A stretch of DNA of 64,000 nt from Plantibacter sp. ME-Dv--P-122b. Lineage in GTDB: Bacteria > Actinomycetota > Actinomycetes > Actinomycetales > Microbacteriaceae. Position 1 is the stretch's first letter. Every line of letters starts with the position of its first letter. This document shows positions 1-64,000 of the stretch, in pieces. The stretch covers positions 248,001 to 312,000 of the forward strand of contig NZ_JARVSC010000009.1 in NCBI RefSeq assembly GCF_030209375.1, given 5' to 3'. Position numbers and translations under genes: made by a program. Below the pieces are notes generated by a model. It did no database searches and was not told the origin of the DNA. It saw only the letters and a program-made list of their open reading frames with translations.

Positions 1-667
1 GCATGAGTGCGGACTCCTCCGGGAGCAGCGGTCCTGACCCGCCCTCGTCGAGCTGCGCGCGCAGCTGTCGGCGAGCCGCCGCGCCGGGGTCGAGCGCGTC
101 CGTCTCCGAGGACACGACGAGGACGCCGCTGAGCACCGCGTCGCGGAGCGCGTCGGCGACCGTATCGGCGCGTCCTGGACGCGGGCTCGCGATCTCGTCC
201 AGAGCGAGTCCGACGTTCGCCGCCAGGAGCATGGTCGCCGCGACGTCGACGTCGACGGCCAGCAGGCCTGCCGCCGCACATCGGGAGAGCGTCCGCTCCA
301 GGAGCGTCATCACGCCATCCTTCGCACGGCTGCTCGTCCATGGGCGCGGGGCGAACATCAAGCGGTACACCGCCGGGTTCTCCCGAGCGAACGCCAGATG
401 GTCGGCCCAACCGCGACGCAGATCGGCCGCGGGGTCGTCGGACACCTCGAGTTCGGCCTTCCGTGCCGCGTACCGCTGCAGACCGACCTCGGCGAGGGCG
501 TCGAGCAGGCCCCGCTTGTCGCCGAACAGTCGGTACAGCACCGGTTGGGTCACTCCGACCGCCTCGCAGACCGCCCGCGTGGCGATCTCCCCGTCGGTGG
601 CGGCCACGAGTTGCTCCTCGGCCGCTTGGAGCAGTGCGCTCCGGAGGTCGTCGTCGGATCGGGTCAT
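1..667 (-). CDS. TetR family repressor (3' end cut by window edge)
   Basis: Transcriptional repressor of the TetR family; 222 codons are visible before the left window edge cuts off the C-terminus. A helix-turn-helix covers about residues 5-50 (recognition segment VTQPVLYRLFGDK), followed by the all-helical ligand-binding part. It diverges from the SDR operon starting at 763 and probably controls it through the palindrome at 728-748. An in-frame ATG exists at 679, but a TATGAT box (680-675) covers it and ends 7 nt before the ATG at 667, so I chose 667 as a leaderless start. The ligand cannot be told from sequence. Confidence 0.85.
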   Translation of the reverse strand, partial: MTRSDDDLRSALLQAAEEQLVAATDGEIATRAVCEAVGVTQPVLYRLFGDKRGLLDALAEVGLQRYAARKAELEVSDDPAADLRRGWADHLAFARENPAVYRLMFAPRPWTSSRAKDGVMTLLERTLSRCAAAGLLAVDVDVAATMLLAANVGLALDEIASPRPGRADTVADALRDAVLSGVLVVSSETDALDPGAAARRQLRAQLDEGGSGPLLPEESALM

Positions 668-727
668 ACGGTCGATCATATCGCATCTGGTATCGCCGAT
701 CGTAACTGTGCTAGCGTGGCGTATCAG

Positions 728-748
728 CGAAATGAAACAACCATTTCG
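728..748. promoter_or_regulatory. Probable TetR operator upstream of the SDR operon
   Basis: A perfect inverted repeat, CGAAATG (728-734) and CATTTCG (742-748), with a 7-nt centre. It lies 14 nt before the first SDR start and downstream of a possible -10 (TAGCGT, 712-717). A 21-bp palindrome between a TetR gene and a divergent operon is the usual layout of a TetR operator. That this TetR binds it is inference. Confidence 0.6.
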
Positions 749-762
749 ACGAAAGGGATCAC

Positions 763-1509
763 ATGGACAGCAAGAACCGTTCGCAGCGCGTCGCGATCGT
801 CACCGGCGGCTCCCGGGGCATCGGACGTGCCATCTCCACCCGCCTCGCCCGAGAAGGCTTCGCGGTGGTCGTCAACTCCGACACCGGTGGCGACGCGGCC
901 GCAGCCACGATCGACGACATCGTGCGCGCAGGAGGTCGCGCCGTCGCCGTACAGGCCGACGTCGCCGACGAGCACGCGGTCGCAGCGATGTTCGACCAGG
1001 CGGAGGATGAGTTCGGCGGAGTGGACGTCGTCGCGCATTCGGCCGGACGCCTCGCACTGTCGAGCATCGCCGAACAGGACCTGGACGTGCTCGACGCGCT
1101 GCATCGGACGAACATCCGCGGCACCTTCGTCGTCGCGCAGCAGGCGGCGCGTCGGCTGCGGGCCGGCGGTGCGTTCATCGGCATGTCGACCTCGGTCGTC
1201 GGTACGCAGTTCCCCACCTACGGCGCCTACGTGGCGAGCAAGAGCGCGGTCGAGGGGATGACGCTGATCCTGGCGAAGGAACTCCGTGGTCGAGACGTCA
1301 CGGCCAATGTGGTCGCGCCTGGGCCCACGGGCACGGAGCTGTTCCTGAACGGGAAGACCGACGAGCAGATCGACGCACTCGCGAGGGCGGTCCCTCTCGA
1401 GCGCCTCGGCAGGCCGGAGGACATCGCCGGTGTCGTCGCGTTCCTCGCCGGACCCGACGGGCACTGGGTGAACGGGCAGGTCATCCGCGCGAACGGCGGG
1501 TTGGTCTGA
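763..1509 (+). CDS. SDR family oxidoreductase (FabG-like)
   Basis: A classical short-chain dehydrogenase/reductase of 248 residues, cytosolic and NAD(P)-dependent. The nucleotide-binding motif TGGSRGIG is at residues 14-21, the active-site Ser lies in MSTS (141-144), and the catalytic pair is Tyr156/Lys160 (YVASK). The usual NNAG motif reads HSAG here. A good ribosome site (GAAAGGG) precedes the ATG. It is first in a three-gene operon with a second SDR, which overlaps its stop codon, and a tautomerase-like protein. The TetR neighbour suggests induction by a small, perhaps toxic, carbonyl compound. The substrate is unknown. Confidence 0.88.
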   Translation: MDSKNRSQRVAIVTGGSRGIGRAISTRLAREGFAVVVNSDTGGDAAAATIDDIVRAGGRAVAVQADVADEHAVAAMFDQAEDEFGGVDVVAHSAGRLALSSIAEQDLDVLDALHRTNIRGTFVVAQQAARRLRAGGAFIGMSTSVVGTQFPTYGAYVASKSAVEGMTLILAKELRGRDVTANVVAPGPTGTELFLNGKTDEQIDALARAVPLERLGRPEDIAGVVAFLAGPDGHWVNGQVIRANGGLV

Positions 1510-2411
1510 TGTCGTCGGTCAAGGTCGTCCTGATCTCGGGTGCGTCCAGTGGGTTCGGCCGCGAGACGGCGGTGGCACTCGCGCGCTCGGGGAACGTCGT
1601 CTTCGCAGGCATGCGGGCGATCGCCGGCCGTAACGCGGCGAACCGGGCGGCGCTCGATGAGCTGGCGCGGGCCGAAGGGCTCCGGCTGCACGTGGTCGAC
1701 CTCGACGTGCAGTCGGAGCGATCCGTGACTGACGCCGTCGAACACGTCCTCCAGGCCCATGGACGCCTCGACGTCCTCGTGCAGAACGCCGGCCATATGG
1801 CCTTCGGCCCGGCTGAAGCATTCACGCCGGATCAGTTCGCTCACTTGTACGACGTGAACGTCCTCGGAGCCCACCGCCTGGCGCGCGCCGTCCTGCCGCA
1901 GATGCGGTCCCGACGCGAGGGCTTCATCGTCTGGGTCGGCAGCTCGTCCACTCGAGGCGGACACCCGCCCTTCCTGGCGCCGTACTTCGCGGCGAAGGCC
2001 GGCATGGACGCCCTCGCCGAGAGTTACGCGGCGGAATCGATCCGCTTCGGTGTCGAGAGCACCATCGTCGTGCCGGGGGCCTTCACCGCTGGGACGAACC
2101 ACTTCACGAACGCCTCCGCCCCGGACGACACGGCACGCGTGATCGAGCATGACGCCGAGTACGGTGCGCTCCGTCAGGAACTCACCGGGCGCTTGTCAGC
2201 GATCGTGCCGGTCGACGCCGACGTGCAGCAGGTCGCCGACGAGATCGTCCGCCTCGTCGGCCTGCCGGGAGGAACCCGCCCGTTCCGAACGCACGTCGAC
2301 CCCTCCCGAGACGGGAGTGAGGTCGTGTCGGCCGTCGCGGACCGCATCCGCGCGGAGTTCTATCACCGCATCGGCATCGAGGACCTGCTGTCCGCGAACG
2401 CCGCACTCTGA
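1509..2411 (+). CDS. SDR family oxidoreductase
   Basis: Second short-chain dehydrogenase/reductase of the operon, 300 residues, of the extended-substrate type often seen with lipids and steroids. GASSGFG (11-17) is the nucleotide motif, NAG is at 93-95, Ser145-147 precede the catalytic Tyr159/Lys163, and the C-terminal 60 residues form a family-variable lid. The ATG shares one base with the TGA of the previous SDR (TGATG), so the two are translationally coupled. Two SDRs and a 4-OT-like protein in one TetR-controlled operon look like a small pathway acting on a cyclic or unsaturated ketone. The exact substrate cannot be read from sequence. Confidence 0.85.
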   Translation: MSSVKVVLISGASSGFGRETAVALARSGNVVFAGMRAIAGRNAANRAALDELARAEGLRLHVVDLDVQSERSVTDAVEHVLQAHGRLDVLVQNAGHMAFGPAEAFTPDQFAHLYDVNVLGAHRLARAVLPQMRSRREGFIVWVGSSSTRGGHPPFLAPYFAAKAGMDALAESYAAESIRFGVESTIVVPGAFTAGTNHFTNASAPDDTARVIEHDAEYGALRQELTGRLSAIVPVDADVQQVADEIVRLVGLPGGTRPFRTHVDPSRDGSEVVSAVADRIRAEFYHRIGIEDLLSANAAL

Positions 2412-2447
2412 CCCCCGGACCATCCGGGCCCTACCGAAAGGAACATC

Positions 2448-2654
2448 ATGCCCTTCGCCAACCTGAAGATCCCTGCAGGCACCCTCACCCCCGAGTCGAA
2501 GACGAAGCTCCAGGACGCCGTCACCGAGGCCATCGTCGACGTCTACGGAGAGCGGGCGCGTCCGACGACGCTGGTCATCCTCGATGAAGTCGCCGACGGT
2601 GGCTGGATGCTCGGCGGTACCATTCTCAACGAAGCGATGCTCGGCCGCGTCTGA
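2448..2654 (+). CDS. Tautomerase family protein (4-oxalocrotonate tautomerase-like)
   Basis: A 68-residue protein of the 4-oxalocrotonate tautomerase fold, which acts as an oligomer and moves keto/enol double bonds. Removal of the initiator Met would expose Pro at position 1, the catalytic base of the family, and the start MPFANLKIPAG matches that pattern. The length is normal. A ribosome site (GAAAGGA) lies 36 bases after the preceding SDR stop, so it is the last gene of the operon. It probably isomerises the product or substrate of the two reductases. Hairpins at 2668-2718 follow. Confidence 0.8.
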   Translation: MPFANLKIPAGTLTPESKTKLQDAVTEAIVDVYGERARPTTLVILDEVADGGWMLGGTILNEAMLGRV

Positions 2655-2667
2655 GACCGCCACGAGG

Positions 2668-2718
2668 GTGACGGGGCCGTGAGGTTCGGGTTCCCGTCAC
2701 TCTCGGGGGCGCCGAGAG
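2668..2718. terminator. Two hairpins between convergent genes
   Basis: GTGACGGG (2668-2675) pairs with CCCGTCAC (2693-2700), and CTCTCGG (2700-2706) pairs with CCGAGAG (2712-2718). They sit between the end of the SDR operon and the end of the convergent MFS gene, so they may terminate from both sides. There is no U-tract, so the function is inferred from position and pairing only. Confidence 0.45.
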
Positions 2719-2769
2719 CGGGCGAGGTCGCGCATCACCGGGCCCGGGCCCGGTGCCGATCGCCGGTGC

Positions 2770-3984
2770 TCAGACCGTGTGCGCGGCCGCTGCGAGGGAC
2801 GCAGTGGGGGGCTCCTCCTGCTGGAGTGGTCGTGGCTGGGAGCGCTTCGCGGCGACGGCTGCGGCGGTGATGACGATCAGCCCGAGGAGCGTCATCACCG
2901 CACCGGCCCAGATCGGCGAGGTGTAGCCGAGGCCTGCCGTGATGGTGATGCCGCCGAGCCAAGCGCCGAGCGCGTTGCCGAGGTTGAACGCGGCGATGTT
3001 CGCTCCCGAGGCGAGCGTCGGAGCGGCCGACGCGTACCGCATGACCCGCATCTGCAGCGCGGGGACGGTCGCGAATCCGAAGCCGCCCATGAGGACGAGG
3101 GCGATCACGGTGGCGACGGGCGACTGCGCGGTCGCGGCGAAGGCGACCAGGATCACGGTCAGCACCGCGATCACGACGATGAGCGTCCGGTCGATGTTCC
3201 GGTCCGCCGCCTTACCGCCCACGATGTTGCCGACCAGGAGTCCGACGCCGAAGAGGATGAGCAGCCACGGCACCGTGGTCGATGCGAAGCCGCTGACCTC
3301 CGTGAGCGTGTAGGCGATGTAGGTGAACGCGCCGAACATGCCGCCGTAGCCGAGGACCGTGACAGCGATCGAGAGCCAGACCTGGCCGGAACGGAACGCG
3401 CGCAGCTCGGCGAGGAGCGATGCCGGGACTTCGTCACGCTTCGGCTTCGGCACGAGTGTCAGGATGCCGATGAAGGCGATGAGCCCGATCACCGTGATGG
3501 CCCAGAAGGTCGAGCGCCAGCCGAAGTGCTGGCCGAGCAGCGTGCCGAAGGGGACGCCGAGCACGTTCGCCGCGGTGAGGCCGGTGAACATGATCGCGAT
3601 CGCGCCGGCCTGTTTGTGGGCCGGGACCATCGCCGCCGCCAGCACCGAACCGATGCCGAAGAACGCTCCGTGGCTGAGGGCGGCGAGGATGCGGCCGGCG
3701 AGCATGACCTGGTAGTCGCCGGCGAGTGCCGAGACGAGGTTGCCGGCGATGAAGAGCACCATCAGGGCCAGGAGGACGGGCTTCTTCGGCAGTCGGATGA
3801 CCGCAGCGGTGAGGGCGAGCGCCCCGACGACGACGGCCAGGGCGTAGCCGGAGATGAGCCAGCCGGCTGCGGCCTCCGAGACGCCGAAGTCGGCCGCCAC
3901 CTCGGGCAGCAGGCCCATGATGACGAACTCCGTGAGGCCGATGCCGAAGCCGCCGAGGGCGAGGGCGATGAGACCGAGTGGCAT
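2770..3984 (-). CDS. MFS transporter (DHA1-type drug/sugar efflux)
   Basis: A 12-helix major facilitator superfamily exporter of 404 residues, resembling the AraJ/Cmr-type drug:H+ antiporters. The chain is a series of hydrophobic segments with the short loop PKPKRDEV in the middle and a hydrophilic tail. The reading frame stays open upstream, but the ATG at 3984 is preceded by AGGA at good spacing and starts directly at the first membrane helix (MPLGLIALALGG), so I chose it. It diverges from a MarR regulator at 4166. The shared 180-bp spacer carries repeated half-sites, so the exporter is probably repressed by MarR and induced by its own substrate. Confidence 0.88.
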   Translation of the reverse strand: MPLGLIALALGGFGIGLTEFVIMGLLPEVAADFGVSEAAAGWLISGYALAVVVGALALTAAVIRLPKKPVLLALMVLFIAGNLVSALAGDYQVMLAGRILAALSHGAFFGIGSVLAAAMVPAHKQAGAIAIMFTGLTAANVLGVPFGTLLGQHFGWRSTFWAITVIGLIAFIGILTLVPKPKRDEVPASLLAELRAFRSGQVWLSIAVTVLGYGGMFGAFTYIAYTLTEVSGFASTTVPWLLILFGVGLLVGNIVGGKAADRNIDRTLIVVIAVLTVILVAFAATAQSPVATVIALVLMGGFGFATVPALQMRVMRYASAAPTLASGANIAAFNLGNALGAWLGGITITAGLGYTSPIWAGAVMTLLGLIVITAAAVAAKRSQPRPLQQEEPPTASLAAAAHTV

Positions 3985-4061
3985 GACGATTCCTGCGATT
4001 CCTGGGGGCCGTGGCGAGAGTGCTGGTGGCCGGTGGCCGGTGGGCGGGACGCGTACGCTGA

Positions 4062-4130
4062 TAGTTGCAGACGCGCGATAGATATCGTTGCACGCGCTAG
4101 GTAATAGCGCAAGCAACTACGTGCGCCTGC
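4062..4130. promoter_or_regulatory. MarR operator cluster between MFS and marR
   Basis: Left half GTTGCACGCGCTA (4087-4099) and right half TAGCGCAAGCAAC (4105-4117) form an imperfect inverted repeat (11 of 13 positions) around a 5-nt centre. Related half-sites TTGC-N2/4-GCGC occur at 4065 and, on the other strand, at 4131-4122, so four copies lie within 70 bp of the shared promoter. Repeated palindromic sites between a marR gene and a divergent exporter are typical of MarR autoregulation. Binding is inferred. Confidence 0.6.
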
Positions 4131-4165
4131 AATCAATTGATCGATGTTCGAACCGAGGAGTCCCG

Positions 4166-4624
4166 ATGGGCATCGCCGACGACGCTGTTGAGATCCGCGC
4201 GCAGGGGTGGCGGACGCTCGCCGCCCTGTACGGATCGATCGAGTCCGATCTGGAACGTGCGCTGCAGGCCGAGGCCCGACTCTCGGTGGTCGAGTACACC
4301 GTGCTGGACGCCCTGGGGCGCCAGGACGGCTGGCACATGCGCATGCAGCAGCTCGCCCGCGCGACGGCCCTGTCTCCGAGCGCCACCACCCGGCTCGTCA
4401 ACCGCCTCGAGGACCGCGCGCTCCTCACCCGCGTGCTGTGCGCCGATGACCGCCGCGGTGTCTACACCGAGCTCACTGCGGCCGGGAAGGCGCTGCTCGA
4501 GGAGGCCCGACCGGTGCACGACCGCGCCCTGGAGGAGTCGCTCACCACAGCCGAGTCCCTCCCGGAACTCGCGCCGCTCGTGGAGGCGATCCACCGGCTG
4601 GAGCCCGTCGCCACCACCGCTTGA
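4166..4624 (+). CDS. MarR family transcriptional regulator
   Basis: A 152-residue winged-helix dimer of the MarR family. The helix-turn-helix is around residues 55-80 (MQQLARATALSPSATTRLVNRL) and the wing follows (DDRRGVYTELT). An upstream in-frame ATG at 4088 lies inside the operator. The ATG at 4166 has a strong GAGGAG ribosome site and gives the family's usual length. It diverges from the MFS exporter and very probably represses both genes, with release by a phenolic or drug-like ligand. A palindromic intergenic element follows its stop codon. Confidence 0.9.
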   Translation: MGIADDAVEIRAQGWRTLAALYGSIESDLERALQAEARLSVVEYTVLDALGRQDGWHMRMQQLARATALSPSATTRLVNRLEDRALLTRVLCADDRRGVYTELTAAGKALLEEARPVHDRALEESLTTAESLPELAPLVEAIHRLEPVATTA

Positions 4625-4627
4625 CCT

Positions 4628-4713
4628 GTTCGCAATTCAGGATGCCTCCGGCGTGTCCGTGCTGCGGCGCGGCGGAACCGGCGAGACACGCGGGGTCGTC
4701 CTGAATTGCGAAC
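4628..4713. repeat. Palindromic intergenic element, copy 1
   Basis: A perfect 15-bp inverted repeat bounds this 86-bp element: GTTCGCAATTCAGGA (4628-4642) and its complement (4699-4713). Inside are CGGCGTGTC (4649-4657) and GACACGC (4685-4691) facing each other. The same boxes in the same order recur at 20171-20255 and 20256-20325. It lies directly after marR. It could form a long hairpin and act as a terminator, or be a dispersed mobile palindrome. Confidence 0.7.
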
Positions 4714-4764
4714 ACGGCGTCGGTGGGTGATGCCAAGCTGAGTCGTCCGACTCGAGGGAGCACG

Positions 4765-5730
4765 ATGAGCACCGCAGCACCGAACACCCGTGTCACCGCG
4801 CTCGTCGCACCAGGGTCCCGCAGGGTGCTGGGCGCCTATCTCGGCGCAGCGCTCATCTGGGGTGCCAGCTTCCTCTTCATGAAGACCGGCCTGACCGGAC
4901 TCGCTCCGGCGCAGGTCGCCCTGTCCCGTGTGGTGCTCGGTGCCCTTACCCTCTGCATCATCATGCTCGTCACCCGACGCCGCTGGCCGCGAGAGCGTCG
5001 GCTCTGGGCGCACCTCGCCGTCGTCTCCGTCTTCCTCTGCGTCGCCCCGTTCCTCCTGTTCTCCTGGGCTGGACAGTTCCTGCCGTCCGGCCTGTCGAGC
5101 ATCCTCAACGCGACCACGCCGATCATGACGCTCGCCGTCGGCGCCGTGTTCCTCCCGAAGGAACGACTGAACGGCCTGCAGGTGTTCGGCATCTTCGTCG
5201 GCGCCCTCGGCGTCGCGATCGTCGTCGGCCCCTGGCGTGTCCTGGCCGACCCGGCGATCCTCGAGTCCATCCCGGCGCAGCTCGCCTGCCTCGGCGCGAC
5301 CCTCTGCTACGGCATCGCCTTCGTCTACCTCCGGAAGTTCGTCCTCGGCACCCACAGCTACGACGCGGTCGTCATCTCGGCCGTGGAGATCTCGCTCGCC
5401 GCCGTCATCATGCTCGTGCTCTCGCCGTTCATCGCGATGCAGCCCGTGTCACTCGACGCCCCGGTCGTCCTCAGCATGCTCGCGCTGGGAGCGCTCGGCA
5501 CCGGCGTCGCCTACATCTGGATGACGACGATCGTCGACTCCTGGGGCGCGACGGCGGCGTCCACCGTCACGTACCTCACGCCCCTGGTCGGTGTCGTCCT
5601 CGGCATCCTCGTCCTCGGCGAGATCCTGCACTGGAACGAGCCTGTCGGTGGCGTGATCGTCGTGCTCGGCATCCTCGTGAGTCAGGGCCGGCTCCGGCTC
5701 CGGCGGCGCACGCCCCCACTCTCGGCATAG
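4765..5730 (+). CDS. EamA/DMT family transporter
   Basis: A ten-helix drug/metabolite transporter of 321 residues with two EamA repeats, roughly residues 20-155 and 170-300. Conserved features include WGASFLFMK in the first helix and a Pro-rich turn before the last helices (VTYLTPLVGVVLG). Such proteins move amino acids, nucleosides or other metabolites across the cytoplasmic membrane, usually outward. The ATG at 4765 has a good ribosome site (GAGGGAG); an in-frame ATG at 4723 does not. It is followed after 58 bases by an amidase/peptidase pair on the same strand, possibly co-transcribed. The substrate is unknown. Confidence 0.88.
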   Translation: MSTAAPNTRVTALVAPGSRRVLGAYLGAALIWGASFLFMKTGLTGLAPAQVALSRVVLGALTLCIIMLVTRRRWPRERRLWAHLAVVSVFLCVAPFLLFSWAGQFLPSGLSSILNATTPIMTLAVGAVFLPKERLNGLQVFGIFVGALGVAIVVGPWRVLADPAILESIPAQLACLGATLCYGIAFVYLRKFVLGTHSYDAVVISAVEISLAAVIMLVLSPFIAMQPVSLDAPVVLSMLALGALGTGVAYIWMTTIVDSWGATAASTVTYLTPLVGVVLGILVLGEILHWNEPVGGVIVVLGILVSQGRLRLRRRTPPLSA

Positions 5731-5788
5731 GGTGGCTGGACGGCCGCGCGCTGACGGTCGCGGCCCTTCCCACGGAACGAGGTTTCAC

Positions 5789-6589
5789 ATGCGCATCGCA
5801 TCCGGGCAGTTCTCCGCCGGAACGGACATCGACGAGAACCTCGCCAGCGTGGTCGCCCTGCTCGGTGAGGCCGCGGCGGGTGGCGCCGAACTGCTCGTGC
5901 TGCCGGAGATGAGCAGCTACGGCACCTCGGAGCCGCCGAGTGCGCTCGCCGCGATCGCCCAACCCCTCGACGGTCCCTTCATCACGGGCGTCGCCGCCGC
6001 AGCGGCCGCGCGCTCCCTCCCGACGGTCGTCGGCACCATCGAGGAGAACCCCGGCGGGTTGCCCTACAACACGCTCGTGGCGATCGACGCCGAGGGGAAC
6101 ATCACCGCGACGTACCGGAAGGTGCACCTCTACGACGCCTTCGGCTATGCCGAGAGCGACGGCATCACGGCCGGCGAGCTCACCGACCCCTTCGTCCTCG
6201 AGCTCGGCGACCTCCGCATCGGTGCGTTCACCTGCTACGACCTCCGCTTCCCGGAGAGTGCCCGGCGCCTCATCGACGCCGGTGCCAACGTCATCCTGCT
6301 GCCAGCGATGTGGATCGTCGGCCCCGGCAAGGAGGACGCCTGGACGACCCTCGTGCGCGCCCGGGCGATCGAGAACACCGCCTACGTCGTGAGCGCCAAC
6401 CAGACCGGCCCGCTCGCCACCGGGAACTCGATCATCGTCGACCCCGCAGGCGTCGTCATCGCCGCCGCCGGCGAGGCACCCGGGGTGGTCTTCGCCGAGC
6501 TCGATCCGGCGCGACTCGACGCCGTCCGCGCGCGGGTGCCCTCGCTCGCCAACCGTCGGTTCACCGTGGTCCCGCGGAACGCGGAATGA
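5789..6589 (+). CDS. Carbon-nitrogen hydrolase (nitrilase superfamily amidase)
   Basis: An amide hydrolase of the nitrilase superfamily, 266 residues. The catalytic triad is visible as Glu40 (LPEM), Lys111 (YRKVHLYD) and Cys149 (FTCYDLRFPE). The motif set resembles omega-amidase and deaminated-glutathione amidase (NIT1-like) proteins more than true nitrilases, so it probably releases ammonia from a small omega-amide or glutathione-derived compound in the cytosol. An upstream in-frame ATG lacks a ribosome site; the chosen ATG follows ACGAGG. The next gene starts inside its stop codon (ATGA), so the amidase and M20 peptidase are translationally coupled and may act on the same substrates. Confidence 0.88.
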   Translation: MRIASGQFSAGTDIDENLASVVALLGEAAAGGAELLVLPEMSSYGTSEPPSALAAIAQPLDGPFITGVAAAAAARSLPTVVGTIEENPGGLPYNTLVAIDAEGNITATYRKVHLYDAFGYAESDGITAGELTDPFVLELGDLRIGAFTCYDLRFPESARRLIDAGANVILLPAMWIVGPGKEDAWTTLVRARAIENTAYVVSANQTGPLATGNSIIVDPAGVVIAAAGEAPGVVFAELDPARLDAVRARVPSLANRRFTVVPRNAE

Positions 6590-7914
6590 GCGTGGGCGAA
6601 CGCGTGGGCGACCCGGTCGGTCTCTCGGAGGTCGTCTCCATCACGCGCGACCTCATCCGGATCGACACCTCGAACTACGGTGGCGGTCGTGCCGTCGGCG
6701 AGTCGCGCGCGGCGGACCTCGTGGAACGTCTGCTCGGTGAGGTCGGGATCGTGTGCGAGCGCTTCGAGGCCGAGCCCGGCCGGACGAATCTCGTCGCGCG
6801 GTGGCCTGGGCGCGATCGCACCCTCCCCGGCCTCCTGCTGCACGGGCACCTCGACGTCGTCCCGGTCGACGCTGCCGCGTGGACGGTCGACCCGTTCGGC
6901 GGCGAGATCACCGACGGCATGCTGTGGGGCCGCGGCGCCGTGGACATGAAGAACATGGTGGCGATGATCGTCGCGTCGGTCCGGCGCATGGTCACGGCGG
7001 GGGAGCAGCCCGAGCGCGACGTCGTCCTGGCGTTCTTCGCCGACGAGGAGGCGGGGTGCGTCCTCGGCTCGCAGTGGATGGTGGAGCATCACCCGGAGCA
7101 GTTCGCCGGCGTCCGCGACGCGATCAGCGAGGGCGGCGGGTACAGCGTCACCCTCGGTGAACGAGCCGAGGCGCGTGCCTACCTGCTCAACACCGGCGAG
7201 AAGGGCGTGCTCTGGCTGCGGCTGACCGCCCACGGTGCCGCCGGTCACGCCTCCCTCGCGAGCCAGGATTCGGCGATCGTCAAGCTCGCGGCCGCCGTCG
7301 GCCGGATCGGCGCGCTCGACTGGCCGGTGTCGTTCACCGAGACCACGACGCACCTGTTCCAGCGGCTGCGCGAACTGACCGGAGCGTCCCCCGAGCTGTC
7401 GCCGTTCGAACTCGCTGCGCTCGTCGGCCCGAGCGCGTCGCGGCTGCGCGCCGGCCTGCAGAACGTGGCGAACGTCACCCTGATCTCCGGCGGGTACAAG
7501 GAGAACGTGATCCCCGAGTCCGCGACCGCGACGGTCGACGCCCGGTTCCTGCCCGGCCAGCGGGACGAGGTCATCGCGCGCATCCGCGAGGCGGCGGGTG
7601 AGGGGGTCGACGTCGAGGTCCAGCTGGAGCTCATCGCGATGGAGTCCCCGAACGACGGCGAGCTCGTCTCGGTGATCGAGGCGGTCATCGAGCGGCACGA
7701 CCCCGGAGCGACCGTGCTCCCGCACCTCATCCCCGGCGGCACCGACGCGAAGGCGCTCAGCCGACTCGGCATCACGGGGTACGGCTTCATCCCGCTCCGG
7801 TTGCCGGCGGACTTCGACTTCCCCGGCATGTTCCACGGTGTCGACGAACGCGTGCCACTCGACGCGCTCGACTTCGGCTGCGCGGTGCTCACGGACATCA
7901 TCCGTTCGGCCTGA
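6586..7914 (+). CDS. M20 family metallopeptidase (ArgE/DapE-like)
   Basis: A zinc-dependent peptidase/deacylase of the M20 family, 442 residues. Metal ligands and catalytic residues are in place: His88 in GHLD, Asp120 in VDMKNM, Glu154/155 in DEEAG, Glu182 in SEGGG and a C-terminal His in MFHGVDE. The catalytic domain is interrupted from about residue 200 to 315 by the dimerisation insert. It begins four bases before the end of the amidase gene. Members cleave acylated amino acids or dipeptides. Similarity to M20 peptidases that keep an arginine-rich tail is weak, so the substrate stays open. Confidence 0.88.
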   Translation: MSVGERVGDPVGLSEVVSITRDLIRIDTSNYGGGRAVGESRAADLVERLLGEVGIVCERFEAEPGRTNLVARWPGRDRTLPGLLLHGHLDVVPVDAAAWTVDPFGGEITDGMLWGRGAVDMKNMVAMIVASVRRMVTAGEQPERDVVLAFFADEEAGCVLGSQWMVEHHPEQFAGVRDAISEGGGYSVTLGERAEARAYLLNTGEKGVLWLRLTAHGAAGHASLASQDSAIVKLAAAVGRIGALDWPVSFTETTTHLFQRLRELTGASPELSPFELAALVGPSASRLRAGLQNVANVTLISGGYKENVIPESATATVDARFLPGQRDEVIARIREAAGEGVDVEVQLELIAMESPNDGELVSVIEAVIERHDPGATVLPHLIPGGTDAKALSRLGITGYGFIPLRLPADFDFPGMFHGVDERVPLDALDFGCAVLTDIIRSA

Positions 7915-8021
7915 CGGCAGGGGACCGGGCGGCCGACCGGTGTTCGGGTTCGCCGATCGGCCACCCGGAGTCGGGTGGCACGGTGTTCTGGCGAGCTCGG
8001 GGTCCGGGAGTCTCAGCGGTA

Positions 8022-8738
8022 CTAGCGTGCGGGCGGTGCAGGCGGAACAGGCGTCGGTGCCGTCGCGAACGGGCCGGAGAGCCTCGCCCACTGCAGCAGC
8101 ATGATGGTCTTCGCGTCGATGATGTCGTCGCCGATGCGGGCGATGGCGTCGTCGATGTCGAGTTCGAGGAGTTCGATCTCCTCGCCCTCCTCGGCGAGCC
8201 CGCCCCAATCGCCGCGACGCGCAGCGGGGTCGTACTCGGCCGCGTAGAAGTGCAGGCGCTCGGTCACGGAGCCGGGGCTCATGAAGGCGTCGAAGACGTG
8301 CTGGACGGTCTCGACCGCGAACCCGGTCTCCTCGCGGGCCTCGCGGGCGACCGCCGTCTCGGGATCGTCGTCGTCGAGCAGGCCGGCGGCCGTCTCGATG
8401 AGCTCGCCGGTCGGGTGTCCGTTGACGTACGCCGGGTAGCGGAACTGCCTGGTGAGCAGGACCTTCCGGGAGGCACCGTGGTAGAGCAGGATGGTCGCGC
8501 CGTTGCCGCGGTCGTAGGTCTCGCGCTGCTGCGTCGACCAGGTGCCTGAGCGGTCCTGGACCCGCAGGGTCGTCCGGCGGAGGACGTGCCAGGCGGCGGC
8601 GACCAGTTCCACATCGGTCACCTGGACGCGTGGGTTCCCGGTGAGATCGAGGCCGGTCCGGTGCAGACCGGTGCGTCCCCGGGCGTCGGGGAGGTCTGCT
8701 CCGGGTTGCGGCTCCCGGACCGTCGTGGGATCGGCCAT
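8022..8738 (-). CDS. Nudix hydrolase (NudK/ADP-ribose pyrophosphatase-like)
   Basis: A Nudix hydrolase of 238 residues that splits a nucleoside diphosphate linked to another group, probably a sugar nucleotide such as GDP-mannose or ADP-ribose. The Nudix box is AAGLLDDDDPE...REAREETG, with the one-residue-short spacing typical of NudK, preceded by the YPAYVNG...ELIETAAG region of that subfamily. A longer upstream frame exists, but the ATG at 8738 sits 6 nt after a TACACT box and gives normal family length. It is a single gene, convergent with the peptidase. The spacers on either side (7915-8021, 8739-8928) show nothing else. Confidence 0.85.
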   Translation of the reverse strand: MADPTTVREPQPGADLPDARGRTGLHRTGLDLTGNPRVQVTDVELVAAAWHVLRRTTLRVQDRSGTWSTQQRETYDRGNGATILLYHGASRKVLLTRQFRYPAYVNGHPTGELIETAAGLLDDDDPETAVAREAREETGFAVETVQHVFDAFMSPGSVTERLHFYAAEYDPAARRGDWGGLAEEGEEIELLELDIDDAIARIGDDIIDAKTIMLLQWARLSGPFATAPTPVPPAPPAR

Positions 8739-8928
8739 CCACCGAGTGTACGACCGCCCGTGAACGGCGGACCAGGGGAATCCCCCGGGTGCGCCGCTCG
8801 GCTGGCGACGACGCGACCGGCGTCCGACGGATCGAATGGCGACCGCTCTTCGGTTTTCGCGGGTTCTGCAACATACTGGTGGGAGCACCGGTCGCGGTCC
8901 ACGGAGGACCCCCCTCGAAAGGCACTCG

Positions 8929-10344
8929 ATGACGAGCAGCAGTCCCGCCAACAGCCACAGCGCCACCGCGTCGACGCGCTCGGTCGCCTGGGTCGTCACC
9001 ACTCAGGACGTCCTCTGGCAGAAACAGGAACCGCTCGGGTTCGGCCGGTTGGCGGGGATGCCGAACGTCGTGGTCGACGTGGCGAACCCGCAGCAGACCG
9101 TCGACGGCATCGGCGGGTGTTTCAACGAACTCGGCTGGACGGCGCTGGGGCTCCTGTCTGAGGAGGACCGCGAGGGCATCCTGTCGGACCTCTTCACGCC
9201 GGGTGCAGGATTGAACTTCTCGCTCTGCCGTATGCCCGTCGGTGCCAACGACTTCTCCACCGACTGGTACTCCTACGACGAGGTCGACGGCGACTTCGAC
9301 CTCGAGCACTTCAGCATCGATCACGACCGCGCGACGCTCGTCCCCTTCATCCAGGCGGCGCAGCGGTACCAGGGCGACCTGCGTCTTTGGGCGTCGCCGT
9401 GGAGCCCGCCCACCTGGATGAAGACGAACGGGCACTACGCGGCCGCGCGCCCATGGCCGGGGTCCGGCGTCGACAACGGCATCCGTGACGACCAGCTGGG
9501 CGCCGAGGGGACCGATCTGTTCATCCTCGAAGACCGCTACCTCGAGACCTACGCCCGGTACTTCGCCCGCTTCGTCGAGGCCTACGGCCAGGAGGGCATC
9601 CGCGTCGAGATGGTCATGCCGCAGAACGAGTTCAACTCGGCGCAGGTGTTCCCGAGCTGCGTGTGGACGGCCGAGGGGCTCGCGCGGTTCATCGCGGTCC
9701 TCGGGCCGGAGATGGACCGTCTCGGAGTGCGGGTCTTCCTCGGCACACAGGAGCGGCCGCACGACGCGCAGATCGAGACTGTGCTCCAGGATCCGGCGGC
9801 CGGCCCATGGGTCGCCGGAGTCGGATTCCAGTGGGCGGGCAAGGGCGCGATCGCTGCCGTACATCACGCCCACCCGGACCTCGCGCTCTACCAGACCGAG
9901 CAGGAGTGCGGCGACGGCCGGAACGACTGGCGCTTCGTGCGGCACACCTGGGGACTCATGCGACACTTCTTCACGAACGGTGCGCAGGCCTACACGTACT
10001 GGAACCTCGCGCTCACGGAGGGCGGGGTCAGCCGCTGGGGCTGGGCGCAGAACTCGCTCGTCGTCGTGGACCCCGAGACCCGGACCTTCCGCTACACCCA
10101 CGAGTACTTCCTCATGCGGCACCTGGGGCACTTCCTGCAACCGGGGGCACAGCGGCTCGCCACGATGAGCTGGACCGGGCACGAGAACCTGCTCGCCTTC
10201 CGCAACCCGGACGGCGGCGTCGTGCTCGTGATGCAGAACGACCTCGGTGAACCGCTCCCGGTCCAGATCGTGGTGGGCGACGACGTCATCACCCCGACCC
10301 TGCCGGCCGACTCCTTCGCGACGCTCGTCATCCCGCCCGCCTGA
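8929..10344 (+). CDS. Glycoside hydrolase family 30-like protein
   Basis: A retaining glycosidase of 471 residues with a TIM barrel plus C-terminal beta-sandwich, closest in motifs to GH30 (beta-glucosylceramidase, endo-beta-1,6-glucanase). It has the substrate-site segment GIGGCFNELGW (60-70), acid/base Glu234 in MPQNE, nucleophile probably Glu324 in QTEQECG, and the final strand-rich domain from about 385. There is no signal peptide, so the enzyme seems cytosolic and would act on imported oligosaccharides. A fungal beta-1,6-glucan or plant glycolipid source is speculation. The ATG at 8929 follows GAAAGG; an upstream in-frame ATG at 8836 lacks a site. Confidence 0.85.
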   Translation: MTSSSPANSHSATASTRSVAWVVTTQDVLWQKQEPLGFGRLAGMPNVVVDVANPQQTVDGIGGCFNELGWTALGLLSEEDREGILSDLFTPGAGLNFSLCRMPVGANDFSTDWYSYDEVDGDFDLEHFSIDHDRATLVPFIQAAQRYQGDLRLWASPWSPPTWMKTNGHYAAARPWPGSGVDNGIRDDQLGAEGTDLFILEDRYLETYARYFARFVEAYGQEGIRVEMVMPQNEFNSAQVFPSCVWTAEGLARFIAVLGPEMDRLGVRVFLGTQERPHDAQIETVLQDPAAGPWVAGVGFQWAGKGAIAAVHHAHPDLALYQTEQECGDGRNDWRFVRHTWGLMRHFFTNGAQAYTYWNLALTEGGVSRWGWAQNSLVVVDPETRTFRYTHEYFLMRHLGHFLQPGAQRLATMSWTGHENLLAFRNPDGGVVLVMQNDLGEPLPVQIVVGDDVITPTLPADSFATLVIPPA

Positions 10345-10426
10345 CCGCGGTGCTGGAGCCACCCCTTGTGGGCGGTCGCCTCTGCGGCCTAGCCTCTCGC
10401 GTACCGGCACTGGCGACGGAGGACAC

Positions 10427-10996
10427 ATGGGAAGGCTCATCTACTCGGCGATCAGCTCGCTCGACGGCTACCTCGCCGATGAGGAGGGCCGCTTCGACTG
10501 GAGCGCACCGGACGCCGAGGTGCACGCCTTCGTGAACGAGCTCTCCCGGCCGATCGGCACCTACCTGTTCGGCCGACGCATGTACGAGATCATGACGTTC
10601 TGGGAGACGGCGGACGAGCTGCCGGACGAGCCTCGCGAGATCACCGACTTCGCGGCACTGTGGCTCGCAGCCGACAAGGTCGTGTACTCGACGTCGCTCG
10701 ATGCGGTATCGACGGCCCGGACGACGCTCGAGCGATCGTTCGACCCGGAGGCCGTGCGCCGGTGGAAGGCGGAATCGGACCGCGACCTCAGCGTCGGTGG
10801 CCCGCATCTCGCAGCCGAGGCGATGGCCGCTGGGCTCGTCGACGAGGTGCAGCTGTTCCTCTCGCCGGTGATCGTCGGTGGCGGCCTGCGTGCGCTGCCG
10901 GCCAACCTCCGGCGACGCCTGGAACTCGTCGACGAGCGTCGCTTCGAGGCCGGCGTCGTGCACCTCCGCTATACCGTCACCGGCGAGCCCGTCTGA
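10427..10996 (+). CDS. RibD C-terminal/dihydrofolate reductase-like protein
   Basis: A 189-residue single-domain protein with the dihydrofolate reductase fold of the RibD C-terminal family. Typical features are the opening strand with SAISSLDGYLAD, TYLFGRRMYEIM in the middle and the loop DLSVGGPHLAAEAMAAGLVDEV before the last strands. Such stand-alone proteins are NADPH-dependent reductases of unproven substrate and are common in actinobacteria. A strong GGAGGA site precedes the ATG. It is monocistronic, with a possible promoter (TAGCCT near 10390) about 35 bases upstream. A second member of the family is encoded at 37787. Confidence 0.85.
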   Translation: MGRLIYSAISSLDGYLADEEGRFDWSAPDAEVHAFVNELSRPIGTYLFGRRMYEIMTFWETADELPDEPREITDFAALWLAADKVVYSTSLDAVSTARTTLERSFDPEAVRRWKAESDRDLSVGGPHLAAEAMAAGLVDEVQLFLSPVIVGGGLRALPANLRRRLELVDERRFEAGVVHLRYTVTGEPV

Positions 10997-11054
10997 GGTG
11001 AGTCAGTCTGTCGCGGGGATGCCCCGGGAGCGACCAGACGCGTCATCTCGCGGA

Positions 11055-12227
11055 TCAGACGGCCTCGAGGATGATCGCGGAGCCCTGGCCGCCACCGCCG
11101 CAGATGCCGGCGGCACCGATCGAACCCGAGCCGGCGGCGGCGAGGCGCCGGGCGAGGTGCCCGACGATCCGGGTACCGGAGGCGCCGATCGGGTGGCCGA
11201 GGGCGATCGCGCCGCCGTTCGCGTTCACGATCGCGGGGTCCACGCCGAGCTCGTCGGTCGAGTGGACCGACACGGCGGCGAACGCCTCGTTGATCTCGAC
11301 CGCCGCGAGGTCACTCGTCGTGTGCGACGTCTTGGCGAGGGCCGCGACGATCGCATTGGAGGGCTGGGCGTGCAGGCTGACGTCAGGTCCGGCGACGAGC
11401 GCGTGCGCGACCACGCGGGCGATCGGGGTGAGTCCGCGGGCCGCAGCCGCCTCCTCGCTCATGAGCACGACCGCGGCCGCTCCATCGGTGATCTGAGAGG
11501 AGTTGCCAGCAGTGATCGTGCCCTCGCCGCCGAATGCGGGACGCAGCCCGGCCAGCGACTCGGCGGTGGTGTCGGCGCGGAGGCCGTCGTCGGCGCTCAC
11601 GACCGTCGGACCCTTGCGGGCGGGCACGGAGAAGGGTTCGATCTCCTCGGCCTGGATGTCCGCCGCCGCTGCGAGCCGCTGGTGCGACCCGGCCGCCCAG
11701 GCGTCCTGCTCCGGGCGTGCGATGCCGAGCGAGCCGTTGCGCTCCTCGGTGGACGACCCCATCGACCGGTGCTCGAACGCATCGGTCAGGCCGTCGTGGT
11801 CGAGGGTGTCGACGAGCTCGATGGCGCCGTAGCGCTTGCCGGCGCGCGAGCCCGACCAGGCGTGCGGGGCGAGGCTCATCGACTCCTGGCCGAGCGCGAC
11901 GACGACGTCGACCTCGCCGGCGTCGATGAGACGCGTACCGGTGACGATCGCCTCCATGCCGGAGAGGCACACGGCGTTGACGGTGATGGCGGGGACGGTG
12001 AAGGGGATGTCGGCGCCGACGGCGGACTGCCGAGCGGGGTTCTGGCCGGCGGCGCCCTGCAGCACCTGGCCGGCGATCACCTGCTGGACGTCGGCGGCGT
12101 CCACTCCCGCCCGCGACAGTGCCGCGCGGATGGCGTGGGCGCCGAGCTCGGTGGCCGGCACGGACGCGAACGCCCCGTTGAACTTCACGAACGGGGTGCG
12201 GGCGTACCCGACGATGACGGTGCTCAT
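11055..12227 (-). CDS. Thiolase (acetyl-CoA or beta-ketoadipyl-CoA)
   Basis: A thiolase of 390 residues that cleaves a 3-oxoacyl-CoA with free CoA (or runs in reverse). The nucleophile is Cys87 (NAVCLSG), NEAF is at about 313, His345 sits in GHPIGASG, and Cys376 in GICGGGGQG is the proton-shuttling residue. It is the third gene of an operon after the two CoA-transferase subunits, with a 4-bp ATGA overlap. CoA-transferase plus thiolase under an IclR regulator fits the last two steps of the beta-ketoadipate pathway (PcaIJ-PcaF). Acetoacetate use (Sco/Ato) would look the same, so the substrate is left open. Confidence 0.9.
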
Positions 12228-12916
12228 GCGTGTGCCTCCTGAGGCGTGGCGGGTGCGGTCGGCACCTCGCCGGTGGTGGTGGGGTCGAGTTCGACGGAGA
12301 ACTCCGCGCCCGTCAGGGTGCGCAGCTCGGCGACGCTCGTGTCGGGCGCGAAGGCCCGCAGGACGAGCGCCCCCTCGACGATATCGAAGACGGCGCGGTC
12401 GCTGATGATGCGGTCGACGACACCGACGCCGGTCAACGGCAGATCGCACCGCTCGACGATCTTCGGGCTGCCGTCCTTCGCGACGTGCTCGGTGACGACG
12501 ACCACCCGCGGCGTCCCGGCCACGAGGTCCATCGCACCGCCCATCCCCTTGACGAGCTTGCCCGGGATCGTCCAGTTCGCGAGGTCGCCGGCACCCGACA
12601 CCTGCAGCGCGCCGAGGATGGCCAGCTGCACGTGACCGCCGCGGATCATGCCGAACGAGGTCGCCGAGTCGAAGTAGCTCCCGCCGTCGAGGAGCGTGAC
12701 CGTCTGCTTCCCGGCGTTGATGAGGTCGGCGTCCTCCTCGCCCTCGATCGGGAACGGACCCATGCCGAGGAGGCCGTTCTCGCTCTGCAGCGTGACGTGG
12801 ATCCCCGGTGGGACGTGGTTCGCGACGAGCGTGGGGATGCCGATGCCGAGGTTCACGTACTCGCCGTCGCGGAGTTCGGTCGCCGCGATCGCGGCCATGT
12901 CGTCTCTCGTCCACAT
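12224..12916 (-). CDS. 3-oxoacid CoA-transferase subunit B
   Basis: Beta subunit of a family I CoA-transferase, 230 residues. It carries the catalytic glutamate Glu46 in SENGLLG, to which CoA is transiently attached, and the following glycine-rich GMGP segment. Together with the alpha subunit encoded just upstream it transfers CoA from succinyl-CoA to a 3-oxoacid such as 3-oxoadipate or acetoacetate. Its stop overlaps the thiolase start, and only 5 bases separate its start from the alpha-subunit stop. The C-terminal 15 residues are Thr/Pro/Ala-rich and probably unstructured. Confidence 0.9.
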
Positions 12917-12921
12917 GATGA

Positions 12922-13647
12922 TCAGGCTCCTGCCGGTGTCGTGGTGGCGGCCGCCGGACGGACGGTGCGCTGTTCGATGTCCTTCACCCGCGGCGTCGCC
13001 GTGACGAGGCGCTGGACGAAGATGCCGGGGGTGACGACGGTGTTCGGATCGAGGTAGCCGTCCTCGACGACCTCCTCGGCCTCGGCGATCGTCAGTCGGC
13101 CGGCGGTCGCGACGATCGGGTTGAAGTTCCGTGCCGTGTGGCGGAAGACGAGGTTGCCCTCGCGGTCGGCGCGGAACGCGTGCACGAGGGCCAGGTCGGC
13201 CACGATGCCGCGCTCGAGGACGTAGGTCTCGCCGTCGAACACCTCCGTCGGCTTGCCCTCGGCGACCGGGGTGCCGACGCCGGTCTTCGTGTAGAACCCG
13301 GCGATACCGGCACCGCCCGCACGCAGCCGCTCGGCGAGCGTGCCCTGCGGGGTGAACTCGACCTCGAGCTCGCCGTCGAGGAACTGCTTGGCGAAGAGCT
13401 TGTTCTCGCCCACGTACGACGCGACGACCTTCCGCACTTGACGGTTCTCGAGGAGGATGCCGAGACCCTTGCCGTCGACGCCCATGTTGTTGGAGACGAT
13501 CGTGAGGTCGGTGGCACCCGTGTCCCGGAGGGCCTCGATGAGGTCCGTCGGGTTGCCGCTCAGGCCGAAACCGCCGACCGCGATGGTCGCTCCGTCCCGG
13601 ACGACCTCGTGCAGCGCCTCGGCGGCGCTCGACCAGTGTTTCGTCAT
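12922..13647 (-). CDS. 3-oxoacid CoA-transferase subunit A
   Basis: Alpha subunit of the family I CoA-transferase, 241 residues. The CoA-binding motif GGFGLSGNP lies near residues 25-33, and [17 protein letters not shown] is typical of the family. It heads the operon that continues with subunit B and thiolase. The ATG at 13647 follows a GGGAG site; an upstream in-frame ATG at 13683 gives an atypical N-terminus. It diverges from the IclR gene across 184 bp. The last 15 residues are Ala/Thr/Pro-rich. Expression is presumably induced by the pathway substrate through IclR. Confidence 0.9.
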
Positions 13648-13679
13648 GTCACTCCCTTGTGGATGGCGGACCGGCCTGC

Positions 13680-13813
13680 CCACATGGTGGTTCCGGCCGG
13701 TCGTCTCTCCAGTAGTCAGTCACAGCGTTCCTGCGGTGTCAAAGGTGGCATCGGGCCCGATCCAGGATTTACTCATGACGTGGTCCCGGCTGCGGCGTAG
13801 GCTCACCATGTGG
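13680..13813. promoter_or_regulatory. Divergent IclR/CoA-transferase promoter region with paired motif
   Basis: The ten-base motif CCACATGGTG occurs at 13680-13689 and again in reverse orientation at 13813-13804. The copies flank the shared promoter region, one near each gene. IclR proteins act as tetramers and often bind separated copies of a short palindrome (CCATGG core here). This is a candidate operator pair; no binding can be shown from sequence. Confidence 0.4.
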
Positions 13814-13831
13814 ACAAGCTGATGGTGCGAC

Positions 13832-14593
13832 GTGGCTGAGGGGATGCGCGGCGCCCAGGTCGTCTCACGAGTGAGCCGGATCCTGAAGATCGTGTCGGAG
13901 CATCCCGGTGGGGCGTCGTCTTCGGCGGTGGCCGCGGCCGCCGGACTCACCCGGCCGACGGCGCACCGCCTGCTCGCCTCGCTCGCCGCCGAGGGCTTCC
14001 TCGACCACGACGCCCGCGCGGCCCGGTGGCACCTCGGTCCTGAGCTGTTCCTCCTCGGATCGCTCGCCGCGGAGCGGTACGACGTCGCCGAGCTCGCCCG
14101 GGAGAGCGTGCGGATCCTCGCGCACGAGAGCGGCGAGAGCGCCTTCCTCTCGGTGCGTCGCGGCTTCGAGACCGTGTGCCTGCTGCGGGAGGAGGGGAGC
14201 TTCCCGGTGCGCTCGTTCGTGCTGACGGAGGGCGTCCGCTTCCCGCTGGGGGTCGCGTCGGCTGGGCTGGCGATCCTCGCGTTCTCGAGCGACGAGGAGA
14301 TCGACGACTACCTGGGTCGCGCCGACCTCGTCGAGCGGTGGGGCGAGGCCCACGCCGCCGACCGCGTGCGCGACCGGATCCGCGAGACGCGCGAGCGCGG
14401 GTACGCGGTGAACCCGGCGCTCATCCTGGAGGGCAGCTGGGGGATGGGTGCGGCGGTCTTCGATGCGGCGGGGAAGCCCGCCTGGGCGCTCAGTCTCACC
14501 GGGATCGAATCCCGGTTCCGGCCTGAGCGCCAGGCGTTCCTCGGTGGTCTGCTGCTGGAGCAGGCGCACGAACTGTCCAAGCGGCTCCGCTGA
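13832..14593 (+). CDS. IclR family transcriptional regulator
   Basis: An IclR family regulator of 253 residues, with the N-terminal winged helix at about 10-70 (AAAAGLTRPTAHRLLASL) and a C-terminal GAF-like effector domain from about 85. Its position opposite the CoA-transferase/thiolase operon matches PcaR/PobR-type regulators of aromatic acid breakdown. The start is uncertain: a GTG at 13832 or an ATG at 13844. Neither has a well-spaced ribosome site, and both leave the helix-turn-helix intact. Repeats of the CTGAGCCTGTCGAAGG family follow its stop. Confidence 0.88.
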   Translation: MAEGMRGAQVVSRVSRILKIVSEHPGGASSSAVAAAAGLTRPTAHRLLASLAAEGFLDHDARAARWHLGPELFLLGSLAAERYDVAELARESVRILAHESGESAFLSVRRGFETVCLLREEGSFPVRSFVLTEGVRFPLGVASAGLAILAFSSDEEIDDYLGRADLVERWGEAHAADRVRDRIRETRERGYAVNPALILEGSWGMGAAVFDAAGKPAWALSLTGIESRFRPERQAFLGGLLLEQAHELSKRLR

Positions 14594-14625
14594 GCCGGGT
14601 GGTCGGGTCCCTGATCTGCGCCGCA

Positions 14626-14713
14626 CTTCGACAAGCTCAGTGGCCACGGTCCGGTCCCTGAGCCTGTCGAAGGGCGGTGTCCGGCGGTGCGGTCCCTGCG
14701 CCTGTCGAGGGGC
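14626..14713. repeat. CTGAGCCTGTCGAAGG repeats between convergent genes
   Basis: CTTCGACAAGCTCAG (14626-14640) faces CTGAGCCTGTCGAAG (14658-14672), matching at 14 of 15 positions as an inverted pair. A decayed third copy, CTGCGCCTGTCGAGG, lies at 14696-14710. The group sits between the IclR stop and the convergent aldo/keto reductase stop, where it could form a bidirectional terminator hairpin. The same motif ends the tandem arrays at 56682-56751 and 57347-57445. Confidence 0.7.
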
Positions 14714-14723
14714 GGTGGAAGCA

Positions 14724-15593
14724 CTACTCCGAGACGGCGGACAGCTCCTCGAACTCGTCGTCGGTGAGCTCGATCGTCGCGCCCTGCAGGTTGTCCTCGA
14801 GGTGCTCGATGCTCGACGTCCCCGGGATCGGGAGCATGACGGGCGAGCGCTTGAGCAGCCAGGCCAGCGCGAGCTGCGATGGGGTCGCGTCGTGTCGCTC
14901 GGCGAGCTGCGTGAGCGGGCCGTCCTCCTTGCTGAGGGCGCCGGTCGCCAGCGGGAACCACGGGATGAAGGCGACGCCGTGCTCGGTCGACCAGTCGAGG
15001 AGGTCCTCAGAGGAGCGGTCGGTGAGGTTGTAGAGGTTCTGCACCGACGCGATCGGAGCGATCTGCTGGGCCGCTTCGACCTCGGCGACGCTGACCTGGC
15101 TGAGGCCGATGTGCCGGATCTTGCCCTCGTCCTGCAGCTTGCGCAGCTCGCCGATCTGGTCCTCGAACGGCACGGTCGGGTCGATCCGGTGCAACTGCAG
15201 CAGGTCGATGCGGTCGACGGCGAGGCGGCGGAGGCCGAGCTCGACCTGCTGGCGGAGGTAGGCGGGAACGCCGGTGGGCGTCCACTCGCCGGGACCCTGT
15301 CGCGTCTGTCCGACCTTCGTCGCGATCACGATGTCGTCGTAGGGGTGCAGTGCCTCGCGGAGAAGGGTGTCGGTGACGTCGGGGCCATAGGCGTCGGCGC
15401 TGTCGAAGAAGTTCACGCCGAGCTCAGCTGCGCGCTTGATCAGGCGGATGGCGCCGTCGCGGTCGTCGGGCTCGCCCCAGACGCCCTCGCCGGTGAGCTG
15501 CATGGTGCCGTAGCCGAGTCGGTTGACGGTGAGGTCGCCGCCGAGGGCGAAGGTGCCTGCGGCGGTTGCGGGACGGGTGGTGGTGTCGGTCAT
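14724..15593 (-). CDS. Aldo/keto reductase
   Basis: An NADPH-dependent aldo/keto reductase of 289 residues with an (alpha/beta)8 barrel. The catalytic tetrad is Asp64, Tyr69, Lys93 and His135 (DSADAYG, ATKVG, LQLHRID). The late segment PIPGTSSIEHLEDNL is the NADP-binding signature. It reduces aldehydes or ketones in the cytosol; the substrate is unknown. The ATG at 15593 has an AAGGAG site. It lies downstream of a LysR gene on the same strand across a 108-bp spacer that shows no other feature, so LysR may regulate it as well as putA. Confidence 0.88.
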   Translation of the reverse strand: MTDTTTRPATAAGTFALGGDLTVNRLGYGTMQLTGEGVWGEPDDRDGAIRLIKRAAELGVNFFDSADAYGPDVTDTLLREALHPYDDIVIATKVGQTRQGPGEWTPTGVPAYLRQQVELGLRRLAVDRIDLLQLHRIDPTVPFEDQIGELRKLQDEGKIRHIGLSQVSVAEVEAAQQIAPIASVQNLYNLTDRSSEDLLDWSTEHGVAFIPWFPLATGALSKEDGPLTQLAERHDATPSQLALAWLLKRSPVMLPIPGTSSIEHLEDNLQGATIELTDDEFEELSAVSE

Positions 15594-15701
15594 GCGGGTG
15601 CTCCTTCGGAGGAATGCGGGAGTTCCAGCCAAGCACCGGAGGCTGGGAGGCGCACCCCCCTTGCGCGCCGCGTTCGCTGGCAGCGTTCCCGCCCGTCCCG
15701 G

Positions 15702-16592
15702 CTATGCCGCCGCTGCCTCGAGGGCGGCGCGGAAGGCGACGATCGCCGGGCGGGTGACCCCGGCCTCGCGCGCGGAGGTGAAGATGGTGCGTCGCGGGAG
15801 GTCGGGCAGGTCGACGAGGCGACAGCTGGCCGGTTCGCCCGCCCACTGGAGGTCGGGGATGAGGGCGACCGCGTTGCCGGACTCGATCAACCGGATCTGC
15901 GCCTGGAGGTCGGCGGTCTGGTAACGGACGTCGGGCTCGAACCCGGCACGGCGGCACAACTGCTCGGCGAAGTGTCGCGACGCCGCCCCGTGCGGCTCCA
16001 TCACCCAGGGGAGGTCGGCCGCGTCCTCGATGCGCAGGACCGGGTGGATCTCGTTCGCGACCGGCGGGCACGCGAGTCGGATCGGGTCGGTGGCGAGCTG
16101 ACGGCGGTCGAGTCCGGGGTGCCGTGGTGCGGCGTGGGCGGGGTATTGCTCCGCGACCACGACGTCGAAGTCGCGCGCCCAGGTCTCGGCCAGGGCGGTC
16201 TCCGGTTCGTGCTGCACCATCTCCACGCGGACGTCCGGGTGGTCGCGTCGCATGGCGCTGAGGGCAGCCGGCATGAGTGCGAGCGCCGCCGACTGGAAGA
16301 CCGCGACGCGGATGGTGCCCGACACGGTCGTGAGGGACGCCCCGAGGTCGGCCTCGGCGCGCTCGAGCGTGTCGAGGAGGGCGTCCGTGTGTCCCACGAG
16401 GATCTCTGCCTGCGGAGTGAGCTGCACCCGTCGACCGACCTTCCGCAGGAGCTCGACACCGGTCTCCTGCTCGAGGACGGAGAGCTGCTGCGACACGGAG
16501 GAGGGGCTGAAGTTGAGGGCGTCGGCGACCTCGGCGATCGTCCCGCGGATCTTGAGTTCGCGCAGGAGGCGGAGCCGTCGGACGTCCAGCAC
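15702..16592 (-). CDS. LysR-type regulator, probably of putA
   Basis: A LysR-type regulator of about 296 residues. The helix-turn-helix is near residues 10-35 (GTIAEVADALNFSPSSVSQQL) and the periplasmic-binding-like effector domain runs from about 85. It diverges from putA with only 89 bases between them, so it is probably the proline-responsive activator or repressor of putA. I chose the GTG at 16592 because the protein then opens with LDVRRLRLLREL, the usual family start; an ATG at 16610 in frame is an alternative. It shares no overlap with the aldo/keto reductase that follows. Confidence 0.85.
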   Translation of the reverse strand: MLDVRRLRLLRELKIRGTIAEVADALNFSPSSVSQQLSVLEQETGVELLRKVGRRVQLTPQAEILVGHTDALLDTLERAEADLGASLTTVSGTIRVAVFQSAALALMPAALSAMRRDHPDVRVEMVQHEPETALAETWARDFDVVVAEQYPAHAAPRHPGLDRRQLATDPIRLACPPVANEIHPVLRIEDAADLPWVMEPHGAASRHFAEQLCRRAGFEPDVRYQTADLQAQIRLIESGNAVALIPDLQWAGEPASCRLVDLPDLPRRTIFTSAREAGVTRPAIVAFRAALEAAAA

Positions 16593-16619
16593 GGTGCCCC
16601 CCCAAACCATCGGCTCAAC

Positions 16620-16675
16620 CGAAGGATATCATTCGAAAACCTTCGCTGTATCTTATTGGTCCGGACGCCGATACT
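16620..16675 (+). promoter_or_regulatory. putA promoter region with short inverted repeat
   Basis: CGAAGG (16620-16625) and CCTTCG (16640-16645) flank the palindrome TTCGAA (16633-16638). A GATACT hexamer (16670-16675) ends 6 nt before the putA ATG, and there is no ribosome site, so putA may be leaderless. LysR proteins bind interrupted palindromes in such divergent spacers. The assignment is inferred. Confidence 0.4.
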
Positions 16676-16681
16676 GGCACC

Positions 16682-19600
16682 ATGACCGACACTCTTGCAT
16701 CGACGCAGCAGCTCGACCGCGACGCCCTCGCCACCGAGGCCATCGCCCTCGTCCGCCGCTGGCTCCAGACGGCCTCGACGATCCCCGCCGACGCCTCCGC
16801 GCAGCAGCTCGCCGGTGTGCTGAAGGACCCGACCGGCCTCGAGTTCACGGTCGGCTTCGTCGACGGCGTCGTGCGTCCGGAGGACCTCCGCGTCGCGGCC
16901 CGCACCCTGCAGACGATCGCTCCGAAGGTGCCCGCGTTCCTCCCCTGGTACTTGAAGGCGGCCGTCCGCTGCGGCGGTGCGTTCGCCCCGATCCTGCCCG
17001 GCGTCGTCATCCCGATCTCCCGCAAGGTGCTCCGCAACATGGTCGGTCATCTCGTCGTCGACGCCACCGACAAGAAGCTCGGTCCCGCCATCGCGAAGAT
17101 CAAGACGCCCGGCACCCGGCTCAACGTCAACCTGCTCGGCGAGGCCGTCCTCGGTACGGGTGAAGCCGCGCGTCGTCTCGAGGGCACGCACAAGCTGCTC
17201 GCGCGCCCCGACGTCGACTACGTGTCGATCAAGGTGTCGTCGACGGTCAGCCCGCACTCGGTGTGGGCGTTCGACGAAGCGGTCGAGCACGTCGTCACGA
17301 GCCTCACCCCGCTGTTCGAGCGTGCCGCCAAAGCCACACCTGCGAAGTTCATCAACCTCGACATGGAGGAGTACAAGGACCTCGACCTCACCATCGCGGT
17401 CTTCACCAAGCTCCTCGACCTCCCGCAGTTCCACGACCTCGAGGCCGGCATCGTCCTGCAGGCCTACCTGCCCGATGCCCTCTCCGCGATGATCCGTCTC
17501 CAGGAGTGGTCGGCCGGTCGTCGTGCCGCGGGCGGCGCCGGCATCAAGGTGCGCATCGTCAAGGGCGCCAACCTCCCCATGGAGCAGGTCGAGTCGTCCC
17601 TCCACGACTGGCCGCTCGCCACCTGGTCCACCAAGCAGGATTCCGACACCAACTACAAGCGCGTCGTCGAGTACGCCCTGCACCCCGACCGCATCGACAA
17701 CGTGCGCATCGGTGTCGCCGGCCACAACCTCTTCGACATCGCCTTCGCCTGGCTGCTCGCCAAGCAGCGGGGCGTCGAGCGTGGCGTCGAGTTCGAGATG
17801 CTGCTCGGCATGGCCCAGGGGCAGGCCGAGGCTGTGAAGCGCGACGTCGGCGAGCTCCTGCTCTACACGCCGGTCGTGCACCCGCAGGAGTTCGACGTCG
17901 CCATCGCGTACCTCATCCGTCGCCTGGAGGAGGGTGCGAGCCAGGACAACTTCATGTCCGCCGTGTTCGAGCTGAGCGAGAACGAGACCCTCTTCGCCCG
18001 TGAGGAGCAGCGGTTCCTCGCGTCGCTCGCGGAGCTGGACACCACCGTCCCCGCGCCGAACCGGCAGCAGGACCGCACGAAGCCCGCCGAGGCCTCCCCG
18101 GTCGACGCGTTCGAGAACACCCCCGACACCGACCCCTCGCTCCCGGCGAACCGGGTGTGGGGACGCGACATCCTCACCCGCGTCACCGAGTCGCGGCTCG
18201 GGAACGACACCGTCGCCGCGTCCATCCTCGACAGCATCGAAGCCCTCGACGCCGTCATCGACGGAGCGACCGCAGCGGGTGCCTCGTGGGGCTCGCTCTC
18301 CGGCGCCGAGCGCGCGGTCATCCTGCACCGCGCCGGCGACGTCCTCGAGCAGCGTCGTGCCGACCTCATGGAGGTCATGGCCTCCGAGACCGGCAAGACC
18401 CTCGACCAGTCCGACCCCGAGGTGTCCGAGGCGATCGACTTCGCCCACTACTACGCCGAGCGCGCCCGCGAGCTCGACCACGTGGACGGCGCGACCTTCA
18501 CCCCCGCGAAGCTCACCGTCGTCACCCCGCCGTGGAACTTCCCCGTCGCCATCCCCGCCGGCTCGACCCTCGCGGCGCTCGCCGCCGGCTCGCCCGTCAT
18601 CATCAAGCCCGCCCGTCAGGCCCGCCGCAGCGGTGCCGTCATGATCGAGGCGCTGTGGGAGGCCGGCGTGCCGCGCGAGGTGCTCCGCTTCGCGCAGCTG
18701 GCCGACAACTCGCTCGGTGAGCGCCTGATCGCCCACCCCGCGGTGGAGCGCGTCATCCTCACCGGTGGCTACGAGACCGCGGAGCTGTTCCGCTCCTTCC
18801 GGCCCGAGCTGCCGCTCCTCGCCGAGACGTCCGGCAAGAACGCGATCATCGTCACGCCGAGCGCCGACCTCGACCTCGCGGTGAAGGACGTCGTCGCATC
18901 GGCCTTCGGTCACGCCGGCCAGAAGTGCTCGGCCGCGTCGCTCGTGATCCTCGTCGGGTCGGTCGCGTCCTCGCGCCGCTTCCGTCACCAGCTCGTCGAC
19001 GCCGTCACGTCGCTCAAGGTCGGCTACCCGGTCGACCCGACCACGCAGATGGGTCCGATCATCGAGCCGGCGAAGGGCAAGCTGCTCGGTGGCCTGACGA
19101 CGCTCGGCTCCGGTGAGTCGTGGCTCGTCGAGCCGAAGCAGCTCGACGACAGCGGCAAGCTGTGGAGCCCCGGCGTGCGTGCCGGTGTCGCCCGCGGCTC
19201 CGAGTACCACCTGACCGAGTACTTCGGCCCGATCCTCGGTGTCATGACGGCCGAGACCCTCGAGGAGGCCATCGCCATCCAGAACGAGATCGACTACGGC
19301 CTCACCGCCGGCCTGCACTCGCTGAACCCGGCCGAGCTGCGCCTCTGGCTCGACGGCATCCAGGCCGGCAACCTGTACGTGAACCGCGGCATCACCGGCG
19401 CGATCGTGCAGCGTCAGCCGTTCGGAGGTTGGAAGAAGTCCGCGGTCGGTGCGGGGACGAAGGCCGGTGGGCCGAACTACCTCATCGGCCTCGGCTCGTG
19501 GTCGAGCGCCGAGAGCACGGCTGAGCGCACCGTCGGTCGGTCGGCGGAGCGCCGTGGCCCGAAGCCTGCTGTCGCCTCGTTGCTGCGTGCCGCTGACGCG

Positions 19601-20155
19601 GTGCTCACCGCCGACGAGTTCGCGTTCCTGCGCCGGTCGGTCGCGAGTGACGCAGCCGCGTGGGCGGACGAGTTCGGGGTCGCGAAGGACGTCTCGAAGC
19701 TGACCGCCGAGCGCAACGTGTTCCGGTACGTGCCGCGTGAGGTGCACGTGCGTCTCGTCGACGGCGGTTCGGTCGCGGAACTCCTCCGCGTCGTCGCCGC
19801 CGGTGCGACCGCGGGCGCGACCGTGCACGTGTCCTCCGCCGTCGCGTTGCCCCCGAAGCTCGTCCCCGCCGTCGAGGCCATCGCCGGTGGGATCACCGTC
19901 GAGAGCGAGGACCGCTGGTACGTGACCGCCGCCTCGCTCGTCGGGACGAAAGCCGGCGCACGCGTCCGGATCATCGGTGGGACGACCGAGGGTGTCGCCC
20001 ACGCGACCTCCGGCAGCCCCGACGTCGCGATCTACGCGGGCGACGTCACCGAGGCCGGCCGCATCGAGCTGCTGCCGTTCCTCCAGGAGCAGGCGGTCTC
20101 GATCACGGCGCACCGCTTCGGCACGCCGAACCACCTCTCGGACGACCTCATCTGA
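16682..20155 (+). CDS. putA: Bifunctional proline dehydrogenase/glutamate semialdehyde dehydrogenase
   Basis: PutA oxidises proline to glutamate in two steps: an FAD-dependent proline dehydrogenase, then an NAD-dependent aldehyde dehydrogenase acting on the channelled intermediate. The PRODH barrel spans about residues 60-450, with the signature YLIRRLEEGASQDN near its end. The ALDH domain spans about 490-990, with Glu715 (AETSGKN) and Cys749 (GQKCSAA). A further 150-residue C-terminal domain follows and may cap the tunnel. At 1157 residues it is mid-sized for PutA, and there is no N-terminal RHH DNA-binding domain, so control must come from elsewhere, most likely the divergent LysR protein. 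Confidence 0.93.
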   Translation: MTDTLASTQQLDRDALATEAIALVRRWLQTASTIPADASAQQLAGVLKDPTGLEFTVGFVDGVVRPEDLRVAARTLQTIAPKVPAFLPWYLKAAVRCGGAFAPILPGVVIPISRKVLRNMVGHLVVDATDKKLGPAIAKIKTPGTRLNVNLLGEAVLGTGEAARRLEGTHKLLARPDVDYVSIKVSSTVSPHSVWAFDEAVEHVVTSLTPLFERAAKATPAKFINLDMEEYKDLDLTIAVFTKLLDLPQFHDLEAGIVLQAYLPDALSAMIRLQEWSAGRRAAGGAGIKVRIVKGANLPMEQVESSLHDWPLATWSTKQDSDTNYKRVVEYALHPDRIDNVRIGVAGHNLFDIAFAWLLAKQRGVERGVEFEMLLGMAQGQAEAVKRDVGELLLYTPVVHPQEFDVAIAYLIRRLEEGASQDNFMSAVFELSENETLFAREEQRFLASLAELDTTVPAPNRQQDRTKPAEASPVDAFENTPDTDPSLPANRVWGRDILTRVTESRLGNDTVAASILDSIEALDAVIDGATAAGASWGSLSGAERAVILHRAGDVLEQRRADLMEVMASETGKTLDQSDPEVSEAIDFAHYYAERARELDHVDGATFTPAKLTVVTPPWNFPVAIPAGSTLAALAAGSPVIIKPARQARRSGAVMIEALWEAGVPREVLRFAQLADNSLGERLIAHPAVERVILTGGYETAELFRSFRPELPLLAETSGKNAIIVTPSADLDLAVKDVVASAFGHAGQKCSAASLVILVGSVASSRRFRHQLVDAVTSLKVGYPVDPTTQMGPIIEPAKGKLLGGLTTLGSGESWLVEPKQLDDSGKLWSPGVRAGVARGSEYHLTEYFGPILGVMTAETLEEAIAIQNEIDYGLTAGLHSLNPAELRLWLDGIQAGNLYVNRGITGAIVQRQPFGGWKKSAVGAGTKAGGPNYLIGLGSWSSAESTAERTVGRSAERRGPKPAVASLLRAADAVLTADEFAFLRRSVASDAAAWADEFGVAKDVSKLTAERNVFRYVPREVHVRLVDGGSVAELLRVVAAGATAGATVHVSSAVALPPKLVPAVEAIAGGITVESEDRWYVTAASLVGTKAGARVRIIGGTTEGVAHATSGSPDVAIYAGDVTEAGRIELLPFLQEQAVSITAHRFGTPNHLSDDLI

Positions 20156-20170
20156 CCCGACCCCGCTCGG

Positions 20171-20255
20171 TTCGCAACTCAGGAACGCCCCGGCGTGTCA
20201 TCCCGACACGCCGGGGCGTTCTGCGCGACGCGCCGTCGTCCTCCTGAGTTGTGAA
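20171..20255. repeat. Palindromic intergenic element, copy 2
   Basis: The outer arms TTCGCAACTCAGGA (20171-20184) and TCCTGAGTTGTGAA (20242-20255) match at 13 of 14 positions. Nested inside is a perfect 16-bp stem, 20184-20199 against 20205-20220, with loop ATCCC, built around CGGCGTGTC. It sits 15 bases after the putA stop and could terminate putA transcription, although no U-tract follows. Copies 1 and 3 share the outer and inner boxes. Confidence 0.72.
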
Positions 20256-20325
20256 CCTGTCTCAGGAGGGCTGCGGCGTGTCGGGTGGGTGCGGGGGTGA
20301 CGCGCCGGGGGCGTCCTGAGACAGG
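20256..20325. repeat. Palindromic intergenic element, copy 3
   Basis: Perfect 12-bp arms CCTGTCTCAGGA (20256-20267) and TCCTGAGACAGG (20314-20325) enclose CGGCGTGTC (20274-20282) and GACGCGCC (20299-20306). It abuts copy 2 directly. Its arm differs from copies 1 and 2 outside the CTCAGGA core, so it is a divergent member of the same family. Confidence 0.65.
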
Positions 20326-20360
20326 GACAGAGCGAGGGGGTCGGGCGAAGTGAGCTGAGG

Positions 20361-21365
<1,005 letters not shown>

Positions 21366-21462
21366 GGTCTGCGCTTTCATCATCGAATCGTCGTGGTGCC
21401 GGGAGCAAGCGTACCGTGATCGTTCACGGCCGAACCGGTGCGGCGTCGAGTAGCGTGAGCAC

Positions 21463-21930
21463 GTGTCGACCACCCCGCTTTCCTCACCGGAACAACCCGT
21501 CTACCACCCGCGCTCCGGGTGCGGTGTCGCGATCGTCCGCGGCGGTCGGATACTCCTCCTCGAGCGCCTCCGCGAACCCGAGGCGGGCTCCTGGGGCATC
21601 CCCGGCGGGAAGGTCGACTGGATGGAACGCCTCGAGGACGCCGTCCGTCGCGAGGCATTGGAGGAGACCGGGCTCGAGCTCGGACCGATCGAGCTGTTGT
21701 GCGTCGTCGACCATTTCGAGGAGGCACTGCACCAGCACTGGATCTCGCCGGTGTACCTCGCGGAGGGCGCCGTCGGCGAACCTGAACTCCGAGAGCCGGA
21801 GAAGCACGGCGGTCTCCGGTGGTTCCCGTTCGACGCGTTGCCGGAACGGGTGACCCTGTCGACGGTGGCGGCGGTCGAAGCGATCGCGCGGTCTCGCGGA
21901 CCCAGGCGCCCGGACGACGCCGACTCGTAG
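21463..21930 (+). CDS. Nudix hydrolase
   Basis: A small Nudix hydrolase of 155 residues. The full Nudix box is present: GGKVDWMERLEDAVRREALE followed by ETGL. The domain begins at about residue 15 and the length is typical of MutT/ADP-ribose-type enzymes. The phrase GSWGIPGGKVDW is close to the CTP pyrophosphohydrolase and 8-oxo-dGTPase groups, but the substrate cannot be fixed. The GTG start at 21463 lies 6 nt after a TAGCGT box with no ribosome site, so a leaderless transcript is likely. A membrane protein gene follows 10 bases later and has its own -10-like box. Confidence 0.87.
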   Translation: MSTTPLSSPEQPVYHPRSGCGVAIVRGGRILLLERLREPEAGSWGIPGGKVDWMERLEDAVRREALEETGLELGPIELLCVVDHFEEALHQHWISPVYLAEGAVGEPELREPEKHGGLRWFPFDALPERVTLSTVAAVEAIARSRGPRRPDDADS

Positions 21931-21940
21931 ACTCGGGCGC

Positions 21941-23041
21941 GTGACCGATCACCCGTCGTCCGACGCCCGCAACGACTTCGTCACCTTCGACGCGCTCCGG
22001 GCGGAGGCCGTCGAGCAGCCGGTCCGACGCGGCAGCGGCGCCTGGGGGTTCTTCGGCACGGTGGCGATCGTGATCGGCGCCCTGTTGATCCCGGTCGCCC
22101 TCGTCAGCACCTGGGCGGACACGATGCTCCGCGACACCGACACGTTCGTGAACACACTCGCCCCGCTCGCCACGGACCCCGCCGTCCAGGCATTCGTGGG
22201 GGACCAGGCGCTCGCCGCGCTGGAGAGTCAGGTCGACCTCGATGCGGCGGCTGCAGCACCGGCCGACCTCGCGGCGACCCTCTCGCTCCCGCCGGCGATC
22301 TCGGAGGTGCTGGGCGCGATCGGTGGCGACACCGCGGACGCGCTTCGGGAGGTCCTGCGTCGGAACATCGCCGAGTTCGCGGCCTCGCCGGCGTTCGCGA
22401 CCGCCTGGGCCGAGGCCCTCCGCGTCACGCATGAGCAGCTTGTCGCGGGCGTCTCCGGTTCCCAGGGCGCCGTCATCGACGTCTCGGCCGAACAGGGCCT
22501 GGGCGTGCAGTTGGGACCGATCGTCTCCGCGACCCGCACATGGCTGGTCGACGCTGGGTTCGGTTTCGCGGCACTCATCCCGGACGTCGACCGCGTGGTC
22601 GACGTCGTCCCGGCGTCGCAGGTCGCGCCGGTGCTCGGTGTGATCCAGGTGATCGAGACGGCGGCCGGTTGGTCGTCCTGGCTCGCGATCGGGCTCCTCG
22701 CCCTCGGGGTGGTCCTGCTCTGGCTGGGGCGCCGCAACCCGAGCCGGACGGTCGCCGGAGCCGCGATCGGCGTCCTGCTCGCGGCGGGTCTGACACTCAT
22801 CCTGCTCGGCGCTGCTCGGCTCGCCCTCGTGGTCGCGGTGTCGGTCGCGATCCCCGGCGGCGTCGGGGACGCGGCGGCCTCGCTGCTGCTGGGCCCGCCC
22901 ACCGATGCAGCGTGGTCCGTGCTCTGGGTGTCGCTCGCCGTAGCGGTACTCGCCTTCGTCAGCGCCGCGGTGCGGCTCCCCGAGCGCATCGCGGCGGGCG
23001 TCCGGGCGGCGCGGCGTCCGTTGTCGGGTACGAACGCCTAG
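21941..23041 (+). CDS. Integral membrane protein of unknown function
   Basis: A 366-residue membrane protein without a family I can name. One helix at about 35-58 is followed by a roughly 180-residue Ala/Asp-rich region, probably outside the membrane. Three further helices then cover about 245-265, 275-305 and 325-345. This layout resembles actinobacterial proteins annotated only as hypothetical membrane proteins. The GTG at 21941 lies 7 nt after TAGACT (21928-21933). Its stop codon overlaps the stop of the convergent acyltransferase gene in the shared bases CTAG (23038-23041). No function is proposed. Confidence 0.7.
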   Translation: MTDHPSSDARNDFVTFDALRAEAVEQPVRRGSGAWGFFGTVAIVIGALLIPVALVSTWADTMLRDTDTFVNTLAPLATDPAVQAFVGDQALAALESQVDLDAAAAAPADLAATLSLPPAISEVLGAIGGDTADALREVLRRNIAEFAASPAFATAWAEALRVTHEQLVAGVSGSQGAVIDVSAEQGLGVQLGPIVSATRTWLVDAGFGFAALIPDVDRVVDVVPASQVAPVLGVIQVIETAAGWSSWLAIGLLALGVVLLWLGRRNPSRTVAGAAIGVLLAAGLTLILLGAARLALVVAVSVAIPGGVGDAAASLLLGPPTDAAWSVLWVSLAVAVLAFVSAAVRLPERIAAGVRAARRPLSGTNA

Positions 23042-24195
23042 GCGCCGGCGGCCGATCCGTCGGCAGGGACGACCCGGCTCGTCCGCGGCGCGGCGAGTCT
23101 CCGATGCCACGGCACCTCCACGAGCGTGTGAAGTAGCCAGGAGGCGGCGAGGATCGAGCCGAACCAGGCCAGCAGGATCGGGGCCCGGAGGAGGAGTGGC
23201 ATGCCGTCGACGGCGCTCGGCGTGATCGCCTTCGCCAGCAGGATGAGCACGAAGACGTGCACGAGATATGTGCAGAACGAGAGCTGCCCCAGGATGCGCG
23301 CCGGGCGACAGCGCAACACCGCGGTGGAACGCGGACTCGCGACCGCGAGGCCTCCGACGATGATCCCTGCGAAGGTGATCGCAGCCCACGCCCGTGGTGC
23401 TCCGGGTTCGAGTGCGATCGCCGCCACCACGAGACCGACGGCGCCTCCCGCCGCGACCCATGCCGCTCGTCGGGTGACCGGGAGGGCTGCCGTCCACTCC
23501 GCCACACAGCTGCCGAGCACGAAACAGCACAGCACCCTGAGCGCCGGGGGCGCCATGCCGTTCATCGCCGACGGGGCGATGGCGGCGGCGATCGTCGTCG
23601 AGGAGATGAGCGCGACAGCGAGGACGATCGCCGGGACCGGGCCGCGCATCCGCCCGCGGAGGGCGAGGGCGAACACCGGGAACAGGATGAACGCGAGGAA
23701 CTGGGCCGACAGCGACCAGGCGGGTGGATTCCACCAGAGTGCGTCGCCGAACCACGCGCGGGTGAGGGTGAGCTCGGTGAGGAGGCCGATGGGCGGGAAC
23801 GCCCCGTCTTCCGCCTGGACGCCGGCCATCGCCCCGCCGACACAGAGCAACACGAAGGCGAGGAGCACGGCCACGTGTGCCGGGTAGAGGCGCGCCACGC
23901 GGTTCCGGAGGTAGCGACCGTAGGCGGGCCAGGTCCAGCGCCGATCCAGGTAGGCCCGGGCGATCGTGTACCCGCTCAGGACGAAGAAGACGTCCACGGC
24001 GAGCCCGGTGTGGGCCATCGGCGCGAGCCACGAGAGTTCGGGGAGCACGGAGAACAGCCAGTCCGCGGAGTGTGAGAACACCACCCACCAGGCGGCGATG
24101 GCACGGGCGCCGGCGAAGGCGGTGTGATCGACGCGGGGTGTCGGTCGGCGGGTGTGTCGCGGGTCTCCGGTCGCGCGGTTCTCCGGTGACGGCAT
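23038..24195 (-). CDS. Acyltransferase family 3 membrane protein (OafA/YrhL-like)
   Basis: A membrane O-acyltransferase of about 385 residues with ten hydrophobic segments. The family's key His is in VVFSHSADW near residue 40, and FFVLSGYTIARAY is characteristic. Members add acetyl or similar groups to cell-surface polysaccharide, lipid or peptidoglycan. The ATG at 24195 follows AGGAG; a longer upstream frame has none. It diverges from the beta-helix protein gene at 24285, with which it may share a role in surface glycans, although the genes are not co-transcribed. There is no SGNH domain at the C-terminus. Confidence 0.87.
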   Translation of the reverse strand: MPSPENRATGDPRHTRRPTPRVDHTAFAGARAIAAWWVVFSHSADWLFSVLPELSWLAPMAHTGLAVDVFFVLSGYTIARAYLDRRWTWPAYGRYLRNRVARLYPAHVAVLLAFVLLCVGGAMAGVQAEDGAFPPIGLLTELTLTRAWFGDALWWNPPAWSLSAQFLAFILFPVFALALRGRMRGPVPAIVLAVALISSTTIAAAIAPSAMNGMAPPALRVLCCFVLGSCVAEWTAALPVTRRAAWVAAGGAVGLVVAAIALEPGAPRAWAAITFAGIIVGGLAVASPRSTAVLRCRPARILGQLSFCTYLVHVFVLILLAKAITPSAVDGMPLLLRAPILLAWFGSILAASWLLHTLVEVPWHRRLAAPRTSRVVPADGSAAGA

Positions 24196-24284
24196 GGTGC
24201 TCCTGAATGATCGGACGGCGGTGATCACGCCGGACTTCGACTCTACGATGCTTCTGTGCCTCATGGTTCTGTACTGTGTGGATT

Positions 24285-26054
24285 GTGGACAAGACAGCAT
24301 GGCGCGACGGAACAGCTCGGTGGCGGGGGACCGGACCGGAACCCGAACCGGTCCCGGAACCCGAACCGACGGCCCTCGATCCCGATCTCGAATCCGACCC
24401 CGAGGCCCCGTCGTCACCGCCCGACCCCGACCCCGCGCCGTCGGCGCCGACCGGGAGCGCGGACGCCCAGGCCGCCCCGCCCGTCGAGCTCGTGCTCGAG
24501 GGTCCCGGGATCGACCCGACCGGTGCTTCCGTCAGCACCGCCGCGGTCGTCGCCTGGTTCGCGGCCGTCCCGGCCGGCAGCACCGTGATCGTCCGCGGCG
24601 GCGACGTCATCGCCGTGGACGCGACGATCAGGATCGACCGTCGCGTGCACCTCCGCGGACGAGGGGAGCTGCGGTTCGTCGGAGGTGTGGAGGCGGCACC
24701 CGCGCTGAAGCTCATCGTGGCGGGCAGCTCGGTGACCGGCATCCGGGTCGGTTACGCGGGCCCGACGCCGTCGAGCACGGGTGAGCGCAACACCGGGATC
24801 AGCATCTGGGCGAGCGACGTCCTGATCGACGGCGTCACCGTCGACGGGTTCCAGAACGGCATCGCCGTGCAACCGTCAGGTGAGTTCGAGGGCGTCGTCA
24901 TCTCCGCGTGCCATGTCCTGAACATCGTCGGCTCAGGCGGAGGGCGGGGCTCCACCTCGTCTGCGGGTGAGGATCGCGGCGACGGCATCACCGTGTGGGG
25001 TGCGCGTTCGGCGGTCGTCGGCAACATCGTCTCGGCCGCCCCCGGCACCGACGCACGGGTCGGGATCCACGCCGAGAACCTGCCTGACTTCGCGGTCGAC
25101 CCCGGGTCCTGGGCCGACTCGATGGTCACGATCGAGGGCAACGTCGTCACCGGGCCGTTCCGCCGGTCCATCGCCGTCGAGGGCATGGCCCACACCGTCG
25201 TGACCGGCAACACCGTGTCCGACGCGACCTGGTGGGGTCTCGCCGTCATCGACACCCGATCGGTCGCCCTGGTCGCGAACACGGTGCGCTGGACACGGAC
25301 GGCCGATGACGACCACGGGTCCGCCTGGAGGCCCAAGCGCTGCCCCGTGATGCTCTACCGCGACGCGCAGGGAACCGTGGTCTCGGGGAACCTCATCGAG
25401 ATCCGCGGTGTCGCGGCCGCGGGCATCATGGCTCAGGCCGCACCGCCGCCTCGGGGCTCGGACACCATCATCAGTGCTGTCGACGCGCTCATCACCGACA
25501 ACGTGGTCCGCATCGCAGGCGGCACCTGTCCGATCGGGATCGCGCTCGATCGGACGAGACAACCGGTCGTCTCAGGCAACCGCGTCGCCGTCACGCTCGC
25601 ATCGGGCTCGGTGGGCGGTGTCGTGTCGTACCTCACCGAGGACGCAGTGGTCTCCGGCAACTCCGTCACCGGCGCCGCGACCTCCAACGGGTTCGGGGTG
25701 CTCCACCAGGGTGCCGGCTCGATCGTGGTCACGGGGAACCGCATCGACCGCATCCGCGTCGCGGTCGCCGTGAGCAACTGCACCGGTGGTGCGACCATCA
25801 TCGGCAACACCGCGCGCGAGTGCGAGTACGGCCTCGACACCTTCGGCACGACCGGGCATTCGGTGGTGCAGGGCAACCGCTGGGAGTCGAACAACACGGC
25901 GCACGCGAACGCGCAGCCGAACACGAGCTACCTCTCCACGCGGCACATGGGGCTCGCGCGGCCGTACGGCGGTCGCTCCGGCGACATCCTCATCGGGAAC
26001 GGACGACTGTGGGTGAACGATCAGGGCACCTGGCGGTCGACGACCATCAGCTGA
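24285..26054 (+). CDS. Right-handed parallel beta-helix repeat protein
   Basis: A beta-helix protein of about 590 residues. From about residue 60 it shows repeated coils with the pattern NxVxx, for example SGNRV, VSGNSVTG, TDNVVRI and ITGNRI, over 400 residues. The N-terminus is a Pro/Glu/Asp-rich linker (about 15-60), and no signal peptide or membrane helix is visible. The start is the GTG at 24285, 7 nt after TACTGT; a GTG at 24276 is an alternative. Such folds occur in polysaccharide lyases, epimerases and phage tail spikes. No catalytic residues can be assigned. The neighbouring acyltransferase hints at a surface-glycan context. Confidence 0.78.
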   Translation: MDKTAWRDGTARWRGTGPEPEPVPEPEPTALDPDLESDPEAPSSPPDPDPAPSAPTGSADAQAAPPVELVLEGPGIDPTGASVSTAAVVAWFAAVPAGSTVIVRGGDVIAVDATIRIDRRVHLRGRGELRFVGGVEAAPALKLIVAGSSVTGIRVGYAGPTPSSTGERNTGISIWASDVLIDGVTVDGFQNGIAVQPSGEFEGVVISACHVLNIVGSGGGRGSTSSAGEDRGDGITVWGARSAVVGNIVSAAPGTDARVGIHAENLPDFAVDPGSWADSMVTIEGNVVTGPFRRSIAVEGMAHTVVTGNTVSDATWWGLAVIDTRSVALVANTVRWTRTADDDHGSAWRPKRCPVMLYRDAQGTVVSGNLIEIRGVAAAGIMAQAAPPPRGSDTIISAVDALITDNVVRIAGGTCPIGIALDRTRQPVVSGNRVAVTLASGSVGGVVSYLTEDAVVSGNSVTGAATSNGFGVLHQGAGSIVVTGNRIDRIRVAVAVSNCTGGATIIGNTARECEYGLDTFGTTGHSVVQGNRWESNNTAHANAQPNTSYLSTRHMGLARPYGGRSGDILIGNGRLWVNDQGTWRSTTIS

Positions 26055-26117
26055 CGCGGCGGGCGGGCACTCGCAGATCGAGCGTCCACCCGCCGAGTGG
26101 TCGGTGTCGTCGTCGGA

Positions 26118-28199
26118 TCAGCTGCGCTGCGCGGGCGCCGCGTCTGAACCGCTCGCCGCGGCCGCGTCGAGCGCGGACTGCTCCTCCCCGCCGCGGAACT
26201 GCGTGCGGTAGAGCTCGGCGTACGCGCCGTCGACCTCGAGGAGCTGCGCGTGCGAACCCTGCTCGACGATCCTGCCGTTCTCCATCACGAGGATCGTGTC
26301 CGCGTCGCGGATGGTCGACAGTCGGTGGGCGATGACGAACGAGGTGCGGTCGGAACGCAGTGCGGCCATCGCGTGTTGCACGAGCAGCTCCGTCCGGGTG
26401 TCGACGGAGGACGTCGCCTCGTCGAGGATGAGCAGCTTCGGCTTCGCGATGAACGCGCGGGCGATCGTGATGAGCTGGCGCTCACCGGCTGAGACACTGC
26501 CGCCGTCCGCGTCGAGCACGGTGTCGTACCCGTCGGGCAGCTGGCGCACGAAGCGGTCGACCATCGTCGCCTCAGCGGCCTCGACGACCTCTGCGTCGCT
26601 CGCGTCGAGTCGGCCGTACCGGATGTTCTCGCGGATCGTCCCATCGAACAACCAGGCGTCCTGCAGCACCATCCCGACCTGGGACCGCAGCTCGGCGCGC
26701 GTCAGGGCGGTGATGTCGACGCCGTCGAGCAGGATGCGACCGCCCGTGAGCTCGTAGAACCGCATGACGAGGTTCACGAGGGTCGTCTTCCCGGCCCCGG
26801 TCGGGCCGACGATCGCGACGGTCTGACCCGGCTGCGCGGAGAAGGAGAGGTCCTCGATGAGCGGCTTCTCGGGGTCGTAGCTGAAGGAGACGCCGTCGAA
26901 CTCGACGTGGCCGTCGGTGTGCTCGGGCAGGTGTGCGTCCGCGGTCTCCGGGTCCTGTTCCTCGGCGTCGAGCAGCTCGAAGGTGCGCTCGGCCGACGCG
27001 ACGCCCGACTGCAGCTGGTTCGCCATGCCGGCGATCTGGCTGAGCGGCTGCGAGAACTCACGCGAGTACTGGATGAACGCGGTCGCGTCGCCGAGGGTCA
27101 TCTGGCCGGAGGCGACCCGGAGGCCCCCCACGACGGCGATGAGCACGTAGGACAGGTACGACACGAAGGTCATCGCCGGCATGATCATGCCGGACACGAA
27201 CTGCGCGCCGAACGCCGCCGTGTAGAGCTTCTCGTTGCGCTCGTCGAACTCGGCGAGCATCTCCTTGTCGCGACCGAAGACCCGCACGAGCTCGAGACCC
27301 GAGAACGACTCCTCGATGTGCCCGTTGAGCGAGCCGGTGTTCTTCCACTGCGCCGTGAAGAGCTTCTGCGACCGTGAGCCGATGACCCCGGCGATCAGAG
27401 CGGACAGCGGCAGCGCGATCAGCGCGATGAGTGCGAGCTGCCACGACACGATGAACATCATCGCCGTGATGCCGAGCACCGTGAGGGCCGACTGCACGAG
27501 CTGCGAGAACGCCTGCTGGAGGGCGGTCTGGATGTTGTCGACGTCGTTCGTGACACGCGACATGAGGTCGCCGCGCTGACGGGTGTCGAAGTAGCTCAGC
27601 GGAAGGCGGTTGAGCTTGCGCTCGATGTCCCGACGGAGGTTGTAGACGACGCGCATGACGAGCCCGTTGAGGATGTACCCCTGCGCCCAGTTGAGGATCG
27701 ACGCGACGATGTACATGCCGAGCACGATGATGATCAGACGGCCCAGCAGGGTGAAGTCGATGCCCTGCCCCGGGGTGATGTCCGACTTCTCGAGCATGTC
27801 GGCGTACTGGTCGTTGCCGGATGCGCGTGCCTGGTCGACGACCTGGTCGAGTGTCGCGCCGGCCGGGAGCTGCGAGCCCATCACGCCGTTGAAGATCGCG
27901 TCCATCGCGAGACCGAGGATCTTCGGGGCGATGACCGTGAGTACGACCGAGAGCACGACGAGCCCGACGACGATGCTCATCTTGACCTTCTCGGGGGCGA
28001 GGAGACCGACGAGTCGCTTCGCGGAGGGCCAGAACTGCTCGGCCTTCTTCGACGGGGTGCCGCCGAACACGTCGCCGTCGGACTCGCCCGGGGTGAACTC
28101 CGGTGCGAGGGCCTCCTCCTCGACCGCGTTCAGCTCGGGAGCCTGAGCGGTGTCCTTCGAGGCGCCGGAGGAGCGCTTGTCACGTGGTGAACGGGCCAT
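26118..28199 (-). CDS. ABC exporter half-transporter, canonical ATPase subunit
   Basis: One half of a type IV ABC exporter, 693 residues. A charged N-terminal tail of about 60 residues precedes six membrane helices (about 75-400) and an ATPase domain (about 440-670). Walker A is GPTGAGKTT, Walker B ends in the canonical LILDEATSS, and the switch His is present in VIAHRLSTI. The signature reads VSAGE instead of LSGGQ. The gene follows the other half-transporter by 2 bases, so a heterodimer is almost certain. With the degenerate site in its partner, this subunit should carry the active ATP-hydrolysis Glu. Substrate unknown; multidrug or lipid export is typical. Confidence 0.9.
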   Translation of the reverse strand: MARSPRDKRSSGASKDTAQAPELNAVEEEALAPEFTPGESDGDVFGGTPSKKAEQFWPSAKRLVGLLAPEKVKMSIVVGLVVLSVVLTVIAPKILGLAMDAIFNGVMGSQLPAGATLDQVVDQARASGNDQYADMLEKSDITPGQGIDFTLLGRLIIIVLGMYIVASILNWAQGYILNGLVMRVVYNLRRDIERKLNRLPLSYFDTRQRGDLMSRVTNDVDNIQTALQQAFSQLVQSALTVLGITAMMFIVSWQLALIALIALPLSALIAGVIGSRSQKLFTAQWKNTGSLNGHIEESFSGLELVRVFGRDKEMLAEFDERNEKLYTAAFGAQFVSGMIMPAMTFVSYLSYVLIAVVGGLRVASGQMTLGDATAFIQYSREFSQPLSQIAGMANQLQSGVASAERTFELLDAEEQDPETADAHLPEHTDGHVEFDGVSFSYDPEKPLIEDLSFSAQPGQTVAIVGPTGAGKTTLVNLVMRFYELTGGRILLDGVDITALTRAELRSQVGMVLQDAWLFDGTIRENIRYGRLDASDAEVVEAAEATMVDRFVRQLPDGYDTVLDADGGSVSAGERQLITIARAFIAKPKLLILDEATSSVDTRTELLVQHAMAALRSDRTSFVIAHRLSTIRDADTILVMENGRIVEQGSHAQLLEVDGAYAELYRTQFRGGEEQSALDAAAASGSDAAPAQRS

Positions 28200-28201
28200 G
28201 G

Positions 28202-29938
28202 TCACGCCACCCCTTCCACAGCGAGCTGCGATTGGACGATCTGGCGATACGTCTCGTTGGATTCCAGGAGTTCGTCGTGGGTGCCGCGGCCGACGATGCC
28301 GCCGTCGTTCATGACGATGATGTGGTCGGCCTCCCGGATCGTCGCGATGCGCTGCGCGACGATGATGACGGTCGCGTCGGCGGTGCTGTCGCCGAGGGCT
28401 GCCCGGAGTCGGGCGTCGGTCGCGACGTCGAGGGCCGAGAACGAGTCGTCGAAGAGGTAGACCCGGGGCTTCGCGACGAGAGCCCGGGCGATGCACAGGC
28501 GTTGACGCTGACCGCCGGAGACGTTCGTGCCACCCTGGGCGACGCCGTCGTTGAGCATCTTCGGCTTCGCGCGGACGAAGTCCTCCGCCTGCGCGACGTC
28601 GAGCGCGCTCCACAGCTCGTCGTCGGAGGCCTCGGGACGCCCGAACCGGAGGTTCGAGGCGATCGTGCCCGAGAACAGGTACGGCTTCTGCGGCACGATC
28701 CCGACGACCCCGGCGATCTGCTGCCTGGTGAGCTGCGAGACGGGGACGCCGTCGATGGTGACGTGGCCCTGCTGCGGGTCGTACAGGCGCGGGATGAGCG
28801 AGAGGAGCGTCGTCTTGCCGGAGCCGGTCGAGCCGACGATCGCGGTGGTCTTGCCGGGCTCCGCCGTGAACGTGATGTCCGACAGGACCGGCCGCTCCGC
28901 TCCGGGGTAGCCGAAGGTGACGCCGGTGAACTCGACTCGTCCGACCGACGGCACGCGGATGTCGGTGTTCGTCGGCACGGTGAGGCTCGGCTCGGTGTCG
29001 AGGACGCTCTGGATGCGCTCGGCGCACACGACCGCGCGAGGGATCATCATGACCATGAAGACGCCCATCATCACCGAGGTGAGGATCTGGAGCAGGTACT
29101 GGAGGAACGCGGTGAGGGAACCGACCTGCATCTGGCCGGCGTCCACCCGCTGGCCACCGAACCAGAGCACGGCAGCCGTCGCCAGGTGCAGGACCATCAT
29201 GATGACGGGGAACATGAGGACGAAGATGTTGCCGACCTTGATCGACACGCGCGTGAGCGCCTCGTTCGCGCGGTTGTACCGCTCCGACTCGAACGGCTCG
29301 CGGACGAACGCCCGGACCACGCGGATGCCGATGATCTGCTCGCGCAGCACGCTGTTGATGCCGTCGATGCGGTCCTGCATCTGACGGAACAGCGGCATGA
29401 GGAGGTAGACGAGGAACCCGACGATGATGAACAGCACCGGCACGGAGACCCACACGAGCCACGACAGCCCGGCGTCCTCGCGGAGCGCCATGATGATGCC
29501 GCCGACGCACATGATGGGCGCGGACACCATGAAGTTGAGGGTCATGAGGACGAGCATCTGGACCTGCTGGACGTCGTTCGTGCCGCGCGTGATGAGCGTC
29601 GCGCTGCCGAAGCCGCCGATCTCGAGTGCGCCGAGCGAGTCGACCTTCCGGTAGAACTCCCGGCGCAGGTCGCGGCCGATGGCCATGGCCGTGCGGGCGC
29701 CGAAGTAGACCCCGCCGATGGCTGCGGCCACCTGGACGAGGCAGACGAGCAGCATGGTCATGCCGGTGGACCAGATGAAGTCCGTGTCGCCCCGGGAGAC
29801 GCCCTGGTCGATGATCTGGGCGTTCAGGCTGGGGAGGTAGAGGGCCGCGATCGTCGAGACGAGCTGCAGCACGAAGACCGCGACGACCCAAGCCGCGTAC
29901 GGTTTGGCGTGTCTGAGGGCGAGGGAGAGGAGGGCCAC
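28202..29938 (-). CDS. ABC exporter half-transporter, degenerate ATPase subunit
   Basis: Partner half-transporter, 578 residues with six membrane helices and one ATPase domain. Walker A (GSTGSGKTT) and signature (VSGGQ) are normal. Walker B ends FDDSFS, replacing the catalytic Glu by Asp, and the switch His is Gln (IVAQRIATI). This is the pattern of asymmetric heterodimers such as TM287/288 and LmrCD. An ATG at 29959 is in frame, but AAAGGA at 29950-29945 sits 6 nt before the GTG at 29938, so I prefer that start. The spacer 29939-30132 holds only this ribosome site and no clear gene. Confidence 0.9.
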   Translation of the reverse strand: MALLSLALRHAKPYAAWVVAVFVLQLVSTIAALYLPSLNAQIIDQGVSRGDTDFIWSTGMTMLLVCLVQVAAAIGGVYFGARTAMAIGRDLRREFYRKVDSLGALEIGGFGSATLITRGTNDVQQVQMLVLMTLNFMVSAPIMCVGGIIMALREDAGLSWLVWVSVPVLFIIVGFLVYLLMPLFRQMQDRIDGINSVLREQIIGIRVVRAFVREPFESERYNRANEALTRVSIKVGNIFVLMFPVIMMVLHLATAAVLWFGGQRVDAGQMQVGSLTAFLQYLLQILTSVMMGVFMVMMIPRAVVCAERIQSVLDTEPSLTVPTNTDIRVPSVGRVEFTGVTFGYPGAERPVLSDITFTAEPGKTTAIVGSTGSGKTTLLSLIPRLYDPQQGHVTIDGVPVSQLTRQQIAGVVGIVPQKPYLFSGTIASNLRFGRPEASDDELWSALDVAQAEDFVRAKPKMLNDGVAQGGTNVSGGQRQRLCIARALVAKPRVYLFDDSFSALDVATDARLRAALGDSTADATVIIVAQRIATIREADHIIVMNDGGIVGRGTHDELLESNETYRQIVQSQLAVEGVA

Positions 29939-30132
29939 GTGAGGTCCTTTGTGGTTCATGTCCGGTGCGGAGCACGCGCGCGGACGGAGGAGGGCGGAGC
30001 TGGGCTGGCGCGAGGCCAGTGCCTCCGACGGCGGCGCAAACGGTCGGAGAGCATGAAGGACGTGCCCGAGTGACGATACTCCGAGCCGGTGACACGGTGG
30101 TGTCCCGGTTCGGAATCGTGATCATCGCCTGG

Positions 30133-31698
30133 TCAGTCGACGCCCACGGTGATCGTGTGCCAGCCCTCTGCGCCGTCGGGGACGACGTCGACGGGGGTCT
30201 CGCTCTGCGTCTTCCCGCTCGCATCGGTCGCGCGGACGGCGATGGTGTGGTCGCCGGCCGGGGCGTCCCATTGGAGGACCCACTGCACCCAGGTGTCGTC
30301 GGAGATCGCGGTCGCGAGGGTCGTGTCGAGCCACTCACCGTCGTCGATGCGGACCTGGACCCGGTTCACGCCCGTGTGCTGTGCCCAGGCGACACCGGCG
30401 ATCGCGACGTTCCCCGCCGCGACCCGTCCGCCGTTGCGGGGCACGTCGATGCGTGACTCGGTCTTGATGGGCCCGCGCTCCGACCAGCCACGGTCGGTCC
30501 AGTAGGCGCGGGCGTCCGCGTAGCGGGTCACCTCCAGCTCGACGACCCACTTCGTGGCGGAGACGTAGCCGTACAGGCCCGGGACGACCATGCGCACCGG
30601 GAAGCCGTGCTGCAGCGGGAGCGGCTGTCCGTTCATCCCGACGGCGAGGAGGCTGTCGCGGTCCTCGTCCTGCAGGACCTCGAGCGGGGTGCCGGCGGTG
30701 AACCCGTCGATGCTCCGCGACAGGACCATGTCTGCCCCGGCCTTGGGCTTCGCGCGGGCGAGCAGCTCGCGGATCGGGTATCCGAGCCAGAGCGCGTTGC
30801 CGATGAGGTCGCCGCCGACGGGGTTGGAGACGCAGGTCAGCGTGATGATCGACTCCTGGAGCGGCAGGGCGAGGAGTTCCTCGAACCCGATCTCGACCTC
30901 CTGTTCGACCATGCCCGTGATCTTGAGGCTCCAGGTCGAGGGGTCGATGTTCGGCACCTGGAGGGCGGTGTCGATGCGGTAGAAGGAGTCGTTCGCCGAC
31001 ACGACCGGGGTGAGTCCGTCGATGCCGAGTTCGGCTCCGGCCGGGACCGGCGGTGCGGCGACGGCGGCCGTCGGGAGCTTGAGCGCCTTGCGGATGCTCT
31101 CCACGGCGACCGCTCCCGCCGAGGCCACGCGAGCGCCGACGCCGATGACGAGGGCACCGACCGCGGTGCCGCCGAGCAGGACGAGGAAGGAGCGTCGGGG
31201 GAGTTCGGCCCGCGAGGCGCCGACGACCGGCCGGGCCTCGTCCGCGACCGTCGCATCGTCCCAGGTGCGGAGTCGGGTCACGAGCAGTCGCAGGACGAGG
31301 ATGCCGACCGCGGTGCCGACGACGCTCGGGAACGCCCAGTCGAGGCCTGCGTCCGCTCGGGTGATCGCTGCGACGACCGCGACGACACCGACGAGCGCGA
31401 GCGCGATGCTCCCGACCACCGGGCGGCGCTCCTCGAGGACACCGATCCCGACGGCGAGGGCCGCGACCAGGACACCGAGCACGACGAGCAGCACGAGCTT
31501 GTCATTGGTGCCGAACAGGGCGATGACGAGGTCCTTCACCCAGCCGGGCACGAGGTCGATCACGAGGGAACCTACGGCGAGCAGTGGCGAGCTCGCGGGG
31601 GCGACGAACGCCGCGACGGCCTCTGCCGAGCCGAGGGTGGCGACGGCTGCGACGACGCCGGACGCACCGGCGAGCAGGGTGCGGCGGCGGGGCTCCAT
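30133..31698 (-). CDS. Membrane-anchored molybdopterin-dependent oxidoreductase
   Basis: A sulfite-oxidase-family molybdoenzyme of 521 residues joined to a membrane domain. Four hydrophobic helices lie at about 5-35, 65-90, 95-115 and 125-140. A twin-arginine motif ([11 protein letters not shown], about 167-177) and one more helix follow. The extracytoplasmic Moco domain then carries the molybdenum-ligating Cys near residue 289 ([10 protein letters not shown]) and an Ig-like dimerisation domain (about 400-520). It diverges from moaA, which makes its cofactor. The ATG at 31698 is 7 nt after TAGCAT; an ATG at 31707 is also in frame. The electron acceptor is unknown. Confidence 0.87.
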
Positions 31699-31788
31699 GT
31701 CCGTCATGCTACGCGCGCCCGCTGGGCATTCCGCCCTGAAGCGGCCCTTGGGGGTCAAGTCGGCCGTCCATCCCCGTACCCTGGGGGG

Positions 31789-32856
31789 ATGACCACTGTC
31801 GGGCTCGGAATCCCACGCATCGGGTCGCCGCTCAGGCACATCCCGGATGCTGCCGGACGCCCCGACGTCGACGGCCTCATCGACCGCTTCGGCCGGGTCG
31901 CCCGCGACCTCCGGGTGTCGATCACGGAGAAGTGCTCCTTGCGGTGCACATACTGCATGCCGGAGCAGGGGCTCCCGGCCATCGCCCGCGACGACCTGCT
32001 GACGCCGACCGAGATCGGCCGCCTCGTCGAGATCGCCGTCCGCGACCTCGGGGTGCACGACATCCGCTTCACGGGCGGGGAGCCGCTCATGCGTCCTGAC
32101 CTCGCGGAGATCATCGCCCGCAGCTCCGCGGTCGCCGGCGACGCCTCGATCTCCATGACGACGAACGGCATCGGACTCGACAAGCGCGTCGACGAGCTCG
32201 TGGCCGCCGGGCTCACCCGCGTGAACATCTCCCTCGACACCGTCGACCGCGACCACTTCGCGCGACTCACGCGTCGCGACCGCCTCCCCGCCGTCCTGGC
32301 CGGCATCGAGGCCGCCAAGCGCGCCGGGCTGACGCCGCTGAAGATCAACGCCGTCCTCATGCGCGACACGCTCGACGGCGCGGTCGCCTTGCTCTCCTGG
32401 GCGATCGAGAACGGTTGCCGTCTCCGCTTCATCGAGCAGATGCCGCTCGACGCCGACGAGGCCTGGGTGCGCGAGAACATGGTCGACGCGGCCGAGCTGC
32501 TCGACGTCCTCGGTTCCCGCTTCACGCTCACGGCTCCGCACCGCGAGGACCCCTCCGCTCCCGCCGAGGAGTGGCTCGTCGACGGCGGCCCGGCGACGGT
32601 CGGCATCATCGCCTCGGTCACGCGCTCGTTCTGCGACGACTGCGACCGAACCCGGCTCACGGCCGAGGGCACGATCCGCTCCTGCCTCTTCGGTGACGAC
32701 GAGACCGACCTCCGGGGCATGCTGCGTTCGGGGGCCGACGACGTCGAGATCGCGGACCGCTGGCGCGCGGCCATGTGGCACAAGCAGGCCGGGCACCGCA
32801 TCGCGTCGCCCGACTTCGTCCGTCCGGAGCGGAGCATGGGAGCGATCGGTGGCTGA
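31789..32856 (+). CDS. moaA: GTP 3',8-cyclase MoaA
   Basis: Radical SAM enzyme that starts molybdenum cofactor synthesis by cyclising GTP to 3',8-cH2GTP. The SAM cluster Cys49, Cys53 and Cys56 (CSLRCTYC) and the C-terminal cluster Cys282, Cys285 and Cys299 are in place. The essential C-terminal Gly-Gly is residues 354-355. At 355 residues it has normal length. A TACCCT box ends 6 nt before the ATG, so the mRNA may be leaderless. moaD overlaps its end by 8 bases. MoaC, its partner, is encoded 8 kb away in a fusion with a MogA domain. Confidence 0.95.
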
Positions 32857-33106
32857 GACGACGACGCTGCAGGTGCTCGTGCGCTACTTCGCCGCTGCCG
32901 AGGAGGCAGCCGGCGTCCCCGAGGAGTCCTTGCCGGCGGTGGCGACGGTCGGCGAACTGAAGTCCGTGCTGCTCGAGCGCTACGGCGACGCGATGGCGAA
33001 GGTCCTGGCTTCGGGGTCGTTCCTCGTCGACGGCGTCGTCAGTCGCGACGACGGCCGTCCGCTCGGTGCCCGGGTCGACGTCCTCCCGCCCTTCGCCGGC
33101 GGCTGA
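32849..33106 (+). CDS. moaD: Molybdopterin synthase sulfur carrier subunit MoaD
   Basis: The small ubiquitin-fold subunit of molybdopterin synthase, 85 residues. It ends in Gly-Gly (PPFAGG), whose C-terminal carboxylate is adenylated by the MoeB-like protein encoded at 43212 and then thiocarboxylated to donate sulfur. It starts at a GTG inside the end of moaA, an 8-base overlap that implies translational coupling. Its partner MoaE is encoded at 40517 on the other strand, so the two subunits are not co-transcribed here, which is unusual. Confidence 0.93.
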
Positions 33107-33154
33107 GTCGTCGTCGGACGACCGGACAGCGCCGGATGGACCGAGGCGGGCCGT

Positions 33155-33622
33155 CTAGGACGCTGCCGACGGGTGGCGTTCGGAGAGCGCTCGGGCGGCA
33201 CGGGCCTGCAGCCATCGGACGAGGTCCGGGACGCCGCGCGTCCGGGTGTCCGCGGACGCGCCGCCGCCGCCCATCGCGTCGATTCCGGGGATGGTGTCGA
33301 CCGGATAGTCGTCGAGTCGCTCGCATCGCATCCGCCAGTCCGGGAACTGGCGGAACGGCACGGTCTCGTCGTTCAGGATGCGCATGTCGGTGTGGCGGGG
33401 GTCCCGACGGAGACTCGCCAGGAGCGCGGAGATGCCCGCTTCCGGTCCTTCGACCACCTGGAAGAAGTCGTCGCCGCGCACGGCGAGCATGCCGGTGAGC
33501 CCGGAGCGCTCGTTGTTCGCGCGGCTCTCGAGGAGCAGGGCTTCGAGTGACGTCTGCGTCAGCGGGGTGGCGGCCCGGCTCACGTACGTCACCGATCGGA
33601 CCGGCGCTTCAGCATGCATCAC
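33155..33622 (-). CDS. BLUF domain blue-light sensor
   Basis: A short blue-light receptor of the BLUF family, 155 residues, binding FAD non-covalently. The photocycle residues are visible: Tyr13 (VTYVS), Asn37 (NNERSG), Gln55 (FFQVVEGP) and the Trp96/Met98 pair in FPDWRM. A helical tail of about 40 residues follows, but there is no output domain, so it must signal by binding another protein. The GTG start is 7 nt after a TACTGT box; an ATG lies one codon on and a GTG three codons earlier. It faces moaD end to end, and its partner is not evident from its neighbours. Confidence 0.88.
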   Translation of the reverse strand: MMHAEAPVRSVTYVSRAATPLTQTSLEALLLESRANNERSGLTGMLAVRGDDFFQVVEGPEAGISALLASLRRDPRHTDMRILNDETVPFRQFPDWRMRCERLDDYPVDTIPGIDAMGGGGASADTRTRGVPDLVRWLQARAARALSERHPSAAS

Positions 33623-33715
33623 GATTCGCACAGTACATGGTCGGTGGGCCGACTTCGTCCCCCCGATCGGGTCTCCCCAGGATGTTCCCCCTCAGTGGGC
33701 GGTGAGGGGACCGCT

Positions 33716-34258
33716 TCATCGTGAGGCCTGCCAGGCGCGACGGGCGATCCCGGCCGACCGGAACATCATGACGAGCGAGGAGATCGTGCCGACGAGGGTC
33801 GCCAGGAACGCCGCGAGCGCGAGCAGCTGGAGCAGTCCGCCGACCGTCGACGACCGGCCGACGTACGGCGGGATCTCGTCCGACACGGTGTTCCCGACGC
33901 CGAAGCCGGCGACGAACATCGCGATGAGACCGAGCCAGACGAGCATCGAGCCGAGGGTCGCGACGTGCACCCAGTGCGTGCCGAGTCGGCCGCGCCATCC
34001 GAAGGAGGCGAACACCAGGATGGCCGTGAGGCCGAGCAGGAACGCGATCGCGACACCGACGAGGCCGACGATCAGGGTCGTGGGCGTGAACACCCCGTAG
34101 ATCGCCTCGATGCCGTAGGAGTCGTCCGTCATCGCGAGCGGCGCCCAGATGAGTTCCTCGATGGGAGCCAGCATCAGCATCACCGTCGCGGCGACCGCCC
34201 AGACGACGACGGCGATGCGCTGGGCGCGGAGGTCACGGCGTGCATCGGTCGTCGACAT
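33716..34258 (-). CDS. Four-helix membrane protein of unknown function
   Basis: A 180-residue membrane protein with four hydrophobic segments near 14-40, 55-85, 95-120 and 140-170, and short charged loops. I recognise no motif or family beyond that. The ATG at 34258 has a GTGGAG ribosome site and yields a compact N-terminus; the frame is open further upstream. It lies 10 bases downstream of the UvrA-like gene on the same strand, so it may be co-transcribed with it. The spacer on its other side (33623-33715) shows nothing. Function unknown. Confidence 0.7.
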   Translation of the reverse strand: MSTTDARRDLRAQRIAVVVWAVAATVMLMLAPIEELIWAPLAMTDDSYGIEAIYGVFTPTTLIVGLVGVAIAFLLGLTAILVFASFGWRGRLGTHWVHVATLGSMLVWLGLIAMFVAGFGVGNTVSDEIPPYVGRSSTVGGLLQLLALAAFLATLVGTISSLVMMFRSAGIARRAWQASR

Positions 34259-34268
34259 GGACTCCACG

Positions 34269-36866
34269 CTAGGCGCTCGGTGACGGTGCCGCTCCGAGCA
34301 ACGCCAACCGCTTCGCCAGATATGGTGCGGTGCGGCTGTCGGGGTCTGCGGCGACGGTGTCCGGGGTGCCTGCGGCCACGATGCGTCCACCAGCGTCGCC
34401 GCCGGACGGTCCGAGGTCGATCACCCAGTCGGCCGCGGCGACGACGTCCATCTCGTGCTCGACCACGACGACCGTGTCGCCGGAGTCGACGAGTGCGTTG
34501 AGCTGCGCCAGCAGACGACGGACGTCGGCCGGGTGGAGGCCGGTCGTCGGCTCGTCGAGGAGGTAGAGGGTGTGACCGCGTCGCACCCGCTGGAGTTCCG
34601 TCGCGAGCTTGATGCGCTGCGCCTCACCGCCCGACAGCTCGGTGGCCGGCTGGCCGAGCCGCAGGTACCCCAGGCCGACCTCGAGCAGGGTGCGGAGGCT
34701 CCGTGCCGCCGCCGGGACGGCCGCGAGGAATTCGGCCGCCTGCTCGACGGTGAGTGCGAGGACGTCTGCGATCGACTTCCCGTCGTAGGTGACCTCGAGG
34801 GTCTCGGCGTTGTACCGGGCGCCGTCACAGGTCGGGCACTTCCCGTAGCTGCCGGGGAGGAACAGCAGCTCGACCGACACGAAGCCCTCGCCGAGGCAGG
34901 TCTCGCAGCGACCTCCCGCGACGTTGAACGAGAACCGGCCGGCCGTGTAGCCGCGCTCGCGGGCGAGGTCCGTGGCGGCGAAGGCCGCGCGGACGGCGTC
35001 GAAGAGGCCGGTGTAGGTCGCGAGGTTCGACCGCGGCGTTCGGCCGATGGGCTTCTGGTCGACCCGGACGAGGCGGTCGATGTGCTCGAGCCCTCGCACG
35101 CGGCGGACGGTGAGCGTGTCGGCGTGGCCGTCCGGCACCGTCGCCTCGGCCAGGCCGGAACCATCGGTCGCATCCGGATCGGTGGACACGTCGTCGTCAT
35201 CGTCTGTGACGTCGTCCGTCGTCCGGCCGTCCGCGCGCAGGTGATCGCGCACGACGTCGCGGAGGACGCGGCTCACCAGGGTCGACTTGCCGGAACCGGA
35301 GACGCCGGTGACGGCGACGAAGGTCCCGAGGGGGATCGAGGCGTCGACGCCGGCGAGGTTGTGGAGCGTGATGCCCTCGACCTCGAGCCAGTCGCGCGCC
35401 TCACGCAGTGCTCGGCGTACGGGAGCTGAGCCGTGCTGCTCGGGGAAGAGGAACGGGCGGGTCGCCGAGGCCTCGACGTCGGCGAGACCCTCGACGGCGC
35501 CGCTGTAGAGGACGTCGCCGCCGCCCTCACCCGCACCGGGGCCGACGTCGACGATCCAGTCCGCGTTCCGGACGACGTCCATGTTGTGCTCGACGACGTA
35601 GACCGAGTTGCCCGAGCGCTTGAGCTGCTCCAGCACCTCGAGGAGCGGCTCCGCGTCGGCCGGGTGCAGGCCGGCGGACGGCTCGTCGAGGACGTAGACC
35701 ACACCGAAGAGGCCGGAACGCAGCTGCGTCGCGAGTCGGAGCCGCTGCATCTCTCCCGGGGAGAGGGTCGTCGTGACGCGTCCGAGCCCCAGGTAGCCGA
35801 GTCCGAGGTCGGTGAGCACGCGGATGCGCGCGAAGAGGTCGGTCGTGATGGCGACGGCGACGTCGGTGCGCTCGCCGGAGAGCGTGGTGGGGAGGGCCGG
35901 TGCGGGGTCGGTGAGCTCGGTGGTGGGCCGGATGACCTCGGCGAGTTCCGTCATCGGCAATGCGTTGAGCTCGGCGATCGTGCGGCCGGCGAAGGTGACC
36001 GCGAGTGCCTCACGGCGGAGTCCCGTGCCGTGGCAGAGCGGGCACGGACCCGAGCGCACGAACTGCAGCACCTTGTTCCGCATCATCTGGCTCTTGGAGT
36101 CGGAGAGGGTGTGGAAGACGTACTGTTTGGCGCTCCAGAACATCCCGTTGTACGGCTTCGCGACGCGGTCGCGCTGCGGCGTGATCTGCACGACCGGCTG
36201 CTCCTCGGTGAAGAGGAGCCAGTCTCGGTCCGCTTGGTCGAGTTCGCGCCAGGGACGGTCGACGTCGTAGCCGAGCGCGATGGTGATGTCGCGGAGGTTC
36301 TTCGCCTGCCAGGCCCCGGGCCATGCGGCGATGGCGCCCTCGCGGATGCTCAGCGACGGGTCGGGGACGAGGGAGTCCTCGGTGACCGTGTGCGCGACGC
36401 CGATGCCGTGGCACTCCGGGCAGGCGCCGACGGCGGTGTTGGGCGAGAAGGCGTCGGAGTCGAGTCGCGTCGTGAACCCCTCGGGGAAGGTCCCGGCACG
36501 CGAGAAGAGCATGCGGAGCGAGTTCGACAGAGTCGTCACCGTGCCGACGCTGGAGCGCGAGCTCGGGGCGCCGCGGCGCTGCTGCAGGGCGACCGCCGGT
36601 GGCAGCCCGGAGATCGAGTCGACGTGCGGGTCGTGACCCTGCTGGATCAGTCGCCTGGCGTACGGGGCGACGGACTCGAGGTACCGCCGCTGCGCCTCGG
36701 TGAAGATGGTGCCGAACGCGAGCGAGGACTTGCCCGAGCCGGAGACCCCGGTGAAGGCGACGATCGCGTCGCGCGGCACGTCGACGTCCACGTTGCGGAG
36801 GTTGTTCTCGTTGGCTCCCCGGACGCGGACGAACGGGTCGGATGCTTCGGGGGCGTGTTCGGGCAT
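34269..36866 (-). CDS. UvrA-like ABC ATPase (UvrA2/drug-resistance type)
   Basis: A UvrA-related double ABC ATPase of 865 residues. The first Walker A is GVSGSGKSS (40-48) with signature LSPGEMQR and Walker B YVLDEPSAGLHP. The second set is GVSGSGKST, LSGGEAQR and YLLDEPTTGLHP. CxxC zinc modules (CPECHG, CETCLG...CPTCDG) are present. It is about 100 residues shorter than canonical UvrA, and an acidic low-complexity insert (about 555-580) follows the second Walker A. Such UvrA2/DrrC-like paralogues often protect against DNA-binding antibiotics; which agent is unknown. A membrane protein gene follows 10 bases later. Confidence 0.87.
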   Translation of the reverse strand: MPEHAPEASDPFVRVRGANENNLRNVDVDVPRDAIVAFTGVSGSGKSSLAFGTIFTEAQRRYLESVAPYARRLIQQGHDPHVDSISGLPPAVALQQRRGAPSSRSSVGTVTTLSNSLRMLFSRAGTFPEGFTTRLDSDAFSPNTAVGACPECHGIGVAHTVTEDSLVPDPSLSIREGAIAAWPGAWQAKNLRDITIALGYDVDRPWRELDQADRDWLLFTEEQPVVQITPQRDRVAKPYNGMFWSAKQYVFHTLSDSKSQMMRNKVLQFVRSGPCPLCHGTGLRREALAVTFAGRTIAELNALPMTELAEVIRPTTELTDPAPALPTTLSGERTDVAVAITTDLFARIRVLTDLGLGYLGLGRVTTTLSPGEMQRLRLATQLRSGLFGVVYVLDEPSAGLHPADAEPLLEVLEQLKRSGNSVYVVEHNMDVVRNADWIVDVGPGAGEGGGDVLYSGAVEGLADVEASATRPFLFPEQHGSAPVRRALREARDWLEVEGITLHNLAGVDASIPLGTFVAVTGVSGSGKSTLVSRVLRDVVRDHLRADGRTTDDVTDDDDDVSTDPDATDGSGLAEATVPDGHADTLTVRRVRGLEHIDRLVRVDQKPIGRTPRSNLATYTGLFDAVRAAFAATDLARERGYTAGRFSFNVAGGRCETCLGEGFVSVELLFLPGSYGKCPTCDGARYNAETLEVTYDGKSIADVLALTVEQAAEFLAAVPAAARSLRTLLEVGLGYLRLGQPATELSGGEAQRIKLATELQRVRRGHTLYLLDEPTTGLHPADVRRLLAQLNALVDSGDTVVVVEHEMDVVAAADWVIDLGPSGGDAGGRIVAAGTPDTVAADPDSRTAPYLAKRLALLGAAPSPSA

Positions 36867-36949
36867 CAGATCACCTTACGTCGCTCGCTACCGCGATGCG
36901 GAGTGGTTGACGCGTCCCCGCAGGTGTGCGGGCGGCGGTCGACGTGCGC

Positions 36950-37453
36950 TCAGCCGACGAGGGTCGCCCGCGCGTCAGAGACCAACAGGTACAGGGCACG
37001 ACTCGAACCGGGAAATCGTTCGAAGCCGAATCGCTCGTAGAACGGGATGACGTCGTCGGTCAGGGCGTGGACCAGGATCGCTCGCATCCCGATGATCTCC
37101 GCCGCGCTGATCGCTTGGAGGACGGCATGCTGCAGGAGGGCGGTTCCGAGGCCGAGGCCGATGAACTCCTGATCGATGGCGAGCCGGCCGATCAGGACGA
37201 CGGGGATCGGATCGGGTGCTCGGCGTGCGAGCGGCTGTGGCGCCTCCTCTCGGACGAGCGAACTCGCCGAGAGGCAGTAGTAGCCCGCGACGCGACCCTC
37301 GGTCGTCGCCGAGACCATCGTCTTCGACCCACCACTGCGGTCGTTGTTCCGTGCGTATCCACGGAGCCAGCTGTCGAGGACGTCGACGCCACAGCGGAAC
37401 TCCGACAGGACGTCTCCAGTGGCCAGCGGTCGTGGAGTCCGGAACTCAGTCAA
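36950..37453 (-). CDS. GNAT acetyltransferase toxin (TacT-like)
   Basis: A GNAT acetyltransferase of 167 residues resembling TacT/AtaT-type toxins, which acetylate aminoacyl-tRNA and stop translation. The acetyl-CoA loop region is RLAIDQEFIGLGLGTALL, and the C-terminal Tyr in FYERFGF is the general acid of these toxins. It overlaps by 8 bases the DUF1778 gene encoded just upstream, the standard toxin-antitoxin order with antitoxin first. Regulation is expected to be by the antitoxin-toxin complex at the promoter at 37728-37749. Together with its antitoxin it sits in the stretch that splits the moa genes. Confidence 0.85.
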   Translation of the reverse strand: MTEFRTPRPLATGDVLSEFRCGVDVLDSWLRGYARNNDRSGGSKTMVSATTEGRVAGYYCLSASSLVREEAPQPLARRAPDPIPVVLIGRLAIDQEFIGLGLGTALLQHAVLQAISAAEIIGMRAILVHALTDDVIPFYERFGFERFPGSSRALYLLVSDARATLVG

Positions 37454-37721
37454 CGAAGATCGTGGGTCGGTTCAGGAGGTCGCGGAGTCCGTCGATCGAG
37501 CGCGCTGGGCGTTCCAGGATCGCTTCGAACTGCTCGAAGGCGGCCGCGTCCACGCGGATGTCGCGCTCACGGCGGATGACATCGGCCGCCCGTTCCGTAG
37601 CGGCGGACGTGGTGAAATCGGTGATGGACCGACCTTCGATCGCGGCGGCGGCGGCGATCGCGTCCTTCTGTGCGCTGGTGACGCGGACCTCGATGCGCTT
37701 GTCTTTCAGTGGAGATGCCAT
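37446..37721 (-). CDS. DUF1778 antitoxin (TacA-like)
   Basis: Antitoxin of 91 residues with an N-terminal ribbon-helix-helix (KRIEVRVTSAQKDAIAAAA, about 6-24) for DNA binding and a C-terminal toxin-neutralising segment (ILERPARSIDGLRDLLNRP). Its ATG lies 6 nt after TACAAT (37733-37728), so a leaderless message is likely. The toxin gene begins 8 bases before its end. DUF1778 proteins paired with GNAT proteins are an established toxin-antitoxin type. Here the operator presumably covers the promoter and allows autorepression. Confidence 0.87.
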   Translation of the reverse strand: MASPLKDKRIEVRVTSAQKDAIAAAAAIEGRSITDFTTSAATERAADVIRRERDIRVDAAAFEQFEAILERPARSIDGLRDLLNRPTIFVD

Positions 37722-37727
37722 GCCGTC

Positions 37728-37749
37728 ATTGTACGGCAATCTTCCGTAC
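37728..37749 (-). promoter_or_regulatory. Toxin-antitoxin promoter and operator
   Basis: A TACAAT -10 box (37733-37728) overlaps the inverted repeat GTACGG (37731-37736) and CCGTAC (37744-37749) with a 7-nt centre. The ribbon-helix-helix antitoxin probably binds here and blocks its own promoter. The repeat is perfect over 6 bp per arm; binding is inferred. Confidence 0.55.
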
Positions 37750-37786
37750 GGAGTCGATGTCGGAGGTTGGGGGCAGAATCACCCTC

Positions 37787-38353
37787 ATGACTCGTGAACG
37801 TTCCTGGCACGGTTGTGTCTTCATCGGCGTGAGCCTCGACGGTTACATCGCGGGGCCCGACGGCGACCTCGGCTGGCTCACGGAGCTCGAGCCGCGGGAG
37901 CATGCCGCGGATGCACCTGGGGAGCACCCGGCGCTCGACTGGGATTCGTTCTTCCCGACGATCGACACCCTCGTGATGGGACGCACCACCTACGACACCG
38001 TCCTCGGCTTCGGCGAGTGGCCGTTCGACGGCAAGCGGGTCGTCGTGCTGAGCGCCACGCTCGAGGCCGGGGACGACCGCATCACGGTCGCCGGTTCGCT
38101 CGACGAGGCGGCCGCCCTGCTCGACGAGGCCGGTGCCGGCCGCGTCTACATCGACGGCGGCAGGACCATTCAGGCGTTCCTCGGTGCGGGCCTCGTCGAT
38201 GAGATCACCGTGTCGGTCGCGCCGGTGCTCATCGGCTCGGGCGCCCGCCTCTTCGGCGACCTCGACGCCGACGTCCGCCTGCGACTCCGCGGCACCCACG
38301 CGACGCCCGAGGACGGACTCGTGCGCATCACCTACGACGTGCTGCCGCGCTGA
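37787..38353 (+). CDS. RibD C-terminal/dihydrofolate reductase-like protein
   Basis: A dihydrofolate reductase-fold protein of 188 residues, RibD C-terminal family. The opening strand is VFIGVSLDGYIAGPDGD, MGRTTYDTVLGF is in the middle, and YIDGGRTIQAFLGAGLVDE lies before the last strands. It resembles the product of the gene at 10427 in fold but is clearly a different subgroup (YwjB/YyaP-like). It is probably an NADPH-dependent reductase of unknown substrate. Its ATG is 7 nt after CAGAAT (37774-37779). It diverges from the toxin-antitoxin operon and shares its regulatory spacer. Confidence 0.83.
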   Translation: MTRERSWHGCVFIGVSLDGYIAGPDGDLGWLTELEPREHAADAPGEHPALDWDSFFPTIDTLVMGRTTYDTVLGFGEWPFDGKRVVVLSATLEAGDDRITVAGSLDEAAALLDEAGAGRVYIDGGRTIQAFLGAGLVDEITVSVAPVLIGSGARLFGDLDADVRLRLRGTHATPEDGLVRITYDVLPR

Positions 38354-38378
38354 CAGCCCGGCTCCGACCGGGAGTGCC

Positions 38379-39251
38379 TCAGTCGACCGGAGCCGAGGTC
38401 CGATGAGCGATGGTGAGCTTGCCGGGCAGACCGCTGCGTTCGAATGCAGCGGCGATTCGATCCTCGAGCGTCGGCTCAGCGATGAGGAGTTCGACGCGCG
38501 TGATCGGTCCGTCGTCCGACGTCTGATGGCGGATCTTCACCGCGGTGGACATCGTCGAGAGCGCCGGTTCGAGCACCTCGAGGAACGAGGCGAGTTCCGT
38601 CGGCGGTGTCCCGTCCGTTTCGATGTCGACCGAGTGGTACGGAGCCTGGTCGAGCGACCAGGAGGTTTTCCAGACCACCGGGCCGATCGAGTCCTCGAGG
38701 CGGTCGCCCGCGGTGAATACTCGCAGGGCCTCGAGATACCGTGTCACGGAGTCGGCCGTGATCTGGGGGACGACGGATGCGGGAGCATCGTCGCGACGGA
38801 CACTGATGGTCTCGCGACCGCGGCTGAGGTGCCCCGCGATCGCTGTCCACTGGTCGGCGGTGAATGCGGCCGTCGAGCCGAGCAGCAGCGTGGAACCGTT
38901 GGCGAGTCCGAGCGACGACATCTCGCAGGGCGAGATGGTCCGCTCGGAGGCGAGTGTCGTCAGCAGGTCGCCGACCTCGGCGGCGGACGTGTCCTCGTGC
39001 ACCGACACCCGGAGGTCACACCTCGGCATGACGTTGATCTTCGGCTCGATCGTCCGGACCGTCACCGTCCCACGACCGCCGAGCTCGGCTTCGACCGTGG
39101 CCTTCGCGCCGATCGCGGCGATCGTCATCGGCGCACAGGCGCGGACGAGCAGCGCCACGAGCAGGATGAGGCCGAGCGCGATCGCCACTCTGACGACGGT
39201 CTTCCGGCGCGCTGTCTTCTGTCGTTCCGGCGGCGTCCGTCCCCCGTCCAT
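38379..39251 (-). CDS. Membrane-anchored protein of unknown function
   Basis: A 290-residue protein I do not recognise. A basic N-terminus (about 10-20) precedes one membrane helix (about 23-40), and the rest should face outward. It contains two Cys near residues 80 and 110 and a mixed alpha/beta-looking sequence with regular acidic turns. It starts one base inside the stop of the AAA ATPase gene (TGATG), so the two are translationally coupled and probably act together at the membrane. Base composition in this pair is lower in G+C than in neighbouring genes, hinting at transfer. Function unknown. Confidence 0.7.
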   Translation of the reverse strand: MDGGRTPPERQKTARRKTVVRVAIALGLILLVALLVRACAPMTIAAIGAKATVEAELGGRGTVTVRTIEPKINVMPRCDLRVSVHEDTSAAEVGDLLTTLASERTISPCEMSSLGLANGSTLLLGSTAAFTADQWTAIAGHLSRGRETISVRRDDAPASVVPQITADSVTRYLEALRVFTAGDRLEDSIGPVVWKTSWSLDQAPYHSVDIETDGTPPTELASFLEVLEPALSTMSTAVKIRHQTSDDGPITRVELLIAEPTLEDRIAAAFERSGLPGKLTIAHRTSAPVD

Positions 39252-40435
39252 CACTCGATGTCGATCTCGTACTGCCGCTGAATGAATGCGGCCATGTTCG
39301 GAACGGTGAACGAGACGCGTCCGCGTTCCGGCATGTAGATGATCCCTTTGTCGATGAGGCTCTGGCGAGCGGGGGAAAGACTCGTCGCCCTCGTTTCGAG
39401 TCGCACGGCGACGTCGGCCGTGCGCGTTCCACGGTCGCCGTCGATCGACATGGCTCGGAGGTACTGGCGCTCAGCTGGCGTCGCGCGGTCCCAGCGTGCG
39501 GGAAAGAAGCCCATGTCCAACGACGCGTTGCCATCGATGACGGCCGCCGCCGCGTCTTCGCGCGATATCGTGCGCTCTGATGCGATCTCCCAAGAGGCTT
39601 GGCCGTAGGTCTGGAGGAAATACGGGTACCCATTGGCCGCATGAACGATGTCTTCGGCAGCTCCACTCTCGAACGAGGCGCCTTGTCGGGTGGCGGGCAC
39701 GGTGAGCGCCTCGAAGGCGGCAGCAGGATCGAGGGCGCCGATCTCGCGGTAGTTGAACAACCGCTCGGCGTACGATCGGGCTTCGCTCAGCACGGACGGT
39801 AGGGATGGCAGGCCGGCCCCGAAGATGTAGAACGGCCATCCCTTCTGCCCGGCACGATGCTGAGCCGCAAGGAGCGCGATGATCAGCTCCGGGTCGATGT
39901 CCTGCATCTCGTCGATGAACAGCGCGAACGCTGTGGACGTCTCCATCAGCGCAGGCGCGAGGTCTTCGACGACCTCCTCGAAGTCGATCTCGATCTGGCC
40001 TGAGTCTGCCCTGCCCGGCAGGGCCTCGAGTCCGATGTCGATGGACGCCACCCCAAGAGACAGGCTGAACGACTTGACCGTTCGCAGGGCATGTCTGACG
40101 GCTGTAGTCGCATGCTTCGTGCGCTGGAGCTTTCTGCTCGCCAGCAGCAGCGATCGCCCCAGCTTCTGTCGAACAGCCTCGTTTCCCAGCTCGGATGAGC
40201 GGCCTTCCAGTTCGATGATGAACCAATCCGCGCGCTCTGCCTGCTCACGGAAGCGATTCAGCAGCACGGTCTTCCCGACACCCCTCAGGCCGTGCAGGAC
40301 GATGCCGCGACTATGGAGGCGCCTCCGGGACCGAGCGACGATGAGATCGAACATCTCGATCTCGTTCTCGCGGCCTACGAGATAGGGAGGCGTGAGGCCT
40401 GATCCAGGCGAGTACGGGTTCAGTTCCGCGCGCAT
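39251..40435 (-). CDS. AAA ATPase of the Orc/Cdc6-like (AAA_16) group
   Basis: A 394-residue P-loop ATPase. Walker A is GLRGVGKT (about 50-57), Walker B is LFIDEMQD (about 172-179), and a sensor-like FGAGLPSLPS follows. A C-terminal winged-helix-like part begins near 310. The opening YLVGRENEIEMF is the region that precedes Walker A in AAA_16/Orc-Cdc6-like proteins. It is coupled to a membrane-anchored protein encoded just downstream. The ATG is 6 nt after a TATGAT -10 box within an AT-rich palindromic region, which implies a leaderless transcript. Its role could be phage defence, signalling or DNA handling; none can be proven from sequence. Confidence 0.82.
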   Translation of the reverse strand: MRAELNPYSPGSGLTPPYLVGRENEIEMFDLIVARSRRRLHSRGIVLHGLRGVGKTVLLNRFREQAERADWFIIELEGRSSELGNEAVRQKLGRSLLLASRKLQRTKHATTAVRHALRTVKSFSLSLGVASIDIGLEALPGRADSGQIEIDFEEVVEDLAPALMETSTAFALFIDEMQDIDPELIIALLAAQHRAGQKGWPFYIFGAGLPSLPSVLSEARSYAERLFNYREIGALDPAAAFEALTVPATRQGASFESGAAEDIVHAANGYPYFLQTYGQASWEIASERTISREDAAAAVIDGNASLDMGFFPARWDRATPAERQYLRAMSIDGDRGTRTADVAVRLETRATSLSPARQSLIDKGIIYMPERGRVSFTVPNMAAFIQRQYEIDIE

Positions 40436-40441
40436 GCTCGA

Positions 40442-40483
40442 ATCATACCGTTTTCTAGCCGATTATTGCATTTTCGCAATAAT
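40442..40483 (-). promoter_or_regulatory. AT-rich promoter with palindrome for the ATPase pair
   Basis: A TATGAT box (40447-40442) sits 6 nt before the ATPase ATG. ATTATTGC (40462-40469) and GCAATAAT (40476-40483) form a perfect 8-bp inverted repeat over the expected -35 region, 17 nt away. This is the most AT-rich stretch in the window and probably carries a repressor site. Confidence 0.55.
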
Positions 40484-40516
40484 GCATAATTATACGCGAT
40501 TCACCGAAGTGGCCTG

Positions 40517-40945
40517 TCACAGGCCGACCCACTCCGTCTCGCCGTCGGCCAGGTGCTGGCGCTTCCAGATGGGGACGGTGCGCTTGATCTCCTCGACCAG
40601 CCGCTCGCAGGCGGCGAAGGCCTCGGCCCGGTGCGCGGCGGCGACGGCGGCCACGAGGGCCAGGTCGCCGACGACGAGCGACCCGACGCGGTGCGCTGCT
40701 GCCACTCGAAGACCGGTCTCCGCGGCGACCGTCCGGCAGCAGTCCTCCAGGAACCGTTGGGCGTCGGGGTGGGCCCGGTAGTCGAGGGCGTCGACCGCCT
40801 CGCCGTGGTCGTGGTCGCGCACGATGCCTCGGAAGGCCACGAGCGCACCGTTGGCGGGTGCCGCGACGAAGTCCTCGATCGCGTGCGCGTCGAGGGGCGA
40901 CTCGGAGATGAGGGCGAGGACCTCGGGAACCGTCGACTCACTCAT
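40517..40945 (-). CDS. moaE: Molybdopterin synthase catalytic subunit MoaE
   Basis: Large subunit of molybdopterin synthase, 142 residues, which transfers sulfur from MoaD thiocarboxylate to cPMP. Conserved features are VAFRGIVRDHDHG near 35-47, HRVGSLVVGD at about 85 and the active-site Lys in VEEIKRTVPIWKRQ (about 118-131). It starts at an ATG that overlaps the end of the moaC-mogA fusion by 8 bases, so both are in one operon with moeA upstream. MoaD is encoded 7.4 kb away on the other strand. Confidence 0.93.
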   Translation of the reverse strand: MSESTVPEVLALISESPLDAHAIEDFVAAPANGALVAFRGIVRDHDHGEAVDALDYRAHPDAQRFLEDCCRTVAAETGLRVAAAHRVGSLVVGDLALVAAVAAAHRAEAFAACERLVEEIKRTVPIWKRQHLADGETEWVGL

Positions 40946-41921
40946 GCGCGCCACCTCCGGCGATCTGGGCGACGAGATGGTCGAGCAGGCCGTCGAGGAC
41001 CGCGAGTCCGTCCTTGACGCCGCCGGTCGACCCGGGGAGGTTCACGACGACGGTGCCGCCGGACACCCCGGCGAGCCCGCGACTGAGCGCCGCGGTCGGG
41101 GTCTTGGTCGACCCGAGGGCACGGATCGCCTCCGCGATGCCGGGCAGTTCGCGGTCGAGGTGGGGCTGCGTCGCCTCCGGGGTGCGGTCGCTCGGCGAGA
41201 GGCCGGTGCCGCCCGTCGTGATGAGCACCGCGGGCGCAGCGTCCAGGGCTGCCGTGATCGCGTGGTGCACGTCGGCGTCGGACACGACCGTCACCGCATC
41301 GACCGCGTAGTCGTGCTCGGACAACCAGGCGGAGATGCGCGGCCCCGTGAGGTCCTCGCGCGTGCCCGCCGCGCCGGCGGTCGACGCGACGATCACGGCT
41401 GCCGTGCGCGGGCGGACGGTTCGTGCCGCCGGTGCCTCGACCGGGTCGGAGGCCTCGGGCGTCCAGTTCCCGCGCTTGCCGCCGGACTTCTCCAGCAGCC
41501 GGATGTCGCCGAGGACCGAGGCCGGGTCGACGGCCTTGACCATGTCGTGCAGGGTCAGGCCGGCGATCGACGCGGCCGTCAGGGCCTCCATCTCGACCCC
41601 GGTCTGGCCGGTCGTCTTGGCCGTCGCGGTGATGACGATCGAGTCCTCAGTGAACGCGAAGTCGAGGCTCACGGACGACAGTGCGAGCTGGTGGCACAGC
41701 GGAATGAGCTCGCTCGTCCGCTTGGCTCCGGCGATCCCCGCGATGCGGGCCGTCGCGATGACGTCCGCCTTCGGCAGACCGTCCGCCTGCACGAGCGCGA
41801 TCACGTCCGGTCGGGTGGTGAACGTCGCCGTCGCCGTCGCGACCCGCTTCGTCGTGGCCTTGTCGCCGACATCGACCATACGTGCGCGGCCGTCGTCGTC
41901 GAGGTGGGTGAGCCCGGTCAT
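40938..41921 (-). CDS. moaC: Fused MoaC-MogA molybdenum cofactor protein
   Basis: A two-domain protein of 327 residues. The N-terminal part (about 1-155) is MoaC, cyclic pyranopterin monophosphate synthase, with ELIPLCHQL and GVEMEALTAASIAGLTLHDM. The C-terminal part (about 172-320) is MogA/MoaB-type molybdopterin adenylyltransferase, with TTGGTGLSPSDRTPEAT and NLPGSTGG. A short charged linker joins them. I chose the ATG at 41921, which overlaps the moeA stop (ATGA); an ATG at 41930 is also in frame. The fusion links an early and a late step of Moco synthesis, an arrangement seen in several actinobacteria. Confidence 0.92.
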   Translation of the reverse strand: MTGLTHLDDDGRARMVDVGDKATTKRVATATATFTTRPDVIALVQADGLPKADVIATARIAGIAGAKRTSELIPLCHQLALSSVSLDFAFTEDSIVITATAKTTGQTGVEMEALTAASIAGLTLHDMVKAVDPASVLGDIRLLEKSGGKRGNWTPEASDPVEAPAARTVRPRTAAVIVASTAGAAGTREDLTGPRISAWLSEHDYAVDAVTVVSDADVHHAITAALDAAPAVLITTGGTGLSPSDRTPEATQPHLDRELPGIAEAIRALGSTKTPTAALSRGLAGVSGGTVVVNLPGSTGGVKDGLAVLDGLLDHLVAQIAGGGAHE

Positions 41922-43153
41922 AGTGCCCATGCTTCCACAGTGGCACCCGCGTCGAGCTCGAGGACGTCCTCCGGGATCACGAGCAGCACGTCGGAGGCCG
42001 CGAGCCCGGCCACGAGGTGGGAGCCGGGGCCTGCGACCGGCTCGACCCGGCCGTCGTCACGCCGGCGTCCGCGCAGGAACTGGCGCTTGCCGGGCACCGA
42101 ACGCACGGCGATCGCGAGCTCGGCCGGCTCGCGCGACGCCTGTGGTAAGCCGGCGACCCGACGGAGGACCGGTGCGACGAAGACCTCAAACGAGAGTTGC
42201 GTGCTCACCGGGTTGCCGGGGAACGCGATGATCGGGACGCCCCGGTGGGCACCGAGCGCCTGTGGTCCGCCGGGCTGCATCGCGACCGAACCGATCCAGC
42301 CACCCAGCGGCCCGAGGACGTCACGGACGACCTCGTGCTCGCCCATGGAGATCCCGCCGGAGGTGAGGATGAGATCGACCTCGCCGTGGAGGTCGTCGAG
42401 CAGGGCGAGCAGGACGTCGGCGTCGTCGACGACGCGCGCACGGTCGGCGACCTCGGCTCCGGCAGCGACAACGGCGGCCGCCAGTGCGGTCCCGTTGGAG
42501 TCGAAGGTCTGGCCGAGGGTCGGCGTCTCGCCGGGTTCGACGAGTTCGGCACCGGTCGTGACGATCGCGACCCGAACCCGCCGCCGCACCTCGACGGTCG
42601 TGATCCCGGCCGCTGCCAGGACGGCGAGGTGTCGTGAAGCGAGGCGCACGCCGGCCGGAAGCAGCTCCTCACCGGCGCGGACGTCGCTCCCGCGCTCCCG
42701 GACGAACAGTCCCACCGGGCGCTCTCCGCCGCTGCGCGGACGACCGAGGACGACGGTCTCGACACCGTGGGAATCCGTCTCGACCTCGCTCTCCTCGACC
42801 GGCACGACGACGTCCGCTCCCGGCGGCACGACCGCGCCGGTCATGATGCGTACCGACGTCCCCGGTTCGAGCGGCGCGGGGTCGATCGGACGCGCGGCGA
42901 TCTCGCCCACCACCCGCAACCGCGTCTCATCGCCCGTGAGGTCTGTTGCCCGAACCGCGAAGCCGTCCATCTGCGAGTTGCGGAACAGCGGCAGGTCGAC
43001 CGGTGACGGCACCGCCACGCCCGTCACCCGACCTGCCGCCTCGTCGATCGGCACGTGCTCGGCGCCGGTGTCGGTCACGGCGTCGAGGAGGGCGGCGACG
43101 TCGGAGGCATGCTGCTCGACGGTCTTCCGACTCGTGGGCGCTGGCGTCGTCAT
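41918..43153 (-). CDS. moeA: Molybdopterin molybdenumtransferase MoeA
   Basis: MoeA inserts molybdate into adenylylated molybdopterin, 411 residues. It has NSQMDGFAV near residue 60, the MogA-like domain with VTTGAELVEPG and TSGGISMGEHEV, and PGNPVSTQLSFEVFV near the C-terminus, followed by a short beta-barrel domain. The ATG at 43153 fits the family start; an ATG at 43192 is in frame but poorly placed. It is the second gene of the minus-strand Moco operon moeB-moeA-moaC/mogA-moaE, separated from moeB by 58 bases and overlapping the next gene. Confidence 0.93.
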   Translation of the reverse strand: MTTPAPTSRKTVEQHASDVAALLDAVTDTGAEHVPIDEAAGRVTGVAVPSPVDLPLFRNSQMDGFAVRATDLTGDETRLRVVGEIAARPIDPAPLEPGTSVRIMTGAVVPPGADVVVPVEESEVETDSHGVETVVLGRPRSGGERPVGLFVRERGSDVRAGEELLPAGVRLASRHLAVLAAAGITTVEVRRRVRVAIVTTGAELVEPGETPTLGQTFDSNGTALAAAVVAAGAEVADRARVVDDADVLLALLDDLHGEVDLILTSGGISMGEHEVVRDVLGPLGGWIGSVAMQPGGPQALGAHRGVPIIAFPGNPVSTQLSFEVFVAPVLRRVAGLPQASREPAELAIAVRSVPGKRQFLRGRRRDDGRVEPVAGPGSHLVAGLAASDVLLVIPEDVLELDAGATVEAWAL

Positions 43154-43211
43154 GGTGGTTCCCGTCGTCGAGGTCGGTCGGTGGGGCTGCACGGGGTGTT
43201 CGGAGCCGCGG

Positions 43212-44351
43212 TCAGTAGCGGGGGACGGTCGGATCCACGAGGCGCGACCACGCGTCGATGCCGCCCTCGAGGTGGACGGCCGAGTAGCCGCGCTCGAGGA
43301 GCAGGCGGAGCGCCGACTCGGATCGGATGCCGTGGTGGCAGTAGACGACCACGGGCGTCTCGGGGTCGAGACCGTGGAGCGTCTCGGGGAGCGAGCCGAG
43401 CGGCATCAGGGTCGAACCGGGCAGCCGGGCGATCTCCGCCTCCCACGGCTCGCGGACATCGAGCAGCACGGCCTCATCGTCGCTCGCCGCGAGCTGCGGT
43501 GCGGTGATCGTGCGGCCGGCGTGTCGCGGCTCGTGAGGGGCTGCCGCTGCGGCGCTCGCCGCGTCCCCTCCTGGCATCCGATGCAGATGCTCGTCGAGCG
43601 ACACCTGCCGGGCACCCGCGGGGTCGCGCTCGTATCGGAGTTCGCGGAACCCGCCGCTCAGCCCGTCGAACATCGTCACCCGGCCGAGCGAGAGGATCCC
43701 GACTCCCGTGAGCACTTTGATCGCCTCGGTGGCCATGATGGACCCGATGACCCCGACCGTGGTGGGCAGGACGCCGCCGGCCTCGCAGGAGAGCACCGAA
43801 CCGTCCGTCGGCGGGTGGGGGAAGAGGTCGCGGTAGCGCGGGCCGCGAGACGACCAGCTGAGCCCGGCCTGCCCGCCGTACTGCGAGACCGCGCCCCAGA
43901 CGAGCGGGACGTCGGCGAGCGTCGCGGCGTCGTCGACGAGGTACCGGGTATCGAAGTTGTCGCTGCCGTCGATGACGAGGTCGATCTCGGCGTCGGCGAG
44001 GAGCCCCATGATCTCGCCGGGTCCGAGACGGAGGCGGTGCCTGAGGATCGTCGCATCGGTGTTCACGGCGACGGCGCGGTCGGCGGCCGAGTCGACCTTC
44101 GGCCGGCCGACGTCCGCGGTGCTGTGGACGGTCTGCCGATGCAGGTTGCTGAGCTCGACCGTGTCGTCGTCCACGAGGTGGATCGCGCCGTCGCCGGAAC
44201 CGACACCGGCAGCGGCGAGCGCCGGGATGACGATGCTGCCGAGGCCGCCGGCGCCGACGATCAGCACCCGTGCGTCGGCGAGGCGCTGCTGCGCCGTCAG
44301 TCCGAACCCGGGGAGGGCGAGCTGCCTGGCGTACCGCGCGGTCGAGGACAT
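43212..44351 (-). CDS. moeZ: MoeB/MoeZ-like sulfur carrier adenylyltransferase with rhodanese domain
   Basis: A ThiF/MoeB-family adenylyltransferase of 379 residues joined to a C-terminal rhodanese domain. The ATP site is GAGGLGS (about 34-40) and DDDTVELSNLHRQ follows. The catalytic Cys lies in SCEAGGVLP near residue 190, and the rhodanese loop is YCHHGIRSE (about 345). The zinc CxxC pair of E. coli MoeB is absent, as in actinobacterial MoeZ proteins. It should activate MoaD's C-terminus and supply sulfur in one polypeptide. It heads the Moco operon and diverges from the ASCH gene at 44495. Confidence 0.92.
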   Translation of the reverse strand: MSSTARYARQLALPGFGLTAQQRLADARVLIVGAGGLGSIVIPALAAAGVGSGDGAIHLVDDDTVELSNLHRQTVHSTADVGRPKVDSAADRAVAVNTDATILRHRLRLGPGEIMGLLADAEIDLVIDGSDNFDTRYLVDDAATLADVPLVWGAVSQYGGQAGLSWSSRGPRYRDLFPHPPTDGSVLSCEAGGVLPTTVGVIGSIMATEAIKVLTGVGILSLGRVTMFDGLSGGFRELRYERDPAGARQVSLDEHLHRMPGGDAASAAAAAPHEPRHAGRTITAPQLAASDDEAVLLDVREPWEAEIARLPGSTLMPLGSLPETLHGLDPETPVVVYCHHGIRSESALRLLLERGYSAVHLEGGIDAWSRLVDPTVPRY

Positions 44352-44494
44352 GCGCCGATTATCCCACCGGCACGGTGCCCGCCGGCCCTCAGACTGCATC
44401 CGCCCGCGTCCGCCGGAGGCAGCAGGCGCCGCCGCAGGAAACCGACAGGAGTGGTGCAGTGGCTCGACGCGTCGATCGATGCTGGGATGGAGGC

Positions 44495-44908
44495 ATGGAT
44501 GACCACCTCCCCATCGTCGAGTTCGCGTTCCCCGGCCCGCTGCGGGACAGGCTGGTGGCGGCGATCGAGTCCGGCGAGAAGGTCGCGACGAGTTCGCTGG
44601 CGCACGAGTACGAGGTGGCAGCCGAGGAGTTGCCGGCGGTCGGGCAGCGCGGAATCGTCGTCGATTCCGATGGCGCTCACCGCTTCGTCATCGAGACGGT
44701 GGGTGTCGAGGTGGTACCGCTGGGCGAGGTGCCGCTGGCCCACGCTCTGGCGGAGGGCGAAGGCTACACGTCGGTCGCCGACTGGCGTTCCGGCCACGAA
44801 CGGTTCTGGACCTCACCGGAGATGCAGGCCGAACTCGGCCCCGGCTTCCAGCTCGACGACACGACGCTCGTCGTCCTCGAACGGTTCGCCCTCATCGCGC
44901 GGGACTGA
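44495..44908 (+). CDS. ASCH domain protein
   Basis: A 137-residue ASCH-domain protein. ASCH domains have a PUA-like beta-barrel and are thought to bind RNA or act as RNA-linked hydrolases. Recognisable parts are the opening beta strand EFAFPGPLRDRLVAAIESGEK and the later LAEGEGYTSVADWRSGHERFW, which carries the conserved Trp and His region. The ATG at 44495 follows GATGGAGG and trims a long non-coding-looking extension. It is monocistronic, converging with the VOC gene 6 bases away. The in vivo substrate is unknown. Confidence 0.82.
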   Translation: MDDHLPIVEFAFPGPLRDRLVAAIESGEKVATSSLAHEYEVAAEELPAVGQRGIVVDSDGAHRFVIETVGVEVVPLGEVPLAHALAEGEGYTSVADWRSGHERFWTSPEMQAELGPGFQLDDTTLVVLERFALIARD

Positions 44909-44914
44909 GGCCGA

Positions 44915-45292
44915 TCAGACCGGCTTGACCGGCGTGCGCAGGAGGCAGAAGGCGTTGCCCTCGGGATCGGCGAGGACGTGCCACGACTCGTCGCCCGTCT
45001 GTCCGATGTCCGTCGGGCGTGCACCGAGGGCCAGCAGGCGCTCGAGCTCGGCGTCCTGGTCGCCGTCGGTCGGGCTGACGTCGATGTGGAGCTTCGACTT
45101 CGGCTGTGGCGGGTCGTCGCTGCGGCTGAGGATGATGGTCGGCTGCGATCCACCGAAGCCGTCCCGCGCTCCGATCTCCACCCCGTCCTCGTCCCGGTCG
45201 AGCACGACGAAGTCGAGGACCTCGCACCAGAAGCGGGCGAGCGCTTCCGGATCGCGGCAGTCCAGGACGAGTTCACTGATGCGACATGACAT
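44915..45292 (-). CDS. VOC family glyoxalase/dioxygenase-like protein
   Basis: A 125-residue vicinal-oxygen-chelate protein built from two beta-alpha-beta-beta-beta halves, with metal-ligand candidates His97 in SKLHIDVSP and Glu at the C-terminal LADPEGNAFCL. Actinobacterial proteins of this small type are annotated as glyoxalase or bleomycin-resistance-like, and most have no known substrate. The ATG at 45292 lies 6 nt after TACATT, a likely leaderless start; the frame is open further upstream without support. It is a single gene between the ASCH gene and a TetR/hydrolase operon. Confidence 0.84.
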   Translation of the reverse strand: MSCRISELVLDCRDPEALARFWCEVLDFVVLDRDEDGVEIGARDGFGGSQPTIILSRSDDPPQPKSKLHIDVSPTDGDQDAELERLLALGARPTDIGQTGDESWHVLADPEGNAFCLLRTPVKPV

Positions 45293-45339
45293 GACGGCAA
45301 TGTACCGGCGCGATCCTCGTGGCGGAAGCCGTTGCGGAG

Positions 45340-45933
45340 CTACCGGCCGTCGGACACGCCGCTGTCCGTCTGGGCCCAAGAGGTCAGCGTGATGACGAAA
45401 CCACGGACGAGGCGGTCGAAGCTGCGGTCGAGGTCTCGGTCGAGCCCGAAGGAGCCTGCCGCCTCGAGCGACACGAAACCGTGCAGGGTGGAGCGGAACG
45501 CTCGGATCGCGTCGATGGCGTCGTCACCGCGGAGTTCGTAGGCCGTGAGGACGTCGCTGATGACCTGGATGGCGCCGAGCGATGCCGCCGTGTCCTCCTC
45601 GTCCTCCGGTCCGGCGATCCACTGCGCGGCCGTGTAGCGTGCCGGGTGCTCCAGGGCCCACTCCCGGTAGGCCCCGGCCATCACCGTGATCGCGTCCGCG
45701 CCCGAACGGCCGACGGCCGCGCGCAGCAGGACGTCGCCGAGCTCGCCCTTCGCCTTGAGGGAGATGCTCCGGCGGAGTCCGGCGAGCGAGTCGAGGTGCT
45801 TGTAGAGCGAGGGCTGCCGGACGCCGAGCCGTTCGGCGAGGGCGGCGAGGGTCAGCCCCTCGAGCCCGACCTCGTCGGCGAGTTCGGCCGCTTCGTCCAC
45901 CACGCGCGCGCGGCTGAGTCCCGCCCTAGGCAC
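45340..45933 (-). CDS. TetR/AcrR family regulator
   Basis: A TetR-family regulator of 197 residues. The helix-turn-helix is at about 8-50 (LTLAALAERLGVRQPSLYKHL) and the ligand domain has the TetR_C-type sequence of the WHG group (AQWIAGPEDEEDTAASLGA). It starts at a GTG that overlaps the stop of the alpha/beta hydrolase gene by 8 bases, so regulator and enzyme form one operon. It probably controls their shared promoter through the palindrome at 46787-46801. The inducer is unknown. Confidence 0.87.
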   Translation of the reverse strand: MPRAGLSRARVVDEAAELADEVGLEGLTLAALAERLGVRQPSLYKHLDSLAGLRRSISLKAKGELGDVLLRAAVGRSGADAITVMAGAYREWALEHPARYTAAQWIAGPEDEEDTAASLGAIQVISDVLTAYELRGDDAIDAIRAFRSTLHGFVSLEAAGSFGLDRDLDRSFDRLVRGFVITLTSWAQTDSGVSDGR

Positions 45934-46762
45934 GGTGCAGCGCCGACTGGAGGAAGCCGAGGACGGCCTGCGAGGTGACCTCGGGCTGCTGGGCCTGCGG
46001 GTAGTGGCCGGCGTCCTCGACGAGGACGACCTCCGCGTGCAGGGTGTCGCCGATCCAGCGGGCCTCAGCCGCGGGGTCGGGGAAGTCGGGGTCCTTGGTG
46101 CCCATGATCACGAGCGTCGGAGCGCTCACGCCGGGGAGCGCAGCCTCGGCCGGAGCATGGTCGGTCTGTCTCGTCGTCTGCGAGAAGGCCTTGCCGTATG
46201 CGGGTCGACGCAGGCTCGCGAAGACGTCGGCGAGGTGGTCGTCGAAGTCGACCGGCTTCCGGCCCGCGTTCAGCGTGGGGAGGTAGGCCTTCCAGACCCG
46301 CGCGATCCACAGCGGGGCCATCATGGCGCGGAAGACCGCCTGCATGACGGCGCCCGCCTTCGGCTTGCGGACGAAGGGCCCGACGAGGACGAGACCGGAC
46401 ACGTCATCCGGGTGCTCGGCGGCGACGATCACGCCGGCGCCGGCAGCGAGCGAGTTGCCGACGATGACGGCCGGGGCACCCAGTTCGCGGATGAGGGCGT
46501 GGACGTCCGAGGCGGTCGCGACGTCGCCATAGGCGGAGAACGTCGTGTCGCTGTCGCCGTGACCACGGAGGTCGGTGGAGGCGACGCGGTACCCGGCCTG
46601 GACGAGCGCGGGAGCGAGGAAACGGTAGGAGGAGCGGAGCTCGCCCATTCCCGGGACGAGGACGACGAGCGGGCCGTCGCCCTGGATCTCGTAGGCGATC
46701 TTGCCTTCGGGACGCTCGAGGGTGCGGGTGGCAGGCCCTGTCGATGCCGGGTTCGTGTTCAT
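45926..46762 (-). CDS. Alpha/beta hydrolase
   Basis: An alpha/beta hydrolase of 278 residues, an esterase-, epoxide- or haloalkane-hydrolase type fold. The nucleophile is Ser104 in GNSLAAG, the oxyanion loop is VPGMGELRSSYRF, and the catalytic His is in AGHYPQAQQPE near the C-terminus, with the acid in TKDPDFP. The N-terminus is best placed at the ATG 46762: a TTGACA/CAGACT promoter lies just upstream and gives a leaderless mRNA. An ATG at 46777 would fall inside the promoter. It is co-transcribed with the TetR regulator downstream. Confidence 0.87.
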   Translation of the reverse strand: MNTNPASTGPATRTLERPEGKIAYEIQGDGPLVVLVPGMGELRSSYRFLAPALVQAGYRVASTDLRGHGDSDTTFSAYGDVATASDVHALIRELGAPAVIVGNSLAAGAGVIVAAEHPDDVSGLVLVGPFVRKPKAGAVMQAVFRAMMAPLWIARVWKAYLPTLNAGRKPVDFDDHLADVFASLRRPAYGKAFSQTTRQTDHAPAEAALPGVSAPTLVIMGTKDPDFPDPAAEARWIGDTLHAEVVLVEDAGHYPQAQQPEVTSQAVLGFLQSALHRA

Positions 46763-46768
46763 GAAGCT

Positions 46769-46801
46769 AGTCTGCATCGCCGTTTGGCTAATGTCAATAG
46801 C
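46769..46801 (-). promoter_or_regulatory. Promoter and TetR operator of hydrolase-TetR operon
   Basis: TTGACA (46797-46792), a 17-nt spacer and CAGACT (46774-46769) precede the ATG by 6 nt. The near-palindrome GCTAATGTCAATAGC (46787-46801, 12 of 15 positions symmetric) covers the -35 box, the standard place for a TetR repressor site. Repression by the TetR of the same operon is inferred. Confidence 0.6.
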
Positions 46802-46821
46802 TTTGATGGATGACCCTCATT

Positions 46822-46870
46822 CGCCCAAATTTGGGCGCCCGAGGTTCCGTTCGCCCAAGCATGGGCGAAC
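46822..46870. repeat. Two related palindromes after the DUF6510-like gene
   Basis: CGCCCAAATTTGGGCG (46822-46837) is a perfect 16-bp palindrome. GTTCGCCCA (46849-46857) and TGGGCGAAC (46862-46870) form a perfect stem with a 4-nt loop. Both share the core TTCGCCCA/TGGGCG. They lie between the zinc-ribbon gene stop and the hydrolase promoter, so they may be a terminator or an extra operator pair. Confidence 0.55.
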
Positions 46871-46888
46871 GAGTGCGAGGGAGGGGCG

Positions 46889-47146
46889 TCAGCCGAGGTC
46901 CGTCCACCAGCGGACGCCGTCGAGGGTGACACGCGTGGTCTCCTCGTGATGGAGGACGACCAGCAGGACGTCGTCGCAGTGCCGACAGCGCACCACCCAG
47001 GCATCCGGGGTGCCGAACGCCAGCTCCGCGGCGAGGGGCGAGACGTCGCGGCACCCGAGGCACTGCGACATTGTCCCGCTCGGGTCGGTGCCGGTCAGTT
47101 CCGACAGGGTTCCGGCGAGGACGTTCCCGTCGAGATGCGAGGTCAT
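46889..47146 (-). CDS. Small zinc-ribbon protein (DUF6510-like)
   Basis: An 85-residue protein with two CxxC pairs (CLGC near 28 and CRHC near 53) that can form one zinc ribbon, followed by a strand-rich C-terminus (DDVLLVVLHHEETTRVTLDG). It matches what is annotated as DUF6510 in my memory; the name is tentative. Its ATG is embedded in the stop codon of the flavin reductase gene (TGATG), so it is the third member of the molybdoenzyme operon. A role as an accessory or electron-transfer partner is suggested only by this context. Confidence 0.75.
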   Translation of the reverse strand: MTSHLDGNVLAGTLSELTGTDPSGTMSQCLGCRDVSPLAAELAFGTPDAWVVRCRHCDDVLLVVLHHEETTRVTLDGVRWWTDLG

Positions 47147-47874
47147 CACGCGCCTCCGAACCGCTCGGTCTTGATGCGGGCGGGATCATGGCCGATCGCG
47201 ACCAGGGTGTCGGCGACCGCCTCGACGAAGCCGGTCGGTCCGCAGACGAACACCGACGGGGTCTCGCCACCGGTGGCCTCGAGCGCCTGCAGGTCGGCTG
47301 CGGCCAGGCGTCCGGCGGGACGCGGCCAGCCGTCGGGGGCTCGCCGGGTGTAGATCCAGGTGACCTCGACCCCGGTCGCCGCAGCGAGCTCGTCGGCGAA
47401 GAATGCGTCCTGCGGTGAGCGGACCGAGTACACGAGTCGGAACGGCGTCGTGCTCCCGGCCGCTTCGTGCGCTCGCACCATCGCCATGAGCGGCACGATG
47501 CCCGACCCGCCGCCGATCAGGAGGACCGGCTCCGTGTCCTCGAGGCGCCAGACGAACCAGCCGCCCAGCGGGCCGCGCACCTCCACCTGGTCGCCGACCT
47601 CGATCGCGTCGACGAGGAACGGGGAGACCTCGCCGTCCGGGACCCGGTCGACGGCGATCTCGATGCGGTCACCGGCATCCGCGGAGGCGATCGAGTAGGA
47701 GCGCACCGCCTGGTAGCCGTCGGGCGCGGTGAGGCGGACGTCGGCGTGCTGTCCGGCCAGGTTTCCGCCCCAGCCGGGGACGTCCAGGATGAGGCTCCGC
47801 CCCGAGGGCGTCAGCTGCGTCGCCGTGACCACGGTGGCCGGCTTCCAGACGTCGACATGGTTCGTGCGCCTCAC
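47146..47874 (-). CDS. FAD-dependent ferredoxin-NADP reductase-like oxidoreductase
   Basis: A 242-residue flavoprotein of the ferredoxin-NADP+ reductase superfamily. The FAD motif RSYSIAS lies near 58-64, GGGSGIVPLMAM near 125-136 binds NAD(P), and VFVCGPTGFVEAV near 208-220 is the C-terminal nucleotide loop. No iron-sulfur domain is present. The GTG start overlaps the stop of the upstream molybdoenzyme gene (GTGA). It probably passes electrons between NAD(P)H and the molybdoenzyme, in either direction, making a compact two-protein redox system with the zinc-ribbon protein. Confidence 0.87.
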   Translation of the reverse strand: MRRTNHVDVWKPATVVTATQLTPSGRSLILDVPGWGGNLAGQHADVRLTAPDGYQAVRSYSIASADAGDRIEIAVDRVPDGEVSPFLVDAIEVGDQVEVRGPLGGWFVWRLEDTEPVLLIGGGSGIVPLMAMVRAHEAAGSTTPFRLVYSVRSPQDAFFADELAAATGVEVTWIYTRRAPDGWPRPAGRLAAADLQALEATGGETPSVFVCGPTGFVEAVADTLVAIGHDPARIKTERFGGA

Positions 47875-48464
47875 GAGTACCGCTGTTCGAGCCAGGGGTC
47901 ACCGTAGGCGTGATAGCCGTTCTGCTCCCAGAACCCCGGTTCGTCGTCCTGCTGCATGACGAGCCCGCGGATCCACTTCGCGCTCTTCCAGAAGTAGAGG
48001 TGCGGGATGAGGAGTCGCGCCGGGCCGCCGTGCTCCGCGGCGAGCGGCTCGCCGTCGAAGCCGGTGGCGATCCAGGCCTTGCCGTCCAGGAGGTCGTCGA
48101 GTGGGACGTTGGTCGTGTAGCCGCCGTAGGAGTGGGCCATCACGAAGTCGTAGCCGCTCTCGACCTCGGCGAAGAGCGTGTCGAGGGAGACGCCCTGCCA
48201 GCTCGTGCCGAGTTTCGTCCAGCGGGTCACGCAGTGGATGTCGCGGGTGATGTCGTCCTGCTGCAGGGCCTGCATGGCCGCCCAGTCCCAGCGGTGGGTC
48301 TCGCCCGTCTCCGTCCGGATCTGGAACTCCCACTCATCGGTGTCGATCCGCGGCGTGGGCCCGGCGGACAGCACCGGGAAGTCCTCGGTGAGGAACTGAC
48401 CGGGCGGGAGTCGGTCGTCCTGCTCCCGTGCCCGTCCTCCGAAACCGCGTGTGAACACCGCCAT
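47871..48464 (-). CDS. Sulfite oxidase-like soluble molybdenum oxidoreductase
   Basis: A small molybdopterin-dependent oxidoreductase of the sulfite oxidase fold, 197 residues, without the dimerisation domain. The Mo-ligating Cys78 is in DIHCVTRW, followed by the conserved WQGVSLDTLF and GGPARLLIPHLYFWKSAKWIRG. It has no signal peptide, so it works in the cytosol. A strong AGAGGAGG site precedes the ATG. It heads an operon with the FAD reductase and a zinc-ribbon protein. It should need the Moco genes of this window. The substrate (sulfite, a nitrogen oxide or an oxidised residue) is unknown. Confidence 0.9.
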   Translation of the reverse strand: MAVFTRGFGGRAREQDDRLPPGQFLTEDFPVLSAGPTPRIDTDEWEFQIRTETGETHRWDWAAMQALQQDDITRDIHCVTRWTKLGTSWQGVSLDTLFAEVESGYDFVMAHSYGGYTTNVPLDDLLDGKAWIATGFDGEPLAAEHGGPARLLIPHLYFWKSAKWIRGLVMQQDDEPGFWEQNGYHAYGDPWLEQRYS

Positions 48465-48561
48465 GTCGACCTCCTCTGGATGGTCAACACCCTAGTGAGC
48501 AGGTGTCGGTGAAGCCAGACCTTCCTGTTCAGGAACCGCCCGGGTGGTAGTCCGGACGAAG

Positions 48562-49182
48562 TCAGCGATCGAGTGGCCCGGGGTGGAGCAGTGCGTCGGT
48601 CATGACCCGCGCCGTCCGTCGGGCTGCGGCGATGATGGCGGCGTCGGTCGCGTCCGTGTTCGCCGCGGCCGAGACGGCGGCGTTGATGGACAGCAACGCC
48701 ATCCGCAGCATGACCACCGACTCGGGGTTCGTGTCGGGGAGCAGTCGGCCCAGGTCGTCTGCGAGTTGGGACAGGCCGGTGCCGACGCGAGGCTCGTCGC
48801 CGTCGTGTGCCAGGCCGGCGAAGAGCAGGGGGTTCGCGGAGAGGAACCGGATGCCCTGCAGTTTCTCGGCGGTGAAGGAATCGACCCATCGGGTCACCGC
48901 TTCGGCGAGGAGGGCGGGGGTCGCAGGCTGGTCGCGAACCCAGTCGAGGAGGTCCTCCGCCTCGTCTCCGCGCTGATCGAGCAAGGACTGCACGATCGCC
49001 TCCTTGCCGTCGAAGTGATAGTACAGCGAGGCCTTGTTGATCCCGAGCTCGTCCGCGATCTGTCGCAGCGAGGTCGCCTCATAGCCCTGCTCCGTGAAGA
49101 GTCGCAGTGCCACTCGCCTGGCCGCCTCGCGGGTCTGTGCGCCACCACGGCTTCGCACGACCGTGTCCTGGTGCTCGCTCAT
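48562..49182 (-). CDS. TetR family regulator
   Basis: A TetR-family repressor of 206 residues, with the helix-turn-helix at about 20-60 (TSLRQIADELGINKASLYYHF) and a long helical ligand domain. It diverges from the SRPBCC gene at 49265 across 82 bases that hold two palindromes. The ATG is 6 nt after TACGAT (49194-49189), which itself borders the operator. It therefore probably represses itself and the SRPBCC gene. The spacer on its 3' side (48465-48561) shows no clear feature. Confidence 0.87.
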   Translation of the reverse strand: MSEHQDTVVRSRGGAQTREAARRVALRLFTEQGYEATSLRQIADELGINKASLYYHFDGKEAIVQSLLDQRGDEAEDLLDWVRDQPATPALLAEAVTRWVDSFTAEKLQGIRFLSANPLLFAGLAHDGDEPRVGTGLSQLADDLGRLLPDTNPESVVMLRMALLSINAAVSAAANTDATDAAIIAAARRTARVMTDALLHPGPLDR

Positions 49183-49195
49183 GCCCCCATCGTAC

Positions 49196-49232
49196 CTACC
49201 GCGCGGTAGATTAACTACCTACCGATAGGTAG
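49196..49232. promoter_or_regulatory. TetR operators between tetR and SRPBCC gene
   Basis: CTACCGCGCGGTAG (49196-49209) is a perfect 14-bp palindrome. CTACCTA (49215-49221) and TAGGTAG (49226-49232) form a perfect repeat with a 4-nt centre. Both contain CTACC/GGTAG, and both lie in the shared promoter spacer, so they are probably two binding sites of the divergent TetR. Confidence 0.6.
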
Positions 49233-49264
49233 GCTGGCGGCTTCTGACGTGAAAGGTGAACGAC

Positions 49265-49714
49265 ATGACCGAATACACCGTGGTCCGCGAGTACCCCTAT
49301 CCCATCGAGGAGGTCTGGGCTGTCCTGACCGAGCCTGAACAGGTCGCGCGCTGGACGACGACGGGGCAGGGCGGCCGGCCGGAGGGCTTCGCGCCCGTTC
49401 CGGGGACGCCGTTCCGGTTCGTCGGCAAACCGACGATCGGCTGGGACGGGGTCGTGCACTGCGAGGTGGTCTCCGTCGATGCGCCCGCGGCGCTCCACTA
49501 CACGTGGAATGGCGACGCGGACACCGACGACGTCACCGACGTGACCTACCGCCTGGAGGCGACGCCTGACGGCACCCGCTTCACCTGGCACCACACCGGC
49601 TTCACCGGGATCGGCGGCTTCTTCATGTCGAGGCTGCTCGGCAACGTCCGGAAGAGGATGCTGACCGAGGGGCTGCCGCCGGTCTTGGAGGCGTATCACC
49701 GGGCGCTGTCGTGA
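49265..49714 (+). CDS. SRPBCC/AHSA1-type protein
   Basis: A 149-residue START-like (SRPBCC, AHSA1) fold protein that binds a hydrophobic ligand in a cavity. The N-terminal strand VVREYPYPIEEVWAVLTEPE, the GKPTIGWDG turn and the C-terminal helix GNVRKRMLTEGLPPVLEAY are typical. The ATG at 49265 has a GAAAGG ribosome site. It is regulated with its divergent TetR neighbour, which suggests the ligand or a related compound controls expression. Members act in lipid or polyketide metabolism or as stress proteins; which applies here is not evident. Confidence 0.84.
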   Translation: MTEYTVVREYPYPIEEVWAVLTEPEQVARWTTTGQGGRPEGFAPVPGTPFRFVGKPTIGWDGVVHCEVVSVDAPAALHYTWNGDADTDDVTDVTYRLEATPDGTRFTWHHTGFTGIGGFFMSRLLGNVRKRMLTEGLPPVLEAYHRALS

Positions 49715-49768
49715 GCACCTTGCTCGAGGTGCGGGTGTCGGAGTGCGCCTCGGCGCTCGCCCCGTCGC

Positions 49769-50464
49769 TCAGCCCGTGATGAGGTTCGACAGGGCGTCGA
49801 TCGAGTGGACGACGGCGAGGGCGCCGGTGGCCTCTGCCGGCGAGCCGTAGCCCCACTCGACGAGGATCGTCGGGATCCCGTGCGCTGCCGCTCCCTCGAT
49901 GTCGTGGAGGCGGTCGCCGACCAGCACGGTGCGGGACGTGTCGACGCCAGCGGCCGTGAGGCGCCGGACGGCCTCACCGACGACGTCGGCCTTGCTGCTG
50001 CGGACCTCGTCCTCGGAGGCGCCCGTGACGACGGTGAAGTACTGGCTCAGGCCGAAGTGGTCGAGGATGGTGTTCGCCTGCGACTCGGGCTTCGAGGTCG
50101 CGAGCCCGATGGGGATCCCGGCCTCGGAGATGCGCGCGAGCAGCCCGGCGACGCCTGGGAACACCGCGGTGCCGACCTCGGCGCCCTCGATGGCGACCTG
50201 GCGACGGTACTCGGTGAGGGCGAGCTGCGACTGCAGTGGGTCCATGTCCGCGAAATCGCGGAAGGAGTCGAGCAGCGGCGGCCCGACCCAACGCAGCAGC
50301 GATTCGTCGGACGGCACGACGGCACCGACGTTCGCCAGGGTCGTCTTCATGCGGGAGATGATGCCGGGAGCCGAGTCCACGATCGTGCCGTCGAGATCGA
50401 ACAGCACGCAGGACCAGCTGCGGTGGAAGGACACGGTCGTACTCGCGAGGTAGAGATCGGTCAC
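49769..50464 (-). CDS. HAD family phosphatase (phosphoglycolate phosphatase-like)
   Basis: A HAD-superfamily hydrolase of 231 residues. Motif I is FDLDGTIVD near residue 23, motif II is LATSKP, and motif IV is VLVGDRLHDIEGA. The cap sits between motifs I and II, typical of phosphoglycolate phosphatase and beta-phosphoglucomutase-like enzymes. The start is best set at the GTG 50464, 7 nt after TAGGAT (50477-50472); an ATG at 50473 overlaps that box. It is a single gene next to a sugar-catabolism region. The natural phosphate ester is unknown. Confidence 0.86.
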   Translation of the reverse strand: MTDLYLASTTVSFHRSWSCVLFDLDGTIVDSAPGIISRMKTTLANVGAVVPSDESLLRWVGPPLLDSFRDFADMDPLQSQLALTEYRRQVAIEGAEVGTAVFPGVAGLLARISEAGIPIGLATSKPESQANTILDHFGLSQYFTVVTGASEDEVRSSKADVVGEAVRRLTAAGVDTSRTVLVGDRLHDIEGAAAHGIPTILVEWGYGSPAEATGALAVVHSIDALSNLITG

Positions 50465-50520
50465 ACGCTCCATCCTAGGGCGACCCCTCGGCCCGGGTTC
50501 ATGCCCAGCGCGGTGCGCTG

Positions 50521-50625
50521 GGGTGAGCGCGGGTATGGCGGCGTGAGCGCGGGTGTCCGGGCGTGAGTGCGCGCGTCGCGGCCTCAGCGCGGTGCTGGTG
50601 CGAGAGCGCGGGTCTCCGGAGGGGC
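50521..50625. repeat. Degenerate tandem repeat, about 20 bp unit
   Basis: Five imperfect units of about 20 bp carry a GYGAGYGCGNG-like core: around 50521-50540, 50541-50560, 50561-50580, 50581-50599 and 50600-50620. They sit between the HAD gene and the promoter of the isomerase operon. Units diverge from each other, so the array is old or only loosely conserved. Function unknown. Confidence 0.45.
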
Positions 50626-50688
50626 GCGCTCGAGTCTGTACCCCGCGCTCGCGTCAGCGCACCGCGCTGGCCGCACCACCGGGGAGGG

Positions 50689-50717
50689 TTGTCAACCGGT
50701 TGCCAGAGCCGTAGGCT
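50689..50717 (+). promoter_or_regulatory. Promoter with LacI-type operator, isomerase operon
   Basis: TTGTCA (50689-50694) and TAGGCT (50712-50717), 17 nt apart, form a promoter. It is overlapped by TGTCAACCGGTTGCCAGA (50690-50707), with the palindromic core CAACCGGTTG. The site matches 16 of 18 bases of the uxaC operator at 61603-61586 (reverse strand), so it is probably controlled by the same LacI regulator. Confidence 0.65.
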
Positions 50718-50783
50718 GACAGGGCCGGCAGCCCGACTGTCTGGTTCCCGATGACGAGGACGAACGCGAAGGCGGAAGCGCAC

Positions 50784-51632
50784 GTGAATGCACAACACCC
50801 GGTGAGCTGGACCCTGTCGGGCTTCGGCGACGAGATCGACACCGACCCGACGACGCAGATCGCCGTGCTCGAGGCACTCGGCGCATCGCACATCGAGGTC
50901 CGGAGCGCGTGGGGCGTCAACATCATCGACCTCGACGCCGACCAGCTCGCCCGACTCGGTGCGCAACTGCAGCGGTCGGGCATGGGCGTGTCCGCCATCG
51001 GATCGCCGATCGGCAAGGTCGACGTGGCCCTCGACGCCGAGCTGGAGGTCGCCCGCCTCGCGCGGGCGATCGCCGCTGCACACGCCCTCGGGACCTCGAA
51101 CATCCGCATCTTCTCCTTCTTCCGCGGCGAGGGCGTGCCGGTGGAGGCCACCCGCGACGACGTCCTGGTCCGCATGCGCCTGCTCGCCGACCTGGCCGAA
51201 CGTGAGGGGGTCGTGCTCCTGCACGAGAACGAGAAGGACATCTACGGCGACGTCCCGGAGCGCATCCTCGACCTCGTCGAGTCCGTCGGATCGCCGGCAC
51301 TCCGCCTCGCCTGGGACAACGCGAACTTCGTCCAGGTGGGCGTCGCCCCGTTCGACGACGGCTACGCGATGCTGCGCCCGTACCTCGACTACCTGCAGGT
51401 CAAGGACGCGGTCGCCGAGAGCGGGCAGGTCGTGCCGTCCGGCGAGGGCGACGGGCAATTGCGCGAGACGCTGACCGCGTTGCGCGACGACGGCTACGCC
51501 GGGTTCGCCTCGCTCGAGCCGCACCTCTCCGACACCCACGCGCTCGGCGGCTTCTCCGGTCCCGCCTCGTTCGGCGTGGCCGCCCGGGCCTTCCGGAGGC
51601 TCACCGACGAGCTGGGGATCGAGCTGCGATGA
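50784..51632 (+). CDS. Sugar phosphate isomerase/epimerase (TIM barrel)
   Basis: A 282-residue TIM-barrel protein of the xylose isomerase-like (AP endonuclease 2) family, as used in inositol and rare-sugar catabolism. Metal ligands fit Glu in LLHENEKDIYG, Asp in LAWDNANF, and later Asp/Glu positions (YLQVKDAV, SLEPHLSDTH). I chose the GTG at 50784, after GGAAG, which starts near the barrel (WTLSGFGDEI); an ATG at 50751 lacks a ribosome site. Its stop overlaps the Gfo/Idh gene (ATGA). A LacI-type operator lies on its promoter. It probably epimerises or isomerises a keto-sugar derived from plant glycans. Confidence 0.87.
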   Translation: MNAQHPVSWTLSGFGDEIDTDPTTQIAVLEALGASHIEVRSAWGVNIIDLDADQLARLGAQLQRSGMGVSAIGSPIGKVDVALDAELEVARLARAIAAAHALGTSNIRIFSFFRGEGVPVEATRDDVLVRMRLLADLAEREGVVLLHENEKDIYGDVPERILDLVESVGSPALRLAWDNANFVQVGVAPFDDGYAMLRPYLDYLQVKDAVAESGQVVPSGEGDGQLRETLTALRDDGYAGFASLEPHLSDTHALGGFSGPASFGVAARAFRRLTDELGIELR

Positions 51633-52687
51633 CTCGCGGGCCCGCACCCGTCCTCCGTCGCGTCGCCGTGATCGGGTGCGGCGACATCGCCGCCCTCCAC
51701 CTCGCGGCGATCGAGACGGTCCCCGGTGCGCAGCTCGTGGCGGTGTGCGACGTCGACGCCGACCGGCTCGATGCGGCGACGGCTGCGACGGGTGTCCCCG
51801 GCTTCACCGAGCTCGACCGGCTGTTCGACGAGGCACGACCCGACGTCGTCCACATCTGCACCCCGCACCACCTGCACGCCGACCAGGCGATCCGGGCACT
51901 CGAGCGCGGGATCGACGTCATCCTCGAGAAGCCCCTCGCTCACACGCGCGAGGAAGCCGAGCGGCTCCTGGCTGCGGCGGAGCACAGCCGCGCGAAGATC
52001 GCCGTGTGCTTCCAGAACCGCTACAACCGGCCCGCGGAGCGCGCGAAGGAACTCCTCGACTCCGGCGAGCTCGGCGCAGTGCTCGGCGCTTCGGCGGTCG
52101 TGCCGTGGCATCGGACGGCGGCCTACTACGAGGATCGCCCGTGGCGCGGTCGCTGGGAGACCGGCGGCGGCGGACTCCTCATGAACCAGGCGATCCACAC
52201 GATCGACCTCGTGCAGTGGTTGGTCGGCGACCCGCTCGAGGCGACGGGGTCGATCGCCACCCGTGCCCTCGCCGCGACGATCGAGGTGGAGGACACGGCC
52301 GAGCTGCGCATCGTGCACGCCGGTGGCGCGACGAGCACGGTCTACGCGACAGTCGCCGGGGTCGCGAACCTGCCCGTGAGGATCGACGTCGTCTGCGAGC
52401 TGGGCACGCTGAGCTTGGGGGCCGAACTCACCGCGCGCTTCGCCGACGGGCGCGTCGAGACCACCGTTGAACGTGTGACGGCCAGCGGAGCGCGCTCCTA
52501 CTGGGGCGTCTCCCATGAGCGGCTGATCCAGGACTTCTACGCGGGGCTCGACGAACCGGGCGCCTTCTGGCTCCACCCCGCAGAAGCGCGGAAGGCGTTC
52601 GACGTGATCCAGGACGTCTACGACGCGGCGATCCCCGAGCGCCGCGAAGTGACGTCGGTCCTCGCCGCGCAGCTCGACGGTCGCTGA
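51629..52687 (+). CDS. Gfo/Idh/MocA family oxidoreductase
   Basis: A 352-residue NAD(P)-dependent oxidoreductase of the Gfo/Idh/MocA family. The Rossmann motif is VIGCGDIAALH (about 13-23), the catalytic Lys is in LEKPLAHT near 100, and WETGGGGLLMNQAIHTIDL at about 178-196 is a family hallmark. It is coupled by a 4-bp overlap to the TIM-barrel protein, so the two likely form one oxidation/isomerisation route for a sugar or inositol. A second pair of the same composition, in the reverse order, occurs at 58613-60591. The actual substrate is unknown. Confidence 0.87.
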   Translation: MTRGPAPVLRRVAVIGCGDIAALHLAAIETVPGAQLVAVCDVDADRLDAATAATGVPGFTELDRLFDEARPDVVHICTPHHLHADQAIRALERGIDVILEKPLAHTREEAERLLAAAEHSRAKIAVCFQNRYNRPAERAKELLDSGELGAVLGASAVVPWHRTAAYYEDRPWRGRWETGGGGLLMNQAIHTIDLVQWLVGDPLEATGSIATRALAATIEVEDTAELRIVHAGGATSTVYATVAGVANLPVRIDVVCELGTLSLGAELTARFADGRVETTVERVTASGARSYWGVSHERLIQDFYAGLDEPGAFWLHPAEARKAFDVIQDVYDAAIPERREVTSVLAAQLDGR

Positions 52688-52715
52688 ACCACCACCCGTC
52701 GCGGGCGGCGATGGC

Positions 52716-53930
52716 TCAGGACGCTGCGGTCCGCTTGACGAGCTGCAGTGCTCCGGCCGGGTCGGGGAACCGCTCCGAGTCACGGACCGCCGCCTCCAGG
52801 GCGCTGTCGAGGTGTCGGGACGCCAGGCTGACGCCACCCATCGCCACCGCCTCCGAACCGAGCGAGGAGACGACCACGTCCGGTGGCAGTGGGCAGATCT
52901 CGCCGAGGGTGCGGATGAAGCGCGGCAGGAAGACGTCCGCGCCCGGCGCGCTGCCGCCGCCGACCACGAGGAGGTCTGGATCGAGAGCGAGGACCATCGC
53001 CGCCGCGCCGGTGGCCAGGTCGTCGGCGAACTCGTCCATCGCCGTCAGGGCGCTCCGATCCCCGGCGCGAGCCGCCTCGAAGATCTCCTCGCGGGACGGC
53101 CGTGGCGAGCCGAGCACCGACTCGCCGTACCGCTCGTTCAGGCGGTACCACCGGAGTTCGGGCATCTCACCGACGATCCCTGCCGCACCGTGCACGCCGC
53201 GATGCACCTTGCCGTCGACGATGGAGGCCGCGCTGGTGCGCACGCCGCAGAGGAGGTAGACGACGTCGCGGTGGCCCTGTGCCGCGCCGACGGTCAGTTC
53301 CGCGCGGGCACCGAGCGCGACGTCGCCCTCCACCAGGACGGCCCCGTCGAACTCCTGCTCGAACCGTTCGCGCAGGTTCAGCCCGACCCAGTCCGGGAGA
53401 CCGGTCCCGCCGAAGTGCAGTACCTCGCCGTGCCGGCCGATCGCGCCCGGGGATCCCACGGCGACGATCCACACCGATCCACGGGTGACGCCGAGGGTGC
53501 CGAGCACCTCATCGCCGGTCGCCAGTGCCAGGGCGATGCGCTCGGGCGCACCGGTGTCCTCGGGCAGGCGAGCGGTGCGCCGGCCCAGGACGGCACCGGC
53601 GAGGTCGGACACGACGGCGTGGATGTGGTTCGCGCCGATGTCGAGCGACAGGAGGTGGCCGAGTCCGGCCCGCACGTGGAAGGCGGTGGCGGGTCTGCCG
53701 ATCCGGGATGCCGGGGCGCGTTCGACGGCTTCGAGCCAGCCCATCTCGACGAGGTCCGTCACGATCGCGTCGATGGCCGTCCGAGACAACCCGGACGCGT
53801 CCGCCAGTTTCCGCAGGGTGAGCGGCGCCGCGAGCAGGGCGCGCAGTACACCGAGCGAGTTCATCCTCCGGAGCAACGACCGACTGCCCATCGATCCGCC
53901 GGATGTCTCCACCATCGCCTCTCGAGGCAT
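52716..53930 (-). CDS. ROK family transcriptional regulator
   Basis: A ROK-family protein of 404 residues with an N-terminal winged helix (about 25-75, LADASGLSRTAIDAIVTDL) and a C-terminal ROK domain. The sugar-site Asp is in EGDVALGARAEL, and HGAAGIVGEMP replaces the usual zinc-binding CxCGxxGC block, so it is a regulator rather than a kinase. The ATG at 53930 follows AGGGG. It diverges from the alpha-galactosidase at 54073 and probably represses it, with a galactoside or its product as inducer. Confidence 0.87.
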   Translation of the reverse strand: MPREAMVETSGGSMGSRSLLRRMNSLGVLRALLAAPLTLRKLADASGLSRTAIDAIVTDLVEMGWLEAVERAPASRIGRPATAFHVRAGLGHLLSLDIGANHIHAVVSDLAGAVLGRRTARLPEDTGAPERIALALATGDEVLGTLGVTRGSVWIVAVGSPGAIGRHGEVLHFGGTGLPDWVGLNLRERFEQEFDGAVLVEGDVALGARAELTVGAAQGHRDVVYLLCGVRTSAASIVDGKVHRGVHGAAGIVGEMPELRWYRLNERYGESVLGSPRPSREEIFEAARAGDRSALTAMDEFADDLATGAAAMVLALDPDLLVVGGGSAPGADVFLPRFIRTLGEICPLPPDVVVSSLGSEAVAMGGVSLASRHLDSALEAAVRDSERFPDPAGALQLVKRTAAS

Positions 53931-54072
53931 TCCTCTTCCCCTCTTGCGACTTTTCACGGCACGTTGCAGTATTAACTCCGCCTCCTCGACTCTACCCGCG
54001 GCAGCCCCGCGGCGGTGGTCGGGAAACCCGCGTCGACTCCGAGCGCGCGCCCACTCACACAGAAAGTCGGCC

Positions 54073-55572
54073 ATGCTGCACACCTTCACCTTCGGTGACC
54101 TCCGCATCCCCGCGAACGTCGCCGGCGAACCGACCGCCACCAGCACCGGGTTCGTCGTACCCGCCGGTCCGCTCGCGCTCCTCCACCCCTTCGGCGACAC
54201 CGGCTTCTACCGGCACGGCTGGAACTCGTGGAGCCCGAGCGGGTGGACCACCACGGACGGCGAGACCATCGGCATCAAGGACAGCCCCGACCGGCTGCTC
54301 ACCGCCGACGACGCGGTCAACGAGACCCCGCACCTCCACTCCGGCAGTGGTGTCGGTGCCATCGAGGGACCCGACGGCACCGTGCTGCTCATCGGGACCC
54401 TCGGGCTCGGCAACCCCCGGGTCGGTGCCGACCGCAACACGATCTGGGCGCGGAGCGAGACCGACGAAGCCGAGTGGTTCGTCACGTGCGGACCGGAGCA
54501 GCAGGCCTTCGCCGACTATGCGGCGATCCTGTCCGAACGACTCGGGCGGCGCTCGCAGCGCGCCGGTCGCGTCTGGAGCAGTTGGTACTCCTACTACGAG
54601 GGCATCGACGAGGAGCTGGTCGCCCGCACCGTCGCCGACCTCACCGGGTACCCCTTCGACGTGTTCCAGCTCGACGACGGCTGGGAGCCGATCGTGGGCG
54701 ACTGGACGGCCGGCCCGGACTTCCCGTCGGGCATGCAGGCGACCGCCGGGCGTATCACCGAAGCCGGGTTCCGCCCGGGGCTCTGGCTCGCACCGATGAT
54801 CGCGCTGCCCGACTCCACGATCGCGCGGGAGCGCCCCGACCTCCTCGTGCAGGACGACGCCGGCCGGCCGCTGGCGACCGGCTACAACTGGAACTCCCAC
54901 TACTACTCACTCGACACCACGCAGCGGGAGGTGCAGGACCACCTCCGCGAGGTCTTCGAGCGCGTCACCGGGTGGGGCTTCAGCTACCTCAAGCTCGACT
55001 TCATGTACGCGGGCGCCGTCACCGGTCGGCGGCACCAGGACATCCACCGCGAGACCGCCTATCGGGACGCGATCTCGTTCATCAGGGAGACCGTCGGCGA
55101 CGACGTGTACCTGCTCGGCTGCGGCGTTCCGATGATCCCGTCCATCGGCGTGTTCGACGGCGCGCGAGTGGGGCCGGATGTCGGTCCGTTCTGGGACAAC
55201 GCCGAACGGGTCGGCGATCCGTCGGGCGTCGGGGCGTGGAACTCGATCGTCGACTCCGTCAACCGCGTCTGGCTCAAAGACGTCTACGAGGTCGACCCCG
55301 ACGCCGTCTACTTCCGCAGTGCCCGGAACCTCCTCGACCCCGTCGAACGTCGCATGCTCCAGGACGTCGCCGCCATCCTCGAGTTCAAGTCGACCTCCGA
55401 CCCGGTGGTCTGGCTGCACGAGAGCGAACGCGCCGAACTCCGCCAGTACCTCACCGAGACGCCGACGGTCGAGCAGACGGGGCGGTTCACCTTCCGGCTC
55501 GACGGCCGCGAGGTCGACCTGACGGCGGTCGTGGCGGGAGAGGCCCGCTCCGACACCTCGTACGTCGGGTGA
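54073..55572 (+). CDS. Alpha-galactosidase (GH36-like)
   Basis: A glycoside hydrolase of 499 residues resembling GH36/GH27 alpha-galactosidases. The beta-sandwich N-terminus carries GFYRHGWNSWSPSGW. The barrel holds the nucleophile Asp in YLKLDFMY (about 307) and the acid/base Asp in GARVGPDVG (about 362). VFQLDDGWEPIVGDW is a family signature. There is no signal peptide, so it acts on imported alpha-galactosides such as melibiose or raffinose-family sugars. The divergent ROK regulator is the likely controller. The leader contains a TTGCGA/CAGTAT promoter (53944-53972). Confidence 0.9.
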   Translation: MLHTFTFGDLRIPANVAGEPTATSTGFVVPAGPLALLHPFGDTGFYRHGWNSWSPSGWTTTDGETIGIKDSPDRLLTADDAVNETPHLHSGSGVGAIEGPDGTVLLIGTLGLGNPRVGADRNTIWARSETDEAEWFVTCGPEQQAFADYAAILSERLGRRSQRAGRVWSSWYSYYEGIDEELVARTVADLTGYPFDVFQLDDGWEPIVGDWTAGPDFPSGMQATAGRITEAGFRPGLWLAPMIALPDSTIARERPDLLVQDDAGRPLATGYNWNSHYYSLDTTQREVQDHLREVFERVTGWGFSYLKLDFMYAGAVTGRRHQDIHRETAYRDAISFIRETVGDDVYLLGCGVPMIPSIGVFDGARVGPDVGPFWDNAERVGDPSGVGAWNSIVDSVNRVWLKDVYEVDPDAVYFRSARNLLDPVERRMLQDVAAILEFKSTSDPVVWLHESERAELRQYLTETPTVEQTGRFTFRLDGREVDLTAVVAGEARSDTSYVG

Positions 55573-55573
55573 T

Positions 55574-55610
55574 GCCTGGCGCCAGGCGGCGACCCGGCGT
55601 TATCCGATAA
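55574..55610. promoter_or_regulatory. Palindromes upstream of the AraC gene
   Basis: GCCTGGCGCCAGGC (55574-55587) is a perfect 14-bp palindrome directly after the alpha-galactosidase stop, and TTATC/GATAA (55600-55610) is a perfect 5-bp pair around one base. The first may be a terminator or repressor site for the upstream gene, the second an operator for the AraC gene. Both are inferred from symmetry and place. Confidence 0.4.
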
Positions 55611-55667
55611 ACGAACGTTGACCGCCCGGAAGTGGAGCTGCGGCGCAGCCGTGAGATTCTGAGCAGG

Positions 55668-56654
55668 ATGAGCGTGAAACCAGGGTCGGCGGAGCGGTTC
55701 GAGGCCGCGGGGAGTGACGTCGACGACGCACGCGAGCTGTACGGTGCCGCGTACAACATCGGCCGCATGACCGTCGAGCCCACCGCCGACGCGTTCGGAT
55801 ACCGCTTCACCTCCATCGGCGACGACGACTTGTCGCTGCGTGCGTCACAGGTGGAGGGTCGCATCACCGGGGCCTCGCTCACCCAGGGCGAGTACATCGT
55901 CTCCTGGCTCACGCGCGGCGAGGGTGTCTCGGATCTGCTCGGCTCGCCGATGACGTTCGAGCAGGGCCTGCCGGCGATGTTCGCGAATGACCGCCCCGCG
56001 CAGTTCGACCTCATCGACTACCGGCTCAACATGATGCACTTCGGCGGCGCGTATCTCGAGGGCATCGCGGGGGAGACCGAGGGGTCGGTGGGTCCGATCC
56101 GGTTCGACACGACGTTCCGTCCGTCGGGCGACGCCCTGCGGCGCTGGACCGAGACGGTGGCGACAGTCGCCCGGGTCGTCTACGACGAGGGCAGTTCCGC
56201 GGTGCTGCGCGCCGAGGCGAACCGTGCCGCCGCCGTCACCCTCCTCGAGACGTTCCCCCACCTCGCTCTGCGACCGCGATCGGACCTGGCCGTTCCGCCA
56301 GGTCGGAAGACGCGCGCCGCGGTGGAGTTCATGATCGCGAACGCGCACCGCCCCCTGGGGACCGATGAGATCGCCGCGGCAGCCGGGCTGAGCCTACGCA
56401 GCCTGCAGGCGGCGTTCCGTCGCGAGTACGACATCACGGCCACCGACTACCTGCGATCGATCCGGCTTGATCGCGTCCGGCAGGAGCTGCGGGATGCCGA
56501 ACCGGGCCTCGCCACGGTCGCCGAGGTGGCCAGGCGGTGGGGCTTCACCCATCTCGGCCGATTCGCGGCGACCTACACGGGTCGTTTCGGCGAGTACCCG
56601 AGTGTCACCCTCGCGTCGAGCCGCGGCGCAACCCACCCGCGTTCCCGAGGCTGA
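55668..56654 (+). CDS. AraC family regulator
   Basis: An AraC-type activator of 328 residues. The C-terminal double helix-turn-helix covers about 225-320 (IAAAAGLSLRSLQAAFRREY and VAEVARRWGFTHLGRFAATY). The N-terminal cupin-like domain is of the AraC-binding type with unknown ligand. I chose the ATG at 55668, 7 nt after GATTCT; a GTG at 55632 is an in-frame alternative. No single target is evident. Its place between alpha-galactosidase and the LacI/uxa region suggests a sugar-linked role. Confidence 0.85.
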   Translation: MSVKPGSAERFEAAGSDVDDARELYGAAYNIGRMTVEPTADAFGYRFTSIGDDDLSLRASQVEGRITGASLTQGEYIVSWLTRGEGVSDLLGSPMTFEQGLPAMFANDRPAQFDLIDYRLNMMHFGGAYLEGIAGETEGSVGPIRFDTTFRPSGDALRRWTETVATVARVVYDEGSSAVLRAEANRAAAVTLLETFPHLALRPRSDLAVPPGRKTRAAVEFMIANAHRPLGTDEIAAAAGLSLRSLQAAFRREYDITATDYLRSIRLDRVRQELRDAEPGLATVAEVARRWGFTHLGRFAATYTGRFGEYPSVTLASSRGATHPRSRG

Positions 56655-56681
56655 CGTCTCCCCAGCGCCAGCGCCGGATCC

Positions 56682-56751
56682 CTGAGCCTCGCCCGGACTC
56701 TGAGCCTCGCCCGGTCTCTGAGCCTCGCCGGTCTCTGAGCCTGTCGAAGGG
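56682..56751. repeat. Tandem array of CTGAGCCTG-type units, copy A
   Basis: CTGAGCCTCGCCCGGACT (56682-56699), CTGAGCCTCGCCCGGTCT (56700-56717) and CTGAGCCTCGCCGGTCT (56718-56734) form three 17-18 bp units, capped by CTGAGCCTGTCGAAGGG (56735-56751). The array is in the spacer between the convergent araC and grpB genes. The cap is identical to the repeats at 14658 and 57429. Confidence 0.7.
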
Positions 56752-56757
56752 CAGTGC

Positions 56758-57282
56758 CTACTTGTCCCACGCCGTGGTCGGCGGTAGCCCCCGGCTCGTC
56801 CGCTCCTCGTTCAACAGCTCCTCGATGAGCGGGAGCTTCGCGGCAGTGTACGCCCGGCCGTCGTCGGTCGCGGCCAGCCGGTGCTTGAGCGCTCCGTAGC
56901 GATGCCGGGCGGCGGCATCGTGCAGCAGCTTGTCCCGGAACAGCCGCTGGTTGCAGTGCTCCCACGCGTCTGAGTCGAACACGTGGAGGATGTGCGTGCG
57001 ACGGGCTCCCTCCGAGCGGACGTACACGGCATGCGTCTTCGGTCCCGCGGCGTTCGGCTCGTACCCGAGCCCGGCCAGGAGCGGTCCGAGGGCGAACGGG
57101 TCGCCGGCTGCCGTCGCTCTCGCGGCGAGGTCGACGATCGGCTTGGCGACGAGGCCCGGGACGGCGGTGCTCCCGATGTGCTCGATCGCGTCGACGCGCC
57201 CGTGGAGGACGTCCGAGAGCCGCGCCGCTTCATGTCGGAACGCCGCCGCCCACTCCGTCCGGTGCGGGCTCAGCTCGATCAT
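56758..57282 (-). CDS. GrpB/UPF0157 family protein
   Basis: A 174-residue protein of the GrpB/UPF0157 family, related to the nucleotidyltransferase fold. Landmarks are IEHIGSTAVPGLVAKPIVDL (about 34-53), with the GS-x8-KxxVD nucleotidyltransferase-like motif, and the family's C-terminal KLPLIEELL. Cellular function is not established for these proteins. The ATG at 57282 lies 7 nt after TACGCT, a likely leaderless start. It is flanked on both sides by tandem repeat arrays, unusual for a small gene. Confidence 0.82.
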   Translation of the reverse strand: MIELSPHRTEWAAAFRHEAARLSDVLHGRVDAIEHIGSTAVPGLVAKPIVDLAARATAAGDPFALGPLLAGLGYEPNAAGPKTHAVYVRSEGARRTHILHVFDSDAWEHCNQRLFRDKLLHDAAARHRYGALKHRLAATDDGRAYTAAKLPLIEELLNEERTSRGLPPTTAWDK

Positions 57283-57346
57283 CGGATCGAGCGTACCCGC
57301 CGGTCCGTCCCCGCGCGAGGCCGCTCCTGAGCCCTTCCCGGACCCT

Positions 57347-57445
57347 GAGTCACCTCTTCCGGTCCCTGAGTCATCTCTTCCGGTCCCTGAGTCACCTCTT
57401 CCGGTCCCTGAGCTACCTCTTCCGGTCCCTGAGCCTGTCGAAGGG
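57347..57445. repeat. 21-bp tandem repeat array, copy B
   Basis: Four units of GAGTCACCTCTTCCGGTCCCT (57347-57367, 57368-57388, 57389-57409, 57410-57430), differing at one to three bases, are followed by GAGCCTGTCGAAGGG (57431-57445). An irregular 18-bp unit precedes them. The array fills the spacer between the LacI stop and the grpB promoter. The closing motif is the same element that caps array A and occurs singly at 14658-14672. Confidence 0.72.
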
Positions 57446-57455
57446 CGCCAGCGCC

Positions 57456-58526
57456 TCAGCCCGTGGCCGGCGGCGGGGCGGTCGACTCGCGCATGATGAG
57501 CGTGGTCGCGAGGTCGGTGATGGTCGGCACGTCTGTGCCCCCGAGATGCGCGAAGAGTGTGCGCACGGCGTAGGAGCCGGAGGCGATGTGCGGGCTCCGG
57601 ATCGAAGTGAGTGCCGGTGTCGTGAAGTCCGAACCGAAGATGTCGTCGAAGCCGATGAGGCTCAGCTGGGCGGGCATCTCGACGCCTCGTGAGCGCAGCT
57701 CCAGCATGATGCCGATGGCCAGGAGGTCGTTGTAGGCGAGGACGGCGGTGGCGCCCGTCTCGAGCACGGCCGTGGCCGCCGCCCTCCCCGCGGCCATGTC
57801 GGGCTGCGTCGACGGCACCCGCACCGTCTCGATGCCGCGTTCGGCGCACAGCTCCCGCGTCCGGCTCCACCGATGCCGCGACATCCAGGACCGATCGGGG
57901 CCGGAGACGAACGCGAGGCGGCGATGCCCGAGGGCGGCGAGGTGGTCGATCGCCTCGGTGAGGCCCGGGTCGATGTCCGCGACGATGCTGTCGACCTCGT
58001 CGACCTGACGGTTGATCACGACGACGGGTTTCTCCTGGCCCAGCGCGCGGACGTCGTCGGGCAGGAGCCGCGAGGTCGCGAGGATGAGCCCGTCGACGGA
58101 GGGCATGAGCCGCCTGGCGGTCAGCAGCTCCATCTCCGCCGACTCCTTGAACTCCGCGAGCACGAGCGTGTAGTTGCGTTCGGCGGCCTCGCGCTCCGCG
58201 CCGCGGACGACGTCGAAGAACATCGGGTTCGTGATGTCGGCGACGATGAGGCCGAGCGTGCCGGTGCGCCCGGTGGGGAGCGCCCGGGCGGCGGGGTTCG
58301 CCACGTAGTTGAGCTGCTTGGCGGCGTCGTGGATCTTCTGCGCCGTCTTCTCGTTGATGCGGCCAGGACGGCTCAGCGCCCGAGAAACGGTCGACGGGTT
58401 GACCCCGGCGAGCTGCGCGATGTCGTAGATCGTCGCAGCGCGTCTCGTCTTCGCGACCCCCGCCGTGGGTTCGGGTGTTCCGGGCTCGGGAGCGACCGTC
58501 TCAGCGGATGCGTCAGAGGTGCTCAT
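57456..58526 (-). CDS. LacI family transcriptional repressor
   Basis: A LacI-family regulator of 356 residues. The helix-turn-helix is at about 32-52 (TIYDIAQLAGVNPSTVSRAL), the hinge follows, and the sugar-binding domain has VINRQVDEVDSI and VPSTQPD in its lobes. An Ala/Glu/Pro-rich extension of 28 residues precedes the HTH. It is encoded downstream of, and on the same strand as, the isomerase/Gfo-Idh operon. Near-identical palindromes at 50690-50707 and 61586-61603, and a related one at 61564-61579, are its likely targets, so it is a candidate uronate or rare-sugar regulator. Confidence 0.87.
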   Translation of the reverse strand: MSTSDASAETVAPEPGTPEPTAGVAKTRRAATIYDIAQLAGVNPSTVSRALSRPGRINEKTAQKIHDAAKQLNYVANPAARALPTGRTGTLGLIVADITNPMFFDVVRGAEREAAERNYTLVLAEFKESAEMELLTARRLMPSVDGLILATSRLLPDDVRALGQEKPVVVINRQVDEVDSIVADIDPGLTEAIDHLAALGHRRLAFVSGPDRSWMSRHRWSRTRELCAERGIETVRVPSTQPDMAAGRAAATAVLETGATAVLAYNDLLAIGIMLELRSRGVEMPAQLSLIGFDDIFGSDFTTPALTSIRSPHIASGSYAVRTLFAHLGGTDVPTITDLATTLIMRESTAPPPATG

Positions 58527-58612
58527 GGGCCCCGCTCCTCTCGATCGCCGCCCTCGGCGACCTGAGCCATCGTACTGCCGCGGCCTCGGCGGAACGGCTC
58601 AAGTCGGCCTGG

Positions 58613-59497
58613 TCAGCGGGTCGCGACATCGAGTGCGTGGCTGGCCCATTCGTACGACAGGCGGTGCGACTCGTAGACGCTCTCGACGCTCGGGAAGTCG
58701 ACCTCGATCATGTAGTCGCCGTCGTAGTCATCGGGCATCGCCGCGACGATCGCGTCGAAGTCGAGCACACCGAGCCCGGGTTCCGCCCACAGCCGCTTCG
58801 TCTGCGACGTCTCGTGGTAGCTCAGCGAGCCGTCCGCTGCGCCGTCGAGGTGATCGGCGTAGACGTCCTTGATGTGGATGCCGCCGACGCGGTCGCGGTA
58901 GTCGGTGATCATCGCGACCGGGTCCGCTCCCGCCCAGCGGAGGTGTCCGGTGTCGGGTCCGAACCCGATCAGGTCCGGTCCGAGGGTGTCGAGCAGACTG
59001 CGGATCTCGTGCTCGGTCTCGAAGACGCCACCGACGTGCGAATGGTGCAGGGGGCGGATCCCCTCGGCGAGCAGGACCTCGCAGGTCCGGCCGGCGTTCT
59101 CGATCGCCAGGTCGAGACGCTCCTGGGAGAAGTCGGCGCCGATGGCCGGCGTCGCCATGCGGGCCGGGATCGCCATCGAGGAGATCATCGTGCGGTCGAG
59201 TCCGAGGGAGGCCTGGGCCGCCCCGAACGCCTTCGCCGCCTCGAGGACCTCGGCCAGGTCGACCGTCTCGTCGAACGCGCTGCTGAAGAGGCTGAGCGAC
59301 GGTGCGAGCCCGTAGCCGTCGATCCACGTCCGGTACTCGTCCGCGGTCATGCCCTCGGGGATGTCGGCCTTCACCGCGGTGAAGCCGATGCGCTGGAAGT
59401 CGGCGAAGGCCTCCTCGAACACCTCGCGGGTCTTGCCGCGGGCGCTCCAGTACGGGATGGGGTTCGCCGCCACGCGGTTCGTCCGCTGCGCGCTCAT
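58613..59497 (-). CDS. Sugar phosphate isomerase/epimerase (IolE-like TIM barrel)
   Basis: A 294-residue TIM-barrel protein resembling inosose dehydratase/IolE-type enzymes. Metal ligands fit Glu in VGGVFETEHEI, Asp in FGPDTGHLRWAG, His in GIHIKDVYADHL and Glu in MIEVDFPSVES. It overlaps the Gfo/Idh gene by 4 bases (ATGA) at 59494-59497. A pathway of dehydrogenation followed by isomerisation or dehydration of an inositol or keto-sugar fits both proteins. The substrate is not identifiable. Confidence 0.85.
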   Translation of the reverse strand: MSAQRTNRVAANPIPYWSARGKTREVFEEAFADFQRIGFTAVKADIPEGMTADEYRTWIDGYGLAPSLSLFSSAFDETVDLAEVLEAAKAFGAAQASLGLDRTMISSMAIPARMATPAIGADFSQERLDLAIENAGRTCEVLLAEGIRPLHHSHVGGVFETEHEIRSLLDTLGPDLIGFGPDTGHLRWAGADPVAMITDYRDRVGGIHIKDVYADHLDGAADGSLSYHETSQTKRLWAEPGLGVLDFDAIVAAMPDDYDGDYMIEVDFPSVESVYESHRLSYEWASHALDVATR

Positions 59498-60591
59498 CGG
59501 GTCACCGCCGCCGCGGCGTCGAGGCGGACCGGCTGACCCGTCCGCGCGGATTCGTAGAGGCCCGTGATGATCGAGATCGCCTGGCGGTTCTCCGCGAGGG
59601 TCACCCGGAGCGGCTCCTCCCCGCGGATCGCTGCGAGCACGTTCCGGTACTGGTGCAGGTGCGCGTCCGACATCTGTCCCGCGACGCTCGAGCCCGCCTG
59701 CGTCTCGTCGGCGAACTGCGCCGCCTGGTTCGTGTCCTTCCCCTGCGAGCCGAAGAAGGCCTCGGCGCGCTCCACCCCCGCGGGAGTGGAGTGGAAGTAC
59801 GTCAGCTGGTCGTTCTCGATGACCGCGGAGCCGCGGTCACCGTGGACCTGCAGCCGCGCGACGAGGCCCGGGTAGACGGCCGTCGAGCCGTGGATGACGC
59901 CGAGCGCGCCGGATGCGAAGCGGACGACACCGACCGCGACGTCTTCCGTCTCGATGCGCTCGTGGGCGAGGAGCGCGGTGTACCCGAAGACCTCGACGGG
60001 GCGTCCGAGGAGGGCGACCAGGAGGTCGACCGTGTGCACGCCCTGGTTCATGAGCGCACCACCGCCGTCGAGCGCCCAGGTGCCGCGCCAGTCGCCGGAG
60101 TCGTAGTAGCTCTGCCCGCGCCACCAGTCGACCGAGGCGATGCCCGAGGTGATGCGCCCGAGGTCTCCGCGTTCGGCGGCGGCGAGGACGATCTCCGTCG
60201 ACGGGTCGAAGCGGTGCTGGGAGATGACGGTCACGACGGTGCCGGCGCGCTCCTGGGCGGCGATGATGTCGTCCGTCCGCGACACGGTGACGTCTGCCGG
60301 CTTCTCGATGATGACGTGCTTGCCGGCCTCGAGCGCCTCGATGGCGAGGTCGGCGTGCAGCCCGGTGGGCGTGCAGACGACCACGATGTCGGGGTCGGTC
60401 TGCGCCAGCGCCTCCGCGAGGGTCGTGAACGCCCGTCCGCCGCGCTCGGCGACGAGGGCCTCCGCCTTCGCGAGCTCCGGGTCGGCGACGGCGACGAGTT
60501 CCAGCTCGTCGCGCAGCTGGTCGATGACGATGCCGTGCTGTTTCGAGATGATGCCGGCGCCGGCGATGGCGATGCGGTGCGGTCGGGACAT
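59494..60591 (-). CDS. Gfo/Idh/MocA family oxidoreductase
   Basis: A 365-residue NAD(P)-dependent dehydrogenase. The Rossmann motif IAGAGIISKQHG is near residue 8, the catalytic Lys is in IIEKPADV near 95, and GTWALDGGGALMNQGVHTVDLL is at about 168-189. It is the middle gene of a three-gene operon with an upstream TIM-barrel protein (46-bp gap) and a downstream one (4-bp overlap). The family acts on myo-inositol, glucose-fructose and related sugars. Its paralogue is encoded at 51629. Confidence 0.87.
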   Translation of the reverse strand: MSRPHRIAIAGAGIISKQHGIVIDQLRDELELVAVADPELAKAEALVAERGGRAFTTLAEALAQTDPDIVVVCTPTGLHADLAIEALEAGKHVIIEKPADVTVSRTDDIIAAQERAGTVVTVISQHRFDPSTEIVLAAAERGDLGRITSGIASVDWWRGQSYYDSGDWRGTWALDGGGALMNQGVHTVDLLVALLGRPVEVFGYTALLAHERIETEDVAVGVVRFASGALGVIHGSTAVYPGLVARLQVHGDRGSAVIENDQLTYFHSTPAGVERAEAFFGSQGKDTNQAAQFADETQAGSSVAGQMSDAHLHQYRNVLAAIRGEEPLRVTLAENRQAISIITGLYESARTGQPVRLDAAAAVTR

Positions 60592-60637
60592 GCGGGGGTT
60601 CGCTCCAGTTCTGTGCGTGGGGTGGGTCGGTGCCGGC

Positions 60638-61450
60638 TCAGGCGAGCTGACGGAGGTCTGCGAGGGCGGCTTCGAGCTCCGGTTCGAAATCCTCGAAGAG
60701 GCACTCCACGGTTATGGGGCCGTCGTAGCCGCCGTCACGCAGGGCCGTGATGAACCCGGTGAGCGGCCAGTCGCCCTGGCCGGGTGGCCGACGGTCGGTG
60801 TCGGCGATGTGGGCGTGACCGATGCGGGCACCCAGGGCTTGTGCGACGTCGAGCGGCTCCTCCTCCAGCATGATGTGGAAGAGGTCGGCGACGACGGGCA
60901 CGCGGTCGATCCCGATCTCGTCGAGGAAGGCGACCGTCTCCTCGAGCGAGTTGAGCAGGTTCGACTCGTCCCGGTTCAGTGGTTCGAGGACGATCTGCAG
61001 TCCGTTCCGCTCTGCCGCGTCGCGCGTCTCGACGACGACCTCTGCGAACCTCGCCCGGGCGGCCGTGACGTCCACCCCGGCGGGGATGGTGCGCGCCGTC
61101 CCGCTCCCGAACACGATCTTCGCGCCGGGCTCCGAGACCGAACCGATGATCGGCATGACGGCGTCGAGGTACGCGGTGACGCGTTCCGACGGGAAGCCGG
61201 GGTCGGCGAGTGACAGGTCGCCGGGGAACAGGATGGCGAACGAGCCGCGTCGGACGCTCGCGTCGTAGTCGGGATGGCGCATCCACCCGGCTCCGTCGGC
61301 GACGACGAGGTTGCCGACGATGGTCGGTTCGGCGTAGTCGGCTCCGGAGGCGAACGCACCGGGGATGCGTTCGGAGGCGACGATCACGCCGTACCCGGTG
61401 AGTGGGTGCCGCTGGGCGGTCGGGATGCCGTTACGAACGCTGCCTGCCAC
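60638..61450 (-). CDS. Sugar phosphate isomerase/epimerase (TIM barrel)
   Basis: A 270-residue TIM-barrel AP-endonuclease-2-like isomerase. Its metal-site Glu is in IVLEPLNRDESNLL, with His/Asp residues in ADLFHIML and AHIADTDRR and Glu in TVECLFEDFEPE. The start is a GTG at 61450, which follows AGGAG; the frame is open upstream. It begins the operon that includes the Gfo/Idh protein and the IolE-like protein. It diverges from uxaC across 182 bases with two LacI-type operators, so both sides are probably controlled together. Confidence 0.85.
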   Translation of the reverse strand: MAGSVRNGIPTAQRHPLTGYGVIVASERIPGAFASGADYAEPTIVGNLVVADGAGWMRHPDYDASVRRGSFAILFPGDLSLADPGFPSERVTAYLDAVMPIIGSVSEPGAKIVFGSGTARTIPAGVDVTAARARFAEVVVETRDAAERNGLQIVLEPLNRDESNLLNSLEETVAFLDEIGIDRVPVVADLFHIMLEEEPLDVAQALGARIGHAHIADTDRRPPGQGDWPLTGFITALRDGGYDGPITVECLFEDFEPELEAALADLRQLA

Positions 61451-61563
61451 TGCGATCTCCTGTGATAGCGGGTTGACTCCTCGCGGCTTTGAAGCGTTCG
61501 AGCTGTGCTCGACCACGACGGGTCAGGCGGAAGTGGGATCAGTCTGGCAGACGGTCATCACCC

Positions 61564-61626
61564 TGGCAAACGATTGCCACTCGTCTTTGGCAATCGGTTG
61601 ACAGGTCGTTCAGTCCCGGTTTCAAT
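61564..61626. promoter_or_regulatory. LacI-type operators and uxaC promoter
   Basis: Site one, TGGCAAACGATTGCCA (61564-61579), is symmetric at 14 of 16 positions. Site two is TTTGGCAATCGGTTGACA (61586-61603), whose reverse complement matches 50690-50707 at 16 of 18 bases. Site two overlaps TTGACA (61598-61603), which with TTCAAT (61621-61626) 17 nt on forms the uxaC promoter. Site centres are 24 bp apart, suiting repression of both divergent units. Confidence 0.7.
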
Positions 61627-61632
61627 GGAGGC

Positions 61633-63051
61633 GTGCCAACGACGCTGCAGAACGATCCAGACCGCCTCCTCCCCGCCGACCCGGGGACGCGCGACGTCGC
61701 CAGGGCGCTCTACCGCTCGGTCGAGGCCCTGCCGATCATCTCGCCGCACGGACACGTGGATCCGGCGATCCTCGTCGAGGACACCCCGTTCGCGAACGCC
61801 ACCGAGCTGTTCCTCCGGCACGACCACTACGTCACCCGCCTGCTGCACGCCGCCGGATTCTCCCTCGCGGACGTCGGTGTGCCCGACCTCGCGGAGGGTG
61901 GTGCCGTCGCCGCGCCGCGGGACGCCTGGCGACGCTTCTGCGAGCACTGGCACCTGTACGCCGGCACCGCTTCCGGGTACTGGCTGAGCTCGATCCTCGG
62001 TGAGCAGTTCGGTGTCACTGAGCAGCCGGACGGAGCGAACGCTGATCGGCTCTTCGACGCGATCCAGGACGCACTCCGGGCGCCGTCGTTCCGTCCCCGT
62101 GCGCTGTTCGACCACTTCCGCATCGAGGTGCTCGCGACCACCGACGACCCGATGGACGACCTCGCCGCACATGCCGCCCTCGCGGCGGACCCCACCTTCA
62201 GCGGCCGCGTGCTGCCGACCTTCCGCCCCGACGCGTACCTCGATCCGTCGACGGCCGGTTGGGCGGAGCGGGTCGCGGCGCTCGCCGCCTGGAACGGGAC
62301 GCCGGAGGGCAGCTACCGCGGCTATCTCGAGGCGCTCGCCGGGCGCCGTCGCCACTTCATCGAGCACGGGGCGGTGTCGGCCGACCACGGTGTCCCGCAG
62401 CCCCTCACGATCGAACTCGACGAGGCGGACGCCGCAGCGCTGTTCGACCGCGCCCTGTCGGGGACCGCCGACGCCACCGACCTCGAGCGCTTCGCCGCGC
62501 ACATGCTGTTCGAGAGCGCCCGGATGAGCGTCGAGGACGGCCTCGTCATGACGGTGCACCCCGGTGTCCACCGCAACCACCACGCGCCGACGCTCGCCCG
62601 CTTCGGACCGGACACCGGGCACGACCTCCCGGTCCGCACCGACTACGTCCGCCCACTGCGTCCGCTGCTGGAGCGGTTCGGCACGGCTCCGGGGTTCCAC
62701 CTCGTCCTCTTCAGCGTCGACGAGACGAGCTACTCGCGGGAGATCGCGCCGCTCGCCGGGTTCTACCCGAGTGTCTTCATCGGCGCACCGTGGTGGTTCC
62801 TCGACGCGCCCGACGCCGTCCTGCGCTTCCGGTCCGCCGTCACGGAGACGGCCGGGTTCTCGCGCGGATCGGGCTTCATCGACGACACGCGGGCGTTCCT
62901 GTCGATCCCCGCCCGACACGACATGTCCCGGCGCCTCGACGCGTCCTTCCTCGCGCGACTCGTGCGGGAGGGGCGCATCGACCAGGCGACGGCCGAACGC
63001 ATCATCCTCGACCTCGTCGTCGACCAGCCACGACGGGTGTTCAAGCTGTGA
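61633..63051 (+). CDS. uxaC: Glucuronate isomerase
   Basis: UxaC isomerises D-glucuronate to D-fructuronate, or galacturonate to tagaturonate, 472 residues, cytosolic. The amidohydrolase-like HxH motif is SPHGHVDP (about 38-45), and HPGVHRNHH and GAPWWFLDAPDAVLRFR near the C-terminus are specific to this enzyme. The GTG at 61633 follows the -10-like TTCAAT by 6 nt, and GGAGG sits between. The stop overlaps the uxuB start (GTGA). It is the first step of plant hexuronate breakdown. Confidence 0.93.
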   Translation: MPTTLQNDPDRLLPADPGTRDVARALYRSVEALPIISPHGHVDPAILVEDTPFANATELFLRHDHYVTRLLHAAGFSLADVGVPDLAEGGAVAAPRDAWRRFCEHWHLYAGTASGYWLSSILGEQFGVTEQPDGANADRLFDAIQDALRAPSFRPRALFDHFRIEVLATTDDPMDDLAAHAALAADPTFSGRVLPTFRPDAYLDPSTAGWAERVAALAAWNGTPEGSYRGYLEALAGRRRHFIEHGAVSADHGVPQPLTIELDEADAAALFDRALSGTADATDLERFAAHMLFESARMSVEDGLVMTVHPGVHRNHHAPTLARFGPDTGHDLPVRTDYVRPLRPLLERFGTAPGFHLVLFSVDETSYSREIAPLAGFYPSVFIGAPWWFLDAPDAVLRFRSAVTETAGFSRGSGFIDDTRAFLSIPARHDMSRRLDASFLARLVREGRIDQATAERIILDLVVDQPRRVFKL

Positions 63052-64000
63052 GCACCGTGACGAACGTCGACAGCGCTGCCGGAGGGCCGGGGGACGAGGC
63101 GGTCCCGCGTCTGTCCCGCGTGCGGCTGCCCGAGTTCCCATCGGCACCGGTCCGGATCGTCCACCTCGGACTCGGCGCCTTCCACCGCGCCCACCAAGCC
63201 TGGTACACCCAGCTCGTCGACCCCGATCACGAGTGGGGCATCGCCGCCTTCACCGGTCGGAGTCCGCAGGCCGCCGTCGACCTGGATGCCCAGGACTGCC
63301 TCTACACGGTTGTCGAGCGATCGGCGGACGGTGACGCTGCCACGATCGTCGGTTCGATCGTCGAGGCGCGGGACGGTACCGAGGTCGCACGACTCCACGA
63401 CCTCCTCGCCGCCGAGACCACCGCCATCGTCACCCTCACCGTCACCGAGTCCGGGTACCGGCTCGATGCCGAGGGCAGGCCGGACGCGTCGGATCCGGCG
63501 GTCGAGCATGACGTCGCCCTGCTGTCCGAGGCCTTCGCCGAGCGGGCGGACCTCCGCGACGCCCGACCGACGACGACGCTCGGCAGACTGCTCCTCGGCC
63601 TCGAAGCGCGTCGTCGTGCAGGGGCCGGTCCGATCGCGGTCGTCCCCTGCGACAACATCGCCGACGGCGGTGCGCTCGTCCGTCGCGCGATGCTCGCTTT
63701 CGCCGACCGGGTCCGCCCGGAGACCGCTCGGTGGATCGATGACGAGGTCTCGTTCGTCTCGTCCTCGGTCGACCGCATCACCCCGCGTCCCACGACCGCC
63801 GACGAAGTGACGGCCACGACGCTCACCGGATTCAGCGATGCCGCTCCCGTCGTCACCGAGCCCTTCACCGACTGGGTGCTGAGCGGCGACTTCCCCGCCG
63901 GGCGGCCGGCGTGGGAGTCCGCGGGTGCCCGGTTCGTCGACGACCTCGAACCCTACGAGCAACGCAAGCTCCGGCTGCTCAACGGCGCCCACAGCCTCCT
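63048..64000 (+). CDS. uxuB: Mannitol dehydrogenase family protein, likely fructuronate reductase (3' end cut)
   Basis: The first 317 codons of a mannitol dehydrogenase-family protein that runs off the right edge. The Rossmann opening VHLGLGAFHRAH (about 38-49), PCDNIADGG near 205 and KLRLLNGAHS near 307, with the catalytic Lys of the family, are clear. Directly after uxaC it should be UxuB, which reduces fructuronate to mannonate with NADH. A tagaturonate reductase (UxaB) or mannitol enzyme would have the same motifs. The GTG start at 63048 overlaps the uxaC stop. Confidence 0.88.
   Translation, partial: MSTVTNVDSAAGGPGDEAVPRLSRVRLPEFPSAPVRIVHLGLGAFHRAHQAWYTQLVDPDHEWGIAAFTGRSPQAAVDLDAQDCLYTVVERSADGDAATIVGSIVEARDGTEVARLHDLLAAETTAIVTLTVTESGYRLDAEGRPDASDPAVEHDVALLSEAFAERADLRDARPTTTLGRLLLGLEARRRAGAGPIAVVPCDNIADGGALVRRAMLAFADRVRPETARWIDDEVSFVSSSVDRITPRPTTADEVTATTLTGFSDAAPVVTEPFTDWVLSGDFPAGRPAWESAGARFVDDLEPYEQRKLRLLNGAHSL

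Follow-up and report, generated by a model that had tools for sequence, protein, structure and literature searches.

A solitary STAND/Orc-like ATPase gene in Plantibacter and the 10-bp phased arrays upstream of its homologues: a candidate for self-regulation

The ATPase and its described relatives

STAND NTPases are characterized by a Walker A motif, a Walker B motif and, behind the P-loop domain, a GxP motif, and by a C-terminal domain of superstructure-forming repeats; STAND regulators such as MalT act as activators. Orc1/Cdc6 replication initiators bind DNA repeats. Two archaeal Walker ATPases of solved structure, PABY2304 (PDB entry 2qen) and SSO1545 (2fna), which we take to belong to PF01637 (ATPase_2, the archaeal-type ATPases), share a P-loop domain and a C-terminal winged helix with the protein described below. 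An SSO1545-like ATPase domain is also contained in IniR, the mycobacterial activator of iniBAC, which is described as an actinobacterial regulator specific to one operon, 818 aa long in M. marinum and with a MalT domain III-like part (PMC5760070). Private autorepression is found in the plasmid-encoded RepA, which is reported to repress its own repABC operon, each replicon's protein being paired with its own operon (PMC4492784). The ATPase family treated here is annotated only as 'ATP-binding protein', in several phyla, and no description of it or of its upstream array was found in the open-licence literature.

The ATPase gene lies at 39251–40435 on the minus strand of the DNA analysed, a whole stretch of 64,000 nucleotides hereafter called the window, and encodes 394 aa from an ATG start. 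Its product carries a Walker A motif (GLRGVGKT, residues 49–56), a Walker B motif (D175/E176) and GYP at residues 269–271; in the two ATPase alignments (A1 and A2), K55, D175/E176 and P271 were invariant, and G269 and Y270 at least nearly so. The protein scored 61.5 bits against Pfam AAA_16 (PF13191), above the gathering cut-off of 32.6, and 23.5 bits against ATPase_2 (PF01637), below the gathering cut-off of 33.2. An AlphaFold model built with 41 sequences (pLDDT 93, pTM 0.89) had a winged helix at the C-terminus. When this model was compared with solved structures by VIA-align, the top two rows were 2qen (Z 24.5, rmsd 3.9, 324 aligned) and 2fna (Z 23.3, rmsd 3.7, 327 aligned), followed by Orc2 and then by NLR/CED-4 proteins; TnsC was also present among the rows. 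Ranking by Foldseek E-value placed Cdc6/Orc1 and RuvB in the lead (first row 2qby, E = 1.3e-9), with 2fna 29th and 2qen 34th, while the Foldseek TM-scores (query length) of 2qen (0.61) and 2fna (0.57) were the highest among the rows listed. By fold the protein goes with ATPase_2, since it resembles both solved archaeal structures over its whole length, despite being only 16–17% identical to them. All three STAND motifs are present, as Walker A, Walker B and GYP, and NLR/CED-4 chains occur among the fold matches; the STAND C-terminal repeat domain is absent, the model ending in the winged helix and one helix.

Orc1/Cdc6 proteins resemble the window ATPase in having an AAA core followed by a winged helix (Orc2 1w5t, Z 20.1). 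Unlike them, the ATPase is patchily distributed, is missing from close congeners and has one array found, situated at its own promoter. A housekeeping Orc1/Cdc6 identity was ruled out by a score of 15.3 bits against TIGR02928, far under the cut-off of 181.3, despite Cdc6/Orc1 heading the Foldseek ranking; the original prediction, which depended on the ATPase lying outside the housekeeping Orc/Cdc6 replication proteins, is upheld in this respect. IniR differs from the window family, which is about 394 aa long, shows no additional domain in its model and possesses a recognisable array at its own promoter. RepA belongs to a different protein family, and the ATPase is without regularly attached replication or partition genes.

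The gene pair and the distribution of its members

A second gene on the minus strand (38379–39254) begins at GTG 39254 or ATG 39251, start codons and neighbouring genes having been taken from a simple gene caller. It encodes a 291-aa protein with one predicted N-terminal helix and overlaps the ATPase gene, stop and start sharing the sequence TGATG. Given this overlap, the two genes are probably carried on one transcript. Both are lower in G+C than their surroundings (window 0.701): the ATPase gene, at 0.636, was the lowest among the 52 called window genes of at least 150 aa, and the single-helix protein gene had 0.678. The overlap of the two minus-strand genes, their depressed G+C and the absence of a recognisable family for the single-helix partner had all been read from the DNA beforehand and were confirmed; for the last of these, no match to the partner was found in Pfam, NCBIfam or PADLOC (E up to 1), in PHROGs (E up to 0.01) or among PDB sequences (E up to 10). 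The structural model of the partner was of low confidence (pLDDT 64), too poor to use, and yielded weak PII/ferredoxin-like matches at best. Genes for a TacA-like antitoxin and a GNAT protein, likely a toxin–antitoxin pair, are found approximately 0.6 kb past the two genes.

The original prediction had joined the ATPase and the membrane protein in one module, and proposed surface sensing, conflict or defence as its possible purpose. Such a module would be consistent with the overlapping genes and their probable common transcript, as well as with the likely toxin–antitoxin pair close by; it is nonetheless highly improbable, given that the pair was not adjacent in any other genome examined and that the window ATPase gave no convincing defence family match. 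Among 349 genomes of the bacterial family, the ATPase was present in 61 (E ≤ 1e-20) and a partner match in only 7, the window itself included. None of the other six partner matches adjoins an ATPase, nor was one found within their surroundings of 15–16 kb by gene caller and blastp. The match in G092 (locus L040), which has the look of a solute-binding lipoprotein, is probably spurious, that in G006 (L010) is a fragment, and G111 has both genes, approximately 300 kb apart. Within the genus (seven genomes including that of the window), close ATPase homologues were identified in two other genomes, G003 and G004, where no partner was found; partner homologues occurred in G001 and G002, with the fragment in G006, and no ATPase stood alongside.

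The same pattern was seen at 88 further ATPase loci (L103–L190), which comprised 80 named genome contigs (the best 80 of 583 ATPase matches), 7 plasmids and 1 phage scaffold: none had a relative of the partner. A search of genome contigs with the partner alone gave 58 pattern matches and no relatives. A conserved couple of ATPase and partner was therefore rejected, and with it the expectation that the two would co-occur across genomes. No conserved two-gene toxin–antitoxin or defence partnership was seen either, the pair being adjacent in the window genome alone. The single-helix protein, probably a rider on the ATPase transcript, is a local passenger and not a conserved partner, and the case illustrates how two genes that look like an operon can owe their adjacency to chance.

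At 5 of 77 named loci (contigs drawn from the best 80 of 583 matches) and in 4 of 31 family regions, the ATPase was followed on its own strand by a gene no more than 20 bp away, and these close downstream genes were of a different kind each time. Being few and varied, they indicate that the ATPase is mostly a single-gene unit set between different neighbours. The neighbouring genes fell into 113 Pfam families, of which the top 25 were a mixture of enzymes, regulators, transport proteins and ParA-type proteins with no common partner family among them. The ATPase was also found on 102 of 72,556 plasmid records (E ≤ 1e-20), on a single phage record out of 50,697, itself an unverified scaffold, and on 39 putative viral contigs of IMG/VR, where 21 matches were nearly full-length (33–41% identity), 16 were at 25–30% and 2 were partial. 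Hosts among the matches listed include Actinomycetota, Pseudomonadota and Chlamydiota. Phylum-wide, 63 of 396 genomes had a match to the ATPase profile (E ≤ 1e-20), a count that includes distant paralogues. Patchily distributed and mostly solitary, the ATPase gene occurs on chromosomes and plasmids as well as on putative viral contigs, and is best explained as a self-contained, horizontally mobile one-gene unit.

Comparison with PADLOC, which gives no cut-off for the families concerned, returned a best E-value of 0.015 for the window ATPase; of 41 homologues, 20 matched mad8 at E ≤ 0.01 (best 1.1e-5) and 4 matched HEC-01B (best 2e-5), likewise without a PADLOC cut-off. When 101 of 111 selected nearest neighbours were scanned (10 being left out), there were 13 PADLOC protein-family matches (E ≤ 1e-5), against 22 among 103 more distant genes of these regions. 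The nearest neighbours were therefore not enriched in PADLOC matches, but a few homologue regions do hold defence-type genes, and the ATPase may yet have a part in defence. Names matched among the nearest neighbours include mad3, AriA, mad8, mad2 and oMTase; strong matches further out were to NsnA, PDC-S04, PD-T4-2_A and IetA.

Phased half-sites upstream of the ATPase gene

The operator/promoter spacer of the ATPase gene (40436–40516, minus strand) is homologous to relics found in two congeners, G005 and G006. With a G+C of 0.420, it is the most AT-rich spacer of the window, whose AT-richest 60-mer starts at 40434. It contains a perfect 8-bp inverted repeat, ATTATTGC-N6-GCAATAAT (40462–40483), as an operator-like element over the promoter, and a −10 element, TATGAT (40442–40447; minus strand, hence read from 40447 to 40442), 6 nt before the ATG. 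These three features of the spacer were as the original prediction had described them. Alignment further identified the units TATAATTATG and CATTATTGCG (40475–40494, minus strand), which are in register with the 10-bp half-site array of G006. An automatic scan of 38300–40600 returned no sigma-70 promoter, probably because the −35 element is weak; the position of TATGAT so close to the ATG suggests a leaderless mRNA. The inverted repeat was only modestly unusual when taken alone, as 3 of 100 dinucleotide shuffles of the spacer reached its score, and a search of the 3.92-Mb genome that allowed up to 3 mismatches found no second copy of it. Phasing at 10 bp was not significant in the window spacer (reached by 119 of 500 shuffles); the array in the window has either decayed or diverged.

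Upstream of the homologues there are AT-rich stretches with short, TA-containing half-sites. Of the two clearest arrays, that at L115 has three direct and three inverted copies and a 25-bp perfect inverted repeat, and that at L123 has four direct copies and no fewer than two inverted ones; in both, the half-sites step by 10 bp. For a main set of 40 ATPase homologues, less than 70% identical to each other, the mean z for repeats at lag 10 was 2.65–2.67, with 1.10–1.23 at lag 20 and values between −0.46 and 0.23 at all other lags from 4 to 34. Lag 10 exceeded z = 2 in 22 of the 40 (21 in a second run), compared with 8% of 153 upstream regions of neighbouring genes (p = 7e-13), and mean z was 0.14 within the ATPase coding regions and 0.26 over a control set of 26 AT-rich upstreams. 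Inverted repeats were present in 19 of the 40 at p ≤ 0.05 and in 14 at p ≤ 0.01; among 120 controls, the share at p ≤ 0.05 was 9% (Mann-Whitney p = 2.5e-7). Phasing, an inverted repeat or both were seen in 27 of the 40, and 33 had one of these or a −10 box; 13 had neither phasing nor inverted repeat, and 21 had no inverted repeat at p ≤ 0.05. In 22 of the 40, a TANNNT box stood 5–8 nt ahead of the start codon, other 4-nt bins containing 2–8. Given this position, many of the transcripts are probably leaderless, with the promoter covered by the array. Half-site letters differ between ATPase clades inside one bacterial family.

The 10-bp signal was followed into a wider set of 186 ATPase members, dereplicated at levels from 70 to 40%. 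Among members sharing at least 33% identity with the window ATPase, lag 10 was the top lag at every level, and z exceeded 2, from the loosest level to the strictest, in 28/62 (<70%), 15/38, 5/16 (<50%), 3/12 and 2/7 members. In relatives below 33% identity among the 186, the 10-bp array was not seen. Full sets with the distant members included, at <45% and <40%, did not have lag 10 at the top; lag 13 was higher, owing to one tandem repeat. Among these distant relatives, one 13-bp tandem repeat dominates lag 13, and several show lag 18. A held-out set was taken from the phylum search (28 loci, reduced to 20 by dropping 8 that were at least 70% identical to earlier ones), in which the mean for lag 10 was 1.14 and not the highest (lag 13, 1.72; lag 26, 1.42; lag 19, 1.33); lags 13 and 26 were driven by one tandem repeat. 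When the held-out loci were split into nearer and distant ones, a division made after seeing the results, lag 10 exceeded z = 2 at 5 of the 11 nearer loci, inverted repeats (p ≤ 0.05) were present at 5 of the 11 and a −10 box at 6, while each feature occurred in 1 of 9 distant paralogues (<41%). At some held-out loci the half-sites are spaced by 9 and 19 bp. Of the 19 viral-contig loci left after dereplication, five (L222, L228, L229, L237 and L240) exceeded z = 2 at lag 10 and six had an inverted repeat at p ≤ 0.05.

The 70 bp before the start codon were then compared between loci, with the flank from −190 to −120 as reference and 80 locus pairs per bin of ATPase identity. Operator similarity had a mean z of 5.6 at 70–85% identity and 2.6 at 60–70%, against 0.37 and 0.19, respectively, for the flank. 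By this comparison, the array travels with the ATPase gene, and the flanking DNA does not. Below 60% ATPase identity, the operator letters were hardly alike (mean z 0.2–0.5) although phasing persists in the set, as would be expected if site and protein change together. A search of seven genomes (that of the window, that of L115 and five others) found one array per genome in all seven. In the L115 genome the two matches were both arms of one palindrome, and a reversed control pattern also gave one match each way. There was no sign of a regulon in the seven genomes, by a search that would pass over weaker or single half-sites.

These observations bear on whether the array might be bound by a host factor instead of the ATPase, for example by an Lsr2/H-NS-like silencer of AT-rich foreign DNA. 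The spacer and the ATPase gene are indeed AT-rich relative to the host, but 10-bp repeats are absent from the 26 AT-rich control upstreams (z 0.26), half-site letters vary between ATPase clades within a single bacterial family, and one array per genome was found; binding by such a factor is very unlikely. The reading that is preferred here, and that is considered probable from the comparisons of sequence and fold, is that a self-regulating STAND/Orc-like ATPase binds and assembles on its own phased array and shuts its own leaderless promoter. The protein would be a P-loop NTPase of the archaeal-ATPase/STAND type with ATP as its switch, and its C-terminal winged helix would bind a private array of half-sites placed every 10 bp and inverted about a centre. 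Because a step of 10 bp is one helical turn, the sites would lie on one face of the DNA. The array would overlie the ATPase's own leaderless promoter, protomers would assemble on it cooperatively, closing the promoter, and a change of nucleotide state or some trigger would release it again. Self-regulation is indicated by repeats that lie over the −10 and extend as far as the start codon, by the private nature of the array and by the winged helix; the ATPase is the presumed binder of the array, repression the presumed effect, and any role beyond self-regulation would likewise be conjecture. The SSO1545-like domain of IniR is a precedent for such an ATPase in transcription (PMC5760070).

Were the array bound by the ATPase as an activator, regulation would be positive. 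A STAND-like fold would suit this, as would the SSO1545-like ATPase domain of the iniBAC activator IniR (PMC5760070) and the fact that the arrays reach upstream of the −35; in many members, however, the repeats reach the −10 and end a few bases from the start, the usual place of a repressor, and positive autoregulation is judged unlikely. Somewhat less likely still is that the array is a nucleation platform, origin-like or of plasmid/prophage type, where the ATPase would build a filament or ring for a job other than transcription. Orc1/Cdc6 and RuvB at the top of the Foldseek results, TnsC among the VIA-align rows, and the occurrence of members on 102 plasmid records and on 39 contigs with a viral classification are in keeping with this role; against it, the arrays found sit at the ATPase's own promoter, beside the −10, and in many carriers the gene is chromosomal and set among unrelated neighbours.

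The ATPase and its array may exemplify a P-loop NTPase with one recognisable array in the genome, sited at its own promoter. A very regular DNA element is kept before many ATPase genes while their surroundings change, and it offers a testable binding partner and a half-site code for a STAND/Orc-like ATPase. Since the gene lacks a regular neighbour and a second array was not found, any function beyond self-control may be one that the ATPase performs alone. A more speculative and rather doubtful extension is that these widespread NLR/Orc-like ATPases are one-gene mobile systems, in which assembly on the once-per-genome array would sense the presence or copy number of the ATPase itself or of its siblings and switch it on, as a partnerless conflict or incompatibility switch.

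History of the locus in congeners

The interval 38361–40516 was shown by alignment to be missing from all six congeners, with the exception of an operator relic in G005 and G006; G001–G004 carry a hairpin instead. In G001–G005, the aligned dhfr-like gene and moaE are only approximately 70–95 bp apart, while in G006 another ORF lies between them. G005 and G006, the most distant congeners, retain the operator relic without an ATPase, and no match to the ATPase was found elsewhere in either genome (E ≤ 1e-6). The simplest account is that an ancestor carried the ATPase at this locus and that several lineages lost it, although the ATPase may have been inserted next to a pre-existing site. No obvious terminal inverted repeats or target duplication emerged when the insert was examined for repeats. 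Phasing of the relics at lag 10 was strong (z = 11.2 in G005 and 4.8 in G006), a level reached by 0 of 500 shuffles in each case. Their match to the window spacer scored 17 and 20.5, respectively, compared with a maximum of 11.5 in 2000 shuffles. The window spacer aligns in register with the relic of G006, from which the relic of G005 differs by approximately one 10-bp unit.

A variable spot between the UvrA-like gene and moaE

Comparison with six congener genomes (G001-G006) showed that the interval from the UvrA-like gene to moaE, at 36885-40516 in the window, was a variable spot within the genus. Its alternative contents were a toxin-antitoxin pair, the Walker ATPase with its partner, a dhfr-like gene alone or, in G006, another ORF with a called length of 195 aa. 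The toxin-antitoxin stretch (36950-37739, minus strand) comprised a TacA1-like antitoxin gene (37446-37739; 68.6 bits against Pfam TacA1) and, overlapping it, a gene for a GNAT protein (36950-37453), and was likely to be a pair of the TacA/TacT type. In the congener alignment this stretch was found also in G004 and G006, and was unaligned in G001, G002, G003 and G005.

The insert position in congeners

The position of the insert carrying the ATPase and its partner (38361-40516) was occupied in G001-G004 (L097-L099 and L101) by a long GC-rich hairpin of the type CTCGATTCGCCCC...GGGGCGAATCGAG, which was less perfect in G004; this is possibly a terminator or a dispersed repeat. The operator relics of G005 and G006 (L100 and L102), i.e., phased remains of the half-sites that repeat at 10 bp before ATPase start codons, differed by approximately one 10-bp unit, and therefore the number of half-sites varies between close species.

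Distant relatives and neighbouring genes

A distant paralogue in the window's own genome (L002, G000:C12:162391-163530), 24% identical to the window ATPase, had its own inverted repeat, GATAAGTTTATC...GATAAAGTTATC, immediately before the start (0 of 100 shuffles); a near copy was present in G002 (L006). Among more distant relatives on putative viral contigs (L243, L244, L249 and L254), the top repeat spacing before the start was 18 bp, rather than 10 bp.

Two actinobacterial homologues, L187 (4214-6209) and L106, each had a different gene joined directly downstream, which suggests that unrelated riders become attached to the ATPase now and then. When genes further out were scanned, defence-type genes were seen some kilobases from the ATPase in a few of the family regions around its homologues (L041-L080); PADLOC names among these outlying genes were NsnA, PDC-S04, PD-T4-2_A, IetA and REase_II.
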